Source: Planctomycetota bacterium
Lineage (GTDB): Bacteria; Planctomycetota; Planctomycetia; Planctomycetales; Planctomycetaceae
Length of the DNA: 44,432 nt
Assembly (NCBI GenBank): GCA_030836185.1
Contig: JAURQH010000048.1
Location: 1-44,432 of the forward strand
Reading direction: 5' to 3'
The position numbers and the translations under genes were made by a program. This document shows positions 1 through 44,432 of the stretch, piece by piece. The stretch's first letter is position 1. Each line of letters starts with the position of its first letter. The notes beneath the pieces are model-generated. The model saw nothing but the letters and a program-made list of their open reading frames with translations, searched no databases and was not told where the DNA came from.

Positions 1-349
1 GATCTTTGGCAATTCGACTTACACATAGCCATTGTGCGCAAGCACATTGGATAGGTTTGAGTGTCATTCATTGTTCATCAATGACGACCACTGCAACGTG
101 AGAAAGAGAGCAATCTCGCGTGACGTAGAAAATGCGCACCCACAAAAAGTAACACTCACTCACAAAATGAAGATCAACGCAAACCGAACGGTGCCAACAA
201 CTTGCTCAAGAGTATGGAAGATTCGGAATCAAGATTCGGGAAGATTTGATTCAACATTTGGTCAAGATTCGGTCAAGGTGTGTCCCCGAATCTCCAAATC
301 TTGACATCTTGAAACGGCGGTTGAGTGTTTGAGAGACGACATCGGAACC
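1..349. other. intergenic stretch without a convincing gene
   Basis: No open frame here has a ribosome binding site or a recognisable protein. The one long plus-strand frame (32-304) has mixed, unstructured composition and I do not regard it as a gene. The segment 218-302 carries a short imperfect repeat: AAGATTCGG occurs at 218, 231 and 264, with a variant AAGATTTGA at 241 and inverted partial copies (CGAATCT, CAAATCTT) at about 287-302. Nothing else is visible. Confidence 0.5.
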
Positions 350-387
350 AAAAAAAGCCCCCACAATCATAATGATCGAGGGGGCTT
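350..387 (-). terminator. rho-independent terminator of the small Cys-rich gene
   Basis: Read on the minus strand, AAGCCCCC (387-380) pairs with GGGGGCTT (362-355), with an inner ATCAT-T-ATGAT hairpin, followed by a run of T (354-350). It lies 24 bp after the stop codon of the small secreted protein at 411-608. Because the stem is preceded by A on the other strand it could also work in reverse, but no plus-strand gene ends here. Confidence 0.8.
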
Positions 388-410
388 CGAACTCTTGAAG
401 AACAATTAGA

Positions 411-608
411 TTAGTACTGAGAGAGTTCACACAAGAAGTAGGTGCGATCCCAACAGCTCACATAACCAGACTCCGTCGTATGGTGGGAACACCAGAATTC
501 TGCCCGATAGATGCAGTCAATCTGCTGAAAGGCTTGCAACTGTGATGCGAAACAAGTTCCCAGCACAAAACACAGTAAAGCCATTCTCATTAATAACTTC
601 GATTTCAT
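411..608 (-). CDS. small cysteine-rich secreted protein
   Basis: A 65-residue product of unknown function. The first 25 or so residues look like a signal peptide (MKSKLL, then a hydrophobic MALLCFVLGTCFAS, then a likely cleavage near QLQA). The predicted mature peptide is only about 40 residues and has four cysteines (IDC, FWC, VSC, FLC) and several aromatic residues, consistent with a disulfide-held exported peptide. AGAAAGAG lies about 7 bases before the ATG, and a strong terminator follows the stop, which together support a real gene. The ISAs1 element begins only 47 bp upstream, so its original promoter region may have been replaced. I do not recognise a family. Confidence 0.6.
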   Translation of the reverse strand: MKSKLLMRMALLCFVLGTCFASQLQAFQQIDCIYRAEFWCSHHTTESGYVSCWDRTYFLCELSQY

Positions 609-655
609 GATAACTCTTTCTAATAATACAATACCTGGTTAGTGAGATGGATAAC

Positions 656-1916
656 CAGGGCAATCGCATGATTTGAGCCTTATTTTCCCGAGAGAATCTT
701 CTCCAGGACCTTCGGATTCCAGCCCGCCATCAAACGTTTCCCGCGCAGACTCGCTTTCACCGTCGTGTTTCTCTTTAACAGCGACAACGCCACGCGACGA
801 AATGCTCCCGCGATTTCCGGGCCGTTCCCTTTCCGAATCCGGCTGGCGTCTTCTGCAAAAGTTACATCCAACGACCAGTGTAATTGGTTCTCCACCGTCC
901 AGTGATTGCGAAGATGTTTCGCGATCCTCCGAACCTTCGGCGGCAACGAACTGATGAAGTAGATCAACTCTTCCGAAGTCTTGCCGTTCACAGTTCGCTC
1001 GCGATACACCATGCCGATCGTCCGGATGTCGCACCACTTTCCATCACGAAGTTCGGCAGGAGCCGGAGCGACCGTGTAGGCTCGTAGTTCCTCTCGACCG
1101 TGTTTCCGTTCACGGGTTTTATGAATCCGCACACGCGAGTTGCGATAATCGTCTTCCGCATAGCGTATGAACTCCGCGCTGATGATCTCTTGCAGCGACT
1201 CCTGATTGCCTTTCACAGTGAGAATGTAATCCGCCTCTTGGTCTCGAATCGCTTTGGCGGTCTCCTGCTGGCAGTGCATCGCATCGAGCGTGACCACGGC
1301 TCCCGATAGTTCCAACATCTTCAGCAGTTTGGGAACCGCCGTGATTTCGTTGGAGTGTTCGTCGACGGCGATTTGTCCCAGACAAAGATTCTCGTCGCTG
1401 GCCCACGCGCTGACCATTTGCAATGCGGACCGGCCTGCTTCCGAATCGAAACTTTGGCGAAGTGTCTTGCCGTCGATATGGACACCTTGATCTTGCAGGC
1501 AAATCGCCAGCGATTCGACCCATTGTTGTAGACAGTCGTAGAACTCGTCGGTATCGAGTCGGGCAAAGACACGCCCAAGTGTGTCGTGAGAAGGGATGCC
1601 GTTTTCGAGTTCGAGGAAGCGGCGGAACCAGGCTTCCTTGGCGTCCGCGAACCGTTCGAGATCGGCCCAGGTATCGACGCCGCAGATGGCTCCGCACAAG
1701 GCGATGACCAGCATGTCGGAGAGCTTGTGATCGACCTTTTTAATTTGTCGGGGATCGCTCAGCGCGTGAAAGATTGTTAAAATGGTAGGCGGTTTTGTAA
1801 GCATGACAACGGTTCCTCGGAAGTGGGTTTTGAGTATTCCGAGGCAGTCCCTGGCCTCACGTGTGAACTCTTCAAACCATGCAACTTCCAAGCCGAAATA
1901 TCATGCGATTGCCCTG
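656..1916 (-). mobile_element. ISAs1-family insertion sequence, apparently complete
   Basis: The element is bounded by perfect 17-bp inverted repeats, CAGGGCAATCGCATGAT at 656-672 and its reverse complement at 1900-1916. It contains one transposase gene on the minus strand. The 8-bp flanks (TGGATAAC on the left, TTATTGAG on the right) do not match, so no target duplication is evident. Either the copy is old, or its ends have recombined with another copy. The right end lies inside a zinc-ribbon gene remnant (1917-2104); the left end lies just upstream of the small secreted protein gene. Confidence 0.85.
680..1804 (-). CDS. ISAs1-family DDE transposase
   Basis: The product is a 374-residue transposase that cuts and joins the ends of the surrounding IS. 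It has the family's N-terminal segment (DPRQIKKVDHKLSDMLVIAL, CGAICG) and the RNase-H-like core with candidate catalytic residues: D in VHIDGKT, D in VTLDAMHCQ and E in NHWTVENQLHWSLDVTF. The YILTVKGNQ and FAEDASRIRKGNGPE motifs are also typical. The open frame extends to 1891, but ATG at 1804 has GAGGAA about 10 bases upstream and gives the usual ISAs1 length, so I prefer it. No frameshift or stop is seen, so the enzyme may be active. The stop is 24 bp inside the left inverted repeat. Confidence 0.93.
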   Translation of the reverse strand: MLTKPPTILTIFHALSDPRQIKKVDHKLSDMLVIALCGAICGVDTWADLERFADAKEAWFRRFLELENGIPSHDTLGRVFARLDTDEFYDCLQQWVESLAICLQDQGVHIDGKTLRQSFDSEAGRSALQMVSAWASDENLCLGQIAVDEHSNEITAVPKLLKMLELSGAVVTLDAMHCQQETAKAIRDQEADYILTVKGNQESLQEIISAEFIRYAEDDYRNSRVRIHKTRERKHGREELRAYTVAPAPAELRDGKWCDIRTIGMVYRERTVNGKTSEELIYFISSLPPKVRRIAKHLRNHWTVENQLHWSLDVTFAEDASRIRKGNGPEIAGAFRRVALSLLKRNTTVKASLRGKRLMAGWNPKVLEKILSGK

Positions 1917-2104
1917 TTATTGAGAGACTGACCCGCACTCGATGGTTGATTATATTGCGAAAAATCCATATCCAATAGATCGTTCTCTCCCTCGGGAACT
2001 GTCACGGAGGAACCTCAATCGGGACACTTACCCGTCTTGCCAGCAAGTTGGTCTTTGACACGCATTGCTCGACCGCAGCCATCACAGTTAAAATCAATCA
2101 CCAC
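1917..2104 (-). pseudogene. zinc-ribbon gene remnant, cut by the IS and by an in-frame TGA
   Basis: A frame starting at GTG 2104, with AGGAG 4 bases upstream, encodes VVIDFNCDGCGRAM followed by VKDQLAGKTGKCPD, then TGA at 2017-2015. The same frame continues with GSSVTVPEGENDLLDMDFSQ and about 17 more residues up to the IS end. In planctomycete proteins with this small zinc ribbon the motif is CxxCG...AGKxxKCPxCG, so the TGA sits exactly at the fourth zinc-binding cysteine (TGC or TGT to TGA is one change). The gene is therefore doubly inactivated: nonsense mutation plus loss of its 3' part at the IS. The rest of the gene is not found beyond the left IS end. Confidence 0.7.
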
Positions 2105-2327
2105 AAAACTCCTCCCGTTGCCGGTCGATAGGAACATTACGAGCATGCATGCAGTTAAAAGACTGCATACAGTCTTGTTCGTAAGCAACCACGGTACAAG
2201 CATCTACGAGATTTGTAATCCGTCCGCTGTTCGGTTTTGCGACTGAGGAATCAGAAAATCTCGATGCACCAACTTCGCAGAAGACATTTCATGTGATATT
2301 ACAAATTCGAGTGATGCCACCTGCAAC

Positions 2328-3575
2328 TCATTCGCCATCGAGTCGTGGGAGAAGGTGACCCATTTTAGCGCGTTTGGTTTCCATGTATTTCTCGCGTTCT
2401 TTTTCGGGCGGCGCGACAATGGGAACCTGTTCCACTAATTTGAGATCGAAGCCTGGGTAGATGAAGGCGTCGGTCTTCTTCGGATTATTCGTCAGCAAGC
2501 GAATGTTCGACAGGCCAAGATCTTTGAGGATCTGCATGCCAATCATGTAGTCACGCATATCAGACTTGAAGCCGAGCTTGTGATTCGCTTCGACGGTATC
2601 GTATCCCTCATCCTGTAACTGATACGCTTTAAGCTTGGCGGTCAGCCCAATTCCGCGTCCTTCTTGTGGTAAGTAGACAACGGCTCCTGTCCCTTCATTG
2701 TGAATCATGCTCATTGCCATGTGGAGTTGATCACCGCAATCGCAACGGAGAGAATCGATCAAGTCGCCCGTGAAACAGGAAGAATGCATTCGCACCAGAG
2801 GTGCTTCCACTTTTGAAAGATCTCCCCAGACAATGGCTATCGGTTCCTGATCTTCGTGTTTGACGCTATATGCAATGACTTTCGGCGACCCAAATTGTGC
2901 AGTGGGGATTTTGACTTCCACCTCACGCGACACCAACCGTTCGCTTACGCGACGATGGCGAATGATTTCTTCAATCGAGATGATTGGGATTTCATACTGT
3001 TCGGAAACTTGTTTGAGTTCTTCATAACCGGCCATACCGAGTCCCGTCTGACTGGTAATTTCGATCAGAACTCCTACCGGATTGAGTCCTGCCATCTCCA
3101 TCAAGTCAACGGTCGCTTCGGTGTGTCCGGCACGCCGAAGCACGCCGCCACTTTTTGCTTTGAGTGGTTTAATATGACCAGGACGCAAAAAATCTTCAGA
3201 AACCGCCTTCGGGTTAGCAAGTTCATTTAGCGTTAATGCCCGCGAGATCGGGCTGACTCCCGTTCCGGCATCCCGGTGGTCAATGGGAACCTGAAAGGGT
3301 GTTTGATGCGGAGCAGTATTATCATCGGAATCGACGATGGGATTAAATCGCAATCGTTGCGCAACCTCAGCCGTCATGGGAGCACACAATTCTCCACGCC
3401 CCACTTTGAGCATAAAATTGACCATTTCAGGGGTAATTGTCTCAGCCGCACACACGAAATCGCCTTCGTTTTCGCGTTCTTCAGCATCAACCACGATGAC
3501 CATATGCCCCTCACGAAGTGCTTTCACGGCATCATTAAGAGGTGACCACTGTTTCTGATCGTTAGAATCTGGCAT
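2328..3575 (-). CDS. ribBA: RibBA, bifunctional riboflavin biosynthesis enzyme
   Basis: Cytosolic fusion of 3,4-dihydroxy-2-butanone-4-phosphate synthase (N-terminal half) and GTP cyclohydrolase II (C-terminal half), the two entry reactions of riboflavin synthesis. The 415-residue length is normal. The first domain shows DAEERENEGDFVCAAE (metal and substrate acidic loop), the FQVPIDHRDAGTGVSPISRA loop and GHTEATVDL. The second has the zinc site SSCFTGDLIDSLRCDCGDQL, YLPQEGRGIGL and the NPKK segment near the end. ATG at 3575 is chosen over TTG at 3587; neither has a strong Shine-Dalgarno sequence, with only GAGAT near the ATG. A small secreted ORF ends 31 bp upstream on the same strand. No terminator is obvious downstream. 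Confidence 0.96.
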   Translation of the reverse strand: MPDSNDQKQWSPLNDAVKALREGHMVIVVDAEERENEGDFVCAAETITPEMVNFMLKVGRGELCAPMTAEVAQRLRFNPIVDSDDNTAPHQTPFQVPIDHRDAGTGVSPISRALTLNELANPKAVSEDFLRPGHIKPLKAKSGGVLRRAGHTEATVDLMEMAGLNPVGVLIEITSQTGLGMAGYEELKQVSEQYEIPIISIEEIIRHRRVSERLVSREVEVKIPTAQFGSPKVIAYSVKHEDQEPIAIVWGDLSKVEAPLVRMHSSCFTGDLIDSLRCDCGDQLHMAMSMIHNEGTGAVVYLPQEGRGIGLTAKLKAYQLQDEGYDTVEANHKLGFKSDMRDYMIGMQILKDLGLSNIRLLTNNPKKTDAFIYPGFDLKLVEQVPIVAPPEKEREKYMETKRAKMGHLLPRLDGE

Positions 3576-3606
3576 AGGAGATCTCAATTGGGAGATAATT
3601 CAATGT

Positions 3607-3906
3607 TCATCGATATCTTACGGCACGAGGAGAGAACTGACCAATGTAGAGCGTAGGATTTCGTGCAGGATCGGCGTTGAAAGCGGATTTCCTCGCAAAA
3701 TCATCATATTCCGAGCAGCTTCCCAAGTCACACGACTGTTGGAACGAGTCCGAGTCATTTTCAGAAATACCCGTCATTCCAATAAAATGTTGACATTCCA
3801 ATGATTGTTGATATGTTGGATGTAGGCCATAAGCTGTTGATACAGCCGATATTGAAACAACAAAGTGCATCATTCCGATGACGGGTTTTGCATTTTGGCC
3901 CACCAT
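3607..3906 (-). CDS. putative small secreted protein
   Basis: A 99-residue frame with an excellent ribosome binding site, GGAGG, five bases before ATG 3906. The N-terminus (MVGQNAKPVIGMMHFVVSIS, then AVSTAYG) resembles a short signal peptide. The remainder has three cysteines (LECQHF, QSCDLGSC) and is rich in Ser, Asp and Gln. No family is recognised. It lies between ribBA, which starts 31 bp after its stop on the same strand, and the divergent DUF1549 gene at 3969, so it could be the first gene of a ribBA transcript. The call rests on the ribosome binding site and signal peptide only; it may be spurious. Confidence 0.4.
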   Translation of the reverse strand: MVGQNAKPVIGMMHFVVSISAVSTAYGLHPTYQQSLECQHFIGMTGISENDSDSFQQSCDLGSCSEYDDFARKSAFNADPARNPTLYIGQFSPRAVRYR

Positions 3907-3968
3907 GACATCCTCCACACGACTATCCCACCAGCAGTCGACCCGCCTCACGAAGAGGAGAGACATCG

Positions 3969-6461
3969 ATGCGACACTTCTTATTACAGACCTCACTTGC
4001 CCTCACATGCCTGTTTTCCACAGGTCTCGTTGGTTCTGCAGTTGAACCCCAAGGGCTCGGCGACCCCGGAACTTTGCAATCGATTCAGGTCGAGCCGAAT
4101 CTAAGCGGGCAGGGGATTTCTATCCGAAGTAAAGATGCCCGTCAGCAACTTTTCGTGACGGGTGTGTTTAGTTCGGGACAGCTCCACGACTTCACTCGCA
4201 AGACAACTTATACGACCGAGCCAAATGGCATCGTGACTATCAGCTCTGAAGGCATGGTGACTCCACTCGCCGATGGCGATGTCAAAATCATTGCCAAGTC
4301 AGAAGGGAAACAAGCCGAGGCTTCCGTCAAGGTCACCGGGTTTGCTGAGCAAACTCCCATCAACTTCAAGAATCAAATCGTCCCCGTCTTCACGAAGCTG
4401 GGCTGTAACAGTGGTGGCTGTCATGGAAAATCGGGTGGGCAAAACGGATTCGCATTGTCGCTACTCGGTTTTTATCCCGAAGACGATTACGAATTTCTGG
4501 TGAAAGAAGCACGGGGACGTCGACTGTTTCCAGCCTCTCCCGGCGCATCTCTTTTGTTAACCAAACCGGTCGGTCAATCACCTCATGGTGGTGGAAAGAG
4601 AACAGAAGTTGGCAGCTACGAATACCGCATGATTTATCGCTGGATCGAACAGGGAATGCCTTATGGCTCAGAAGACGATGCCTATGTCACAGGGATTCGC
4701 TGTCTGCCTGAAGGTCGAATCATGGACCGTGGCTCGGACCAACAAATCACCGTACTGGCAGAATACAGTGACGGTACGACTGAAGACGTCACACGCATGG
4801 CACTCTACGAGGCCAATGACAGTGAGATGGCGGAAGTGACTGAAGAAGGTGTCGTCAAAACTCTCGACCTGGCGGGTGAAGTTGCCATCATGGCCCGCTA
4901 TCAGGGACAAGTCGCGACATTCCGAGCCACAATTCCATTGGGCGCACCAACCGATAGTATTCCTGCACTAAACAACGACATCGACCAGAAAGTCTTTGCG
5001 AAATTGAATGTGCTGGGGATCCCGGCTTCCGACGTTTGCGATGACGCGACGTTTCTGCGTCGTGTCAGTATCGATATCACTGGTGGCGTTCCGAGCGAAT
5101 CCGAAGTGAAAGCGTTTCTCGAAAACACTGATCCTGACAAACGGGCAAAAGCAATCGACCAGTTGCTCGATTCTCCCGCGTATGCGGACTACTTTGCGAA
5201 CAAATGGAACCTGGTATTACGCAACAAGAACCCAAGAGCAGGGGAAGAAGAAGCAACCTTTGCCTTTTATCGCTGGATCTGGGACAGCGTCTACGAAAAT
5301 AAACCGTACGACGAGTTCGTAAGCGAGTTGTTGACGGCGAGTGGGAATGTTCGCTTCAATCCTCCCGTTGTGTGGTATCGACAGGTCGCAACACCGGAAG
5401 AACGTGTGGAAGATACCGCTCAGCTCTTCTTGGGGCTGAGGATTCAATGCGCTCGCTGCCACCATCATCCCTTCGAGAAGTGGAGCCAGAACGATTACTA
5501 CAGTTTCAAGGCGTTCTTCAACCGAATCGGTACGAAGAACCAAATTTCAAGGCAACAATATTTCGTCCAAGCCGAATTGTTCCACAATGTCGGAATCGCC
5601 ACTGACAAGAATCCACGTTCAGGGGCGACTCTCAAGCCGGCTGGTTTAGGTTCCGAACCGCTTGAAATCCCCGACGAACGCGACCCTCGCGCCTATCTGG
5701 CCGACTGGATGTCGTCTCCCGAGAACCCATTCTTAGCCAAAGCGGTCGTCAATCGTTACTGGAAACACTTCTTCTCACGAGGCATTGTCGAACCGGAAGA
5801 TGATATGCGAGAAACCAATCCTCCCTCCAACCCGGAGTTATTGAACGCATTAGCAGACAACTTCATCAAGAGTGGCTTCGACCTGAAACAACTGGTACGC
5901 TCCATCTGCAACTCAAAAACGTATCAGCTTAGTTCCTTGCCGAACGAGTATAACCTGAAAGACAAACAGAACTTCTCTCGCTATTATCCCAAACGATTAA
6001 CGGCAGAAGTTCTCTATGATGCGTTCCACGATGTGACGGCAACGACACAAGGCTACAGTGGATTGCCCACTGGCACACGAGCCATTCAACTTCCCGACCC
6101 CGGCAAAGGGCCGTACTTCCTCAAAGTCTTCGGACAACCTGCCGGCGATACGGCTTGCGAATGCGAGCGATCTCAAGAAGCAAATCTGGCACAGGCCCTA
6201 CATTTACTGAATAGTAGCGAAGTGCAGAACAAGATTTCCTCGGGGAGTGGTCGAGCCGCCATGCTCGCCAAGGATAAAGAGCGAACCCACGAAGAGAAAC
6301 TTCATGAGTTATACCGTTGGGTCTTCTCGCGGAATCCTCGTTCCGAAGAACTCTCTGTCGCGATCGCCCATATCCAGAAGCATGAAGAGAACCCACAAGT
6401 CGCCTATGAAGACATTTTATGGGCTTTGATCAACAGTAAGGAATTTCTGTTTAATCACTGA
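3969..6461 (+). CDS. DUF1549/DUF1553 planctomycete cytochrome-like protein with BIG2 domains
   Basis: An 830-residue exported protein with a signal peptide (about residues 1-26). In order: a bacterial Ig-like (BIG2-type) domain around 38-130, a planctomycete cytochrome-like module with CNSGGCHGK near 145, a second Ig-like domain around 240-335, a PSCyt2/DUF1549 domain from about 340 (DDATFLRRVSIDITGGVPSE) with CARCHHHPFEKW near 495, and a PSD1/DUF1553 domain to the end (NPFLAKAVVNRYWKHFFSRG, NSKTYQLS). Cys-His motifs could bind haem or another metal, but CNSGGCH is longer than a classical CxxCH; function in the family is unknown. GAGGAG lies just before ATG 3969. A terminator follows, so it is probably transcribed separately from the two surface-protein genes downstream. 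Confidence 0.92.
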   Translation: MRHFLLQTSLALTCLFSTGLVGSAVEPQGLGDPGTLQSIQVEPNLSGQGISIRSKDARQQLFVTGVFSSGQLHDFTRKTTYTTEPNGIVTISSEGMVTPLADGDVKIIAKSEGKQAEASVKVTGFAEQTPINFKNQIVPVFTKLGCNSGGCHGKSGGQNGFALSLLGFYPEDDYEFLVKEARGRRLFPASPGASLLLTKPVGQSPHGGGKRTEVGSYEYRMIYRWIEQGMPYGSEDDAYVTGIRCLPEGRIMDRGSDQQITVLAEYSDGTTEDVTRMALYEANDSEMAEVTEEGVVKTLDLAGEVAIMARYQGQVATFRATIPLGAPTDSIPALNNDIDQKVFAKLNVLGIPASDVCDDATFLRRVSIDITGGVPSESEVKAFLENTDPDKRAKAIDQLLDSPAYADYFANKWNLVLRNKNPRAGEEEATFAFYRWIWDSVYENKPYDEFVSELLTASGNVRFNPPVVWYRQVATPEERVEDTAQLFLGLRIQCARCHHHPFEKWSQNDYYSFKAFFNRIGTKNQISRQQYFVQAELFHNVGIATDKNPRSGATLKPAGLGSEPLEIPDERDPRAYLADWMSSPENPFLAKAVVNRYWKHFFSRGIVEPEDDMRETNPPSNPELLNALADNFIKSGFDLKQLVRSICNSKTYQLSSLPNEYNLKDKQNFSRYYPKRLTAEVLYDAFHDVTATTQGYSGLPTGTRAIQLPDPGKGPYFLKVFGQPAGDTACECERSQEANLAQALHLLNSSEVQNKISSGSGRAAMLAKDKERTHEEKLHELYRWVFSRNPRSEELSVAIAHIQKHEENPQVAYEDILWALINSKEFLFNH

Positions 6462-6493
6462 TAAATCAGGGATGTTCCGCAAAACGGCCTTTA

Positions 6494-6526
6494 AAGTCGA
6501 TCCGGTTATCCGGGTCGACTTTTTTT
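6494..6526 (+). terminator. rho-independent terminator after the DUF1549/DUF1553 gene
   Basis: AAGTCGATCCGG (6494-6505) pairs with CCGGGTCGACTT (6510-6521) through 12 pairs, one of them T-G, around a TTAT loop, followed by a T run to 6526. It is 32 bp after the stop codon of the preceding gene. Confidence 0.9.
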
Positions 6527-6718
6527 GTGTAGACAGCCAGACTCGACCAGTTTTTTTTCGACCTTGGCGACCTCTCTCGTTATCATGAACTAATCACGAT
6601 GAAGCGATACTATTCATCGTTCCCACCAATATCCACACAATCATGTGAATCCTGCGCGTAAATCCGTTCGAACCACATTCAACGGATCATCACAGACCAA
6701 CCGAAAGAAGAGGTCGGA

Positions 6719-9700
6719 ATGTTATTTCCCGCTCAAATGCGCATTGCCAGTTTAATTCTACTGGTCTTGTTACTTGGCTCCAACTTAGAAGCTCAAGTCG
6801 CCCAAACGAGTATCAGTGCAGTCTCTCCTCCGGGAGCCCAGCGTGGACAAACCATCGATGTCACGATTAGCAGTGGCAAAGATCTCGACATGGTCGATAA
6901 ATTAGTCTTCAGTCACGCCGGTATCACGGCCAAACAGAAGATGAGAGACCAAGCGGGCAAACAGGTTCCCGTCACCAACACATTTGAACTGACAGTTGCG
7001 GCTGATGTTCCAATTGGATTCCATGATGTCCGCGCTCACGGTTATTTCGGCATCAGCAACCCGCGAACCTTCGTCATCAGCGACTCACCCGAAGTTTTGG
7101 AAAACGATGCCAACAACACTCTCGACACGGCACAACCGGTCGAACTCGGCCACATTGTAAACGGAGCCAGCAATCGCGCTGCTGACGTTGATTTCTATAA
7201 GCTCACTCTCCCCGCCAATTATCATCTTGTGACTGAAGCTGAAGCACAAACTATCGATTCGCGAATGCGGGCTCAAATCGAACTCCTTAACGCCAGCGGT
7301 CGTCGTCTCGAACGCTCGCGTGGCGGTTATCGAGGCGACCCGGTTCTCGATTACACAGTGAAAGATGCAGGCGAATATTATTTGAAAGTCACCGAATTCA
7401 GTTATCGTGGCAGCAACGATTATTTCTACCGCTTACATGTGAACTCACGACCGCATATCGACTTCATCATACCCGCTTCGGGGCAACCAGGTTCGAACTC
7501 CTCGTACACAATTCACGGGCGTAATCTTCCGGGAGGCGCACCAAGCGGAGTCATCATTGATGGTGTAGAATTGCAGAAAGTCACAACCAACATCGCCATT
7601 CCCGCCAATCCTGACCAATTGAAGCTTAACCATAATCTTCTGCCAGCAGAATCCTCGGCTGATGTCTTCGGTTGGCGTTTGCAAACTCCGCAAGGAACCT
7701 CGAACTCACTTTCCATCCATTATGCCGATGCTCCGGTGATTCTTGAACAGGAACCCAACAACGACGCTACGCATGCTCAACAAATTACGATACCGACCGA
7801 CATCACAGGACAGTTCCAGGAAAAACTCGACACAGACTGGTATCAGTTCACCGCAAAAGCAGGCGATGTCTATGCAATTGAGGCTTACGGTCAACGTCTT
7901 GGGAAACAGACTGACCCACGTTTTATTGTGGAGCAAGTCACCGTCAACGACAAAGGAGAAGAATCCGTCAAACGACTCACTGATCAAGACGATGTAAAAA
8001 CAACGATTGGTGGCGACGACTTCAATACTCGACACCGTGATCCCGTCTGGATGCTCACGGTTCCGGCAGATGGAGCCTACCGGGTGATGATCAGTGATCG
8101 CTATCGTGAGAACCGTGGAGACGCACAACTTCTCTACCGGCTGGTCATTCGTAAACAAACTCCCGACTTCCGCTTGGTTGCCTTCGCATCAACTCCTAAT
8201 GCGGCCGCTAATCAACCGGGTACGACCGGCGTCTTGTCTCTCCGCAAAGGAGACAACTCGTACATTGATGTCCTTGCTCATCGAATCGATGGATTTAATG
8301 GCGTCATTGATGTGAAAGTTGAAAATCTGCCCGCCGGTGTCACATGCCCGGGTGCTGTCATTGGCCCAGGGACGAACTCGGCTCGTCTGATTTTGACAGC
8401 AGCTCCCGATGCCGAAATCAATGCGACAGCCATCCAAGTCAAAGGGGAAGCAAAAATCGAGGCTCCACAAACCCAAAAAGAATTAAAGGCAGCCGTCGCA
8501 GCGATCAAACCGACAGAAGACAAAATCCCGGCTTTGAGCAAAGCCGTTGCGGATGTCATGCCTAAAATTCAAGCCGCGCAGAAGAAACTGGAAACCGACC
8601 GGCAAACGGCGGAAGCCCAGGTAAAAACGGCTCTCACCAGTCTTACGAATGCTCAAAAAGCACAACAGACAGCGCAAGCTGTTGTCACTGAACAACAAAA
8701 GAAAGTTCAGGCGGCAGAAACCGTTCTCAATACTCGCAATGCGGAATTGAAGACCACCCAAGACGCTCTCACCAAAGCCAAAGCCGATGCAGCCGCTGAC
8801 GCCGAAAATCAGGACAAAGCGAATGCTGTCAAAACAGTTGAGCAACAGGTGCAAGTCGCGACCAAAAATCAGCAGGATGCGACCAACGCCGTCAACGCCG
8901 AAAAGCAAAAACTGACTCAGGTCGATAATGATCTGAAGGCAAAAACAGCAGTCGCCACGAAAGCGGCAGCCGACAAGAAAACCGCCGATGACAATCTGAA
9001 AAACAAAGTCACCCAGGCCGAAGCTGAACTCAAAAAAATTCAGGATGTGTTGAAGGCTGCGCAAGACAAATTGACCGCTGGACAAAAAGTAATCGGCGAC
9101 ACGAAGCAGAAGGTCAACACCCTACAACAACAACTCCAACAAACCGCAAAACCAACAACTCACATCGCGCGGACAGCCTCTCTCATCTGGACCGGTAGCC
9201 AGAACACGGGCGAAAATACCGACTCGCGCCTAACACGCTCGTTGATGGTCAGCGTGATGGACGACCTTGCCGAGTTTCAGGCAGTTGTCACAGCCCCCTC
9301 AAATCGTTTTGAGGTCTCGCAAAGCTCCCAGGTCTTGATCCCGGTGAAGGTCGAACGGCGAGAAGGTTTTGACAACAACGTCACTCTTACATTCGCCGGC
9401 TTCGATGCGCGAACCAGTAAACTGCAAGTCGAAAACAAGCCTCTCAACAAAGGTGAGACCGAGGGAGTTCGCCGCGTTTTCATTCCCAAAGATTCTCCTC
9501 CCGGCGCTTATACATTGTATCTGAATTCACAAGCACAAGTTTCGTATGCGAGAAACCCAGTCGCCATCGCAGAGGCCAAAGCAACTGTTGATACTGCTGA
9601 GGCAGACCGCAAAGCAAAAGAAGAAGCCAACAAACAGGCCATCGCTGCTCAGCAGAAAGCCGACGCCGATCTGAAAGCCACCGAGCAAAAACTGAAGACG

Positions 9701-10576
9701 GCGACCGATGCATTGACCAATGCTCAAAAAGCACAACAAGCATCTCAAAAAGTGGTGACCGATCAACAGGCAGTCGTCAAGACAGCCGAAGCAACCCTCA
9801 AAACTCGCGATGCAGAACTCAAAACCGCACAAGACGCCCTAGCGAAAGCGAAAGCCGACCTAGAAGCCGACAAAGAGAACCCAGAGAAGGCCAAAGCCGT
9901 CGCAACTACCGAGCAACAGCTTCAAACTGCGACGAAAGCACAAGTCGATGCGACCAACGCGACGAACGCGGAGAAGCAAAAGTTGACTCAAGCTGAGGCA
10001 GATCTCAAAGTCAAAACTGAAGCAGTGACAAAAGCGGATGCCGAGAAGAAAACGACAGAAACCGCGGTCGCAACCTCTAAAGAGGTCAAAACAAAAGCAG
10101 ATGCCACCGCTAAAACTGCCGCCGACGCTTTAAAAACTGCCACAACCGCCAAAACAAATGCTGATAAAAATCTGCAAAACGTCACAAATGCCAACAAAGC
10201 AAAAAACGTGAACCTAACCGTCCCTTCGACTCCCGTTGTCCTGGTCGTGAGTGAAGCCCCTTATGAAGTCGCCATTGCTGCTCCCGATGGTGGCAATCTC
10301 AAGAAAGGCGCATCAACCGATGTAAAAGTCACTGTGAAGCGTATCCCCCGATTCGATGGCCCCGTGACAGTCACCTTACCACTTCCCCCTGGAGTGACCG
10401 GCCTCAAAGCCGACCCTTTAACAATTCCCCCCGATCAAACTGAAGGCATCCTGAAGATTCACGCCGATGGGAATGCCCCCGACGGAAAACCGACGAACTT
10501 GATCATCCGCGGGCAAGCCGATTTTCTCGGCAAAGCGTCCGTTGATGCACCATTGAGCCTCAACCTCACAAAATAA
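6719..10576 (+). CDS. large surface protein with PPC domains and two coiled-coil inserts
   Basis: A 1285-residue exported protein, function unknown. It has a signal peptide (about 1-25), an Ig-like N-terminal domain, a PPC-type beta-sandwich at about 128-240 (ENDANNTLDTAQP), an IPT-like segment, and a second PPC-type domain at about 342-480 (LEQEPNNDATHAQQ). An Ig-like domain follows, then an Ala/Lys/Gln/Glu-rich coiled coil at about 585-810, a further beta domain (about 840-945), a second coiled coil (about 950-1160) and a final Ig-like domain. The two coils contain a collinear duplicated block, 357 residues apart and about two thirds identical. AGAGG lies 6 bases before ATG 6719. The cytochrome-WD40 gene follows after 69 bp without a terminator, so the two are probably co-transcribed and may work together at the cell surface. 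Confidence 0.88.
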   Translation: MLFPAQMRIASLILLVLLLGSNLEAQVAQTSISAVSPPGAQRGQTIDVTISSGKDLDMVDKLVFSHAGITAKQKMRDQAGKQVPVTNTFELTVAADVPIGFHDVRAHGYFGISNPRTFVISDSPEVLENDANNTLDTAQPVELGHIVNGASNRAADVDFYKLTLPANYHLVTEAEAQTIDSRMRAQIELLNASGRRLERSRGGYRGDPVLDYTVKDAGEYYLKVTEFSYRGSNDYFYRLHVNSRPHIDFIIPASGQPGSNSSYTIHGRNLPGGAPSGVIIDGVELQKVTTNIAIPANPDQLKLNHNLLPAESSADVFGWRLQTPQGTSNSLSIHYADAPVILEQEPNNDATHAQQITIPTDITGQFQEKLDTDWYQFTAKAGDVYAIEAYGQRLGKQTDPRFIVEQVTVNDKGEESVKRLTDQDDVKTTIGGDDFNTRHRDPVWMLTVPADGAYRVMISDRYRENRGDAQLLYRLVIRKQTPDFRLVAFASTPNAAANQPGTTGVLSLRKGDNSYIDVLAHRIDGFNGVIDVKVENLPAGVTCPGAVIGPGTNSARLILTAAPDAEINATAIQVKGEAKIEAPQTQKELKAAVAAIKPTEDKIPALSKAVADVMPKIQAAQKKLETDRQTAEAQVKTALTSLTNAQKAQQTAQAVVTEQQKKVQAAETVLNTRNAELKTTQDALTKAKADAAADAENQDKANAVKTVEQQVQVATKNQQDATNAVNAEKQKLTQVDNDLKAKTAVATKAAADKKTADDNLKNKVTQAEAELKKIQDVLKAAQDKLTAGQKVIGDTKQKVNTLQQQLQQTAKPTTHIARTASLIWTGSQNTGENTDSRLTRSLMVSVMDDLAEFQAVVTAPSNRFEVSQSSQVLIPVKVERREGFDNNVTLTFAGFDARTSKLQVENKPLNKGETEGVRRVFIPKDSPPGAYTLYLNSQAQVSYARNPVAIAEAKATVDTAEADRKAKEEANKQAIAAQQKADADLKATEQKLKTATDALTNAQKAQQASQKVVTDQQAVVKTAEATLKTRDAELKTAQDALAKAKADLEADKENPEKAKAVATTEQQLQTATKAQVDATNATNAEKQKLTQAEADLKVKTEAVTKADAEKKTTETAVATSKEVKTKADATAKTAADALKTATTAKTNADKNLQNVTNANKAKNVNLTVPSTPVVLVVSEAPYEVAIAAPDGGNLKKGASTDVKVTVKRIPRFDGPVTVTLPLPPGVTGLKADPLTIPPDQTEGILKIHADGNAPDGKPTNLIIRGQADFLGKASVDAPLSLNLTK
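8645..8985 (+). repeat. duplicated coiled-coil block, copy 1
   Basis: This block encodes a helix beginning LTNAQKAQQ and ending near TKAAADKK. It aligns without gaps to 9716-10056 in the same gene. I count about 77 identical residues out of roughly 113. The DNA also matches closely at places, for example AATGCTCAAAAAGCACAACA in both copies. It is an internal duplication of part of the gene, not a mobile element. Confidence 0.85.
9716..10056 (+). repeat. duplicated coiled-coil block, copy 2
   Basis: Second copy of the block at 8645-8985, offset by exactly 1071 bp (357 codons). It encodes LTNAQKAQQ to about TKADAEKK. Both copies end in NAEKQKLTQ followed by an acidic/lysine stretch. The two differ mostly by conservative changes at exposed helix positions, which suggests retained coiled-coil function after duplication. 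Confidence 0.85.
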
Positions 10577-10645
10577 ACATCCCCAGCTTTCTCTTTATCA
10601 ATTTCCAACCGAGCTCTTTTGATCCACCAACACAGGTCTCAAATC

Positions 10646-13525
10646 ATGACACGTGTCTTCACTCTATTCTCCGCGATCTTACTTTCGAATCTGCTATCAG
10701 CTTCAGCGGAAGACAAACTACCAGTGATCAATCACGAGGATCCGAAACTGGGTCGACCCGTCGATTTTGAGCGGGATGTCTATCCTATTCTCGATGCCAA
10801 GTGCGTCGCCTGCCACAACGTGGCCGTTGATGAGAGCAAACTGGTACTGGAAGATGTCGAGGGAATTTTGAAGGGTGGAAAACGTGGCCCGTCTGTAATT
10901 GCAAAAAAACCGGACGAAAGTTGGTTATTCAAAATGGCTGCCCGAATAGATGGTCCTGCCATGCCCCCACAACCAAACTCCGTCGAGGCTCCACCGTTAT
11001 CTCCTAAAGAGTTAGGCATCATTCGACAGTGGATTATCGAGGGAGCGGCTGCAGGCAGCGGCGCAGCAAAGATGGTCATCAATTGGGGACCAGTCCCTCC
11101 AGAGATTCAATCAAGTTACAGCTTGGCCCTCTCTCCCTATACACGTTTGGCTGCCGTTGCACGAGCTAACCAAATTCATGTCTACGACATCGCCAGTCAA
11201 AAACAGATCAACCAACTGACAGACTCTGCACTCGCAGGGTTGAAGTTCAACGAACAGCCTCTTTATCCCAAAGGAGCCGCCCATCAAGACTTCGTCCACG
11301 CTCTGGCATTTCATCCGTCTGGAAAAATGTTGGCCAGTAGCGGATACCGCGTGATCAAACTATGGGAGCAACCACAAAACGTACGTCTGTGGGAAAGCCC
11401 CGCACTCAGCGGCGAAATCACCGCTTCCGCGATCTCCGCGGATCGTAAATTCATCGCAAGCGGGCTCTCAGATGGAAGGGTATTGCTAATTGATGCGGCC
11501 ACTGGAAAGACGCTACGCGAGTTCCCCGGATTGACGACTGCCGTAACAGGCGTTGCGTTCAAACCGGATGTATCCCAGATCATTGCAGGAAGCCACGACA
11601 AAAAGACCATCGCCTGGAATGTTGCTGACGCTGCTGTTGTGGGAGAAATTGTCACACCCGTTGAAATCGAATCCCTCATCATCAATAAGGACGGCAATCG
11701 TCTCGTGACGGGGCATCGTGACAATATGATTCGCGTTTGGGAGATGCCGGGAGTCGCCAAACCCAAAGAGGGTGAGACCGACATCAAACCACTCGCCGAA
11801 CTGAAAGGGCACAGCCAACCCATCACCACGCTGGTCGCGCATCCAACCGATGCCAATCAATACCTCTCAGGATCTGCAGACAAAACCGCCCGCCTTTGGC
11901 GTCTCGACAACGGCCAGAACCTCCGCACGTTTACCCACAATGCAGCAGTCCACGATTCTGATATTTCGTCCGATGGAACTCAAGTTGTGACAGCCGGGCA
12001 GGATGGTTTCGCACGTGTTTGGCGTGCCGATAATGGGCAGAAAATCGCAGAGGTCTCAGGAGATTTGACGGCAATCCACGATCAGGTACTCAAAGCGGAA
12101 ACAGCATCTGTCGCCAAACAGAAAGTAACCCTTGCCGATGCTGCCGTCAAAGCGGATGAAAAATCTGTCACCGAGCGAACTGAAGCCCTGAAAAAAGCAA
12201 ACGAAGCTGTCACCGAGGTCGATAAAAAACTGAAAGAAGCACAAGACAAAGTCCCACCGGCGCAAGAGGTCGTCAACAAAGCCAAAACCGAATTCGAGGC
12301 CAAAAAAGATGACAAAGCCTTAGAAAAGAAACTGAAAGACGCGGAAACAGCTCTTACGAAAGTCCAAGACGAATTGAAAAAAGCGGAAGAAGCGAAGAAA
12401 GTCGCCGACAATGCCGTCAAACTTTCAGGTCAGTCTCTCAAAAAATCACAAGCCTCGTTAGAAGAACGCAAGAAAACTCTCGAAACGGCGACTCAACAAC
12501 AAACAGCCGCCGATAACGAATCCAAAGCCGCAACTGAAACACTGAAAACAAGCGTCAAGCCAATTCAGTCTGTCGCGTTTTCCCCAGACGGAAAATCATT
12601 CGCAACGGGTGTAGAGAGCGGTCACTGGACAACCTGGAATAGCGCAGATGGGCAGGGCATAGACACTTTTCAACGCTCTCAAGCCCCAGTCACATCGATC
12701 GTATTTGTTTCAGAGACAACGGTTCTCACAGCAGGGAAGGACAAACAGTTTGCCACCTGGAATACACAGCCTGATTGGCAATTGATCGCCCGACTCGGAC
12801 CACCGGCCGACAAACCACTCGATATCGCAGATTCTGTCCTTGAAGACCGCGTCGTTTCACTCGATTTCAGTCCTGATGGAAAATGGCTCGCGTCGGGTGG
12901 TGGAGAACCATCACGGAGCGGAGAGCTCATCCTCTGGGACATCGAGAAGCGTACTGTGAAACAAAAGTTCGAGGAGGCACACAGTGATACCGTTTTAGGC
13001 GTCGAGTTTTCTCACGACGGACAATTTCTCGTTTCGGGTTCTGCCGACAAATTCGCCAAAATTTTCTCTGCGACGACGGGGCAATTAGTCCGTGCGTACG
13101 AAGGACACACTCATCATGTGATGGATGTCACCATCAAGAAGGATAACTCTGAACTTGCGACTGCAGGTGCCGACAACGCGATTAAAATTTGGAATGCAGA
13201 AACAGGCGAACAAAAACGAACCATCAGCAACTACTCCAAGCAAGTGACGGCCATCCAGTACGAAGGTGATAAGGATAATATATTGAGCTGTGGTGGCGAT
13301 AAGACTGTCCGCTATCATCGCACACCCAATGGACAGAACTTTCGCAATTTTGGGGGAGCGACCGACTATCAATATGCCTCGGCCGTGTCCCGTGACGGCA
13401 AGCTAGTTCTTGCCGCAGGAAATGATGGAATTCTGCGTCTCTGGAATGGCACGAACGGACAGGCAATCGCAACTCTGGAGCCGCCAAAAGCTGAAGTAAC
13501 TCAGCCGGTTTCCACTCAAAAATAA
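10646..13525 (+). CDS. planctomycete cytochrome-WD40 protein with coiled-coil insert
   Basis: A 959-residue exported protein. After a signal peptide (TRVFTLFSAILLSNLLSASA) it has a PSCyt1-type cytochrome module (DFERDVYPILDAKCVACHN; CxxCH for covalent haem), ending in IRQWIIEGA. WD40 repeats follow (for example HPSGKMLASSGYRVIKLW, SGSADKTARLWRLDNG, AGQDGFARVWRADNG). An Ala/Lys/Glu coiled coil of about 160 residues interrupts the propeller at about 472-635, and more WD40 repeats run to the end (FSPDGKWLASGG, SGSADKFAKIF, AGADNAIKIWNAETG). ATG 10646 is chosen over TTG 10619 because it starts directly at the signal peptide; the ribosome binding site is weak. The insert resembles those in the preceding gene in composition and may mediate assembly with it. 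Function is unknown. Confidence 0.88.
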   Translation: MTRVFTLFSAILLSNLLSASAEDKLPVINHEDPKLGRPVDFERDVYPILDAKCVACHNVAVDESKLVLEDVEGILKGGKRGPSVIAKKPDESWLFKMAARIDGPAMPPQPNSVEAPPLSPKELGIIRQWIIEGAAAGSGAAKMVINWGPVPPEIQSSYSLALSPYTRLAAVARANQIHVYDIASQKQINQLTDSALAGLKFNEQPLYPKGAAHQDFVHALAFHPSGKMLASSGYRVIKLWEQPQNVRLWESPALSGEITASAISADRKFIASGLSDGRVLLIDAATGKTLREFPGLTTAVTGVAFKPDVSQIIAGSHDKKTIAWNVADAAVVGEIVTPVEIESLIINKDGNRLVTGHRDNMIRVWEMPGVAKPKEGETDIKPLAELKGHSQPITTLVAHPTDANQYLSGSADKTARLWRLDNGQNLRTFTHNAAVHDSDISSDGTQVVTAGQDGFARVWRADNGQKIAEVSGDLTAIHDQVLKAETASVAKQKVTLADAAVKADEKSVTERTEALKKANEAVTEVDKKLKEAQDKVPPAQEVVNKAKTEFEAKKDDKALEKKLKDAETALTKVQDELKKAEEAKKVADNAVKLSGQSLKKSQASLEERKKTLETATQQQTAADNESKAATETLKTSVKPIQSVAFSPDGKSFATGVESGHWTTWNSADGQGIDTFQRSQAPVTSIVFVSETTVLTAGKDKQFATWNTQPDWQLIARLGPPADKPLDIADSVLEDRVVSLDFSPDGKWLASGGGEPSRSGELILWDIEKRTVKQKFEEAHSDTVLGVEFSHDGQFLVSGSADKFAKIFSATTGQLVRAYEGHTHHVMDVTIKKDNSELATAGADNAIKIWNAETGEQKRTISNYSKQVTAIQYEGDKDNILSCGGDKTVRYHRTPNGQNFRNFGGATDYQYASAVSRDGKLVLAAGNDGILRLWNGTNGQAIATLEPPKAEVTQPVSTQK

Positions 13526-13637
13526 TCGCGACACTGGACTAATTGGTCGAACTTGATTGGCTTGCAGTCTCCTACGCGAATCGCGACACCTAGAGTCCGT
13601 AAACACTTATTTGTCGACGAAAACCACGAGAATCCAC

Positions 13638-14918
13638 ATGTCTCAAGAACTTTATCAACGTCTGCTGGCCGAACTCGAATCACTCGTCCTGATCGATCCT
13701 CACACCCATATCAACCCCCATTCTGCGGCCTCCACTACGCTGGCAGACATCATGGGGTATCACTACTACACAGAGCTGGCTCATTCTGCCGGTTTGCCCA
13801 AAGAGCAAATCGAACAACCGGGAATTGAGCCCAAAGAAAAAGTCGGTCGACTGGTCGAGAAACTGCATACACTGGAGAACACCGCACAGGTGAGCTGGTT
13901 GTTAGAAATTTGCCGGGAGTTTTTCGACTTTGATGAAGAAATGCTAACACCCGACAACTGGGAAACAGTCTATGACACGGCACTCCATAAAATGGCTCAA
14001 CCTGACTGGGAAGAGCAGGTTCTCAAGCAGAGCAAATTAGAGAAAGTTTTTCTGACCAATGACTTTGACGATCCATTGGAAGGATTTGACACCTCGCTGT
14101 ACATCCCTTGTCTGCGTACTGATGATCTCGTCTTCCATCTGACAAAACCTGAAACGCAACAACGATTGCAAAAGGCCACCGGCCTCGGTTGCGGATCCGC
14201 TGACGAACTGAAATCTGCCATCGGTAAACTGTTCGAACACTTCACTGCAAACAATGTAAAGGCGTGTGCGATTTCATTACCTCCCGACTTCGCACCCGCC
14301 CCCATTGACGGGGCTCGTGCAAACACGGTCGTCACGAAAGCCGGGCAAGGAAGTGAGCTGTCAGCCGATGAAGCCCGCGATTTGTCCTGCTTTGTCTTCT
14401 GGACACTTGCAGAATACTGTTCCGAATACAAACTTCCCTTCGACTTGATGATTGGCGTCAATCGAAGAGTCTACGAAGAGGGTGTCTTCCAGGGACAGGA
14501 TCTGTACGACAAACGGACATCGTTGATCCTGTACTCAAAATTATTCAATGCGTTTCCGCAGGTCACTTTTCCCGTTTCGGTGCTGGCTCAAACCAGTAAT
14601 CAGGAACTCGTCAGTTACAGTTGGATTTTCCCCAACGTCGTCACCAACGGTCATTGGTGGTACTCCAATATTCCAGCTTATATCGAACTCGATTGCCGTA
14701 GTCGCCTCCAGGCGGTCCCACAAACCAAGCAAATTGGTTACTACAGCGATATGTATAAACTCGAATTCGCCTTGCCCAAATTTGCCATGTACCGACGAAT
14801 CCTCGCCAAAGTCCTCTCTGAAGACTTTGTACAAGGACGCGGATGGTCGGAAGAAAAAGCCGTCTCATTAGGGCATTTAACCTTGAGAGGCAACGTCGAA
14901 ACGATTTTCAAAATGTGA
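13638..14918 (+). CDS. uronate-isomerase-like (UxaC-related) amidohydrolase-fold protein
   Basis: A 426-residue protein related to glucuronate isomerase in the amidohydrolase superfamily. The metal-binding H22 and H24 are in LIDPHTHI, the LTNDFDDP segment matches the strand-borne TTDDP motif of UxaC, and NGHWWYSNIP matches the family's WWF-type motif. True UxaC is about 470 residues, so this is a shorter, diverged relative; the substrate cannot be read from sequence. ATG 13638 (MSQELYQ) is preferred to TTG 13557 because similarity begins there. The gap of 112 bp from the WD40 gene contains no visible terminator, but function gives no reason to link them. Confidence 0.75.
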   Translation: MSQELYQRLLAELESLVLIDPHTHINPHSAASTTLADIMGYHYYTELAHSAGLPKEQIEQPGIEPKEKVGRLVEKLHTLENTAQVSWLLEICREFFDFDEEMLTPDNWETVYDTALHKMAQPDWEEQVLKQSKLEKVFLTNDFDDPLEGFDTSLYIPCLRTDDLVFHLTKPETQQRLQKATGLGCGSADELKSAIGKLFEHFTANNVKACAISLPPDFAPAPIDGARANTVVTKAGQGSELSADEARDLSCFVFWTLAEYCSEYKLPFDLMIGVNRRVYEEGVFQGQDLYDKRTSLILYSKLFNAFPQVTFPVSVLAQTSNQELVSYSWIFPNVVTNGHWWYSNIPAYIELDCRSRLQAVPQTKQIGYYSDMYKLEFALPKFAMYRRILAKVLSEDFVQGRGWSEEKAVSLGHLTLRGNVETIFKM

Positions 14919-14940
14919 TCTCGATATACTCTGACGGTCC

Positions 14941-14966
14941 GTTGTTGTATTAAGTTGTTGTATTAA
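14941..14966. repeat. perfect 13-bp tandem duplication
   Basis: GTTGTTGTATTAA occurs twice head to tail at 14941-14953 and 14954-14966, in the intergenic region 86 bp upstream of the FHA-GAF-PP2C gene. It may alter promoter spacing or simply be a recent slippage event. Confidence 0.9.
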
Positions 14967-15052
14967 TACGTGCAGATCGGTAATTGCGTCACCTTTGCTC
15001 GCAGCTTAGAATATACCGATTCTTTCTTTCCTTTTTTGCGGAACGACCTCTC

Positions 15053-16702
15053 ATGTCGAAACTGGTTCTCTTACAAGGCGGACAAGCCACTCCATTTGCA
15101 CTCACGGAAGAGCAAAATGTGATTGGCAGACTTCCAGAATGCGCGATTCAACTACAATCGAACATGGTCTCTCGGAAACACGCTGAAGTTGCCAAGTCCG
15201 ACGGCAAATTTCTGGTCAGAGATCTCGGTAGTGGTAACGGCACATTCCTCAATGGAAAGAAAGTTGAAACCCCAACAGCGTTGAAGCACAACGATCGACT
15301 GAAAGTCGGCCCGATGCTGTTTCGTTTTGAAACCGACGAGCCACAACCTCCGGCTGCCGAAATTCAAGAATCTGATTTTCTCGCCGATGATTCTGAAGGC
15401 TCGACGATCATGGCGACAGCCACCAACCTCGATGGCTTCGGTATGCTGGATGTTGCTCCTGAGGCAAAGCTGAAGGGGGTTCTTGAAATCAGCCGCAATC
15501 TAGCGGGGTCTGTGGAAATTGACAAGATTCTTCCCAAGATTCTTGATACTCTTTTCCGTATTTTTCCCGGATCAGATCGTGGATCAATTGTCTTGAAAGA
15601 CTCCGAGTCGGGAACACTCCGCCCCGCGGCCCAAAAGCATCGAAATCCCACAGAAGACGAAACCGTTAAACTCAGTCGTACTGTTTTGAACAAAGTGATT
15701 CAAGAGAAGGCAGGGATTCTCTCTGCTGATGCAAGTAGTGACCAACAATTTAGCGCGGCGGAATCGATTTCTGCACTTTCGATTCGATCCATGATGTGCG
15801 TGCCAATCATTGATCTCGAAGGAGAGGCAATTGGCGCAATCAATATTGACACGCAAAACCCCATTTCTCAGTTCAAACAAGAAGATCTCGAGATCCTCTT
15901 AGCCATCGCCGGACAAGCAGGCATCACTATTGCCAACGCCAGACTCTACGAGTCATTTCTGCAAAAACAAAAGCAGGACAGCGAAATGCAAATCGCACAA
16001 AACGTCCAGGTCGCATTGCTACCCGAGAGCCTTCCCGAAATCGAAGGCTACTCGTTCTTCGCCTCTTACGAATCTGCTCAAGCGGTGGGGGGAGACTACT
16101 ACGACTGCTTTAAGCTTCCCGACAACCGTGTTGTGGTTTCATTTGGAGATGTGGCGGGGAAGGGGGTTCCCGCATCGTTAGTAATGTCTCGGATCGCAAG
16201 TGTCGTGCAATGCACTCTGAAACACGAAACCGATGTGCAACAAGCCATGCTCACAATTAATGACTTGATGAGTTCACATAGTATCGATGGGCGATTTGTC
16301 ACGTATGTACTCTGTGTCATCGATCTGAATTCACACGAAATCACCTTCGCGAACGGAGGCCACATGTGTCCGATCGTCCGTAAGGCCGATGGCTCGCTCA
16401 TCGAAATTGGCGAGGAAGAAATTGGCATCCCGGTCGGAATTATGGAAGGCTATCCGTATGAAATAGTGAAATACACTCTCAATCCGGGAGAGACCGTTGT
16501 GATTTATACCGACGGCGTCAGTGAAGCCATGAATTCCAAAGAAGAGCTTTATGGAATGGAACGGCTCAATGAAATCGTCTCACACAACAGTAGCGACCCC
16601 GAAGAACTGGGAATTGTCATTCGCGAAGATGTTCGTAAACATGCGGGCGGATTCCCTCAAAACGACGACATTACCCTAATGACGTTTGGAAGAACGGAAT
16701 GA
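15053..16702 (+). CDS. FHA-GAF-PP2C (RsbU-type) serine phosphatase
   Basis: A 549-residue cytosolic signalling protein. An FHA domain (about 1-90; VIGRLPECAI, NMVSRKHAEV, DLGSGNGTFLNGKK) should bind phosphothreonine peptides. A GAF sensor domain (about 145-305; CVPIIDLEGEAIGAINIDTQ) follows. A SpoIIE/PP2C-type phosphatase domain (about 310-549) has AVGGDYYDCFKL, SFGDVAGKGVPASLVMSR, ANGGHMCP, IYTDGVSEAMN and NDDITLM, the metal-coordinating aspartates being present. Such proteins typically dephosphorylate anti-sigma antagonist proteins in partner-switching pathways. ATG 15053 (MSKLVLLQGG) is chosen over TTG 14984 as FHA similarity begins immediately. No partner anti-sigma antagonist or kinase gene is adjacent; the ECF pair at 19003-20194 is of a different type. 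Confidence 0.92.
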   Translation: MSKLVLLQGGQATPFALTEEQNVIGRLPECAIQLQSNMVSRKHAEVAKSDGKFLVRDLGSGNGTFLNGKKVETPTALKHNDRLKVGPMLFRFETDEPQPPAAEIQESDFLADDSEGSTIMATATNLDGFGMLDVAPEAKLKGVLEISRNLAGSVEIDKILPKILDTLFRIFPGSDRGSIVLKDSESGTLRPAAQKHRNPTEDETVKLSRTVLNKVIQEKAGILSADASSDQQFSAAESISALSIRSMMCVPIIDLEGEAIGAINIDTQNPISQFKQEDLEILLAIAGQAGITIANARLYESFLQKQKQDSEMQIAQNVQVALLPESLPEIEGYSFFASYESAQAVGGDYYDCFKLPDNRVVVSFGDVAGKGVPASLVMSRIASVVQCTLKHETDVQQAMLTINDLMSSHSIDGRFVTYVLCVIDLNSHEITFANGGHMCPIVRKADGSLIEIGEEEIGIPVGIMEGYPYEIVKYTLNPGETVVIYTDGVSEAMNSKEELYGMERLNEIVSHNSSDPEELGIVIREDVRKHAGGFPQNDDITLMTFGRTE

Positions 16703-16721
16703 TGATTCCTCCAAGTGCGAA

Positions 16722-17027
16722 TCAGGGATTCATCCGTTTTTCGTGATTGATCTCTGAAGGTTCAGCGACTTTGAGATAGCCCAATGCATTAAGGACTTCC
16801 AGGACTTCACTCCAAGTCGGAAACTGACGACCACTCAATCGTTTGTAGTCGTCCATAGCCTTCATGAACTCGACTTCTTCCGCGTCATAGTCACGTTCGC
16901 AAGTTGTTGGGTCGATCTGTTTTCGACGTTCCTGCTTTCCATCCTCCGGCCCACGATCCTCTCTCCGTCGATCAACTTTCAACACTCCGTCGGACACTTT
17001 ACTCTTGGATTTCGTCTCGACATTCAT
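16722..17027 (-). CDS. conserved small hypothetical protein
   Basis: A 101-residue, highly charged, soluble protein with no signal peptide. The N-terminal half is a polar linker ([19 protein letters not shown]). The C-terminal half has a compact predicted helical motif ([37 protein letters not shown]), a pattern I associate from memory with small planctomycete proteins of unknown function. GGAG lies nine bases before ATG 17027; an in-frame ATG at 17042 lacks such a site. It converges on the phosphatase gene with a 19-bp gap. Confidence 0.7.
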
Positions 17028-17262
17028 GGTTGGTTGCTCCATTGGTCATACTGGAATTCTCAAGGTAAGTGCCCAGATTTTTGACAACTCACCATTCCGA
17101 ATGAGTCAACCGGATACTGCCGGATGACGTCGCTCAACAAGTATGACACGAATACTTTTGCACGCCAGAACATTTTACAGATTAAGGGGTTACCACCCAC
17201 CGCCACTCAGGGATTCCCCTATCGCAAATGAGATTGTTATAGGATTTACGCGGCATTGATGA

Positions 17263-18924
17263 TCATTCATTGATCAATATTGCGCCAAAGTAGAGTTTCC
17301 AACCCCCATCGACACACTGCCAAAAGGCGTACCCTCCCTCAAACAAGCCGAGCGTATCGGCTGCGAAACTCAGTGACTGACGAGCACTTCTCTGCTTCAC
17401 GACGGGAATATTCAGGAGTTCGAACAGCTCATCAGAAGGCTCACCAATCACCTCTCGAACAACCTGAAAGTCGACCATGACACCCAACTGCGAGTTCGCC
17501 AACTCTCGGTTTTTCAAAGCCCCAAAAGGACTGTCGGACTGCGTTCCATTGGCCTCCAGAACGGCTTGCCGGACTCGTTCTTCGTCGGAGGCGATGAGAA
17601 GGTGCGAATTGGTCACCACAAAAGAGGGCTCCCATCCGAGTCGAGATTTGTACCTGTGAACACGATCACCGCCAGGGAGATCCTCTGAAATGACATCCTC
17701 TGCCAAACGCTTTTCTGAAATCGCAAGAAATTTCAGGCCCGAACGGAGCAAGTTCTCCAGCGATTGCTTCAGAGTCACCGTTTCGTCACGAGCAGGCTCC
17801 AAGCTTGTGCTCATTAAGAACTCAACGGGATGCTTTGACTGTGAATCACCACGCCTGATTTCCATCATCCATTGTGCCCCCATAGCAGGAAGAACATCAA
17901 GATACGGATCTTTATCGATGAGTAATCCAGAAAGGATTTCGCGAAAGTATTCCTGTTCCTGATTCTTCTCATGCGCCAATCGGCGGTCGATAAGAGTTCC
18001 CAGGAAGCCAAGCCCACCACGACCTGTCATCAATGACATCGTTTCGGGAGAAAGAGAATCTAGAATACCGGGCTGAGGTGGAAATTTTTTGCGGTATGCG
18101 ATCAATTGATCCGGCTCTTTCCCTGTTTTGTAAATTAAATGAAGCGAGGCATGAACTCCTGCTTCCGTGTCGACTTCCAGTAACAGGCTCTCCGCACGTT
18201 TGAGCTGATCGAGGAGTACTCCCTGTGGTCCTCCCACTTGCGGTAATTGAATGACACCTTTCCATAATTCGGGACGAAACCACACACGCATCCAGCTAGC
18301 GTCACTCGCTTGCGTAATTCCCTGTTTCCAGAAAGGTTGTTGCGATAGACTCGACTCTTGAGAAATTTTCGAGGGTTTAGATAAATCACGTATCAACTCT
18401 TCGCGATCACTAAGCGCGAAGAACCCTTCTTCGAGAATGTAGTAAACAGTGATCTTGTGCGTTGCCCGTTTCCAATGCCCACCTTCCATTTGAGTCACAT
18501 CTGCATTTTCCATGAGATGCCACAAATCCAAGAGTCGTTCGGCCTGCTCATAATTGGCAGGTCGTGTCATCAAAACTCCCGCTGGTCTCTGATCAGCCTG
18601 TGGATAGATGGCGATCAGAGCTTGCTCTCCTACCAGATTCAACATTGAGTTCGGGATTGGTGTCCCCAGGATTTCCTGCAACTGAGAGAGAGTTTCTTTG
18701 AGCTTTGTAACATCCGACGCTCCGAGCCATTTTTGATACAGCTCCAAAGACTCCAGACGAGCACGTAGATCGGAACTTGCCAGTTCTTCAAGATGAGTGG
18801 GGAGATCATCTACGATTACACACAAACCGGCATCCGCTTTGACGCGTTCCAGCAAGTCGGCTGCTGAAACATCACTAACAGGCCCTAGTAGCGCCAAACA
18901 TGTTGCAACGAAGAATACCTTCAT
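17263..18924 (-). CDS. secreted protein of the ECF sigma operon
   Basis: A 553-residue exported protein of unknown function, last gene of the sigma/anti-sigma operon. AAAGGAG stands about 8 bases before ATG 18924, and this start gives a clean signal peptide (MKVFFVATCLALLG, cleavage near VSAAD). The frame also reaches ATG 19002, which directly follows the anti-sigma stop codon (TAAATG), so coupled initiation there is possible. The mature protein is mixed alpha/beta with no transmembrane helix. Segments such as GEQALIAIYP, MTRPANYEQAERLLDL, FFALSDREELIRDLS and LLIASDEERVRQAV recall DUF3352-like secreted planctomycete proteins, but I cannot assign the family firmly. It may be the effector or sensor linked to this sigma system. 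Confidence 0.75.
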   Translation of the reverse strand: MKVFFVATCLALLGPVSDVSAADLLERVKADAGLCVIVDDLPTHLEELASSDLRARLESLELYQKWLGASDVTKLKETLSQLQEILGTPIPNSMLNLVGEQALIAIYPQADQRPAGVLMTRPANYEQAERLLDLWHLMENADVTQMEGGHWKRATHKITVYYILEEGFFALSDREELIRDLSKPSKISQESSLSQQPFWKQGITQASDASWMRVWFRPELWKGVIQLPQVGGPQGVLLDQLKRAESLLLEVDTEAGVHASLHLIYKTGKEPDQLIAYRKKFPPQPGILDSLSPETMSLMTGRGGLGFLGTLIDRRLAHEKNQEQEYFREILSGLLIDKDPYLDVLPAMGAQWMMEIRRGDSQSKHPVEFLMSTSLEPARDETVTLKQSLENLLRSGLKFLAISEKRLAEDVISEDLPGGDRVHRYKSRLGWEPSFVVTNSHLLIASDEERVRQAVLEANGTQSDSPFGALKNRELANSQLGVMVDFQVVREVIGEPSDELFELLNIPVVKQRSARQSLSFAADTLGLFEGGYAFWQCVDGGWKLYFGAILINE

Positions 18925-19002
18925 CCCCAAGCTCCTTTGCCACCGAACAATCATACGATGGCGATGAGATTGATGAGTGAATCGAAAATGAGAATATTGC
19001 AT

Positions 19003-19653
19003 TTACCGTGATCCTGTTTCGGGAAACAAGGCTGTCAAAAAGCTAACAGATTGTGTGAACTCTTCTTTCAAAGGTTGCAGCTCAGCGGGAACAAATGACA
19101 AGCGTTCGCTGCCAGCAGAATGATTGTCAGTTGCTAATGATTCGGGCTCTGCAATCGCCGTCTTCAAGGGGGCCATTGTGGACTGAGCCTCTCCTAACAG
19201 ACTTCCGTAGGCATTACGGGTTTCAAGAATCACCTGCTCTAAATCCACCTTCTCGGAAGCCCTTAAGTCGTCCTGGCTCACTGCGGACCCATTCACCAAC
19301 ATCGTTGGTGAATCATCCTGGGAACCGTTTGGCTTGTTGAAAAGAATGATGAATAATATTGCAACTGAAGTGGCAAGTATCGTGATCAGTGGAATGCGAG
19401 AAAGACTCATGCTCTGTGTGGAGGATTTTGGAAGATCGTCTCCGTCAAGAAGGGCTAGAATCTCCTCCGTCAGATCGGGAGTATCTTCAAAACTTGTCCA
19501 TTCTTCAACGGCATGGTCGAGTAGCTGATGGTCTTCGCACGCACGACGACAGGCCTCACACTTTTCCAAGTGCTCACGCCAGCCATTAAGGGGCAGGGGG
19601 GTGCGTGCCTCAACCGCCGCCTCCAATTGTTGTTTCAGCTCATTACAATTCAT
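19003..19653 (-). CDS. zinc-finger anti-sigma factor
   Basis: A 216-residue membrane protein. The N-terminus has the anti-sigma zinc-finger pattern WREHLEKCEACRRACEDH (H-x3-C-x2-C), which in this family binds the ECF sigma factor. A single membrane helix (about residues 88-106; LITILATSVAILFIILF) separates it from a roughly 110-residue exported domain that probably senses an envelope signal. The gene overlaps the end of the sigma gene by 11 bp, and its stop abuts the ATG of a possible longer start of the next gene, so the three genes are likely translated together. Confidence 0.88.
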   Translation of the reverse strand: MNCNELKQQLEAAVEARTPLPLNGWREHLEKCEACRRACEDHQLLDHAVEEWTSFEDTPDLTEEILALLDGDDLPKSSTQSMSLSRIPLITILATSVAILFIILFNKPNGSQDDSPTMLVNGSAVSQDDLRASEKVDLEQVILETRNAYGSLLGEAQSTMAPLKTAIAEPESLATDNHSAGSERLSFVPAELQPLKEEFTQSVSFLTALFPETGSR

Positions 19654-20194
19654 AACTTAACTCCGGAACAACGCCACGTTGCCTCAATATCTCGGCCAGT
19701 TTTTTTCGAGTTCGATGTAACCATGTTTTAATCGTTCCTTCGGGATGTCCGAGAACTTCACCAACCTCTGCACAGCTTAGTTGGTGTTCGTGGAATAACA
19801 AAAAACACTCTCGATGCACGGGCAACAACACTTCCAACGCTAAATCCAATTCTTCTGCAAGATCGACTCGGCCAGGATTCTGATCGAGTGCTCCCGGCTC
19901 CCCGGAAAAATCTGTGGGAAATGGTTTTCGACTTCTCTTCATAAGAGCTGTCCGGCAACGGTTGGCAGTAATTGTCAGTAACCAGGGTTTCATCGGTCTT
20001 TCAGAGTCCCACCGGTCGAGTGCTCGCACCGCCCTCACCAGAGACTCCTGAGCCACATCTTCTGCGTCTTCATAATTACCCAACATTCGATAACACAATG
20101 AAAAGACCATACGCTGATAGCGATCAACATATTTGCGCAGCGCATCACGATCACCGTCAAGGCAACTCGTGACAAGCTCTGCGTCGGTCTGCAT
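19643..20194 (-). CDS. ECF RNA polymerase sigma factor (sigma-E type)
   Basis: A 183-residue sigma factor with region 2 (YRMLGNYEDAEDVAQES, RWDSERPMKPWLLTITANRC) and region 4 (LEVLLPVHRECFLLFHEH, LSCAEVGEVLGHPEGTIKTW, LHRTRKKLAEIL). It should direct RNA polymerase to a small regulon and be held by the membrane anti-sigma factor encoded directly downstream with an 11-bp overlap. ATG 20194 is preferred to TTG 20224 because GGGAAG is 8 bases upstream. The natural targets cannot be read from this window; autoregulation is common in the family but I found no convincing promoter upstream. Confidence 0.93.
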   Translation of the reverse strand: MQTDAELVTSCLDGDRDALRKYVDRYQRMVFSLCYRMLGNYEDAEDVAQESLVRAVRALDRWDSERPMKPWLLTITANRCRTALMKRSRKPFPTDFSGEPGALDQNPGRVDLAEELDLALEVLLPVHRECFLLFHEHQLSCAEVGEVLGHPEGTIKTWLHRTRKKLAEILRQRGVVPELSYEL

Positions 20195-20338
20195 CAGTGA
20201 TCTTCCCGCTCGAATCCTCGGCAAGTTCTCATTCGACTCGCAACGCGCAATTCATGAGAATATCGTCTGCTGGTAATTCCATCTGTTTAACCATACCCGG
20301 CGTGGCAATGATCAGTTTCAAGCGTTTTCAAAAGACGT

Positions 20339-20372
20339 AAAAAAAGCCTCTTCCTTTATCAAAAGAGGCTTT
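20339..20372 (-). terminator. rho-independent terminator after the small 68-residue gene
   Basis: On the minus strand AAAGCCTCTT (20372-20363) pairs with AAGAGGCTTT (20352-20343), with a 10-base loop, followed by T residues to 20339. It begins 24 bp after the stop of the 20397-20603 gene and separates it from the sigma-factor operon. Confidence 0.9.
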
Positions 20373-20396
20373 GAGATAAGTTTTCAGCCAAGCTAA

Positions 20397-20603
20397 CTAC
20401 TTCTGAATGCACTCCCGTGCAACCTGACGAGCTTCTTTCCAGGCATGCTTGATCGTGAAGGCTCGTGCCTCAATCTGTTCTTCTGTGTAAGGACGTGTCC
20501 CTTCGCTGGTCGGTAAACCTGCTAGAGATAACGTGAGCGGCATGAGGTCCAGAAATTCGCGATATCGCCTTTGTGTATCCTCTGGTTTTTTTTCGTCTGA
20601 CAT
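20397..20603 (-). CDS. conserved small hypothetical protein
   Basis: A 68-residue, charged, soluble, mostly helical protein of unknown function (TQRRYREFLDLMPLTLSLAG, LPTSEGTRPYTEEQIEARAF). No signal peptide or membrane segment. It is followed by a strong terminator, which with its conserved-looking composition supports a real gene. The sequence before ATG 20603 has only a weak GGAAAC. It lies 75 bp downstream of the FHA protein on the same strand and could be part of that transcript. Confidence 0.65.
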   Translation of the reverse strand: MSDEKKPEDTQRRYREFLDLMPLTLSLAGLPTSEGTRPYTEEQIEARAFTIKHAWKEARQVARECIQK

Positions 20604-20678
20604 ATTTTACGTTTCCAAAATAGCAAATTTAAAGAGGGGACAGCACCGACATTAAAAAATGAATCCTGCCTCCGAACC

Positions 20679-21551
20679 TTACCGACGTTGCTTCATTTTA
20701 TTCAAGAGATCGGCAGCCGTGTTGGAAGGATTCTCGTCATCAGAACCCTTATTCTTCTGAGCCCCACCCCCGGAACCAACTACCACGTCTTTTGCCCCTG
20801 TCTCCGCAGGATCAGGTAAGCTAATCGACGGCAAGTCTTTGGGAGCCTCGGGAGCCTGTGGTGCCTCTTGCTGCGTTGGTTGCTGTTGCTGCTGATCCGC
20901 AGGCATCGGTTGCTGGGGATAGTACGGATAACCTGGAGGAGGGTACGGCATTCCTTGTGGTGGATAGTAACCCGGTGGATATTGTGGGTAGTACCCTTGT
21001 TGTGGCATGTTGGGCCACGGTTGTTGCGGATTTTGTGGTTGTTGATTTGGATCGAAAGTCGGAATCGTTCCGGTATCACCCGTATTCTGTCCGCTGAACT
21101 GTTCGGTCGGGGAATCGGCTTCGGGATCATTTCCGAGCGGTAGCTTCACATCGACCAATGTTTGCGAGCCTGACTGCTCGAGATCAGCTTCGATCAGAAT
21201 GCGAGAATCTTCATCGAGATTGAAATCATCGGCGGGTTCAGCGGCGGCTTCTTCAGTTTGAAGCAAGACAATTTCAAAATCGAGGTTCCCGATTCGAACT
21301 CGGTCGCCCGATTCCAGAACACGCTGACCTTCCAATCGCTCGTCATTAACCTGGGTTCCGTTAGTGCTCCCCAGATCACGAATACGTAGCGTGTAATCAT
21401 CAAGTGTGAAGACACAATGATGGCGACTCACCATGTCGCTGTTTGGTCTCAGATGGCAGTCACTTTCGCGACCGACCAAGAACTTCTTCCCTAAGGCAAT
21501 TGACTTTCCAGCCTGCTTGCCTCCAAGCACTTTCAATTCCGCTTGTAACAT
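20679..21551 (-). CDS. FHA-domain protein with a long Pro/Gln/Tyr-rich tail
   Basis: A 290-residue protein. The N-terminal FHA domain (about 1-100) has FLVGRESDCHL, SDMVSRHHCVF, DLGSTNGTQVNDE and DRVRIGNLDFEI, with the Arg, Ser and Asn residues expected for phosphothreonine binding. After an acidic linker, about 80 residues are very rich in Pro, Gln, Tyr and Gly (for example PQQGYYPQYPPGYYPPQG), a disordered low-complexity region that could act as a protein-interaction or phase-separating tail. A basic end (LLNKMKQRR) follows. ATG 21551 has GAGG 8 bases upstream; ATG 21593 with GGGAG 9 bases upstream is an alternative start adding 14 residues. No kinase gene is nearby. Confidence 0.88.
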   Translation of the reverse strand: MLQAELKVLGGKQAGKSIALGKKFLVGRESDCHLRPNSDMVSRHHCVFTLDDYTLRIRDLGSTNGTQVNDERLEGQRVLESGDRVRIGNLDFEIVLLQTEEAAAEPADDFNLDEDSRILIEADLEQSGSQTLVDVKLPLGNDPEADSPTEQFSGQNTGDTGTIPTFDPNQQPQNPQQPWPNMPQQGYYPQYPPGYYPPQGMPYPPPGYPYYPQQPMPADQQQQQPTQQEAPQAPEAPKDLPSISLPDPAETGAKDVVVGSGGGAQKNKGSDDENPSNTAADLLNKMKQRR

Positions 21552-21863
21552 TCGAGTAACCTCGCGTTGTGAATTAAAACGAAATCGTACCATTGTACGA
21601 CTCTCCCGCGATTGGGGAAATCTCCCGTCCACGAGAAATAAATCTGATTGTCTGTTCGTAGAGTAAAAATGTAACGCGAAAGGAAAACGCCTCAAAAAAA
21701 GATGAGTTCTCAGAGAGTGGTATTGATGCCCCTGCGTCTAAAATTCTCATTGGAGGAACCGGATTAAAAACGATCCGATATTTCCGTAATCAATCAATGA
21801 ATAACAACTTATGTCACCGTATCACTGTGTATCTTTCTTGTCAACGAAATTTTGAGACACGGG

Positions 21864-21882
21864 AATAGGGGGAACCCCTATT
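21864..21882 (-). other. compact hairpin after the lipoate-transferase gene
   Basis: AATAGGGG (21864-21871) and CCCCTATT (21875-21882) form an 8-bp stem with a 3-base loop, two bases past the stop codon of the gene at 21884-22666. No T run follows on the minus strand, so it is not a canonical terminator; it may protect the 3' end of the glycine-cleavage transcript. Confidence 0.4.
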
Positions 21883-21883
21883 T

Positions 21884-22666
21884 TCAAAGACCAGAACGAG
21901 ATCCTTTTGACGATTCAAATCTTCTACCGGCATAGCGGTATTTGTCCTGAACCAACGCGTCTACACTTGGACGAAGAGCAACTGGGAGCTGAGCTGTTTT
22001 CAGGCAATTTTCAAAGAGACTGAACATCACCTGTACAATCTCTTCACAAAGTTCAGAGACGTTCAAATCTTGCCCCTTTAGCCCGAGCTCATGAACACCG
22101 GGAAACTGAGGGGCAAATTGGGAACGTCCTATCAAAATGCTCCCATGCTGGAGAATCGCCCCTTTTCGTCGTCTCTGAGCACTCCCCACAACTTTATGCG
22201 ATCCATGAACAAGATCGCGTTCGTCACCACGGGAGTAGCACAGAAAAGGTTCCCCGGCAGGAAAAGACTTGGAAACACCCCGAAACTCACAAGCAAATCC
22301 TTGGCGCGCGAGAGCGTCCCGTATGACCTGATGAATTTCTGAATACAAATCTGAGGGGGATTCTTGCCATCGATTCTCTGATGGCAACGAACAGGAATAG
22401 GTCAGTTCATGATGGTGCAGAATCGCTCCACCACCTGTCAGCCGTCGCACAACGTCGAGAGACTTCATCTCCTCGGGAATTGTTTCAGGCTGATAATCCT
22501 GAAAGTACCCAAGAGTAATCGTCGGAGCCGACCATTGATACAAGCGAAAATGCCCCATTCGTTCGCTGATGGCTCGTTCCAACAACACTTCATCGATGGC
22601 CATATTCTCAACACCGGTCGCTGTTTCACATTCGTGAAAGATTTCACAGCGAATCGGGACGGACAT
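21884..22666 (-). CDS. lipoate/octanoate-protein transferase (LplA/LipM-like)
   Basis: A 260-residue BPL/LplA-fold protein that should attach lipoate or octanoate to a carrier lysine. Visible motifs are ENMAIDEVLLE, RRLTGGGAILHHHELTYS (ligand-binding Gly loop) and the catalytic-lysine segment GSHKVVGSAQRRRKGAILQH. Without an adenylating-domain extension it could be an octanoyltransferase of the LipM kind or an LplA; sequence alone does not decide. It starts 13 bp after gcvPB, within the glycine-cleavage operon, so GcvH is a likely acceptor. The MSVPIRCE start at ATG 22666 fits this spacing. Confidence 0.85.
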   Translation of the reverse strand: MSVPIRCEIFHECETATGVENMAIDEVLLERAISERMGHFRLYQWSAPTITLGYFQDYQPETIPEEMKSLDVVRRLTGGGAILHHHELTYSCSLPSENRWQESPSDLYSEIHQVIRDALARQGFACEFRGVSKSFPAGEPFLCYSRGDERDLVHGSHKVVGSAQRRRKGAILQHGSILIGRSQFAPQFPGVHELGLKGQDLNVSELCEEIVQVMFSLFENCLKTAQLPVALRPSVDALVQDKYRYAGRRFESSKGSRSGL

Positions 22667-22679
22667 TGTGAACCCCCTG

Positions 22680-24152
22680 TTATTGCGCTTGTGCCGACCA
22701 CTTCAAGACCGGCTTACGTGCAGCAGCAACATCATCGGGACGACTGTGCATTGTGGAGTGTGGCGCTTGATGAAGAAATTCGGGTTCTTCATCGACGATC
22801 TGACGGATGGCATCCGCGAAGGCATCAAGCGTGGCGCGAGATTCTGTTTCCGTAGGCTCGATCATCAATGCTTCCGCGACCACCAACGGGAAGTAAACAG
22901 TCGGCGCGTGGAAGCCAAAGTCGAGCAATCTCTTGCCCACATCCATTGCCGATATTCCCTTTTCTTTTTGCAGAATTTTGGCCGAGGCCACAAACTCGTG
23001 CATGCACCGGTCACCATTGGGAACAGGAAGAATGTCCTTCAATTTTGCGAGTAGATAATTGGCGTTGAGGACCGCGATTTCAGAAATCTCTCTGACTCCA
23101 TCCGGGCCAAGGGTACGCAGATAGAAATAACCTCGCAGCAATATGCCTACATTTCCAAAGAACGACCGGACTCGGCCAATCGATTTTTCAGGATCCCTTA
23201 ATGAATAAAACGGCTCGCCATCGTCTCCCTCTAACTTGGTCAAAACTGGTCCCGGCAAATATGGCTCCAGAAAATCGCGGACAGCGATCGGACCTGATCC
23301 GGGACCGCCTCCACCATGAGGACCAGTAAATGTCTTGTGGACATTGTAGTGCATCATGTCACCACCAAAGTCACCGGGACGCGTAATCCCAAGAATGGCG
23401 TTCATATTTGCACCATCAATATAAACCAGCCCACCCGCTTCGTGCATCAAACGACTGATCTCGGCAATCTCTTTTTCAAACAATCCGACCGTGTTCGGAT
23501 TCGTAATCATAAAGACAGCCGTATTTTCATCAATGTTGGCCTTCAACTCTTCCATGTCCACCAGACCATCAACCGTCGAGTTGAGTTGCACACACTCGAA
23601 GCCAGCAATCGCGGCGCTGGCAGGATTGGTTCCGTGAGCACTCGCAGGAAAGAGAACCTTCTTTCGATCTTCACCTTTGTCCTGAAAATAAGCAGCAGCG
23701 GTCAACAACGCCGTTAACTCTCCTTGAGCACCTGCAGCCGGCTGCAACGAGACAGCCGGTAAGCCGGCAATCTCACCCAACATTTCCTGCATTTCATACA
23801 GAATCGCCAACATCCCCTGAATTCGACTCTCGTCGAGATAGGGATGTAAGTCGCCAATACCGGGAAGTTTTGCCCAGCGTTCATGTCGCTTGGGATTGTA
23901 CTTCATCGTACAACTGCCGAGCGGATAGAAGTGTGTATCCACCGACATGTTGAGTTGGGACAAATTGACAAAATGGCGCACGACATCGGCCTCGGTCACT
24001 TCTGGAAGTGGAGGAGGTTGGTCGGCAAGTTGGTCGGCGGGCAAAAGATCTGCCAACGGTTTGACAGGCACGTCAGACTCGGGAAACTGGGTGCCGCGTC
24101 GTCCCGGCTGCGAAAGATCAAAAATCAATTTTGTGGCTTGTTGGTTACGCAT
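22680..24152 (-). CDS. gcvPB: glycine dehydrogenase (decarboxylating) subunit 2, P protein C-terminal half
   Basis: A 490-residue subunit of the heteromeric glycine decarboxylase. With GcvPA it decarboxylates glycine and passes the aminomethyl group to lipoyl-GcvH. The PLP-binding lysine is in NVHKTFTGPHGGGGPG. Other family signatures include THFYPLGSCTMKYNPK, HGTNPASAA, ITNPNTVGLFE and YIDGANMNAI. Length is typical. Its start overlaps the end of gcvPA by 8 bp, implying coupled translation and equal synthesis of the two subunits. Confidence 0.97.
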   Translation of the reverse strand: MRNQQATKLIFDLSQPGRRGTQFPESDVPVKPLADLLPADQLADQPPPLPEVTEADVVRHFVNLSQLNMSVDTHFYPLGSCTMKYNPKRHERWAKLPGIGDLHPYLDESRIQGMLAILYEMQEMLGEIAGLPAVSLQPAAGAQGELTALLTAAAYFQDKGEDRKKVLFPASAHGTNPASAAIAGFECVQLNSTVDGLVDMEELKANIDENTAVFMITNPNTVGLFEKEIAEISRLMHEAGGLVYIDGANMNAILGITRPGDFGGDMMHYNVHKTFTGPHGGGGPGSGPIAVRDFLEPYLPGPVLTKLEGDDGEPFYSLRDPEKSIGRVRSFFGNVGILLRGYFYLRTLGPDGVREISEIAVLNANYLLAKLKDILPVPNGDRCMHEFVASAKILQKEKGISAMDVGKRLLDFGFHAPTVYFPLVVAEALMIEPTETESRATLDAFADAIRQIVDEEPEFLHQAPHSTMHSRPDDVAAARKPVLKWSAQAQ

Positions 24153-25527
24153 GTTGCGCGAGAATCCTTTCCGAAATTCCGTTGGCCAGAACTTCAGCGA
24201 GGCTATCGATTTCCTCGCGTGTTCGTTTTTCAGTCACAGCTACCAAAAGCAGGTTTTCAGTGTCGGCAGCCAAGCCGTCAGCAAACAGAGACAACTTGGG
24301 ACCGAGACCCAAACCAGATTCTGCGGCTCTGGCAATCACTTCTTCTGCGGGGACCGGACAACGCAAAACAAACTCTTTGAAGAAGGGACGATCAAAGGCC
24401 AATTCATAACCATCAATCCCAGAGAGCGTCTCGGCCGCGTAATGAGCTTTCTGACAACAGAGTTCACCGACTTCTCTCAAACCTTGCGGACCAATTAATG
24501 TCATGTAAATGGTGGCACGTATTGCCAACAATCCCTGATTGGTACAAATATTACTGGTTGCCTTGTCTCTTCGAATATGCTGTTCTCGGGCTTGAAGATT
24601 CAATACAAAACAAGGTGCCCCCAGCCGGTCAGAGGTTGTACCGATCACTCTCCCAGGCATCTTTCGCATATACTCCTGGCGACATGCCAGGATCCCCAGA
24701 AAGGGACCACCATATTGCATCGGAATACCGAGTGGTTGCCCTTCAGCAGTCACAATATCGACACCGATATCTCCTGGGCGTTTGAGAACTCCCAGACTTA
24801 ACGGATCGACGGAGCAAATCAACAATGCCCCTTTGTCATGGGCGGCATCTGCCAACTCGGCGACCTGTTCCAGGTTGCCATAAAAATTGGGGTTTTGAAT
24901 GACGAGAGCAGCGGTCTCCTCATCAAGCGTGGCAATCACCTCATCCAGATTGACGGTGCCCTCAGGAGTGTCGATAACGACCAGCTCTGCCCCTTGCAGC
25001 TTTAAGTAGGTTTTCAGAACCTCCCGATACTCTGGGTGAACCGATTGCAGCACAGCGACCTTGTTTGTGCGACGGGTGATCCGCATGGCCATCAAAGCTG
25101 CTTCGGTGATGGCCGTACCACCTTCGTACAAAGAGGCATTGGAAACATCCATACCGGTCAACTGACAGATCAGCGTTTGGTATTCGAAGAAGACCTGCAA
25201 GCTGCCTTGAGAGGCTTCTGCCTGATAGGGAGTGTAAGCGGTGTAAAATTCTCCACGCGAGCTAATTTCATCGACCACTGACGGAATAAAGTGATCGTAA
25301 ACCCCCCCCCCCAAGAAGCACGTTAATCCACTCCCTGCCTGATTTTGTTTGGCACGACTGGCAATTTCCTGTTCCAATTCAAGTTCGCACTTTGCGGGCT
25401 TGAGATTCAGGTCACCCCGAAACCGAAGCTCTTGTGGAATTGACGCAAATAGCTCTTCGATCGAATTGACCCCGATTTCTTGCAACATTTCCTGTTGCTG
25501 CTCGGGGGTAGTGAAGGTATAGCTCAC
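24145..25527 (-). CDS. gcvPA: glycine dehydrogenase (decarboxylating) subunit 1, P protein N-terminal half
   Basis: A 460-residue partner of GcvPB in glycine decarboxylase. Signatures include the CFLGGGVYDHFIP loop, AYTPYQAEASQGSLQVFFEY, NASLYEGGTAITEAALMAMR and GEGQPLGIPMQYGGPFLGI-like segments (TAEGQPLGIPMQYGGPF). GTG 25527 (VSYTFTTPEQQQEM) is chosen because AGGA is 7 bases upstream and family members begin at that point; ATG 25566 has no ribosome site. The conserved glycine loop is encoded by an unbroken run of 11 G residues (25302-25312 on the plus strand as C), a likely slippage site. Confidence 0.96.
   Translation of the reverse strand: MSYTFTTPEQQQEMLQEIGVNSIEELFASIPQELRFRGDLNLKPAKCELELEQEIASRAKQNQAGSGLTCFLGGGVYDHFIPSVVDEISSRGEFYTAYTPYQAEASQGSLQVFFEYQTLICQLTGMDVSNASLYEGGTAITEAALMAMRITRRTNKVAVLQSVHPEYREVLKTYLKLQGAELVVIDTPEGTVNLDEVIATLDEETAALVIQNPNFYGNLEQVAELADAAHDKGALLICSVDPLSLGVLKRPGDIGVDIVTAEGQPLGIPMQYGGPFLGILACRQEYMRKMPGRVIGTTSDRLGAPCFVLNLQAREQHIRRDKATSNICTNQGLLAIRATIYMTLIGPQGLREVGELCCQKAHYAAETLSGIDGYELAFDRPFFKEFVLRCPVPAEEVIARAAESGLGLGPKLSLFADGLAADTENLLLVAVTEKRTREEIDSLAEVLANGISERILAQHA
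25302..25312 (-). repeat. G11 homopolymer inside gcvPA
   Basis: Eleven C residues on the plus strand, read as G on the coding strand. They encode the end of a Leu codon, three Gly codons and the start of a Val codon in the conserved glycine loop. Tracts of this length are prone to slippage, and a one-base change would shift the frame near residue 77 of GcvPA. A sequencing-length error cannot be ruled out, but the frame is intact as given. Confidence 0.9.
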
Positions 25528-25653
25528 AATGATTTCCTGATTGTTATTACAATTTCCATTTTGCACATCGAAGCTGGAATTTTCGGCTCTCCACGAATCT
25601 TGATCTCACCAGCTTCTTACTGCGAACTCATCGCGCCTGCCGTGAGTCGGAGA

Positions 25654-26040
25654 TCAATGCTCTTCCGTCTCACAATGTGCCAGATACGCTGCGTGATCAA
25701 GCAATGCGTCAACATCGGTCGCATTGGCGACTTTCAGTTTCATAATCCAGCCATCGCCGAGCGGCTCATTGGTGAGAAGATCGAAATCGTCTTCCAGGGC
25801 ACCGTTGACTTCGACAACTTCCCCAGCAATTGGAGCGTACAAATCACTGGCTGCTTTGACAGTCTCGATCACTCCGCAATCTTCGCCAACTGACAATGTC
25901 CGTCCCACATCGGGTAGTTCAATATAGGAAAGATCCGTCAGTTGACCAGCCGCAAAGTCGGTGATGCCAATCGTCGCCACATCGCCATCGAGAGAGACCC
26001 ATTCATGAGTCTTCGTATATTTTAATTCGGCAGGATCCAT
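25654..26040 (-). CDS. gcvH: glycine cleavage system H protein
   Basis: A 128-residue lipoyl carrier of the glycine cleavage system, shuttling the aminomethyl group from P to T protein. The lipoylated lysine is in IETVKAASD; KYTKTHEWV, GITDFAAGQLTDLSYIELP, EPLGDGWIMKL and YLAHCETEEH are typical. ATG 26040 (MDPAELKYTK) is chosen over GTG 26067; GGAG is about 9 bases upstream. gcvPA starts 126 bp downstream; gcvT, often adjacent, is absent here. I looked for a glycine riboswitch in the 128 bp upstream and saw none. Confidence 0.96.
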   Translation of the reverse strand: MDPAELKYTKTHEWVSLDGDVATIGITDFAAGQLTDLSYIELPDVGRTLSVGEDCGVIETVKAASDLYAPIAGEVVEVNGALEDDFDLLTNEPLGDGWIMKLKVANATDVDALLDHAAYLAHCETEEH

Positions 26041-26168
26041 TCCCGCATACTCCGCTCTAAAGGACACCTGGGAACTCGGTCTGGTCCAACACGCAAGACC
26101 GTAGCTTGATGCCTCTTACGATAACGGGAGCCTCTATCGGAATAAAGGATCTGCGCAGAGAATTTCGC

Positions 26169-26621
26169 TCAGGATCGATATTCCGATTCGATTTGCTGAA
26201 TTTTCTCGACGCGACGGGCGTGTCGTCCTCCCTCAAACTCGGTCCTCGCCCAAATCTCCACCATCCGATTCACGACATTATCGGCTAAAAGGTCGGCAGA
26301 CAGGCACATGACATTGGCGTCATTGTGCCGACGACTCATCTCGGCAGTTAGATCATCGTGACAGTCGGCCGCGCGAACGCCGGGAAACTTGTTAGCAGTG
26401 ATGCACATACCGATGCCGGTACCACAAATCAAAATCCCTCGCTCGACTTTCTTTTCAGAAACGTCCTTGGCAACTTTGGAAGCGAAATCAGGGTAATCGA
26501 CGCTTTCCCCGGCATCTTTTGGTCCATAATCAACAACCTCATGCCCCATGCGTGTCAATAAATCGCTAAGTCGCGATTTGACCTGAACTCCACGGTGATC
26601 ACTGGCAATGGCAAATTTCAT
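26169..26621 (-). CDS. rpiB: ribose-5-phosphate isomerase B
   Basis: A 150-residue cytosolic enzyme of the pentose phosphate pathway, interconverting ribose 5-phosphate and ribulose 5-phosphate. The RpiB/LacAB fold is shown by KFAIASDHRGVQVK, DYPDFASKVA, GILICGTGIGMCITANKFPG (active-site Cys and anion loop) and SRRHNDANVMCLSAD. ATG 26621 starts at the first strand of the family; a longer frame to 26669 has no ribosome site. It is co-directional with the glycine-cleavage genes, with 128 bp to gcvH, and could share their transcript. Confidence 0.96.
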   Translation of the reverse strand: MKFAIASDHRGVQVKSRLSDLLTRMGHEVVDYGPKDAGESVDYPDFASKVAKDVSEKKVERGILICGTGIGMCITANKFPGVRAADCHDDLTAEMSRRHNDANVMCLSADLLADNVVNRMVEIWARTEFEGGRHARRVEKIQQIESEYRS

Positions 26622-26721
26622 TCGAGTTTTCGCTTCTGTAGTCCGATGCAGGAACGCTCTTGATAGCATTCTGAAGTATTCGGACTTCTCTTATCAAAAA
26701 TAACAAAATGTATTTCGAGTC

Positions 26722-27831
26722 TTAATCAATTTCGTCGAGCAACACCTTCAAGTAAGACTCAATCTCGGCTTTACAATCTTCGTATTCCATGAGACCGCCT
26801 CCAATCGGATCGGAAACATCGCGTCCTTCCGGTGATAGTAAACGAATCTTCCCTGCCAAATCGGGACGGCTCATCAGAATGGCCTGACGGTGACCATTCG
26901 TCAAAGTCAAAATATGATCTGTCTGATCCAACAACTCTTCTGTCAGTTGCCGACTTTCGTGGCCGCTGATATCGATCTCATCGTCTAGCAATAGCTGAAC
27001 CGCTTCCGGGGATGCGGGATACCCATTGCTGGCCGAAACTCCAGCCGAACCGACAAGAAATCCTCGTTCTGCCAGATCCGCCTCTTCGCATTGTAGCTTC
27101 TCAGCCAGCATTTTACGAAGCAACCCTTCCGCCATAGGACTGCGGCAGGTGTTTCCGGTGCAAACAAATAAGTAGGAAAGACCAGTCATTTTTTTCAAAT
27201 ATGATTGAGTAAGTATCCCAGAATGAATGACCCCCCAGTCGTCACCTTTAAGTTCAACGATGGTCGGACCTTGTGTCGATCCCGGGGCCCCTGTATGTAC
27301 GAGAAAGTCACTTCCGAGAGGTAAAGAATCGCTCCCCGAGGACTCTGACGCGGCTGATACCTTATCAACAGGAATCGGCGAGGTCAAAACCAACGGACCC
27401 GACAGCAATTTCTGTAAGTCCCTGATAAAATGCGATTTCGGACTGAGAATTTGTAATTTCTGACCTGTTGTCAGTCTCTGTTGAGTATTTCCCGGTAAGC
27501 CTTCCAGTAAACCAAACGGCAAATCAACACCGATTTCAATTTGTAACCCTCCGGGCCAACAGCGAGTCATCAGACGACGACCGACCTCGGAGATCTCTTC
27601 CAGATAATCCAAGGCTTGCTGATATCCGGTCAGGCATAAACAGAGTGATTGCCCCGGAAGCAGATGTCCCGCCATTCTCTCAATTGCTGCGGGACGTTGC
27701 GACCACCCTACACACACGACTCCCGTGTCGATGGCAGTCTGTATCACTTCGCCCCCCGCCAAGCGCGAAATGACATCCACAACGACATCGCGTCGATTCT
27801 CAGAACCTTGATAGTCAATATGAGAGCTCAT
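26722..27831 (-). CDS. fusion of a diverged YrdC/Sua5 domain with a low-molecular-weight protein tyrosine phosphatase
   Basis: A 369-residue two-domain protein. Residues about 15-205 are a YrdC/Sua5-like domain (GGEVIQTAIDTGVVCVG, CWPGGLQIEI, LSGPLVLTSP), but the usual N-terminal K-x-R-x(2)-KP-type substrate motif is not recognisable, so threonylcarbamoyl-AMP synthesis is doubtful. Residues about 215-369 are a LMW phosphatase: the P-loop FVCTGNTCRSPMAEG carries the catalytic Cys-x5-Arg, and a DPIGGGLMEYEDCKAEI segment supplies the general-acid Asp. The phosphatase half appears intact and may act on phosphotyrosine or, as with YwlE-like enzymes, phosphoarginine. It has no strong ribosome site at ATG 27831. 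It could instead be two separately functioning enzymes on one chain. Confidence 0.85.
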   Translation of the reverse strand: MSSHIDYQGSENRRDVVVDVISRLAGGEVIQTAIDTGVVCVGWSQRPAAIERMAGHLLPGQSLCLCLTGYQQALDYLEEISEVGRRLMTRCWPGGLQIEIGVDLPFGLLEGLPGNTQQRLTTGQKLQILSPKSHFIRDLQKLLSGPLVLTSPIPVDKVSAASESSGSDSLPLGSDFLVHTGAPGSTQGPTIVELKGDDWGVIHSGILTQSYLKKMTGLSYLFVCTGNTCRSPMAEGLLRKMLAEKLQCEEADLAERGFLVGSAGVSASNGYPASPEAVQLLLDDEIDISGHESRQLTEELLDQTDHILTLTNGHRQAILMSRPDLAGKIRLLSPEGRDVSDPIGGGLMEYEDCKAEIESYLKVLLDEID

Positions 27832-27944
27832 AGATAAACGTAACTCAGACGGGAACTTCTGAATCTTCGCCCTTCACGCGGTGGGGAACAAGTCTTCAAT
27901 GGTAAAAACCGCAGAATCCCCGCAGAGGAATCAACACGACAGTT

Positions 27945-28877
27945 TTAATCCTGGTAGCGAACGGGACTCCAGTCTTTGGCATGTTCGCACATCTTCTCCA
28001 GTTTCTTCGGATCGTGACTGCACGCCACAATTCCCGGTAGGCGAAGCATATCAGCCCGGTCGTCGAGCCATAGTTCCTCAAAATGCACCGGTTCACCGCT
28101 ATGCACCCACAAGGCGTCTCCACCGAGAATCCGGGCAATCTGCAAAGAGACTGGAAAATCGTACACATTGGGTGAATGGATCAAAGATCCGCCGAACTCA
28201 CCCGTCGCAAACAAAGCAAAAATACAACCGGGCATCGTGTCGGCGGTGAAGCCTTCCAAGCCGATTTCAGACAATCCAGCCGCACGCTCGGTGTCGGCGT
28301 CTTGGAACCCGATCATATAGATCTTGTCAGAATCGGGGCGATTCTCTGCCGTGATGGGCGTCATCGAGTCCAATGCCTCTCGTCCCGGAACCGACCAATC
28401 ATCAGCTCCGCAGCGGATTGTCTCTCCAGAAACTTCGACCCACGTTCCCTGATCACCGGTCTCGGGAATATAGACGAGCGAATAATGCAACGTATCAACG
28501 GTTCGCAGACTCAGCATGACCGCGTAGCCATTGCCGGTCTTATCACGATATTGTTTCGTGCCGTCAATCGGGTCGAGACAAATCGTGTACGGACTCTCCT
28601 CGGGAAATCGTCCGAGATCACCCGTGGTTTCTTCCGCTTCGATACGGCATTCCTGCAAAATGGGATCGGCATCGCGAATCGCGGCGATCAACAACTCCTG
28701 CACGGTCAAATCGGCCAGCGTCAGCGCATCGGTCATCGGGCTGCCCGACTCTTTTTTCCCTTCAATGGAGATGCTGTGATAGCGCAACTGTTTCGCAACG
28801 GCACCGCTCCAACGAAACGCATCGGGCATGTGCTTTCCAAGAGCGGCGACGACTTGTTGTAACTTTTGATCAGACAT
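27945..28877 (-). CDS. inositol-monophosphatase-family phosphatase (CysQ/bisphosphate-nucleotidase type)
   Basis: A 310-residue cytosolic Mg-dependent phosphatase. The metal site is seen in EAEETTGD and LDPIDGTKQY (the DPIDGT signature). The C-terminal motif is IHSPNVYDFPVSLQIA instead of the usual WDxAAG, so the substrate may not be inositol phosphate; CysQ-like dephosphorylation of 3'-phosphoadenosine 5'-phosphate is one possibility. The start at ATG 28877 is preceded by an A-rich leader (ACAAAGCACAAAAAAA) without Shine-Dalgarno sequence. It lies 43 bp after the half macro domain on the same strand. Confidence 0.85.
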   Translation of the reverse strand: MSDQKLQQVVAALGKHMPDAFRWSGAVAKQLRYHSISIEGKKESGSPMTDALTLADLTVQELLIAAIRDADPILQECRIEAEETTGDLGRFPEESPYTICLDPIDGTKQYRDKTGNGYAVMLSLRTVDTLHYSLVYIPETGDQGTWVEVSGETIRCGADDWSVPGREALDSMTPITAENRPDSDKIYMIGFQDADTERAAGLSEIGLEGFTADTMPGCIFALFATGEFGGSLIHSPNVYDFPVSLQIARILGGDALWVHSGEPVHFEELWLDDRADMLRLPGIVACSHDPKKLEKMCEHAKDWSPVRYQD

Positions 28878-28920
28878 TTTTTTTGTGCTTTGTTTTTTGT
28901 GTTTGGTTGGCTGTTCTTAG

Positions 28921-29124
28921 TCAGCGGGTTGTTGTTGGTCGATAGCTCACAATAATAACCGTTCCCTCAAATTCGCCACTGGACAGTTCATCTTGAATGA
29001 TCCCCATCACTGACTCTTCGTCGTGACCCCCGGTCCCTGCTCCAATTAGGGGTAGTGCAACTGATTGAAACTTGTGGTCTGATGCGACTTTCAGAGCGTT
29101 GCGAACGGAGCTCAATTCCATCAC
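28921..29124 (-). CDS. C-terminal half of a macro domain, translationally coupled
   Basis: A 67-residue product matching the second half of a macro domain: SVRNALKVASDHKFQSVALP, LIGAGTGGHDEESVMGIIQDEL and IVSYRP. A complete macro domain is about 140-170 residues; the first half, which holds the GDIT and VNAAN-like ligand loops, is missing. The start is GTG 29124 followed by ATG 29121, overlapping the TGA stop of the ATP-grasp gene (GTGATG), so ribosomes could re-initiate here. It may be a decayed fragment, or a short protein that keeps the GAGTGG loop. Complete ADP-ribose hydrolysis is unlikely. Confidence 0.6.
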   Translation of the reverse strand: MMELSSVRNALKVASDHKFQSVALPLIGAGTGGHDEESVMGIIQDELSSGEFEGTVIIVSYRPTTTR

Positions 29125-30032
29125 TTATTGACGACAACTTGATCATTCAGTGTGTGGGAATACTCGTAACTCAAACTCTCCAAAAAACGCTTCGCCACAT
29201 CAATCCCCGTCGCTCGTTGAAATGCGCGCCACCCCGGCACTGCGTTCACTTCGATGACAAACGTGTTTCCATCAGCATCGGTTAATAGATCGACTCCCGC
29301 AATTCGGCTATCAATGGTCTCGCTCGCTTTGAGAGCAAGATTGACCTGCTCCGCCGTCGGTTCGATTTTTTGAACCGATCCATTACGAGCCACGTTCGTG
29401 CGAAAATCATCGGGAGACTCCCGCTTCATTGCACCGACAACTTCTCCGTCGAGAACCAAAACCCGAGTATCAAACCCCGCATGAGAGACAAACTGCTGTA
29501 AGTAGAGAACTGCATTGAGTCGTTCGAGTGTCCGAAACGTCCGAAACGCCAAATCGGGATCACTGACTCGGACGATGCCACGTCCTTCGGCTCCGAACAC
29601 CGGTTTCACGACGACATCACCGCCGAGTTGTACGAAGGCTTCGAGTGCGTCGTCAGACGATTCTCCCACCCATGTCGACGGAACCGGCAATCCAACAGCA
29701 GCCAGTTTCGCGGTTGTCAGTGATTTATCAACGGCACATTCGATGGCCCGCGGAGAATTGACGACCAGTTTCCCCGCAGACTGTAACTGCCCGAGAATGT
29801 CCATGCGCGTCACGACTTCTTCGAGCGAGCCGGGGGGCATCGTCCGTACAATGAAGGCATCGAAATCTTTGAGTGCCAATTGATCGCAGAAAAACTGTGT
29901 ACCTTGCTGAGTCACATTCATCGAGAGACGACGGAAGTCGAGGCGAATGGCCTCGCAGTTCAAACTTCTGGCAGCACGCTGCAAATCGTCAACGTACCAA
30001 CTCCCCTCATTACCGAAGATGCCGATCTTCAC
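29121..30032 (-). CDS. RimK-like ATP-grasp ligase next to mch
   Basis: A 303-residue ATP-grasp enzyme, probably a carboxylate-amine ligase of the RimK family adding an amino acid such as glutamate. ATP-grasp motifs are GGDVVVKPVFGAEGRGIVRV, YLQQFVSHAGFDTRVLVLDG, SRIAGVDLLTDADGNTFVIEV and NAVPGWRAF. It overlaps the mch stop by 4 bp. From established knowledge of H4MPT gene clusters in methylotrophs and planctomycetes, a RimK-like ligase often stands beside mch and is thought to modify the cofactor (tetrahydromethanopterin glutamylation); the substrate here is inferred from this neighbourhood only. Confidence 0.9.
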   Translation of the reverse strand: MKIGIFGNEGSWYVDDLQRAARSLNCEAIRLDFRRLSMNVTQQGTQFFCDQLALKDFDAFIVRTMPPGSLEEVVTRMDILGQLQSAGKLVVNSPRAIECAVDKSLTTAKLAAVGLPVPSTWVGESSDDALEAFVQLGGDVVVKPVFGAEGRGIVRVSDPDLAFRTFRTLERLNAVLYLQQFVSHAGFDTRVLVLDGEVVGAMKRESPDDFRTNVARNGSVQKIEPTAEQVNLALKASETIDSRIAGVDLLTDADGNTFVIEVNAVPGWRAFQRATGIDVAKRFLESLSYEYSHTLNDQVVVNK

Positions 30033-31012
30033 GCCGATGCCTCCGGCGTTTCCGAAAGCTCGGGAACCTGAAACGACTCTTCCAGAATTTCGGGATTTAA
30101 TTTTCCGTAGCGGAACACCCGACCGGAATCAAGATTTTGAATCATAATACTGGCTGGAGAGAACAAATGCGGATCGATCTTGTAAAAGTCGCGACCCGCA
30201 TTTTCAAAAATTTCCAGGAAGGGACGACCATAATCCGAGCTTGCTTCTGCGGGAATTCGATCTCCAATCGCTTCAATGGCCGAATCGTCACCTGTCACCC
30301 ACAAAGAAACATTCGCACCATAGAGCACAGCATCATTGGTCCGGCCAATTCCTTCCAGATCACTTTCAGCAACCGGGGGCAGGGGAGCCGTTCCGAATCC
30401 ACACTCTACATTTTTCACGTCGTAACCCAGTTCGTGCATTTTGTGCAGCGCGGTCTCGACCGAGCGAGCAACAACTTGCAATGTTCCTGCGAGAGAAGCA
30501 GTCGGTGCGACCACCAACGCCAGATTTTCCGGTTTGACTCCACACTTCTCGGCAACGTCTCGACATAATTCATCAGTAGGAAGTTGTGCGGATTCAATCA
30601 CTCCCACTGCGTGCTCGGTCGTCTCTTTCATCCCGATGTCTGCAAAGATGGCTTCACGACCAGCCGCCGCACGCATCGGACCGGACCCCATCCCAAAGTA
30701 TCCGTCGTAAGCCAATTGCCACCCGGCATATTGGCTCGCCAGACAGGCGGCGACAGGATGATCGGTCCAAGTACAAATGGTAGGCCAGTTCAGTTCACCC
30801 AGATGACCGTTTGAAAGCGAAACACGTCCCAATCCCGCCAGGCAAAGTTCAGCGAGTCGCAACCCGGCATCAATTCCACCACGTGCTTTCACTCCAAAAT
30901 CAAAAACTTCAGTCCCACAAGCGAGAGTTTTCTGGGCACTTTTCAGTTCAATATCATCCCGACGGATGTTCTCAATCAGTTTCCAGGCATGTTCGTTCAG
31001 TCCTAGGGACAT
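30029..31012 (-). CDS. mch: methenyltetrahydromethanopterin cyclohydrolase
   Basis: A 327-residue cytosolic enzyme that interconverts methenyl- and formyl-tetrahydromethanopterin in the archaeal-type C1 pathway. Clear family features: NEHAWKLIENI, ACGTEVFDFGVKARGGIDAG, GHLGELNWPTICTWTDHPVA, GYFGMGSGPMRA, VVAPTASLAGTLQVVARSVE and VECGFGTAPLPPVAESDLE. Length is typical of bacterial and archaeal Mch. It is the first gene of a minus-strand run with the RimK-like ligase (4-bp overlap). Other H4MPT genes (fae, fhc, mtdB) are not in the window, so the pathway must be completed elsewhere. Confidence 0.96.
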   Translation of the reverse strand: MSLGLNEHAWKLIENIRRDDIELKSAQKTLACGTEVFDFGVKARGGIDAGLRLAELCLAGLGRVSLSNGHLGELNWPTICTWTDHPVAACLASQYAGWQLAYDGYFGMGSGPMRAAAGREAIFADIGMKETTEHAVGVIESAQLPTDELCRDVAEKCGVKPENLALVVAPTASLAGTLQVVARSVETALHKMHELGYDVKNVECGFGTAPLPPVAESDLEGIGRTNDAVLYGANVSLWVTGDDSAIEAIGDRIPAEASSDYGRPFLEIFENAGRDFYKIDPHLFSPASIMIQNLDSGRVFRYGKLNPEILEESFQVPELSETPEASA

Positions 31013-31269
31013 GAGGCAACTTTCAGATGGGTGGGAATTCTTTGCGGATATGAATTGTTGATTGTCGCCGCCTGAACGCTGGAAATCAAACCATCTGAGG
31101 GACTCAAAACAGGAGAAGTCGTTTTGAGAGCAAATTGACCTGTCAATTCACCTATTTTATATAAAACCTGTTGCCTGCGGTGGTTTTGAAAACGAATGAA
31201 TAATTCAGTATCATCACCCGACAGATACAATCGCTGATCAAGACTTGCATTAATTGATGACAAAACAGC
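31013..31269. other. non-coding region upstream of mch
   Basis: No credible gene. A minus-strand frame (31003-31263) lacks a ribosome site and any recognisable family. The stretch probably holds the promoter of mch, but I could not pick out a clear -35/-10 pair. The GTAGG-headed repeats begin at 31270. Confidence 0.5.
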
Positions 31270-31290
31270 GTAGGGCCGGTTTCCACCGGC
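31270..31290 (+). repeat. GTAGG-headed hairpin
   Basis: GTAGGGCCGGT at 31270 is followed by TTCCACCGGC; GCCGGT and ACCGGC form a 6-bp stem with a TTCC loop. It shares the GTAGG head and hairpin layout of the composite repeats at 31314-31438 and 33749-33859. Confidence 0.75.
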
Positions 31291-31313
31291 AAAGAGACCA
31301 ACAGTATTATGAA

Positions 31314-31438
31314 GTAGGGCAGGGGCCTCCCTGCCATGAGATAATTAGACAGGAGAGTAGAATTCCCCCGTAGGCTGGGACTGGTCCCAGCAACAACAAG
31401 TAAGACCGTAACACAACGTCAGGCACAGCCTGACCTAC
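31314..31438 (+). repeat. composite palindromic intergenic repeat, copy 1
   Basis: Three hairpins: GTAGGGCAGG... with stem GGCAGGG/CCTCCCTGCC-type (31314-31335), GTAGGCTGGGAC-TG-GTCCCAGC (31370-31391) and, inverted, TCAGGCACAGCCTGACCTAC (31419-31438). The spacer CAACAACAAG after the second hairpin is also conserved in copy 2 (33749-33859). The head GTAGG precedes each stem (CTAC in the inverted one), like REP elements mobilised by RAYT transposases. It ends 40 bp before the phosphofructokinase start codon. Confidence 0.85.
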
Positions 31439-31478
31439 AAACACTCAATTCAATATCAATCACACCAAGGACTTCATT

Positions 31479-32801
31479 GTGGCTGAACCCAAAAATATGA
31501 TTGTCGCTCAATCTGGCGGCCCATCTCCCGTTATCAATAATACCGTTCGCGGCATTGTCGAAACCGCACGAGAGATGTCCGAGATCGGCACCGTTTACGG
31601 TGGATTTCATGGCATCGAAGGTGTCCTCAAAGAAGAACTTCTCGACCTGACCGCGCAAAGTCCAGAAGAAATCGCCTTGCTGCGAACGACTCCCGCCGCC
31701 GGTTCCATCGGGACATGCCGCTATAAACTGAAGGATTGGCAGAACGAAGACTTCGACCGCATCATGGAAGTCTTCAAAACCCACAACATCGGCTACTTCG
31801 TCTATGTCGGCGGCAACGATTCCATGGACACGGCCAACAAAGTGGCCAACATTGCTCGCGAGCGAGGTCTCGATGTCTGTGGCCTCGGTGGTCCCAAGAC
31901 TATCGATAATGATGTCGGCGACAGCGAATTCAAACTGATCGACCATACGCCAGGCTACGGTTCAACGGCTCGTTATTGGTCAAATTTCATCCAAATGTCG
32001 AATGAAGAAAACAACGGCAGTTGCCCTGCCGACCCCGTTTTGGTCTGCCAAGCGATGGGCCGTAAGATCGGATATATTCCGGCTGCCGCTCGACTCGCCG
32101 ATCCGAATCGGGAAATGCCGCTGCAAATCTATTTGGCTGAGAAAAAAGTGACGCTGGAACAGATTCAACACAACATCAACGAATGCCTGAAAGAACACGG
32201 ACGAGCGATTGTCGTCGTCAGTGAAGGGCTCGAAATCGAAGGTTTGGAAATCCCCGAAGAGTTCGTCGTTCGCGACTCATTCGGCCACGCGATGTTGTCA
32301 TCAAGCAAGATCACCATTGCTCAGATGCTGGTGAATGCCCTCAACGACGACAAATTCAAACTGGCCGTCAAAGGGGCCGCCCGCTGTAATGTGCCGGGAA
32401 CTCACCAGCGCAATGACATAGTCCATGCCTCGAACGTCGACCTGACCGAAAGTTATTACGTCGGCCAGAAAGCAGCCCTCATGGCGGCCGCCGGCGAACA
32501 TGGTTACATGGCATCGATCCTGCGTGCTGACCGCGAGAACTACACCATCGAATATGGCAAAGCTCCGTTGTCAGAAGTCGCCAATAGCGAACGTCACTTC
32601 CCGTCCGACTGGATCACTGAATGCGGGACCGACGTGACCGACGATTTCGTCAAATACGCTCGCCCCTTGATTGGCGACAACTGGGTCAGCGTGCCGATCA
32701 TCGATGGCCGGATTCGCTTGGCACAACTCGATAAAATTTACGCCGACCAGAAACTGGGCTCGTACATTCCCCAAGCAGATCGCATGAAAGCTCCCGAGTA
32801 G
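31479..32801 (+). CDS. phosphofructokinase, probably PPi-dependent
   Basis: A 440-residue group A phosphofructokinase acting in glycolysis or gluconeogenesis on fructose 6-phosphate. Motifs are AQSGGPSPVINNT, VYVGGNDSMDTANKVA, GGPKTIDNDVG and HTPGYGSTARYW. PKTIDND (Lys instead of Gly) and GGND rather than GGDGS are typical of pyrophosphate-using enzymes, so a reversible PPi:fructose-6-phosphate phosphotransferase is the better call; ATP use cannot be excluded. GTG 31479 has AAGGA 8 bases upstream. The composite repeat ends 40 bp before the start and may influence its mRNA leader. Confidence 0.92.
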   Translation: MAEPKNMIVAQSGGPSPVINNTVRGIVETAREMSEIGTVYGGFHGIEGVLKEELLDLTAQSPEEIALLRTTPAAGSIGTCRYKLKDWQNEDFDRIMEVFKTHNIGYFVYVGGNDSMDTANKVANIARERGLDVCGLGGPKTIDNDVGDSEFKLIDHTPGYGSTARYWSNFIQMSNEENNGSCPADPVLVCQAMGRKIGYIPAAARLADPNREMPLQIYLAEKKVTLEQIQHNINECLKEHGRAIVVVSEGLEIEGLEIPEEFVVRDSFGHAMLSSSKITIAQMLVNALNDDKFKLAVKGAARCNVPGTHQRNDIVHASNVDLTESYYVGQKAALMAAAGEHGYMASILRADRENYTIEYGKAPLSEVANSERHFPSDWITECGTDVTDDFVKYARPLIGDNWVSVPIIDGRIRLAQLDKIYADQKLGSYIPQADRMKAPE

Positions 32802-32832
32802 AGATTAGGAATTAGAAACTAGCAATTAGATT

Positions 32833-32852
32833 GTAGGGTCCGCTGTGCGGAC
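32833..32852 (+). repeat. GTAGG-headed hairpin after phosphofructokinase
   Basis: GTAGGGTCCGCTGTGCGGAC: the head GTAGG and a 6-bp stem GTCCGC/GCGGAC around TGT. It is a single-unit member of the same repeat style, between the phosphofructokinase and the membrane-protein gene. Confidence 0.7.
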
Positions 32853-32906
32853 TGTTCTATCGACGCGAAGAGGCTAAGAAACGCAAAGCTGAAGGAGATG
32901 AACTAC

Positions 32907-33740
32907 ATGACAGAGAATTCAAATCTCGACTCTGCAATTCTTGCTAAACTTCAAGAGCTATGGGAGGATTCCACCGGCCTGGACCCGGAAGACCTTCAAT
33001 TGCAACCGGAAACGACACTAGCTGAGATGATGCAAGCTTATCGAGGCGAATCGTGGCTCTTTACTTGCTTCGATGAAGATTTGAATCTGGACGATCTCTG
33101 TTTTCGGATTGCGAAGGAGTTTTCCTTGGTCGTGCATCGTGACGAATGGATTTCACTTTTTGGAGGAATCTGGGAAGTGAATCAACAAAAAGAATGGGAA
33201 CAATTCCAGCAGCAGTTTACTGTTCAAGATTTGATGGAATTCATTCAAAAACCAAAAGTCAGAATTCAATTTGACTCAGTCAACATCTGCGGGAACTACT
33301 GTGCCCCCGCTGGAGCCTTCTTTGGAATTCGCGAAGTCGTAAACAGTTTAAAGCCCCATTGTGCCAACTTTGGGCCTAGCACGCCTCTACAAAACATTTT
33401 CAAAACTTGCGAACTGAACATTCTCTTGAAAAAGCTGAGTCGTTTAAGCAACACAAATCTCCCTTTGGTTACGGAGAAAATCCCCTCCCCCATACTCTTA
33501 CTCGTTTTATTTATCTCTTCAGTATTTTCATTAGCAGCAGCCTTCGGAACAGCCACCTCAATGACACACGAAATATGGCCTGTAATGTTCATTCTTTTTA
33601 CAGCAGTCTCAGCAGCAATCTTTCTTGGCGGAATACAAGGTTTCTTCAATCGAAACCCCTTCGGATACCGTGTCCCAGAGAATATTCAAACCTTTCGCGA
33701 TTTGGCCGAGTTCATTGCAAAATCTCGTGAGCTTACATAA
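32907..33740 (+). CDS. hypothetical membrane protein with two C-terminal helices
   Basis: A 277-residue protein of unknown function. The first 190 residues are soluble, acidic and aromatic-rich (LQELWEDSTGLDPEDLQLQP, DLNLDDLCFRIAKEFSLVVH), resembling small acyl-carrier-like helical layouts but without a DSL serine motif. Two hydrophobic segments follow (SPILLLVLFISSVFSLAAAF and WPVMFILFTAVSAAIFLGG), then a cytosolic tail. AAGGAG lies 9 bases before ATG 32907; the ATG at 32898 overlaps that site and is unlikely. Base composition is more A+T rich than the neighbours, which may suggest recent gain. Flanked by GTAGG repeats on both sides. Confidence 0.65.
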   Translation: MTENSNLDSAILAKLQELWEDSTGLDPEDLQLQPETTLAEMMQAYRGESWLFTCFDEDLNLDDLCFRIAKEFSLVVHRDEWISLFGGIWEVNQQKEWEQFQQQFTVQDLMEFIQKPKVRIQFDSVNICGNYCAPAGAFFGIREVVNSLKPHCANFGPSTPLQNIFKTCELNILLKKLSRLSNTNLPLVTEKIPSPILLLVLFISSVFSLAAAFGTATSMTHEIWPVMFILFTAVSAAIFLGGIQGFFNRNPFGYRVPENIQTFRDLAEFIAKSRELT

Positions 33741-33748
33741 ATCATATG

Positions 33749-33859
33749 GTAGGGCAGGGGCCTCCCTGCCTCCGAGACAGACCTTACCCCGTAGGCTGGG
33801 ACTGGTCCCAGCAACAACAAGCACCAACGCAACACGACTTCAGGCACAGCCTGACCTAC
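33749..33859 (+). repeat. composite palindromic intergenic repeat, copy 2
   Basis: Same three-part layout as 31314-31438: first hairpin 33749-33770, second GTAGG-CTGGGAC-TG-GTCCCAGC at 33791-33812 followed by CAACAACAAG, and inverted TCAGGCACAGCCTGACCTAC at 33840-33859. Hairpin sequences are identical to copy 1, while the first spacer is 14 bp shorter. It ends 42 bp before the HAD gene start, matching the 40 bp seen in front of the phosphofructokinase. Confidence 0.85.
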
Positions 33860-33901
33860 ACTTTTCCCACCATCCACCTCTATCAATTCAAGAACAACAC
33901 C

Positions 33902-34780
33902 ATGTCACACCCACTCGACAGCTTTGAAAAAAAACACGATTACCTCATCGGCATCGACTCCGACGGCTGTGCCTTTGATGCGATGGAGATCAAGCACAAA
34001 GAATGCTTCATCCCCAACTTCATCAAGCACTTCAAACTGCAACCAGTTTCCAAATACGCACGCGAAGCAGCCGAGTTCACCAACCTGTACTCCAAAAGTC
34101 GCGGAGCAAACCGCTTCCTTTCGTACATGGAAGCTCTCGACCTGTTGGAAGAACGGCCAGAAGTAATCGCCCGGAATGCCGACATCCCCAAGCTGCAAGG
34201 GGTACGTGATTGGACCAAACGAGAAACCAAACTCGGCAACCCGGCATTAAAAGCAGCCGTTGAAGAAACCGGTGATGCCGATTTGAAAATCGCTCTGGCA
34301 TGGTCGCTGGCCGTGAATGAAACCGTCGCCGACATCGTCACCGGCGTTCCACCATTTCCGCTGGTCCGTGAGTCGCTCGACAAACTGTCTTCACAAGCCG
34401 ACATGATTGTCTGCTCTTCCACACCCTCGGCTGCGTTACAAACCGAATGGACAGAACACGGCTTGGTCCAATTCGTGCAAGCGATCTGTGGACAGGAAGC
34501 GGGAAACAAGAAAGAGATTCTCTCCAAAGCAATGGAACACGGCTACGACAAGAGTAAATGTCTGATGATGGGTGATGCTCCGGGGGATATGAATGCCGCC
34601 ATGGCGGTTGGCATCTTGTACTTCCCCATCAATCCGGGTCACGAAGATGCCAGTTGGGAGAAGTTCCACAACGAGGGACTGCAAAAGTTCCTCGATGGCA
34701 CCTTTGCCGGCAGCTATCAGGAAGAACTGATCAACGAGTTCAACACCTACTTGCCAGAAATCCCACCCTGGAAGAAATAG
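33902..34780 (+). CDS. HAD-family hydrolase
   Basis: A 292-residue haloacid-dehalogenase-superfamily phosphatase or phosphonatase-like enzyme. Motif I is IGIDSDGCAFD, with the nucleophile and acid aspartates in DSD; motif II is the serine/threonine in IVCSSTPSAAL; a lysine lies in AGNKKEILSKAM; motif III is MMGDAPGDMNAAM, coordinating Mg. A long helical cap (about 30-180) sits between motifs I and II. The natural substrate is unknown. ATG 33902 starts MSHPLDSFEKKHDYLIG; the frame extends further upstream across the repeat, which is not coding. A strong terminator follows. Confidence 0.86.
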   Translation: MSHPLDSFEKKHDYLIGIDSDGCAFDAMEIKHKECFIPNFIKHFKLQPVSKYAREAAEFTNLYSKSRGANRFLSYMEALDLLEERPEVIARNADIPKLQGVRDWTKRETKLGNPALKAAVEETGDADLKIALAWSLAVNETVADIVTGVPPFPLVRESLDKLSSQADMIVCSSTPSAALQTEWTEHGLVQFVQAICGQEAGNKKEILSKAMEHGYDKSKCLMMGDAPGDMNAAMAVGILYFPINPGHEDASWEKFHNEGLQKFLDGTFAGSYQEELINEFNTYLPEIPPWKK

Positions 34781-34807
34781 AATCTCGATATCATCAGATG
34801 GTTTCAC

Positions 34808-34842
34808 AGCGGGAGTTCCAGAAATGGGACTCCCGCTTTTTT
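34808..34842 (+). terminator. rho-independent terminator after the HAD gene
   Basis: AGCGGGAGT (34808-34816) pairs with ACTCCCGCT (34829-34837), followed by T residues to 34842. It starts 27 bp after the stop codon. Confidence 0.9.
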
Positions 34843-34939
34843 GTGCGCGAAGTTTTGAGGCTCCCTGAAAAACAGTGTTCAGATCACCCCTGCATGTTGG
34901 TAGGATGAGCGAGTTCCATTCACCAAGCCCCGCATCGAC

Positions 34940-35959
34940 ATGACCGATCCTGAAACGCCTTCCGCAGAAACTCCCGACATAAGCCCCGTCGCACCAACCA
35001 AACCTCCCAGGAAAAAGCGAGGCTGTCTACGTTGGTTATTGTTGATTGGACTCATTTCCATCAGCGGAACGGTCTTCTATGTCAATTACTGGTTGTATCA
35101 CCCCGTCGGTGAAGGACCGGCAGGTCCCACAGTTTCTTCGGCGGCTTTTGAAGAGACTTGGACAGAGCGTCCCGTTGTCTTACTCGGGTTTGGAGACAGT
35201 ATTATCTCCGGTTACGGCGCATCGAGCGGAAAATCGGTCTTCCAACGCCTCGTCAAAAACCCGGAGGATGAGTTCCCTGAAATGTTGGGGATTTCATTGT
35301 CGGCAGTGCTGCCAAATTTGTCAGAAAACAATGTTGCTCTCTCAGGCTCTACGTCACTCGAACATCTCGACATTCTGATCCCCAAAGTCCCCGAATATTC
35401 CGAGGATGTTTTCGGGATCGTCATTGCCACTATCGGCGGTAACGATGTCATCCACATGTATGGCCGCACTCCGCCACGGGAAGGGGCCATGTATGGCGCG
35501 ACGGTCGAACAGGCGAGACCCTGGTTCAAGAATTTTGAAGTGCGTCTCAATACGATTCTGGATGAAATCGCCTCTCGATTTCCCGGAGGACATCAGGTTT
35601 TCCTCGCCGACATTTACGACCCCACCGACGGAATTGGTGACACCACAAATGCAGGCTTGCCAGCGTGGTCTGAAGGAATCAAAGTTTTAGATGCATACAA
35701 CGAGATCATTCGCCGAACTTGCGAACAACGCGACGACACAACTCTGATCACCATGCACGCAGAGTTTATGGGGCACGGCATCCACTCGCGACAGTTCTGG
35801 CGTTCCTTCTATCACGAGGATGATCCCGGATACTGGTACTGGGATAATCTCGAAGATCCCAACGACCGAGGCTACGACGCTCTCCGCCGACTATTCCTGA
35901 ATGCTATGTCGGAAGTGCTACCAAAGCGATTGAAGACGACTCCTGCCGAGAAAAATTGA
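34940..35959 (+). CDS. membrane-anchored SGNH/GDSL-type hydrolase with an altered His motif
   Basis: A 339-residue protein. A proline-rich cytosolic start (residues 1-32) is followed by one membrane helix (LRWLLLIGLISISGTVFYVN), so the catalytic part is outside the membrane. Block I is GFGDSIISGYG with the Ser nucleophile, block III is IGGNDV with the oxyanion Asn. In block V, where the family has DxxHPN, this protein has DNLEDPNDRG, with Asp where the catalytic His should be; a GHGIHS segment earlier might substitute. It is followed by the DUF1501 gene after 58 bp. Substrate unknown. Confidence 0.8.
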   Translation: MTDPETPSAETPDISPVAPTKPPRKKRGCLRWLLLIGLISISGTVFYVNYWLYHPVGEGPAGPTVSSAAFEETWTERPVVLLGFGDSIISGYGASSGKSVFQRLVKNPEDEFPEMLGISLSAVLPNLSENNVALSGSTSLEHLDILIPKVPEYSEDVFGIVIATIGGNDVIHMYGRTPPREGAMYGATVEQARPWFKNFEVRLNTILDEIASRFPGGHQVFLADIYDPTDGIGDTTNAGLPAWSEGIKVLDAYNEIIRRTCEQRDDTTLITMHAEFMGHGIHSRQFWRSFYHEDDPGYWYWDNLEDPNDRGYDALRRLFLNAMSEVLPKRLKTTPAEKN

Positions 35960-36017
35960 CCTGATCGAACATTCGGAGTAGCTTGGAAGTAGCGCTGGAC
36001 TTTCGACGGGTACAACT

Positions 36018-37460
36018 ATGCTTGACATTCTGCTCGATCAATCTCATTCCACTCGTGCGCTGTGCCAGCCTCTTTCTCGGCGCAAGTGGCTGAGTATTGG
36101 TGGAGTGACGGGGTTGAGTTCTATGTTGTCAGGCAGCGCACAAGCTGACAAAAAACCGGCTGTCGAGATTCCCGGCTTCGGCAAAGCCAAGTCGGTCATC
36201 GTGGTTTTCGCCAGTGGTGGACAATCTCAGATTGATACCTGGGATCCCAAACCACATGCCCCGAAAGAAGTTCGTGGAAAGTTTTCACCGATTCAAACCA
36301 GTGTTCCCGGCACTTTCATCTGCGAACACATGCCCCGAATCGCCAAAATTGCCGACAAATTCACCATTGTGCGGAGCATGTCTCACGCCGATCTCGATCA
36401 TGGCTCGGCTTGCTATCTCTCCCTCACCGGACAATATCATCAACGGCGTTCTTCAAACCCCGATCCTTCGCCCAATGATCGGCCCTCTTACGCTGCCATC
36501 TATAAACACTTAAAACCTAACGCCGGTTTCGCGGAACCAGCCATCCATATCAACGGACCTTTGCTCGTGCCGATCAAAGTCAGTCCCGCGATGGATGGTG
36601 GACTGTTAGGACGAGATGCCCGACCGATGATCCTCGGCAATCTTCTGGCTGCCCCCGTTGTGATGCCGGGTCTTTCGCAACGCGAAGACTTGCCACAAGT
36701 TCGTTTGAATGCTCGCAAGTCTCTCCTTGAACAACTCGATCAAGAATCAGGTCGGCTTGAAAACGACGCCTCGATGCTCGATCTTGATACATTGTACGGT
36801 CGCGCGTTTGAAATGCTGAAACGCCCGGAAACGCGCAATGCCTTCAAACTTGAAGAAGAGCCCGAAGAACTTCGTCGTCGTTATGGTATGAACCGTTCGG
36901 GGCAAGCCTGTTTGCTGGCCCGACGGTTAGTGGAAGCGGGTGTCCCCATGACAACCGTCTTCTTCAATCAATCGGTGCGTGGGCAGGACACGGCCCCAGA
37001 GAACACCGATGCTTACGGGTGGGACACTCACAATGATATTTTCATGTCGTTGGAGGATCATCTACTCCCGCGCTTCGATCTCGCGTTTTCCGCATTGCTA
37101 GAAGATCTCGAACAACGAGGCTTGCTCGACGAAACTTTAGTATTATGCATGGGAGAATTCGGTCGAGCACCACTCATTGCTTTAGAAAAAAACTTTGTCG
37201 GCTCCTCACCAGGACGAAAGCATTGGTCGTTCGTCTATTCGATCGTGGCAGCCGGGGCAGGAGTCAGCAGAGGAAAGATTCTCGGTCAGTCAAACCGTAT
37301 CGGTGCCTATCCGGTCAATGAGAAATTTGCACCTTGGGATGTGACGGCAACGATATTTTCAGCCCTTGGCGTCAATCCAGCCGGTCATTTCACTGATTCC
37401 GCCGGGAGGCCTTTTCCGATCTCTGGAGGAAAAGTGATCTCTGGACTCTATTCAGGCTGA
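36018..37460 (+). CDS. DUF1501 family protein, probable Tat substrate
   Basis: A 480-residue exported protein of the planctomycete DUF1501 family, related to the alkaline-phosphatase/sulfatase fold but of unknown activity. The N-terminus has a twin-arginine-type signal, LSRRKWLSIGGVTGLSSMLS. Family motifs include VIVVFASGGQSQIDTWDPKP, PRIAKIADKFTIVRSMSHAD, LTGQYHQRR and DETLVLCMGEFGRAPLI near the end, with GRKHWSFVYSIVAAGAG. These proteins usually pair with a DUF1549/DUF1553 protein; here the nearest one is 30 kb away. The gene ends 17 bp from the convergent lipoprotein gene. Confidence 0.93.
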   Translation: MLDILLDQSHSTRALCQPLSRRKWLSIGGVTGLSSMLSGSAQADKKPAVEIPGFGKAKSVIVVFASGGQSQIDTWDPKPHAPKEVRGKFSPIQTSVPGTFICEHMPRIAKIADKFTIVRSMSHADLDHGSACYLSLTGQYHQRRSSNPDPSPNDRPSYAAIYKHLKPNAGFAEPAIHINGPLLVPIKVSPAMDGGLLGRDARPMILGNLLAAPVVMPGLSQREDLPQVRLNARKSLLEQLDQESGRLENDASMLDLDTLYGRAFEMLKRPETRNAFKLEEEPEELRRRYGMNRSGQACLLARRLVEAGVPMTTVFFNQSVRGQDTAPENTDAYGWDTHNDIFMSLEDHLLPRFDLAFSALLEDLEQRGLLDETLVLCMGEFGRAPLIALEKNFVGSSPGRKHWSFVYSIVAAGAGVSRGKILGQSNRIGAYPVNEKFAPWDVTATIFSALGVNPAGHFTDSAGRPFPISGGKVISGLYSG

Positions 37461-37477
37461 ATGACCCGGCAAACCTT

Positions 37478-37948
37478 TCAAGACTTCTTCAATATCAGTT
37501 CGACCGGTTTTCCCTCTTCGACAACAACTTCCAATTTTGATCGTTCGGGATTGCTGTAGTAAGGAGGTAGTGTTTCCTGGGCGGGAGATTCAATCGCCGG
37601 TGTCTCATCATCGGCGGCGACAGGACTTCCATCCGGCATGAGCCGTTTGCTGACAGTGACCTTGTATGTTCCGGCTGGTAAACCCGTTCCTCCGCGAGCG
37701 TATAACACTTCCTGGAACGCACCAGACTCATCCGTTCTGACAGAACCACCAATCCCCTCGGTCGTACCAGTTGGCACGAACGTCAGGTCCGCAGCCACCA
37801 ATGGTTCATCACCCAGCAAAACTTTGCCTGTCACTTCAGACAGCGATGGTCCTTCTGGAGCATCGGAACCACCACAGCCCGCCAACAACACAAAACCAAA
37901 GAAAACCATGAAAACTAAAACAGGAGGAACCTTATCAAAATCAGACAT
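37478..37948 (-). CDS. lipoprotein with a carboxypeptidase-regulatory-like beta domain
   Basis: A 156-residue lipoprotein. The lipobox is FVLLAGCGG, with the Cys as lipid attachment site. The mature part is a single transthyretin-like/carboxypeptidase regulatory fold (SEVTGKVLLGDEPLVAADLT, SGAFQEV, GLPAGTYKVTVSKR), as found in many planctomycete lipoproteins encoded next to DUF1559 genes. It is 97 bp downstream of the DUF1559 gene on the same strand, the usual pairing. AAGGA lies about 10 bases before ATG 37948. Function unknown. Confidence 0.87.
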   Translation of the reverse strand: MSDFDKVPPVLVFMVFFGFVLLAGCGGSDAPEGPSLSEVTGKVLLGDEPLVAADLTFVPTGTTEGIGGSVRTDESGAFQEVLYARGGTGLPAGTYKVTVSKRLMPDGSPVAADDETPAIESPAQETLPPYYSNPERSKLEVVVEEGKPVELILKKS

Positions 37949-38045
37949 TAGACAACTTTCCTTGCTGAGCGAACCATTTTTGGAAACTTAAATCGATCTG
38001 TCATCATGACAATCATGACACCGCTGTTCTTGCACCTGAGATCAA

Positions 38046-39020
38046 TCAGAATTCTCCAATAACATTTCCGTCTCCCATTCGGGCCAAATTCAACAGGGTG
38101 GTGTAATTAATGTTCTCGGAAATGAATCGGACCGACCCATCAGCCAAGGTGACCTGTACTCCACCTGTATGCAAACTCCCGGCTTGCCCCCAACTGTTCA
38201 GCACGCCCACTGCTGGGGTCGTCGAGCCTGAGGGAATGTCCCAGACATTCAAGCCACCGGTGACATCGGCACCTGACTGAACCCAACCTCGGTAACCCCA
38301 GGGAATCCCGTCACCATTGGCGACTTCGCGTGTGGTCTCAGCAAACATAATCGTATTTGTAGTGCCATCTGTCACATCACGCATCTTGGTATCGCTATTG
38401 TGGCCAACGATAAATCGAGTGGCTCTTGATTGTTTTTGATAATAATAACAGTCACCAAGAATGCTTCGGCTGGAACTGAAATCGTAATTGGTCATTGCCC
38501 CATTCAATCCGGGACCCGGCCCATACGCGCCACCTGTTTCCACGCGGCGGCCATCGTCTGAAGGACAAGAGAAAACATCGAGAAAAGTCCCCATCAACGT
38601 GGCATTTGGAATGAGATCATTCCCGAGAACTCCACCTGATCCTGTATAGCCACAACAAAAACCAGTATCCTGATCGGAGTGGGCGGCCGATTGATCCAAT
38701 TGATTATAGATCGGGGATTGATCGAGAAACGGCAGCAACAAAGCCAATCCATTCTTGTTATGGATGTTCGCGATCGGTACTTCCGAGCCGTTCACCCGGC
38801 ACCAACCCAAACTAATGGCGCTCGGAACAAACACCTTATGGGTATCATGGTAGTTGTGCATCGCCAAGGCGATTTGTTTCAACTTGTTTTTGCAAGTGGA
38901 TCGGCGGGCCGCTTCGCGAGCTTGTTGCACAGCCGGCAACAATAAAGCGACGAGAACAGCAATGATCGCAATCACAACCAGCAGTTCGATCAATGTGAAT
39001 CCGCGACGTTGGCGACTCAT
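38046..39020 (-). CDS. DUF1559 protein with type IV pilin-like N-terminus
   Basis: A 324-residue pseudopilin-like protein. The N-terminal cleavage and methylation signal [20 protein letters not shown] is followed by the membrane helix and [20 protein letters not shown], the hallmark of planctomycete DUF1559 proteins. The C-terminal half has the typical [11 protein letters not shown] and [21 protein letters not shown] motifs. AGGGG is 7 bases upstream of ATG 39020. Planctomycetes carry many such genes, usually paired with a lipoprotein as here. It is likely assembled at the cell surface by a type II/IV-like machinery. Confidence 0.95.
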
Positions 39021-39060
39021 AACAATGCCCCTGAAAAAAGATGGAAACTCAGTAAGACCG

Positions 39061-39087
39061 TTGTTGTCAGGAGCACTCTGTCAACAA
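39061..39087. promoter_or_regulatory. inverted repeat upstream of the DUF1559 gene
   Basis: TTGTTGTCAG and CTGTCAACAA are inverted copies with nine of ten positions matching and a 7-bp spacer, 41-67 bp upstream of the start codon. The placement and symmetry suit a dimeric-regulator operator. No regulator gene is adjacent and no sure promoter was recognised, so this is a candidate only. Confidence 0.35.
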
Positions 39088-39453
39088 GATCATTTTAAAG
39101 GATGCAAATGCCGCGCCAGCCAACAAGGATCCATGCGTTAACACTCATAATCGTTGATATCAAAGCAGATAGGCTGACTAGTATTTATGTACACAATATC
39201 ATTTCGTGGCAGTTGCTTTGTTCCTCAACACTTCTGCGTAATAAGCTTGCGGGAGTAGGATTCATTAGCAAAAGACACAACGCCATTCAATTTTTACCAT
39301 CATTCAGTCGTCCGGGAATTGGTCCAGGTCATTGCACGGCGATTACGATCATTCCAAAATTTGCCTGAGCGTACTTTGCATCAACTCTCCAATATTTAAA
39401 TCCTCAAAGCATCTTTCGATATCGAGAGCCATTTGAATCACAGATGCATTAAG
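39088..39453. other. intergenic region without a convincing gene
   Basis: About 370 bp between divergently transcribed DUF1559 and methyltransferase genes. A plus-strand frame (39102-39368) lacks a ribosome site and a protein-like composition. The region presumably carries both promoters; no clear -35/-10 pair, repeat or RNA gene was seen. Confidence 0.5.
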
Positions 39454-40272
39454 ATGAGCCTCATGGCAGACTCGAAAAACGACAACACACTCACCTCAAC
39501 CGAATACTGGCAAGAAGATTTTTGGAAAATCGGCGAGGCAGAGATTCCCAATCTCGAAATCGACATTCACGATCTCGAATATCGTGAACTGCATCAGTTT
39601 CTCAAACAGCATCTCCCCAGCCAAAATAATCTTCGAGTCCTTGAACTTGGCTGCCATCCCGGACGTTTCTTGTGGTATTTCCACACTCACTTTGGCTATC
39701 AAGTGGAAGGTGTTGAATATGTCGGTCCCGCCTGCCAACTCACACAGAAGGCTTTAGAGTCACATCAAATTCCGACAAAAATTCATCACGCGGATTTCCT
39801 AAAATTCGAGTCTCCTGATGAACCTTTTGACATTGTCTTTAGTGCGGGGCTGGTCGAACATTTTGTCGATGTCTCACCCGCGATCCGAGGTCACACAGAG
39901 CTGACCAAACCGGGGGGACTTGTTGTAATCGTCATCCCCAATCACGCCGGCCTCAATGGCGCTATCCTCAAACACATTGATCGAAAAGTTTACGACGCGC
40001 ATAACCACATGTCGTATCGAGATCTGAAACGTGTCTGCGATCAAGATCCTGAACTGGAATTCGTGACCGGCGGTTATCTCAGCCGCTTCAACCTCTCTCC
40101 TTCCAATTTCTTTCAACACAAATTGGAGAAATGGCCACTTTGGTTCTATAAGGTGGTCTTCAAGCTGTATTCTCTCTCTATGCGGGCAGCAAGAATTCTT
40201 CCCAACACACGCTGTCTTTCTCCCAACACAATTCTGATTGCCAGAAGAAAAGAAAACGCCCATCCCTCATAA
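39454..40272 (+). CDS. class I SAM-dependent methyltransferase
   Basis: A 272-residue Rossmann-fold methyltransferase. The SAM-binding motif I is VLELGCHPGRFLW (standard ELGxGxG varied, with Cys-His-Pro), the acidic residue of motif II is in VEGVEYVG, and motif IV is FDIVFSAGLVEHF; motif V is KPGGLVVIVIPN. The C-terminus is basic and hydrophobic (LWFYKVVFKLYSLSMRAAR), possibly membrane-associated. It faces the glycosyltransferase gene and may belong to a polysaccharide or lipid-modification pathway. ATG 39454 is taken; ATG 39463 is about as likely and would drop three residues. Confidence 0.85.
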   Translation: MSLMADSKNDNTLTSTEYWQEDFWKIGEAEIPNLEIDIHDLEYRELHQFLKQHLPSQNNLRVLELGCHPGRFLWYFHTHFGYQVEGVEYVGPACQLTQKALESHQIPTKIHHADFLKFESPDEPFDIVFSAGLVEHFVDVSPAIRGHTELTKPGGLVVIVIPNHAGLNGAILKHIDRKVYDAHNHMSYRDLKRVCDQDPELEFVTGGYLSRFNLSPSNFFQHKLEKWPLWFYKVVFKLYSLSMRAARILPNTRCLSPNTILIARRKENAHPS

Positions 40273-40285
40273 TACAACTGAGAGT

Positions 40286-41593
40286 TCAAAGACGTTTCAG
40301 CAGTTTGGCAACTTCTGAAACAGAATTCCGAATATCGTGATGCTGACAAATGTAGTCTCGTGCCGAATCTGCATTGCCATTCGATTTATCAATAGAAATC
40401 TCTTGGACTAAACCTCCCAATTGCTCCATCGAACCCTGAGCACAGACTCCCGCTTTTGATGCTTCGAGAAATTCCTCACACACCTTGAATGAAGCAACAG
40501 GAACGCCCGATGCGGCCGCTTGCAGAAAAGTATTGGGAAAACCTTCCGAATCAGAGGTATTCACCAAAGCCACTGCGTGTCGATAGACGGCCGGCATGTC
40601 GGGGAACGGGACACGATCAATAATTTTCAAATTTGCTGGTGCCGATTGACGCACCTCTGCCGCAAGCTGTTCGTCACCGGGATTCATGATCATCAGAAAA
40701 GTTTGATCAGGACACAATCGCGCCAATTCAGGCATCAACTGAGGCTGTTTCTGATTTCGCTCGGCACGCCCTACCCACAAGACATAGCGATCAAACCCTT
40801 CTACTTCTGCTGGCAACTTCGAAGATTCCAGACGGTGATCCCATTCTTCGAGATCGATAGGATTCCCCATGAGTTCTCCCGACCGACCGAAATTCTCTTC
40901 AAGCATTTTCAGTTGCTCGGGAGTCTGCACGATTACCTGATCAGCATTCTCGACAGAATAATGACAGGCTTTCGCGGGACTATGGTAGATATTCACATAG
41001 TCCGACTCTGCCGTGTATCGCTCATCGAGATCGATATCGCTGGCAATGAATAGAACTGATTTCTTTCCTGCGGCTTTCGCCGAAGCAATGACCGCCGCAC
41101 TGACAACATTCACACCAAAGCAGGCCAAAATATCGGTGTTCATCTCGGAGAACAGTTTGACCGGTTGAACAGGATCCGACTTTGCATGAAACACAGGCCG
41201 AAACGGTTCATACAGCGCCAGCACAGGCAATTGCCAAAGCAATTCGATTCGACACTCTTTGAAACTCAACCACGGAAATCTCTGCTTTCGCTTCACAGAG
41301 CGAGAGACGGTATTGCGAATTTCCGCGAACCGGTCGTAAACGGGAACAATTTGCACGCCGTCATATTCGAATTTCAGAATCGTTTCGGAAGTACGAACCA
41401 GGAACGAAACCTCGATATCTGCCTGTTGAGATAATGCCCGCGCCAATAACCAGGATCTTGTCTCGATCCCGCCGATTCCTCCCGAGACACGAGAATCAAT
41501 CGCGGGATACGCATCCAGTACGACAAAACAGACGCGCAATGGCCGATCGACAGAGTCGTCCCTGCTGCGATTGTCTTCATTTGTAGAGGCCAT
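40286..41593 (-). CDS. GT4 family glycosyltransferase
   Basis: A 435-residue GT-B fold glycosyltransferase. The N-terminal acceptor domain has GGIGGIETRSWLLARAL; the C-terminal donor-binding domain has VLWVGRAERNQKQPQLMPEL and the EX7E-type signature DSEGFPNTFLQAAASGVPVA. The donor and acceptor cannot be read; a role in exopolysaccharide or surface glycan synthesis is plausible. ATG 41593 has GAGAG about 5 bases upstream; TTG 41605 is an alternative. It converges with the methyltransferase gene (13-bp gap) and diverges from gnd. Confidence 0.88.
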   Translation of the reverse strand: MASTNEDNRSRDDSVDRPLRVCFVVLDAYPAIDSRVSGGIGGIETRSWLLARALSQQADIEVSFLVRTSETILKFEYDGVQIVPVYDRFAEIRNTVSRSVKRKQRFPWLSFKECRIELLWQLPVLALYEPFRPVFHAKSDPVQPVKLFSEMNTDILACFGVNVVSAAVIASAKAAGKKSVLFIASDIDLDERYTAESDYVNIYHSPAKACHYSVENADQVIVQTPEQLKMLEENFGRSGELMGNPIDLEEWDHRLESSKLPAEVEGFDRYVLWVGRAERNQKQPQLMPELARLCPDQTFLMIMNPGDEQLAAEVRQSAPANLKIIDRVPFPDMPAVYRHAVALVNTSDSEGFPNTFLQAAASGVPVASFKVCEEFLEASKAGVCAQGSMEQLGGLVQEISIDKSNGNADSARDYICQHHDIRNSVSEVAKLLKRL

Positions 41594-41681
41594 CAGAACT
41601 CTCAATTCTCGGGATATTCGAGCATCCTAGCGAAAGCGGTATCTCCTCGCGAGTTGTAAAAACAGCTCTCCTCCCGTTCGC

Positions 41682-41710
41682 TTCAACTTTGCTGCCGGGA
41701 TCTTTATACT
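41682..41710 (+). promoter_or_regulatory. candidate sigma-70 promoter of gnd
   Basis: TTCAAC (41682-41687) and TATACT (41705-41710) are separated by 17 bp, placing a start site about 65 bases before the gnd ATG. The -10 matches consensus well, the -35 only moderately. Confidence 0.35.
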
Positions 41711-41783
41711 TTGACCCTGAAAACATGTGAAGGAGAGCCCTTCATCATCATATTTCCACACTCGAAACCAACCGGAAGCTGAA

Positions 41784-43247
41784 ATGTCCCAACACGATAT
41801 CGGACTCGTCGGACTGGCCGTCATGGGCCAGAATCTCGTTCTCAACATCGCCAATCATGGATTCTCCATCGGCGTGTTTAACCGTACCGCAGCCACGACG
41901 GATGAATTTGTCGGCGGCCTGAAAGACGAACCCGAAGACAAAGTCTGGGAAGGAACCGCCGACCGAATCGGTGGCTACCACGAACTCAAAGACCTCGTCG
42001 CCAATCTTAAACGCCCCCGCCGTGTGATGATCATGGTGAAAGCAGGCGGCCCTGTCGATGCTGTGATCGAAGAACTGAAAACATTGCTCGAACCGGGCGA
42101 CATCATCATCGATGGTGGCAACTCCGACTTCGTCGATACCAACCGTCGTTCGAAAGAACTGCGAGGCGCCGACTTCCTGTTCATCGGCACGGGAGTCTCG
42201 GGTGGAGAAGAAGGAGCTCTCAAAGGGCCATCCATCATGCCGGGTGGACACAAAGAAGCTTGGCCACACGTCAAAGACATTCTGCAATCGATCTCAGCCA
42301 AAGTGGACGACGATGTTCCCTGTTGTGATTGGGTCGGCGAAGATGGAGCAGGGCACTACGTCAAGATGGTCCACAACGGCATCGAGTACGGCGACATGCA
42401 GCTCATCTGCGAAGCGTATTTCATGCTCAAGCATATGCTCGGCCTGTCGAACGATGAACTCTATCAAGTCTTCAAAGAGTGGAACTCCAGCGAACTCGAC
42501 AGTTATCTGATCGAGATCACTCGTGACATCTTCACTGTCAAAGACAAAGAGACCGGCAACGATCTGGTCGATATGATTCTCGACACCGCCAAACAAAAAG
42601 GAACCGGCAAGTGGATGGGACAACACGCTCTCGATCTGGGTGTGCCGACGACTCTCATCACCGAAGCGGTTTACGCCCGTTGCCTTTCAGGACAGAAAGA
42701 CGCCCGCGTCCGTGCGTCGGAAGTTCTTGATGGTCCTGAAGTCAAATTTGATGGCGATAAACAACAATTTATCGATGACGTAAAGGCTGCCCTCTACGCC
42801 TCGAAGCTCGTCAGTTATGCTCAAGGTTACGTGCAACTTGACGCGGCTGCGGAAGAGTTTGGCTGGAACCTCGAAAACGGCCCCATCGCCCTTTTATGGC
42901 GTGGTGGATGCATCATTCGCTCCGCATTCCTCGGTGACATCAAAGCCGCTTTCGACAAGAACCCAAGCCTCGAAAACTTGTTGCTCGACGACTTCTTCAA
43001 ACAAGCCATCGATAAAGCTCAACCGAGCTGGCGTCGCGTCGTCTCGGCAGCCGTCAATAATGGCATTCCCGTTCCCGGTTTTAGTGCCGCATTGACTTAC
43101 TACGACGGCTATCGCCGTGATCGCTTGCCAGCGAATCTGCTGCAAGCACAACGAGATTACTTCGGTGCTCACACTTACGAGCGAACCGACAAAGAACGCG
43201 GCGAAACCTTCCACACCGACTGGATCCGCGAACGCAATTTAACGTAA
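41784..43247 (+). CDS. gnd: 6-phosphogluconate dehydrogenase (decarboxylating)
   Basis: A 487-residue NADP-dependent enzyme that converts 6-phosphogluconate to ribulose 5-phosphate in the oxidative pentose phosphate pathway. The Rossmann motif is GLVGLAVMGQNLVLNIANHG; further motifs are DGGNSDFVDT, GTGVSGGEEGALKGPSIMPG and the catalytic lysine region HYVKMVHNGIEYGDMQLICE, then GTGKWMGQHALDLGVP and NLLQAQRDYFGAHTYER. ATG 41784 (MSQHDIGLVG) is chosen because GGAAG precedes it and the family starts here, although the frame is open from 41727. With rpiB in the same window, pentose phosphate metabolism is represented twice but not in one operon. Confidence 0.97.
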   Translation: MSQHDIGLVGLAVMGQNLVLNIANHGFSIGVFNRTAATTDEFVGGLKDEPEDKVWEGTADRIGGYHELKDLVANLKRPRRVMIMVKAGGPVDAVIEELKTLLEPGDIIIDGGNSDFVDTNRRSKELRGADFLFIGTGVSGGEEGALKGPSIMPGGHKEAWPHVKDILQSISAKVDDDVPCCDWVGEDGAGHYVKMVHNGIEYGDMQLICEAYFMLKHMLGLSNDELYQVFKEWNSSELDSYLIEITRDIFTVKDKETGNDLVDMILDTAKQKGTGKWMGQHALDLGVPTTLITEAVYARCLSGQKDARVRASEVLDGPEVKFDGDKQQFIDDVKAALYASKLVSYAQGYVQLDAAAEEFGWNLENGPIALLWRGGCIIRSAFLGDIKAAFDKNPSLENLLLDDFFKQAIDKAQPSWRRVVSAAVNNGIPVPGFSAALTYYDGYRRDRLPANLLQAQRDYFGAHTYERTDKERGETFHTDWIRERNLT

Positions 43248-43254
43248 GAAGCTT

Positions 43255-43337
43255 CATAGCCCTCGGGCGCAAGCACTGAGGATGCGAGCAATCCCCAACT
43301 CGCACCCATCCCATGTGCTCGCGCACATGGGCTATGA
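43255..43337. repeat. composite inverted repeat with CATAGCCC ends
   Basis: The outer arms CATAGCCC (43255) and GGGCTATG (ending 43336) are inverted. Inside are GGATGCGAG (about 43280-43288) and CTCGCACCCATCC (about 43299-43311), a second inverted pair, and the hairpin CCCATGTGC-TC-GCGCACATGGG (about 43310-43331). Together they can fold into a multi-branched structure. It lies 8-90 bp after gnd and before a terminator, and differs from the GTAGG repeats, so it looks like a second repeat family. Confidence 0.75.
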
Positions 43338-43351
43338 CCAACGACACAAAC

Positions 43352-43384
43352 CGCGAGTGGAAAGAAATTTCCACCCGCGTTTTT
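43352..43384 (+). terminator. rho-independent terminator after gnd
   Basis: CGCGAGTGGAAA (43352-43363) and TTTCCACCCGCG (43368-43379) form a 12-position stem with one mismatch around GAAA, followed by T residues 43380-43384. It stands 105 bp after the gnd stop. Confidence 0.85.
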
Positions 43385-43478
43385 CTTTATGGAGTTTAGT
43401 TCTCCGAAATGATCTCACACTCGAACCGTCTCCTTGCTAAAATGGAAGAGCACCACACGTTCTCAAGAAAGCCGAGAC

Positions 43479-43691
43479 ATGTCATTCGATCTCACCGAAC
43501 TTAAAAAGCTCTCGCGAACAGAGAAACTACAACTTTTCGAAGTCTTGCATGAGGAACTTGCCAACTCGTCCGAAGCCAGACTCCTTTCAGAAACTGATTT
43601 GAAAGAAGCACTGCGTAGAAGCGATGAACTCAAAACCGATCCTTCGATCGCAATCGATCGGGATGAGCTTTGGCGGCGTGTCGATGAGTAA
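43479..43691 (+). CDS. orphan antitoxin-like addiction-module protein
   Basis: A 70-residue helical, charged protein resembling the putative addiction-module antidote family (TIGR02574/RelB-like): LKKLSRTEKLQLFEVLHEEL, then DLKEALRRSDELKTDPSIAI and DRDELWRRVDE, the last matching the usual dPs..i.wee...r ending. Such proteins neutralise ParE/RelE toxins. No toxin ORF follows; only 148 bp separate it from the DinB-like gene. It may be an orphan remnant or act on a toxin encoded elsewhere. ATG 43479 is chosen because it begins the conserved region. Confidence 0.7.
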   Translation: MSFDLTELKKLSRTEKLQLFEVLHEELANSSEARLLSETDLKEALRRSDELKTDPSIAIDRDELWRRVDE

Positions 43692-43839
43692 AATCGCAAC
43701 TTCGACTTATCTGTCCTGCCCAAAACATTTGCCTTTCTGATGATTGGCCTCGAAAAACACAAAGACTCACAAACAAGTTTTCGTGATTTTTGTGGCTAAC
43801 TCCACTCTCATTTTCAAATGATGATAAACAATCAACACC

Positions 43840-44328
43840 ATGCCACCCACCATCATCACGCTGAATCAGTTCCTGCTCGAATACTTTGAAACGCTCGTCA
43901 AAGATCTCCCGACCGAAGCTCTCGAAGTACAGGGGAGAGGCACCGGACACTCCGCCTTGTGGCTGCTCGGACATATGGCGATCTCGGTCGATTTCGGCAA
44001 CCAAGTTCTCGGCAGAGAAACGATCTGCCCCGCGCGGTGGTTTGTCGCCTTCGGCCCAGGCTCGTCCGATGAAATCAAGAATCCTGAGAAGTACGACAGT
44101 CGCGAAATGATCGAAGTCATTCGTAGCGGTTATCCAAAGTTGCAGGAACTGGCAATGGCCGCCGATGAAACATTATTGACCGCACCACATCCGGTCGAAA
44201 TGCTGCAAGATACGGCACTCAAAACTAAAGGTGACTTGCTCGGTCACCTCTTAACAACGCATCTCTCGATGCACCTGGGCCAGCTCTCGTTCTGGAGACG
44301 CTTGCAGGGCGAGAAGCCGTTGTTTTGA
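43840..44328 (+). CDS. DinB-like (DfsB) four-helix protein
   Basis: A 162-residue protein of the DinB/DfsB superfamily. The family's metal-binding histidines are visible at WLLGHMAISVDFG and HLLTTHLSMHLGQLSFWRRL. These four-helix enzymes are often metal-dependent thiol transferases or are of unknown function; no specific thiol partner is evident here. The chain has no signal peptide. ATG 43840 begins MPPTIITLNQFLLEYFETLV. Confidence 0.85.
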   Translation: MPPTIITLNQFLLEYFETLVKDLPTEALEVQGRGTGHSALWLLGHMAISVDFGNQVLGRETICPARWFVAFGPGSSDEIKNPEKYDSREMIEVIRSGYPKLQELAMAADETLLTAPHPVEMLQDTALKTKGDLLGHLLTTHLSMHLGQLSFWRRLQGEKPLF

Positions 44329-44351
44329 TATCGAATTGGCTAATTCACTTC

Positions 44352-44432
44352 TCACTTTGAATTCAGGGTAATCACCACATCCGGCATTTCATCAAAGAAT
44401 TGAAGAGCTAACGATTCAAAGCCTGTCGCCTC
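44352..44432 (-). CDS. C-terminal end of a gene cut by the window edge
   Basis: The minus strand from 44432 reads an open frame of 26 residues, ending LALQFFDEMPDVVITLNSK and TGA at 44352-44354. Codon use looks like the neighbours and the helix-then-strand pattern resembles a protein end, but no family can be named. The start lies beyond the window. It converges with the DinB-like gene, leaving 23 bp between them. Confidence 0.45.
   Translation of the reverse strand, partial: EATGFESLALQFFDEMPDVVITLNSK

Follow-up and report, generated by a model that had tools for sequence, protein, structure and literature searches.

In Planctomycetota bacterium GCA_030836185.1, three open reading frames lie in a row on the + strand at 3969–13525 of contig JAURQH010000048.1, whose 44,432 nt are the window analysed here. 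We propose, at a probability of about 0.5, that this locus encodes an exported three-part haem-protein assembly, in which P1 would be the redox subunit and P2 and P3 would be scaffolds whose arms carry tips copied from one another. Complex formation, the redox role, the function of the arms as booms and the cell compartment are what we infer, and the hairpin shape of the arms and the tandem propellers are predicted by AF2 models. The three tandem genes, signal peptides and CxxCH motifs described in the first-pass annotation were all recovered: the frames span 3969–6461 (P1, 830 aa), 6719–10576 (P2, 1285 aa) and 10619–13525 (P3, 968 aa, for which ATG 10646 is the likelier start by eye), the N-termini of all three proteins are signal-peptide-like as judged by eye, and CxxCH occurs in both P1 and P3. 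Between P1 and P2, a consensus scan alone placed an intrinsic-terminator-like hairpin of 13 pairs with a T-run (6493–6522, + strand), which has the longest stem of the 13 terminator-like sites found, compared to 14.6 expected in shuffles; the tandem layout thus need not represent one operon.

P1 matched Big_2 at its N-terminus, followed by PSCyt2/DUF1549 (E 9.5e-50; PF07583, 169.9 bits with a cut-off of 29.8) and PSD1/DUF1553 (E 1.1e-47; PF07587, 162.9 bits with a cut-off of 28.5), and these scores, along with its haem motifs, bear out its description as a DUF1549/DUF1553 cytochrome-like protein. The motif CARCH (aa 494–498, 5448–5462, + strand), which lies in QCARCHHHP, occurred in 42 of 43 aligned P1 proteins, and CAKCH in the remaining one. 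A second possible haem c site is the CX4CH motif CNSGGCH (aa 146–152, 4404–4424, + strand), an unusual form in which both cysteines and the histidine were conserved in at least 97% of the aligned P1 proteins that have residues at this site (43 aligned, of which 2 have none here). Since P1 had no PSCyt1 match up to E 0.01, it is not a PSCyt1–PSCyt2–PSD1 single-chain protein; the three domains do share one chain in the distant relative L144. The solved structures that matched P1 by sequence were Ig-like proteins.

The first 160 aa of P3 matched PSCyt1 (PF07635, E 6.7e-10, 39.9 bits with a cut-off of 22), and the haem c motif CVACH (aa 62–66, 10802–10816, + strand), whose C62, C65 and H66 were conserved in at least 97% of 52 P3 proteins, is followed downstream by MPP. 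Many WD40 models also matched P3 among the Pfam matches listed (25 of 49 families), so that its annotation as a cytochrome–WD40 protein holds. However, the claim that a coiled coil interrupts a WD40 propeller was not borne out: the P3 coil (aa 483–561 and 566–645, 12065–12553, + strand) is predicted to lie between two sets of seven repeats, propeller A (aa 152–478, 11072–12052, + strand) and propeller B (aa 655–960, 12581–13498, + strand), according to repeats counted by eye, the strand order in the AF2 model and fold matches to tandem-WD proteins such as Utp21. In one relative (L048), an additional coil-like insert of 89 aa was present within propeller A.

P2 is marginally assigned as a PPC-domain protein (PF04151, 26.6 bits with a cut-off of 25.9), and no single stretch passed E 0.01 alone. 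The first reading had given P2 and P3 a long coil each; their presence was confirmed but their number was not, because P2 carries two. Coil 1 (aa 584–693 and 698–809, 8468–9145, + strand) was placed by the AF2 model at the final turn of one Ig-like domain and coil 2 (aa 947–1050 and 1055–1158, 9557–10192, + strand) in the next Ig-like domain, both at turns near the domain end, where the coil-less paralogue L081 of the same genome has a short turn. The models predict equal-armed antiparallel hairpins with helices of 110 and 112 residues in coil 1, 104 and 104 in coil 2, and 79 and 80 in the P3 coil, approximately 12–17 nm long. These models were built from three sequences, with mean pLDDT values of 68.8 and 62.1 and values below 50 across most of the cytochrome part of P3, and the overall shape and domain placement are consequently unreliable. 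Heptad periodicity, two equal helices and a tight turn are nevertheless consistent with antiparallel coiled-coil hairpin arms, and a hydrophobic period of 3.5 residues exceeded composition shuffles in coil 1 (reached in 0 of 500), coil 2 (p 0.012) and the P3 coil (p 0.016, though periods of 3.4 and 3.6 scored about the same there).

A fold search with the P2 model returned no match at E 0.001 or better. Among the fold matches, none of which reached that E value, were Smc arms, EnvC, colicins E3 and E9, and SH3BP5, whose long helical pairs resemble rigid arms as the P2 and P3 coils do; however, the latter are predicted to be rooted at Ig-like turns or between propellers, and no homology is claimed. 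Utp21 and Pwp2 share two consecutive WD40 propellers with P3, though they are eukaryotic ribosome-biogenesis proteins and, to our knowledge, have neither a cytochrome nor a coil hairpin.

All three genes were present in 93 of 120 sampled family genomes, none in 13 and a mixed set in 14, with presence defined as a match of at least 60% identity for P1, E ≤1e-80 for P2 and E ≤1e-40 for P3 (G104 was scored as lacking P1, though its stretch L079 holds a P1 fragment). P1 itself matched at that identity in 99 of the 120 genomes among the matches listed. Co-occurrence was significant for each pair (Fisher p approximately 1e-9 or less, uncorrected for phylogeny and incomplete assemblies, which confound it), and the co-conservation on which the proposed shared system had been made to depend was thus observed. 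In 54 loci selected via a P2 match, P2 and P3 were neighbours on the same strand in 52 (median gap 48 bp), and P1 and P2 in 44 (median gap 215.5 bp). The three genes were retained though scattered in G048, and with P1 apart from P2–P3 in G001, G028 and G070. Furthermore, in fusion loci chosen by P1 score, and some also for long open frames, P2 was fused with P1 in L150, L152 and L153, and P3 with P1 in L144 and L157–L165. The coils are not confined to this triad, as a coil of 60–91 aa close to the P2 end occurs in a second group of P1–P2 pairs (L139–L142 and L146), and genome G037 carries, besides the first triad, another one with coils (L138). The P2 of L131, in family f68, lacked a coil by an ad hoc and crude composition rule.

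PSCyt1, PSCyt2 and PSD1, to which P1 and P3 belong on their Pfam scores, were described in the parts of the literature consulted as planctomycete-specific families with a suggested redox role, two of the PSCyt/PSD domains having 41 copies each in R. baltica (PMC2754498), and as families of unknown function (PMC5615132). In the latter source, as far as consulted, verrucomicrobial PSCyt gene groups include WD40, Big_2 or carbohydrate-binding (CBM) domains; PSCyt/PSD joined to one of the first two is also seen in P1, P3 and the P3–P1 fusions, whereas the present contig has a split form with arms and no carbohydrate-binding module in P1–P3 among the Pfam matches listed. The portions of the literature searched contained no three-gene unit that includes a PPC/Ig partner and arms made of coiled coils.

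In freshwater Verrucomicrobia, the same source (PMC5615132) links PSCyt genes with sulfatases and carbohydrate-binding modules, and a uronate-isomerase-like gene (PF02614, UxaC-like) adjoins the triad here, with members of its family close to the triad in 19 of the 54 loci. The locus may thus instead belong to a polysaccharide or uronate oxidation system in which periplasmic sugars are oxidised or bound, the binding modules being P2 or the WD40 propellers. We consider this unlikely, since neither carbohydrate-binding nor glycoside hydrolase domains occurred in P1–P3 among the Pfam matches listed, inspection by eye of the six neighbour clusters listed revealed no sulfatase or glycoside hydrolase, and the UxaC-like neighbour could reflect passive synteny, as could ribBA (16 of 54 loci). 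The locus also differs from a porin–multihaem extracellular electron conduit, as no porin was found among the Pfam matches listed for P1–P3 and three neighbours, in which by-eye counts gave at most two haem motifs per protein.

The coils were largely conserved among close homologues: the P3 coil was present in 52 of 52 loci (174–357 aa) and coil 2 in all 53 P2 proteins uncut by a contig end, but coil 1 (15–332 aa) was missing, at 23 aa or less, in 13 of the 53 and is therefore optional among relatives. The expectation that coils would be retained in close homologues thus held for two coils and failed in part for the third. L063, whose P2 is cut by a contig end, was left out of the coil lengths, and L063 and L080, which has no P3 in its stretch, out of the P3 counts. 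This wide variation in length, the dispensability of coil 1, the absence of significant length co-variation and the extra insert in L048 would agree with the arms being mostly neutral outgrowths that permissive beta-turns tolerate, that recombination has spread and that serve no specific function. The constancy of the P3 coil and coil 2, the kept heptad periodicity and dN/dS values of 0.07–0.12 in the coils, compared to 0.07–0.08 in the P2 and P3 beta-domains of the same single genome pair, render such neutrality unlikely in our judgement.

Side-by-side pairing of the coils, raised as a check in the first-pass annotation, was not supported when judged by length. Coil 1 and P3 coil lengths had a raw rank correlation of 0.46 (p 0.0007), but independent contrasts over 52 loci reduced this to r 0.19 (p 0.17), and the remaining pairs showed no significant co-variation after this phylogenetic correction (coil 2 and P3 coil, r −0.15, p 0.28; coil 1 and coil 2, r 0.27, p 0.054). 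The commonest lengths hint at steps of 42 (175/217/259; 189/231/273/315), and 12 of 43 distinct coil lengths, and only those, were multiples of 7 from the mode (p 0.015), so that heptad quantisation is a hint only. A further test for heptad steps, made on the gaps in the alignments, was discarded, as gaps of heptad length are preferred by the aligner itself. No DNA tandem repeats that could be the source of the coils were found in 6700–13600.

Arm tips appear, from sequence comparison, to have been copied within the locus between the two neighbouring genes. The coil 1 tip (aa 643–757, 8645–8989, + strand) is identical to a coil 2 segment (aa 1000–1114, 9716–10060, + strand) at 77 of 115 residues (67%) without gaps, and this tip segment is absent from a same-genus relative (L042/L039). 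In five other lineages, a lengthened P3 arm resembles the P2 arms, the Z cut of 7.5 for the P3-arm table having been set after the scores were known. Coils were more alike within one genome than between genomes, with a mean that none of 5000 permutations reached in any of the pairings (n = 36, 36 and 51; L041, a near-duplicate of the present locus, was left out). Where shorter and longer relatives were compared, the largest insert lay near the middle of the shorter relative's coil, i.e., at the tip, in three of five comparisons (41/93, 78/161 and 100/203), and it lay off centre in the fragmented alignments of L070/L045 (74/203) and L047/L096 (54/161). The inserts matched another coil of the same locus at 63–81%, though that of L070 matched not only its own coil 2 but also that of the relative (67%). 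With a P2 coil as the query, no match at E 1e-5 or better was found away from the locus in G000 or G006, in which 80 of 80 and 150 of 318 candidates, respectively, were scored; in the genome under study, coil 2 and the P3 coil did not match at E 1e-5. We infer the direction of copying.

Convergence of low-complexity Ala/Lys/Gln/Glu sequence could mimic such sharing, given that the coil composition is biased, that the permutation test did not control for composition, and that random between-genome pairs often beat all shuffles (6/37, 9/37 and 12/52). The last result indicates that some of the resemblance between coils predates copying or arose independently of it. However, gap-free P2–P3 DNA blocks of 460–535 bp at 66–77% identity occurred within single genomes (L044, L047, L060, L062 and L070), heptad-block shuffles were beaten in four of these (L044, L060, L062 and L070; Z 15.8–22.7), and the inserts matched another arm of the locus; blastn matches of 155–185 bp at 100% in L051, L067, L069 and L072 were set aside as overlapping ORF ends. 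In addition, the same codon was used at identical residues more often than expected in L047 (76% vs. 51%), L070 (57% vs. 41%), L044 (51% vs. 37%) and L050 (66% vs. 51%), though just 5 of the 126 comparisons had Z above 3, including one (L078) that was not flagged elsewhere, and most pairs showed no same-codon excess. Copying at the DNA level is thus clear only in the most recent cases, as judged from codon use, and convergence as the whole explanation seems improbable. Long-lasting concerted evolution of prokaryotic genes, in which the products of 22 of the 26 genes belong to stable complexes (PMC6053082), likewise leaves same-genome stretches more alike than orthologues. That report, as far as consulted, concerns duplicated genes, whereas here coil segments of two genes with otherwise different domains are involved, and tip copying between arms was not found in the parts of the literature searched.

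Considering these results, we propose the following scenario. P1, with PSCyt2–PSD1, CxxCH and CX4CH, would most likely be the redox-active subunit, P3, with PSCyt1 on two WD40 propellers, an electron-relay and docking platform, and P2 a scaffold or binding subunit. The hairpins of P2 and P3, rooted at turns or junctions of beta-domains, may be rigid booms of approximately 12–17 nm that keep haem domains apart or span a wide periplasm, and their length would change at the tip, as one arm receives a copy of the tip of another arm in the locus. Arms of this length that tolerate length change would also suit a structural envelope element, such as crateriform pits or their fibres, with the arms as lattice struts and the haem sites secondary: 12 nm pili-like fibres and pits joining both membranes were described in the part of PMC5394234 consulted. 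This is quite unlikely, as the 13 genomes noted above were below threshold for all three genes and the conserved haem motifs point to redox chemistry. Within the proposed haem-protein assembly, it is a tentative possibility that the three hairpins in two proteins of one complex form a modular system, i.e., a locus-confined pool of exchangeable tips grown by end-grafting and kept alike by selection because the tips bind one another or share a single docking partner, which would make it an undescribed armed haem complex of the planctomycete envelope.

The retention of three exported-looking proteins together across a planctomycete family and the apparent copying of arm tips suggest an undescribed protein machine. 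If tip copying between genes with otherwise different domains is true, it would constitute a natural experiment in which rigid arms change length with both strands in register. PSCyt/PSD proteins are numerous in planctomycetes, and a recurrent three-gene unit with fusions points to partner proteins.

Three genes stand in a row on the + strand of the window, P1 (3969–6461), P2 (6719–10576) and P3 (10619–13525), together termed the triad. Pfam matches identified Big_2, PSCyt2/DUF1549 and PSD1/DUF1553 in P1, a marginal PPC match in P2 and WD40 repeats in P3, the N-terminus of which is PSCyt1. Predicted haem-type sites in P1 (CNSGGCH and CARCHHHP) and P3 (CVACH, with MPP downstream) are invariant or almost so in alignments of 43 P1 and 52 P3 sequences. 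Searches for each of the three genes covered 120 genomes sampled from the window's family; at set thresholds all three were present in 93, none in 13 and a mixture in 14, several of the last being incomplete assemblies. The lack of co-conservation that the first-pass annotation named as a refuting result was not observed. In the 54 loci read around P2, the window included, P2–P3 and P1–P2 were same-strand neighbours in 52 and 44, respectively, and some non-adjacent loci stop at contig ends. P1 is located elsewhere in genomes G001, G028 and G070, and G048 retains all three genes, each separate. A ribBA-type gene lies upstream on the opposite strand (2328–3587; family near the triad in 16/54 loci), and downstream are genes for a uronate-isomerase-like and an FHA-GAF-SpoIIE protein (13557–16702; each family in 19/54).

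Gene fusions were found among 40 loci (L131–L170) selected for their P1 score, with long open frames also counting in part towards the choice of the second twenty; L138, L139, L142, L146–L149 and L160 belong to the window's family. Single open reading frames joined P2 with P1 in L150, L152 and L153, and a P3-type protein with P1 in L144 and L157–L165 (L162 cut at its start), L160 being from G033, a family member without the triad. The P3+P1 fusions L157, L160 and L164 have an extended C-terminal region in which charged helical stretches and an unassigned domain precede a P1-type ending; this region gave no Pfam match up to E 0.1.

The tandem coil-bearing layout previously described stands as to the row of genes, and the composition rule assigns P2 two coiled-coil arms (coil 1 and coil 2) and P3 one. 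The 3.5-residue hydrophobic period exceeds composition shuffles in all three. AlphaFold2 models, which are thin, with only three-row alignments (window, L038 and L039) as input, predicted a helix pair for each coil, of 110+112 and 104+104 residues for P2 (mean pLDDT 68.8, most helix blocks at 78–91) and 79+80 residues for P3 (mean 62.1, most at 74–81), with a 4-residue turn connecting each pair. With a helix rise of 0.15 nm per residue, the modelled arms would be about 12–17 nm long. Both P2 coils sit at turns close to the ends of Ig-like domains, positions at which the coil-less own-genome paralogue L081 has merely a short turn. The P3 coil, rather than interrupting a propeller as had been claimed, separates two sets, each with seven WD40 repeats (counted by eye), and Foldseek likened the P3 model in fold to tandem WD proteins, for example Utp21 and Pwp2. 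The P3 of L048 has an additional 89-aa coil-like insert within the first set, past the position of window residue 314; P3 has grown to 1537–1640 aa in L060, L061 and L077, with many additional WD40-type repeats visible ahead of the coil in L060 and L061.

Persistence of the coils in homologues held for the P3 coil (174–357 aa, 52/52) and coil 2 (103–315 aa, 53/53) and failed for coil 1, which is at most 23 aa in 13/53. By the composition rule, no coil was seen in the matching frames of seven further own-genome loci found by P2 similarity (L081–L087). Coils also occur outside this triad, in another paralogue group of P1–P2 pairs (L139–L142, and L146 of the window's own genus), as a 60–91 aa coil close to the P2 end. 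A second coil-bearing triad is present in G037 (L138). In other families of the phylum, P1 accompanies coil-bearing P2 and P3 in L132, L133, L135 and L136, with different gene order and wider gaps in L133; L134 is cut, L140, a reduced form, has P3 on the opposite strand, and no P2 coil was seen in L131 by the composition rule.

In the window, coils 1 and 2 align without gaps over 115 residues at 67% identity. The same-genus relative L042/L039 lacks the segment at the tip (the distal, mid-sequence part of the hairpin arm) of coil 1; the corresponding 136-aa insert in window coil 1 is identical to the window's own coil 2 at 82/126 residues and to the relative's coil 2 at 84/127. Gain of the tip from coil 2 in the window is likelier than its loss in L042, because coil 1 is short (122 aa) in L054, the outgroup that comes next on the tree. 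At a threshold of E 1e-5, P2 coil queries matched only same-locus coils, both in the window's genome (80/80 candidates scored) and in G006 (150/318 scored); the P3 coil was not among the window-genome matches.

Across genomes, within-genome coils were more alike than between-genome coils in all three pairings (n = 36, 36 and 51), the observed mean being reached in 0/5000 permutations with composition uncontrolled. All 100 heptad-block shuffles were beaten by 16/37, 17/37 and 20/52 within-genome pairs, and by 6/37, 9/37 and 12/52 single random between-genome pairs. P2 and P3 share DNA blocks in L070 (469 bp, 77%), L060 (535 bp, 71%), L062 (474 bp, 71%), L044 (520 bp, 68%) and L047 (460 bp, 66%), and L047 has another inside P2 (459 columns, 83%). 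P2–P3 matches above Z 7.5, from pairs complete down to Z 5.5, occurred in 9/11 loci with a P3 coil of at least 259 aa (the exceptions being L074 and L094) versus 0/41 others (Fisher p = 1.5e-8, the cut picked post hoc and shared descent uncorrected). The nine form five tree groups (L044; L070; L060–L062–L067; L047–L050–L051; L048). In L047, L070, L044 and L050, shared codons at identical residues exceeded expectation, an indication that these coils were copied at the DNA level; Z exceeded 3 in 5/126 comparisons, the fifth being L078, where nothing else was notable. When longer coils were compared with shorter relatives, the largest insert started close to the midpoint of the shorter coil, where its tip lies, in three of five comparisons (window/L042, L060/L065 and L044/L043). 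The inserts of L060 and L044 are identical to their own P2 coil 2 at 63/78 and 43/68 residues, respectively, the 140 residues added in L044/L043 being spread across several gaps. L070/L045 and L047/L096 aligned fragmentarily, with the largest insert off centre, and the L070 insert matched its own coil 2 and that of the relative to a similar degree.

The single pair of window and L038 gave dN/dS values of 0.12 (coil 1), 0.08 (coil 2), 0.07 (P3 coil), 0.07–0.08 (P2 and P3 beta-domains), 0 (cytochrome part of P3) and 0.035 (P1); in the comparison with L039, saturation of silent sites affected 9/10 parts. No co-variation of coil lengths was significant once corrected for phylogeny.

Two reports describe the PSCyt and PSD families as having no known function (PMC5615132, PMC2754498), and the main text of a systematic survey of WD40 proteins in prokaryotes contains neither 'cytochrome' nor 'coil' (PMC5587647). 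The three-gene unit was not found in the published literature searched, many journals lying outside its coverage. A terminator-like hairpin between P1 and P2, the non-significant co-variation of coil lengths and the thin structure models count against the triad acting as one assembly. Considering the co-occurrence, the fusions and the haem motifs, we propose at about even odds (roughly 0.5) that the triad may form an exported haem-protein assembly, in which P1 would be the redox subunit and P2 and P3 armed scaffolds.
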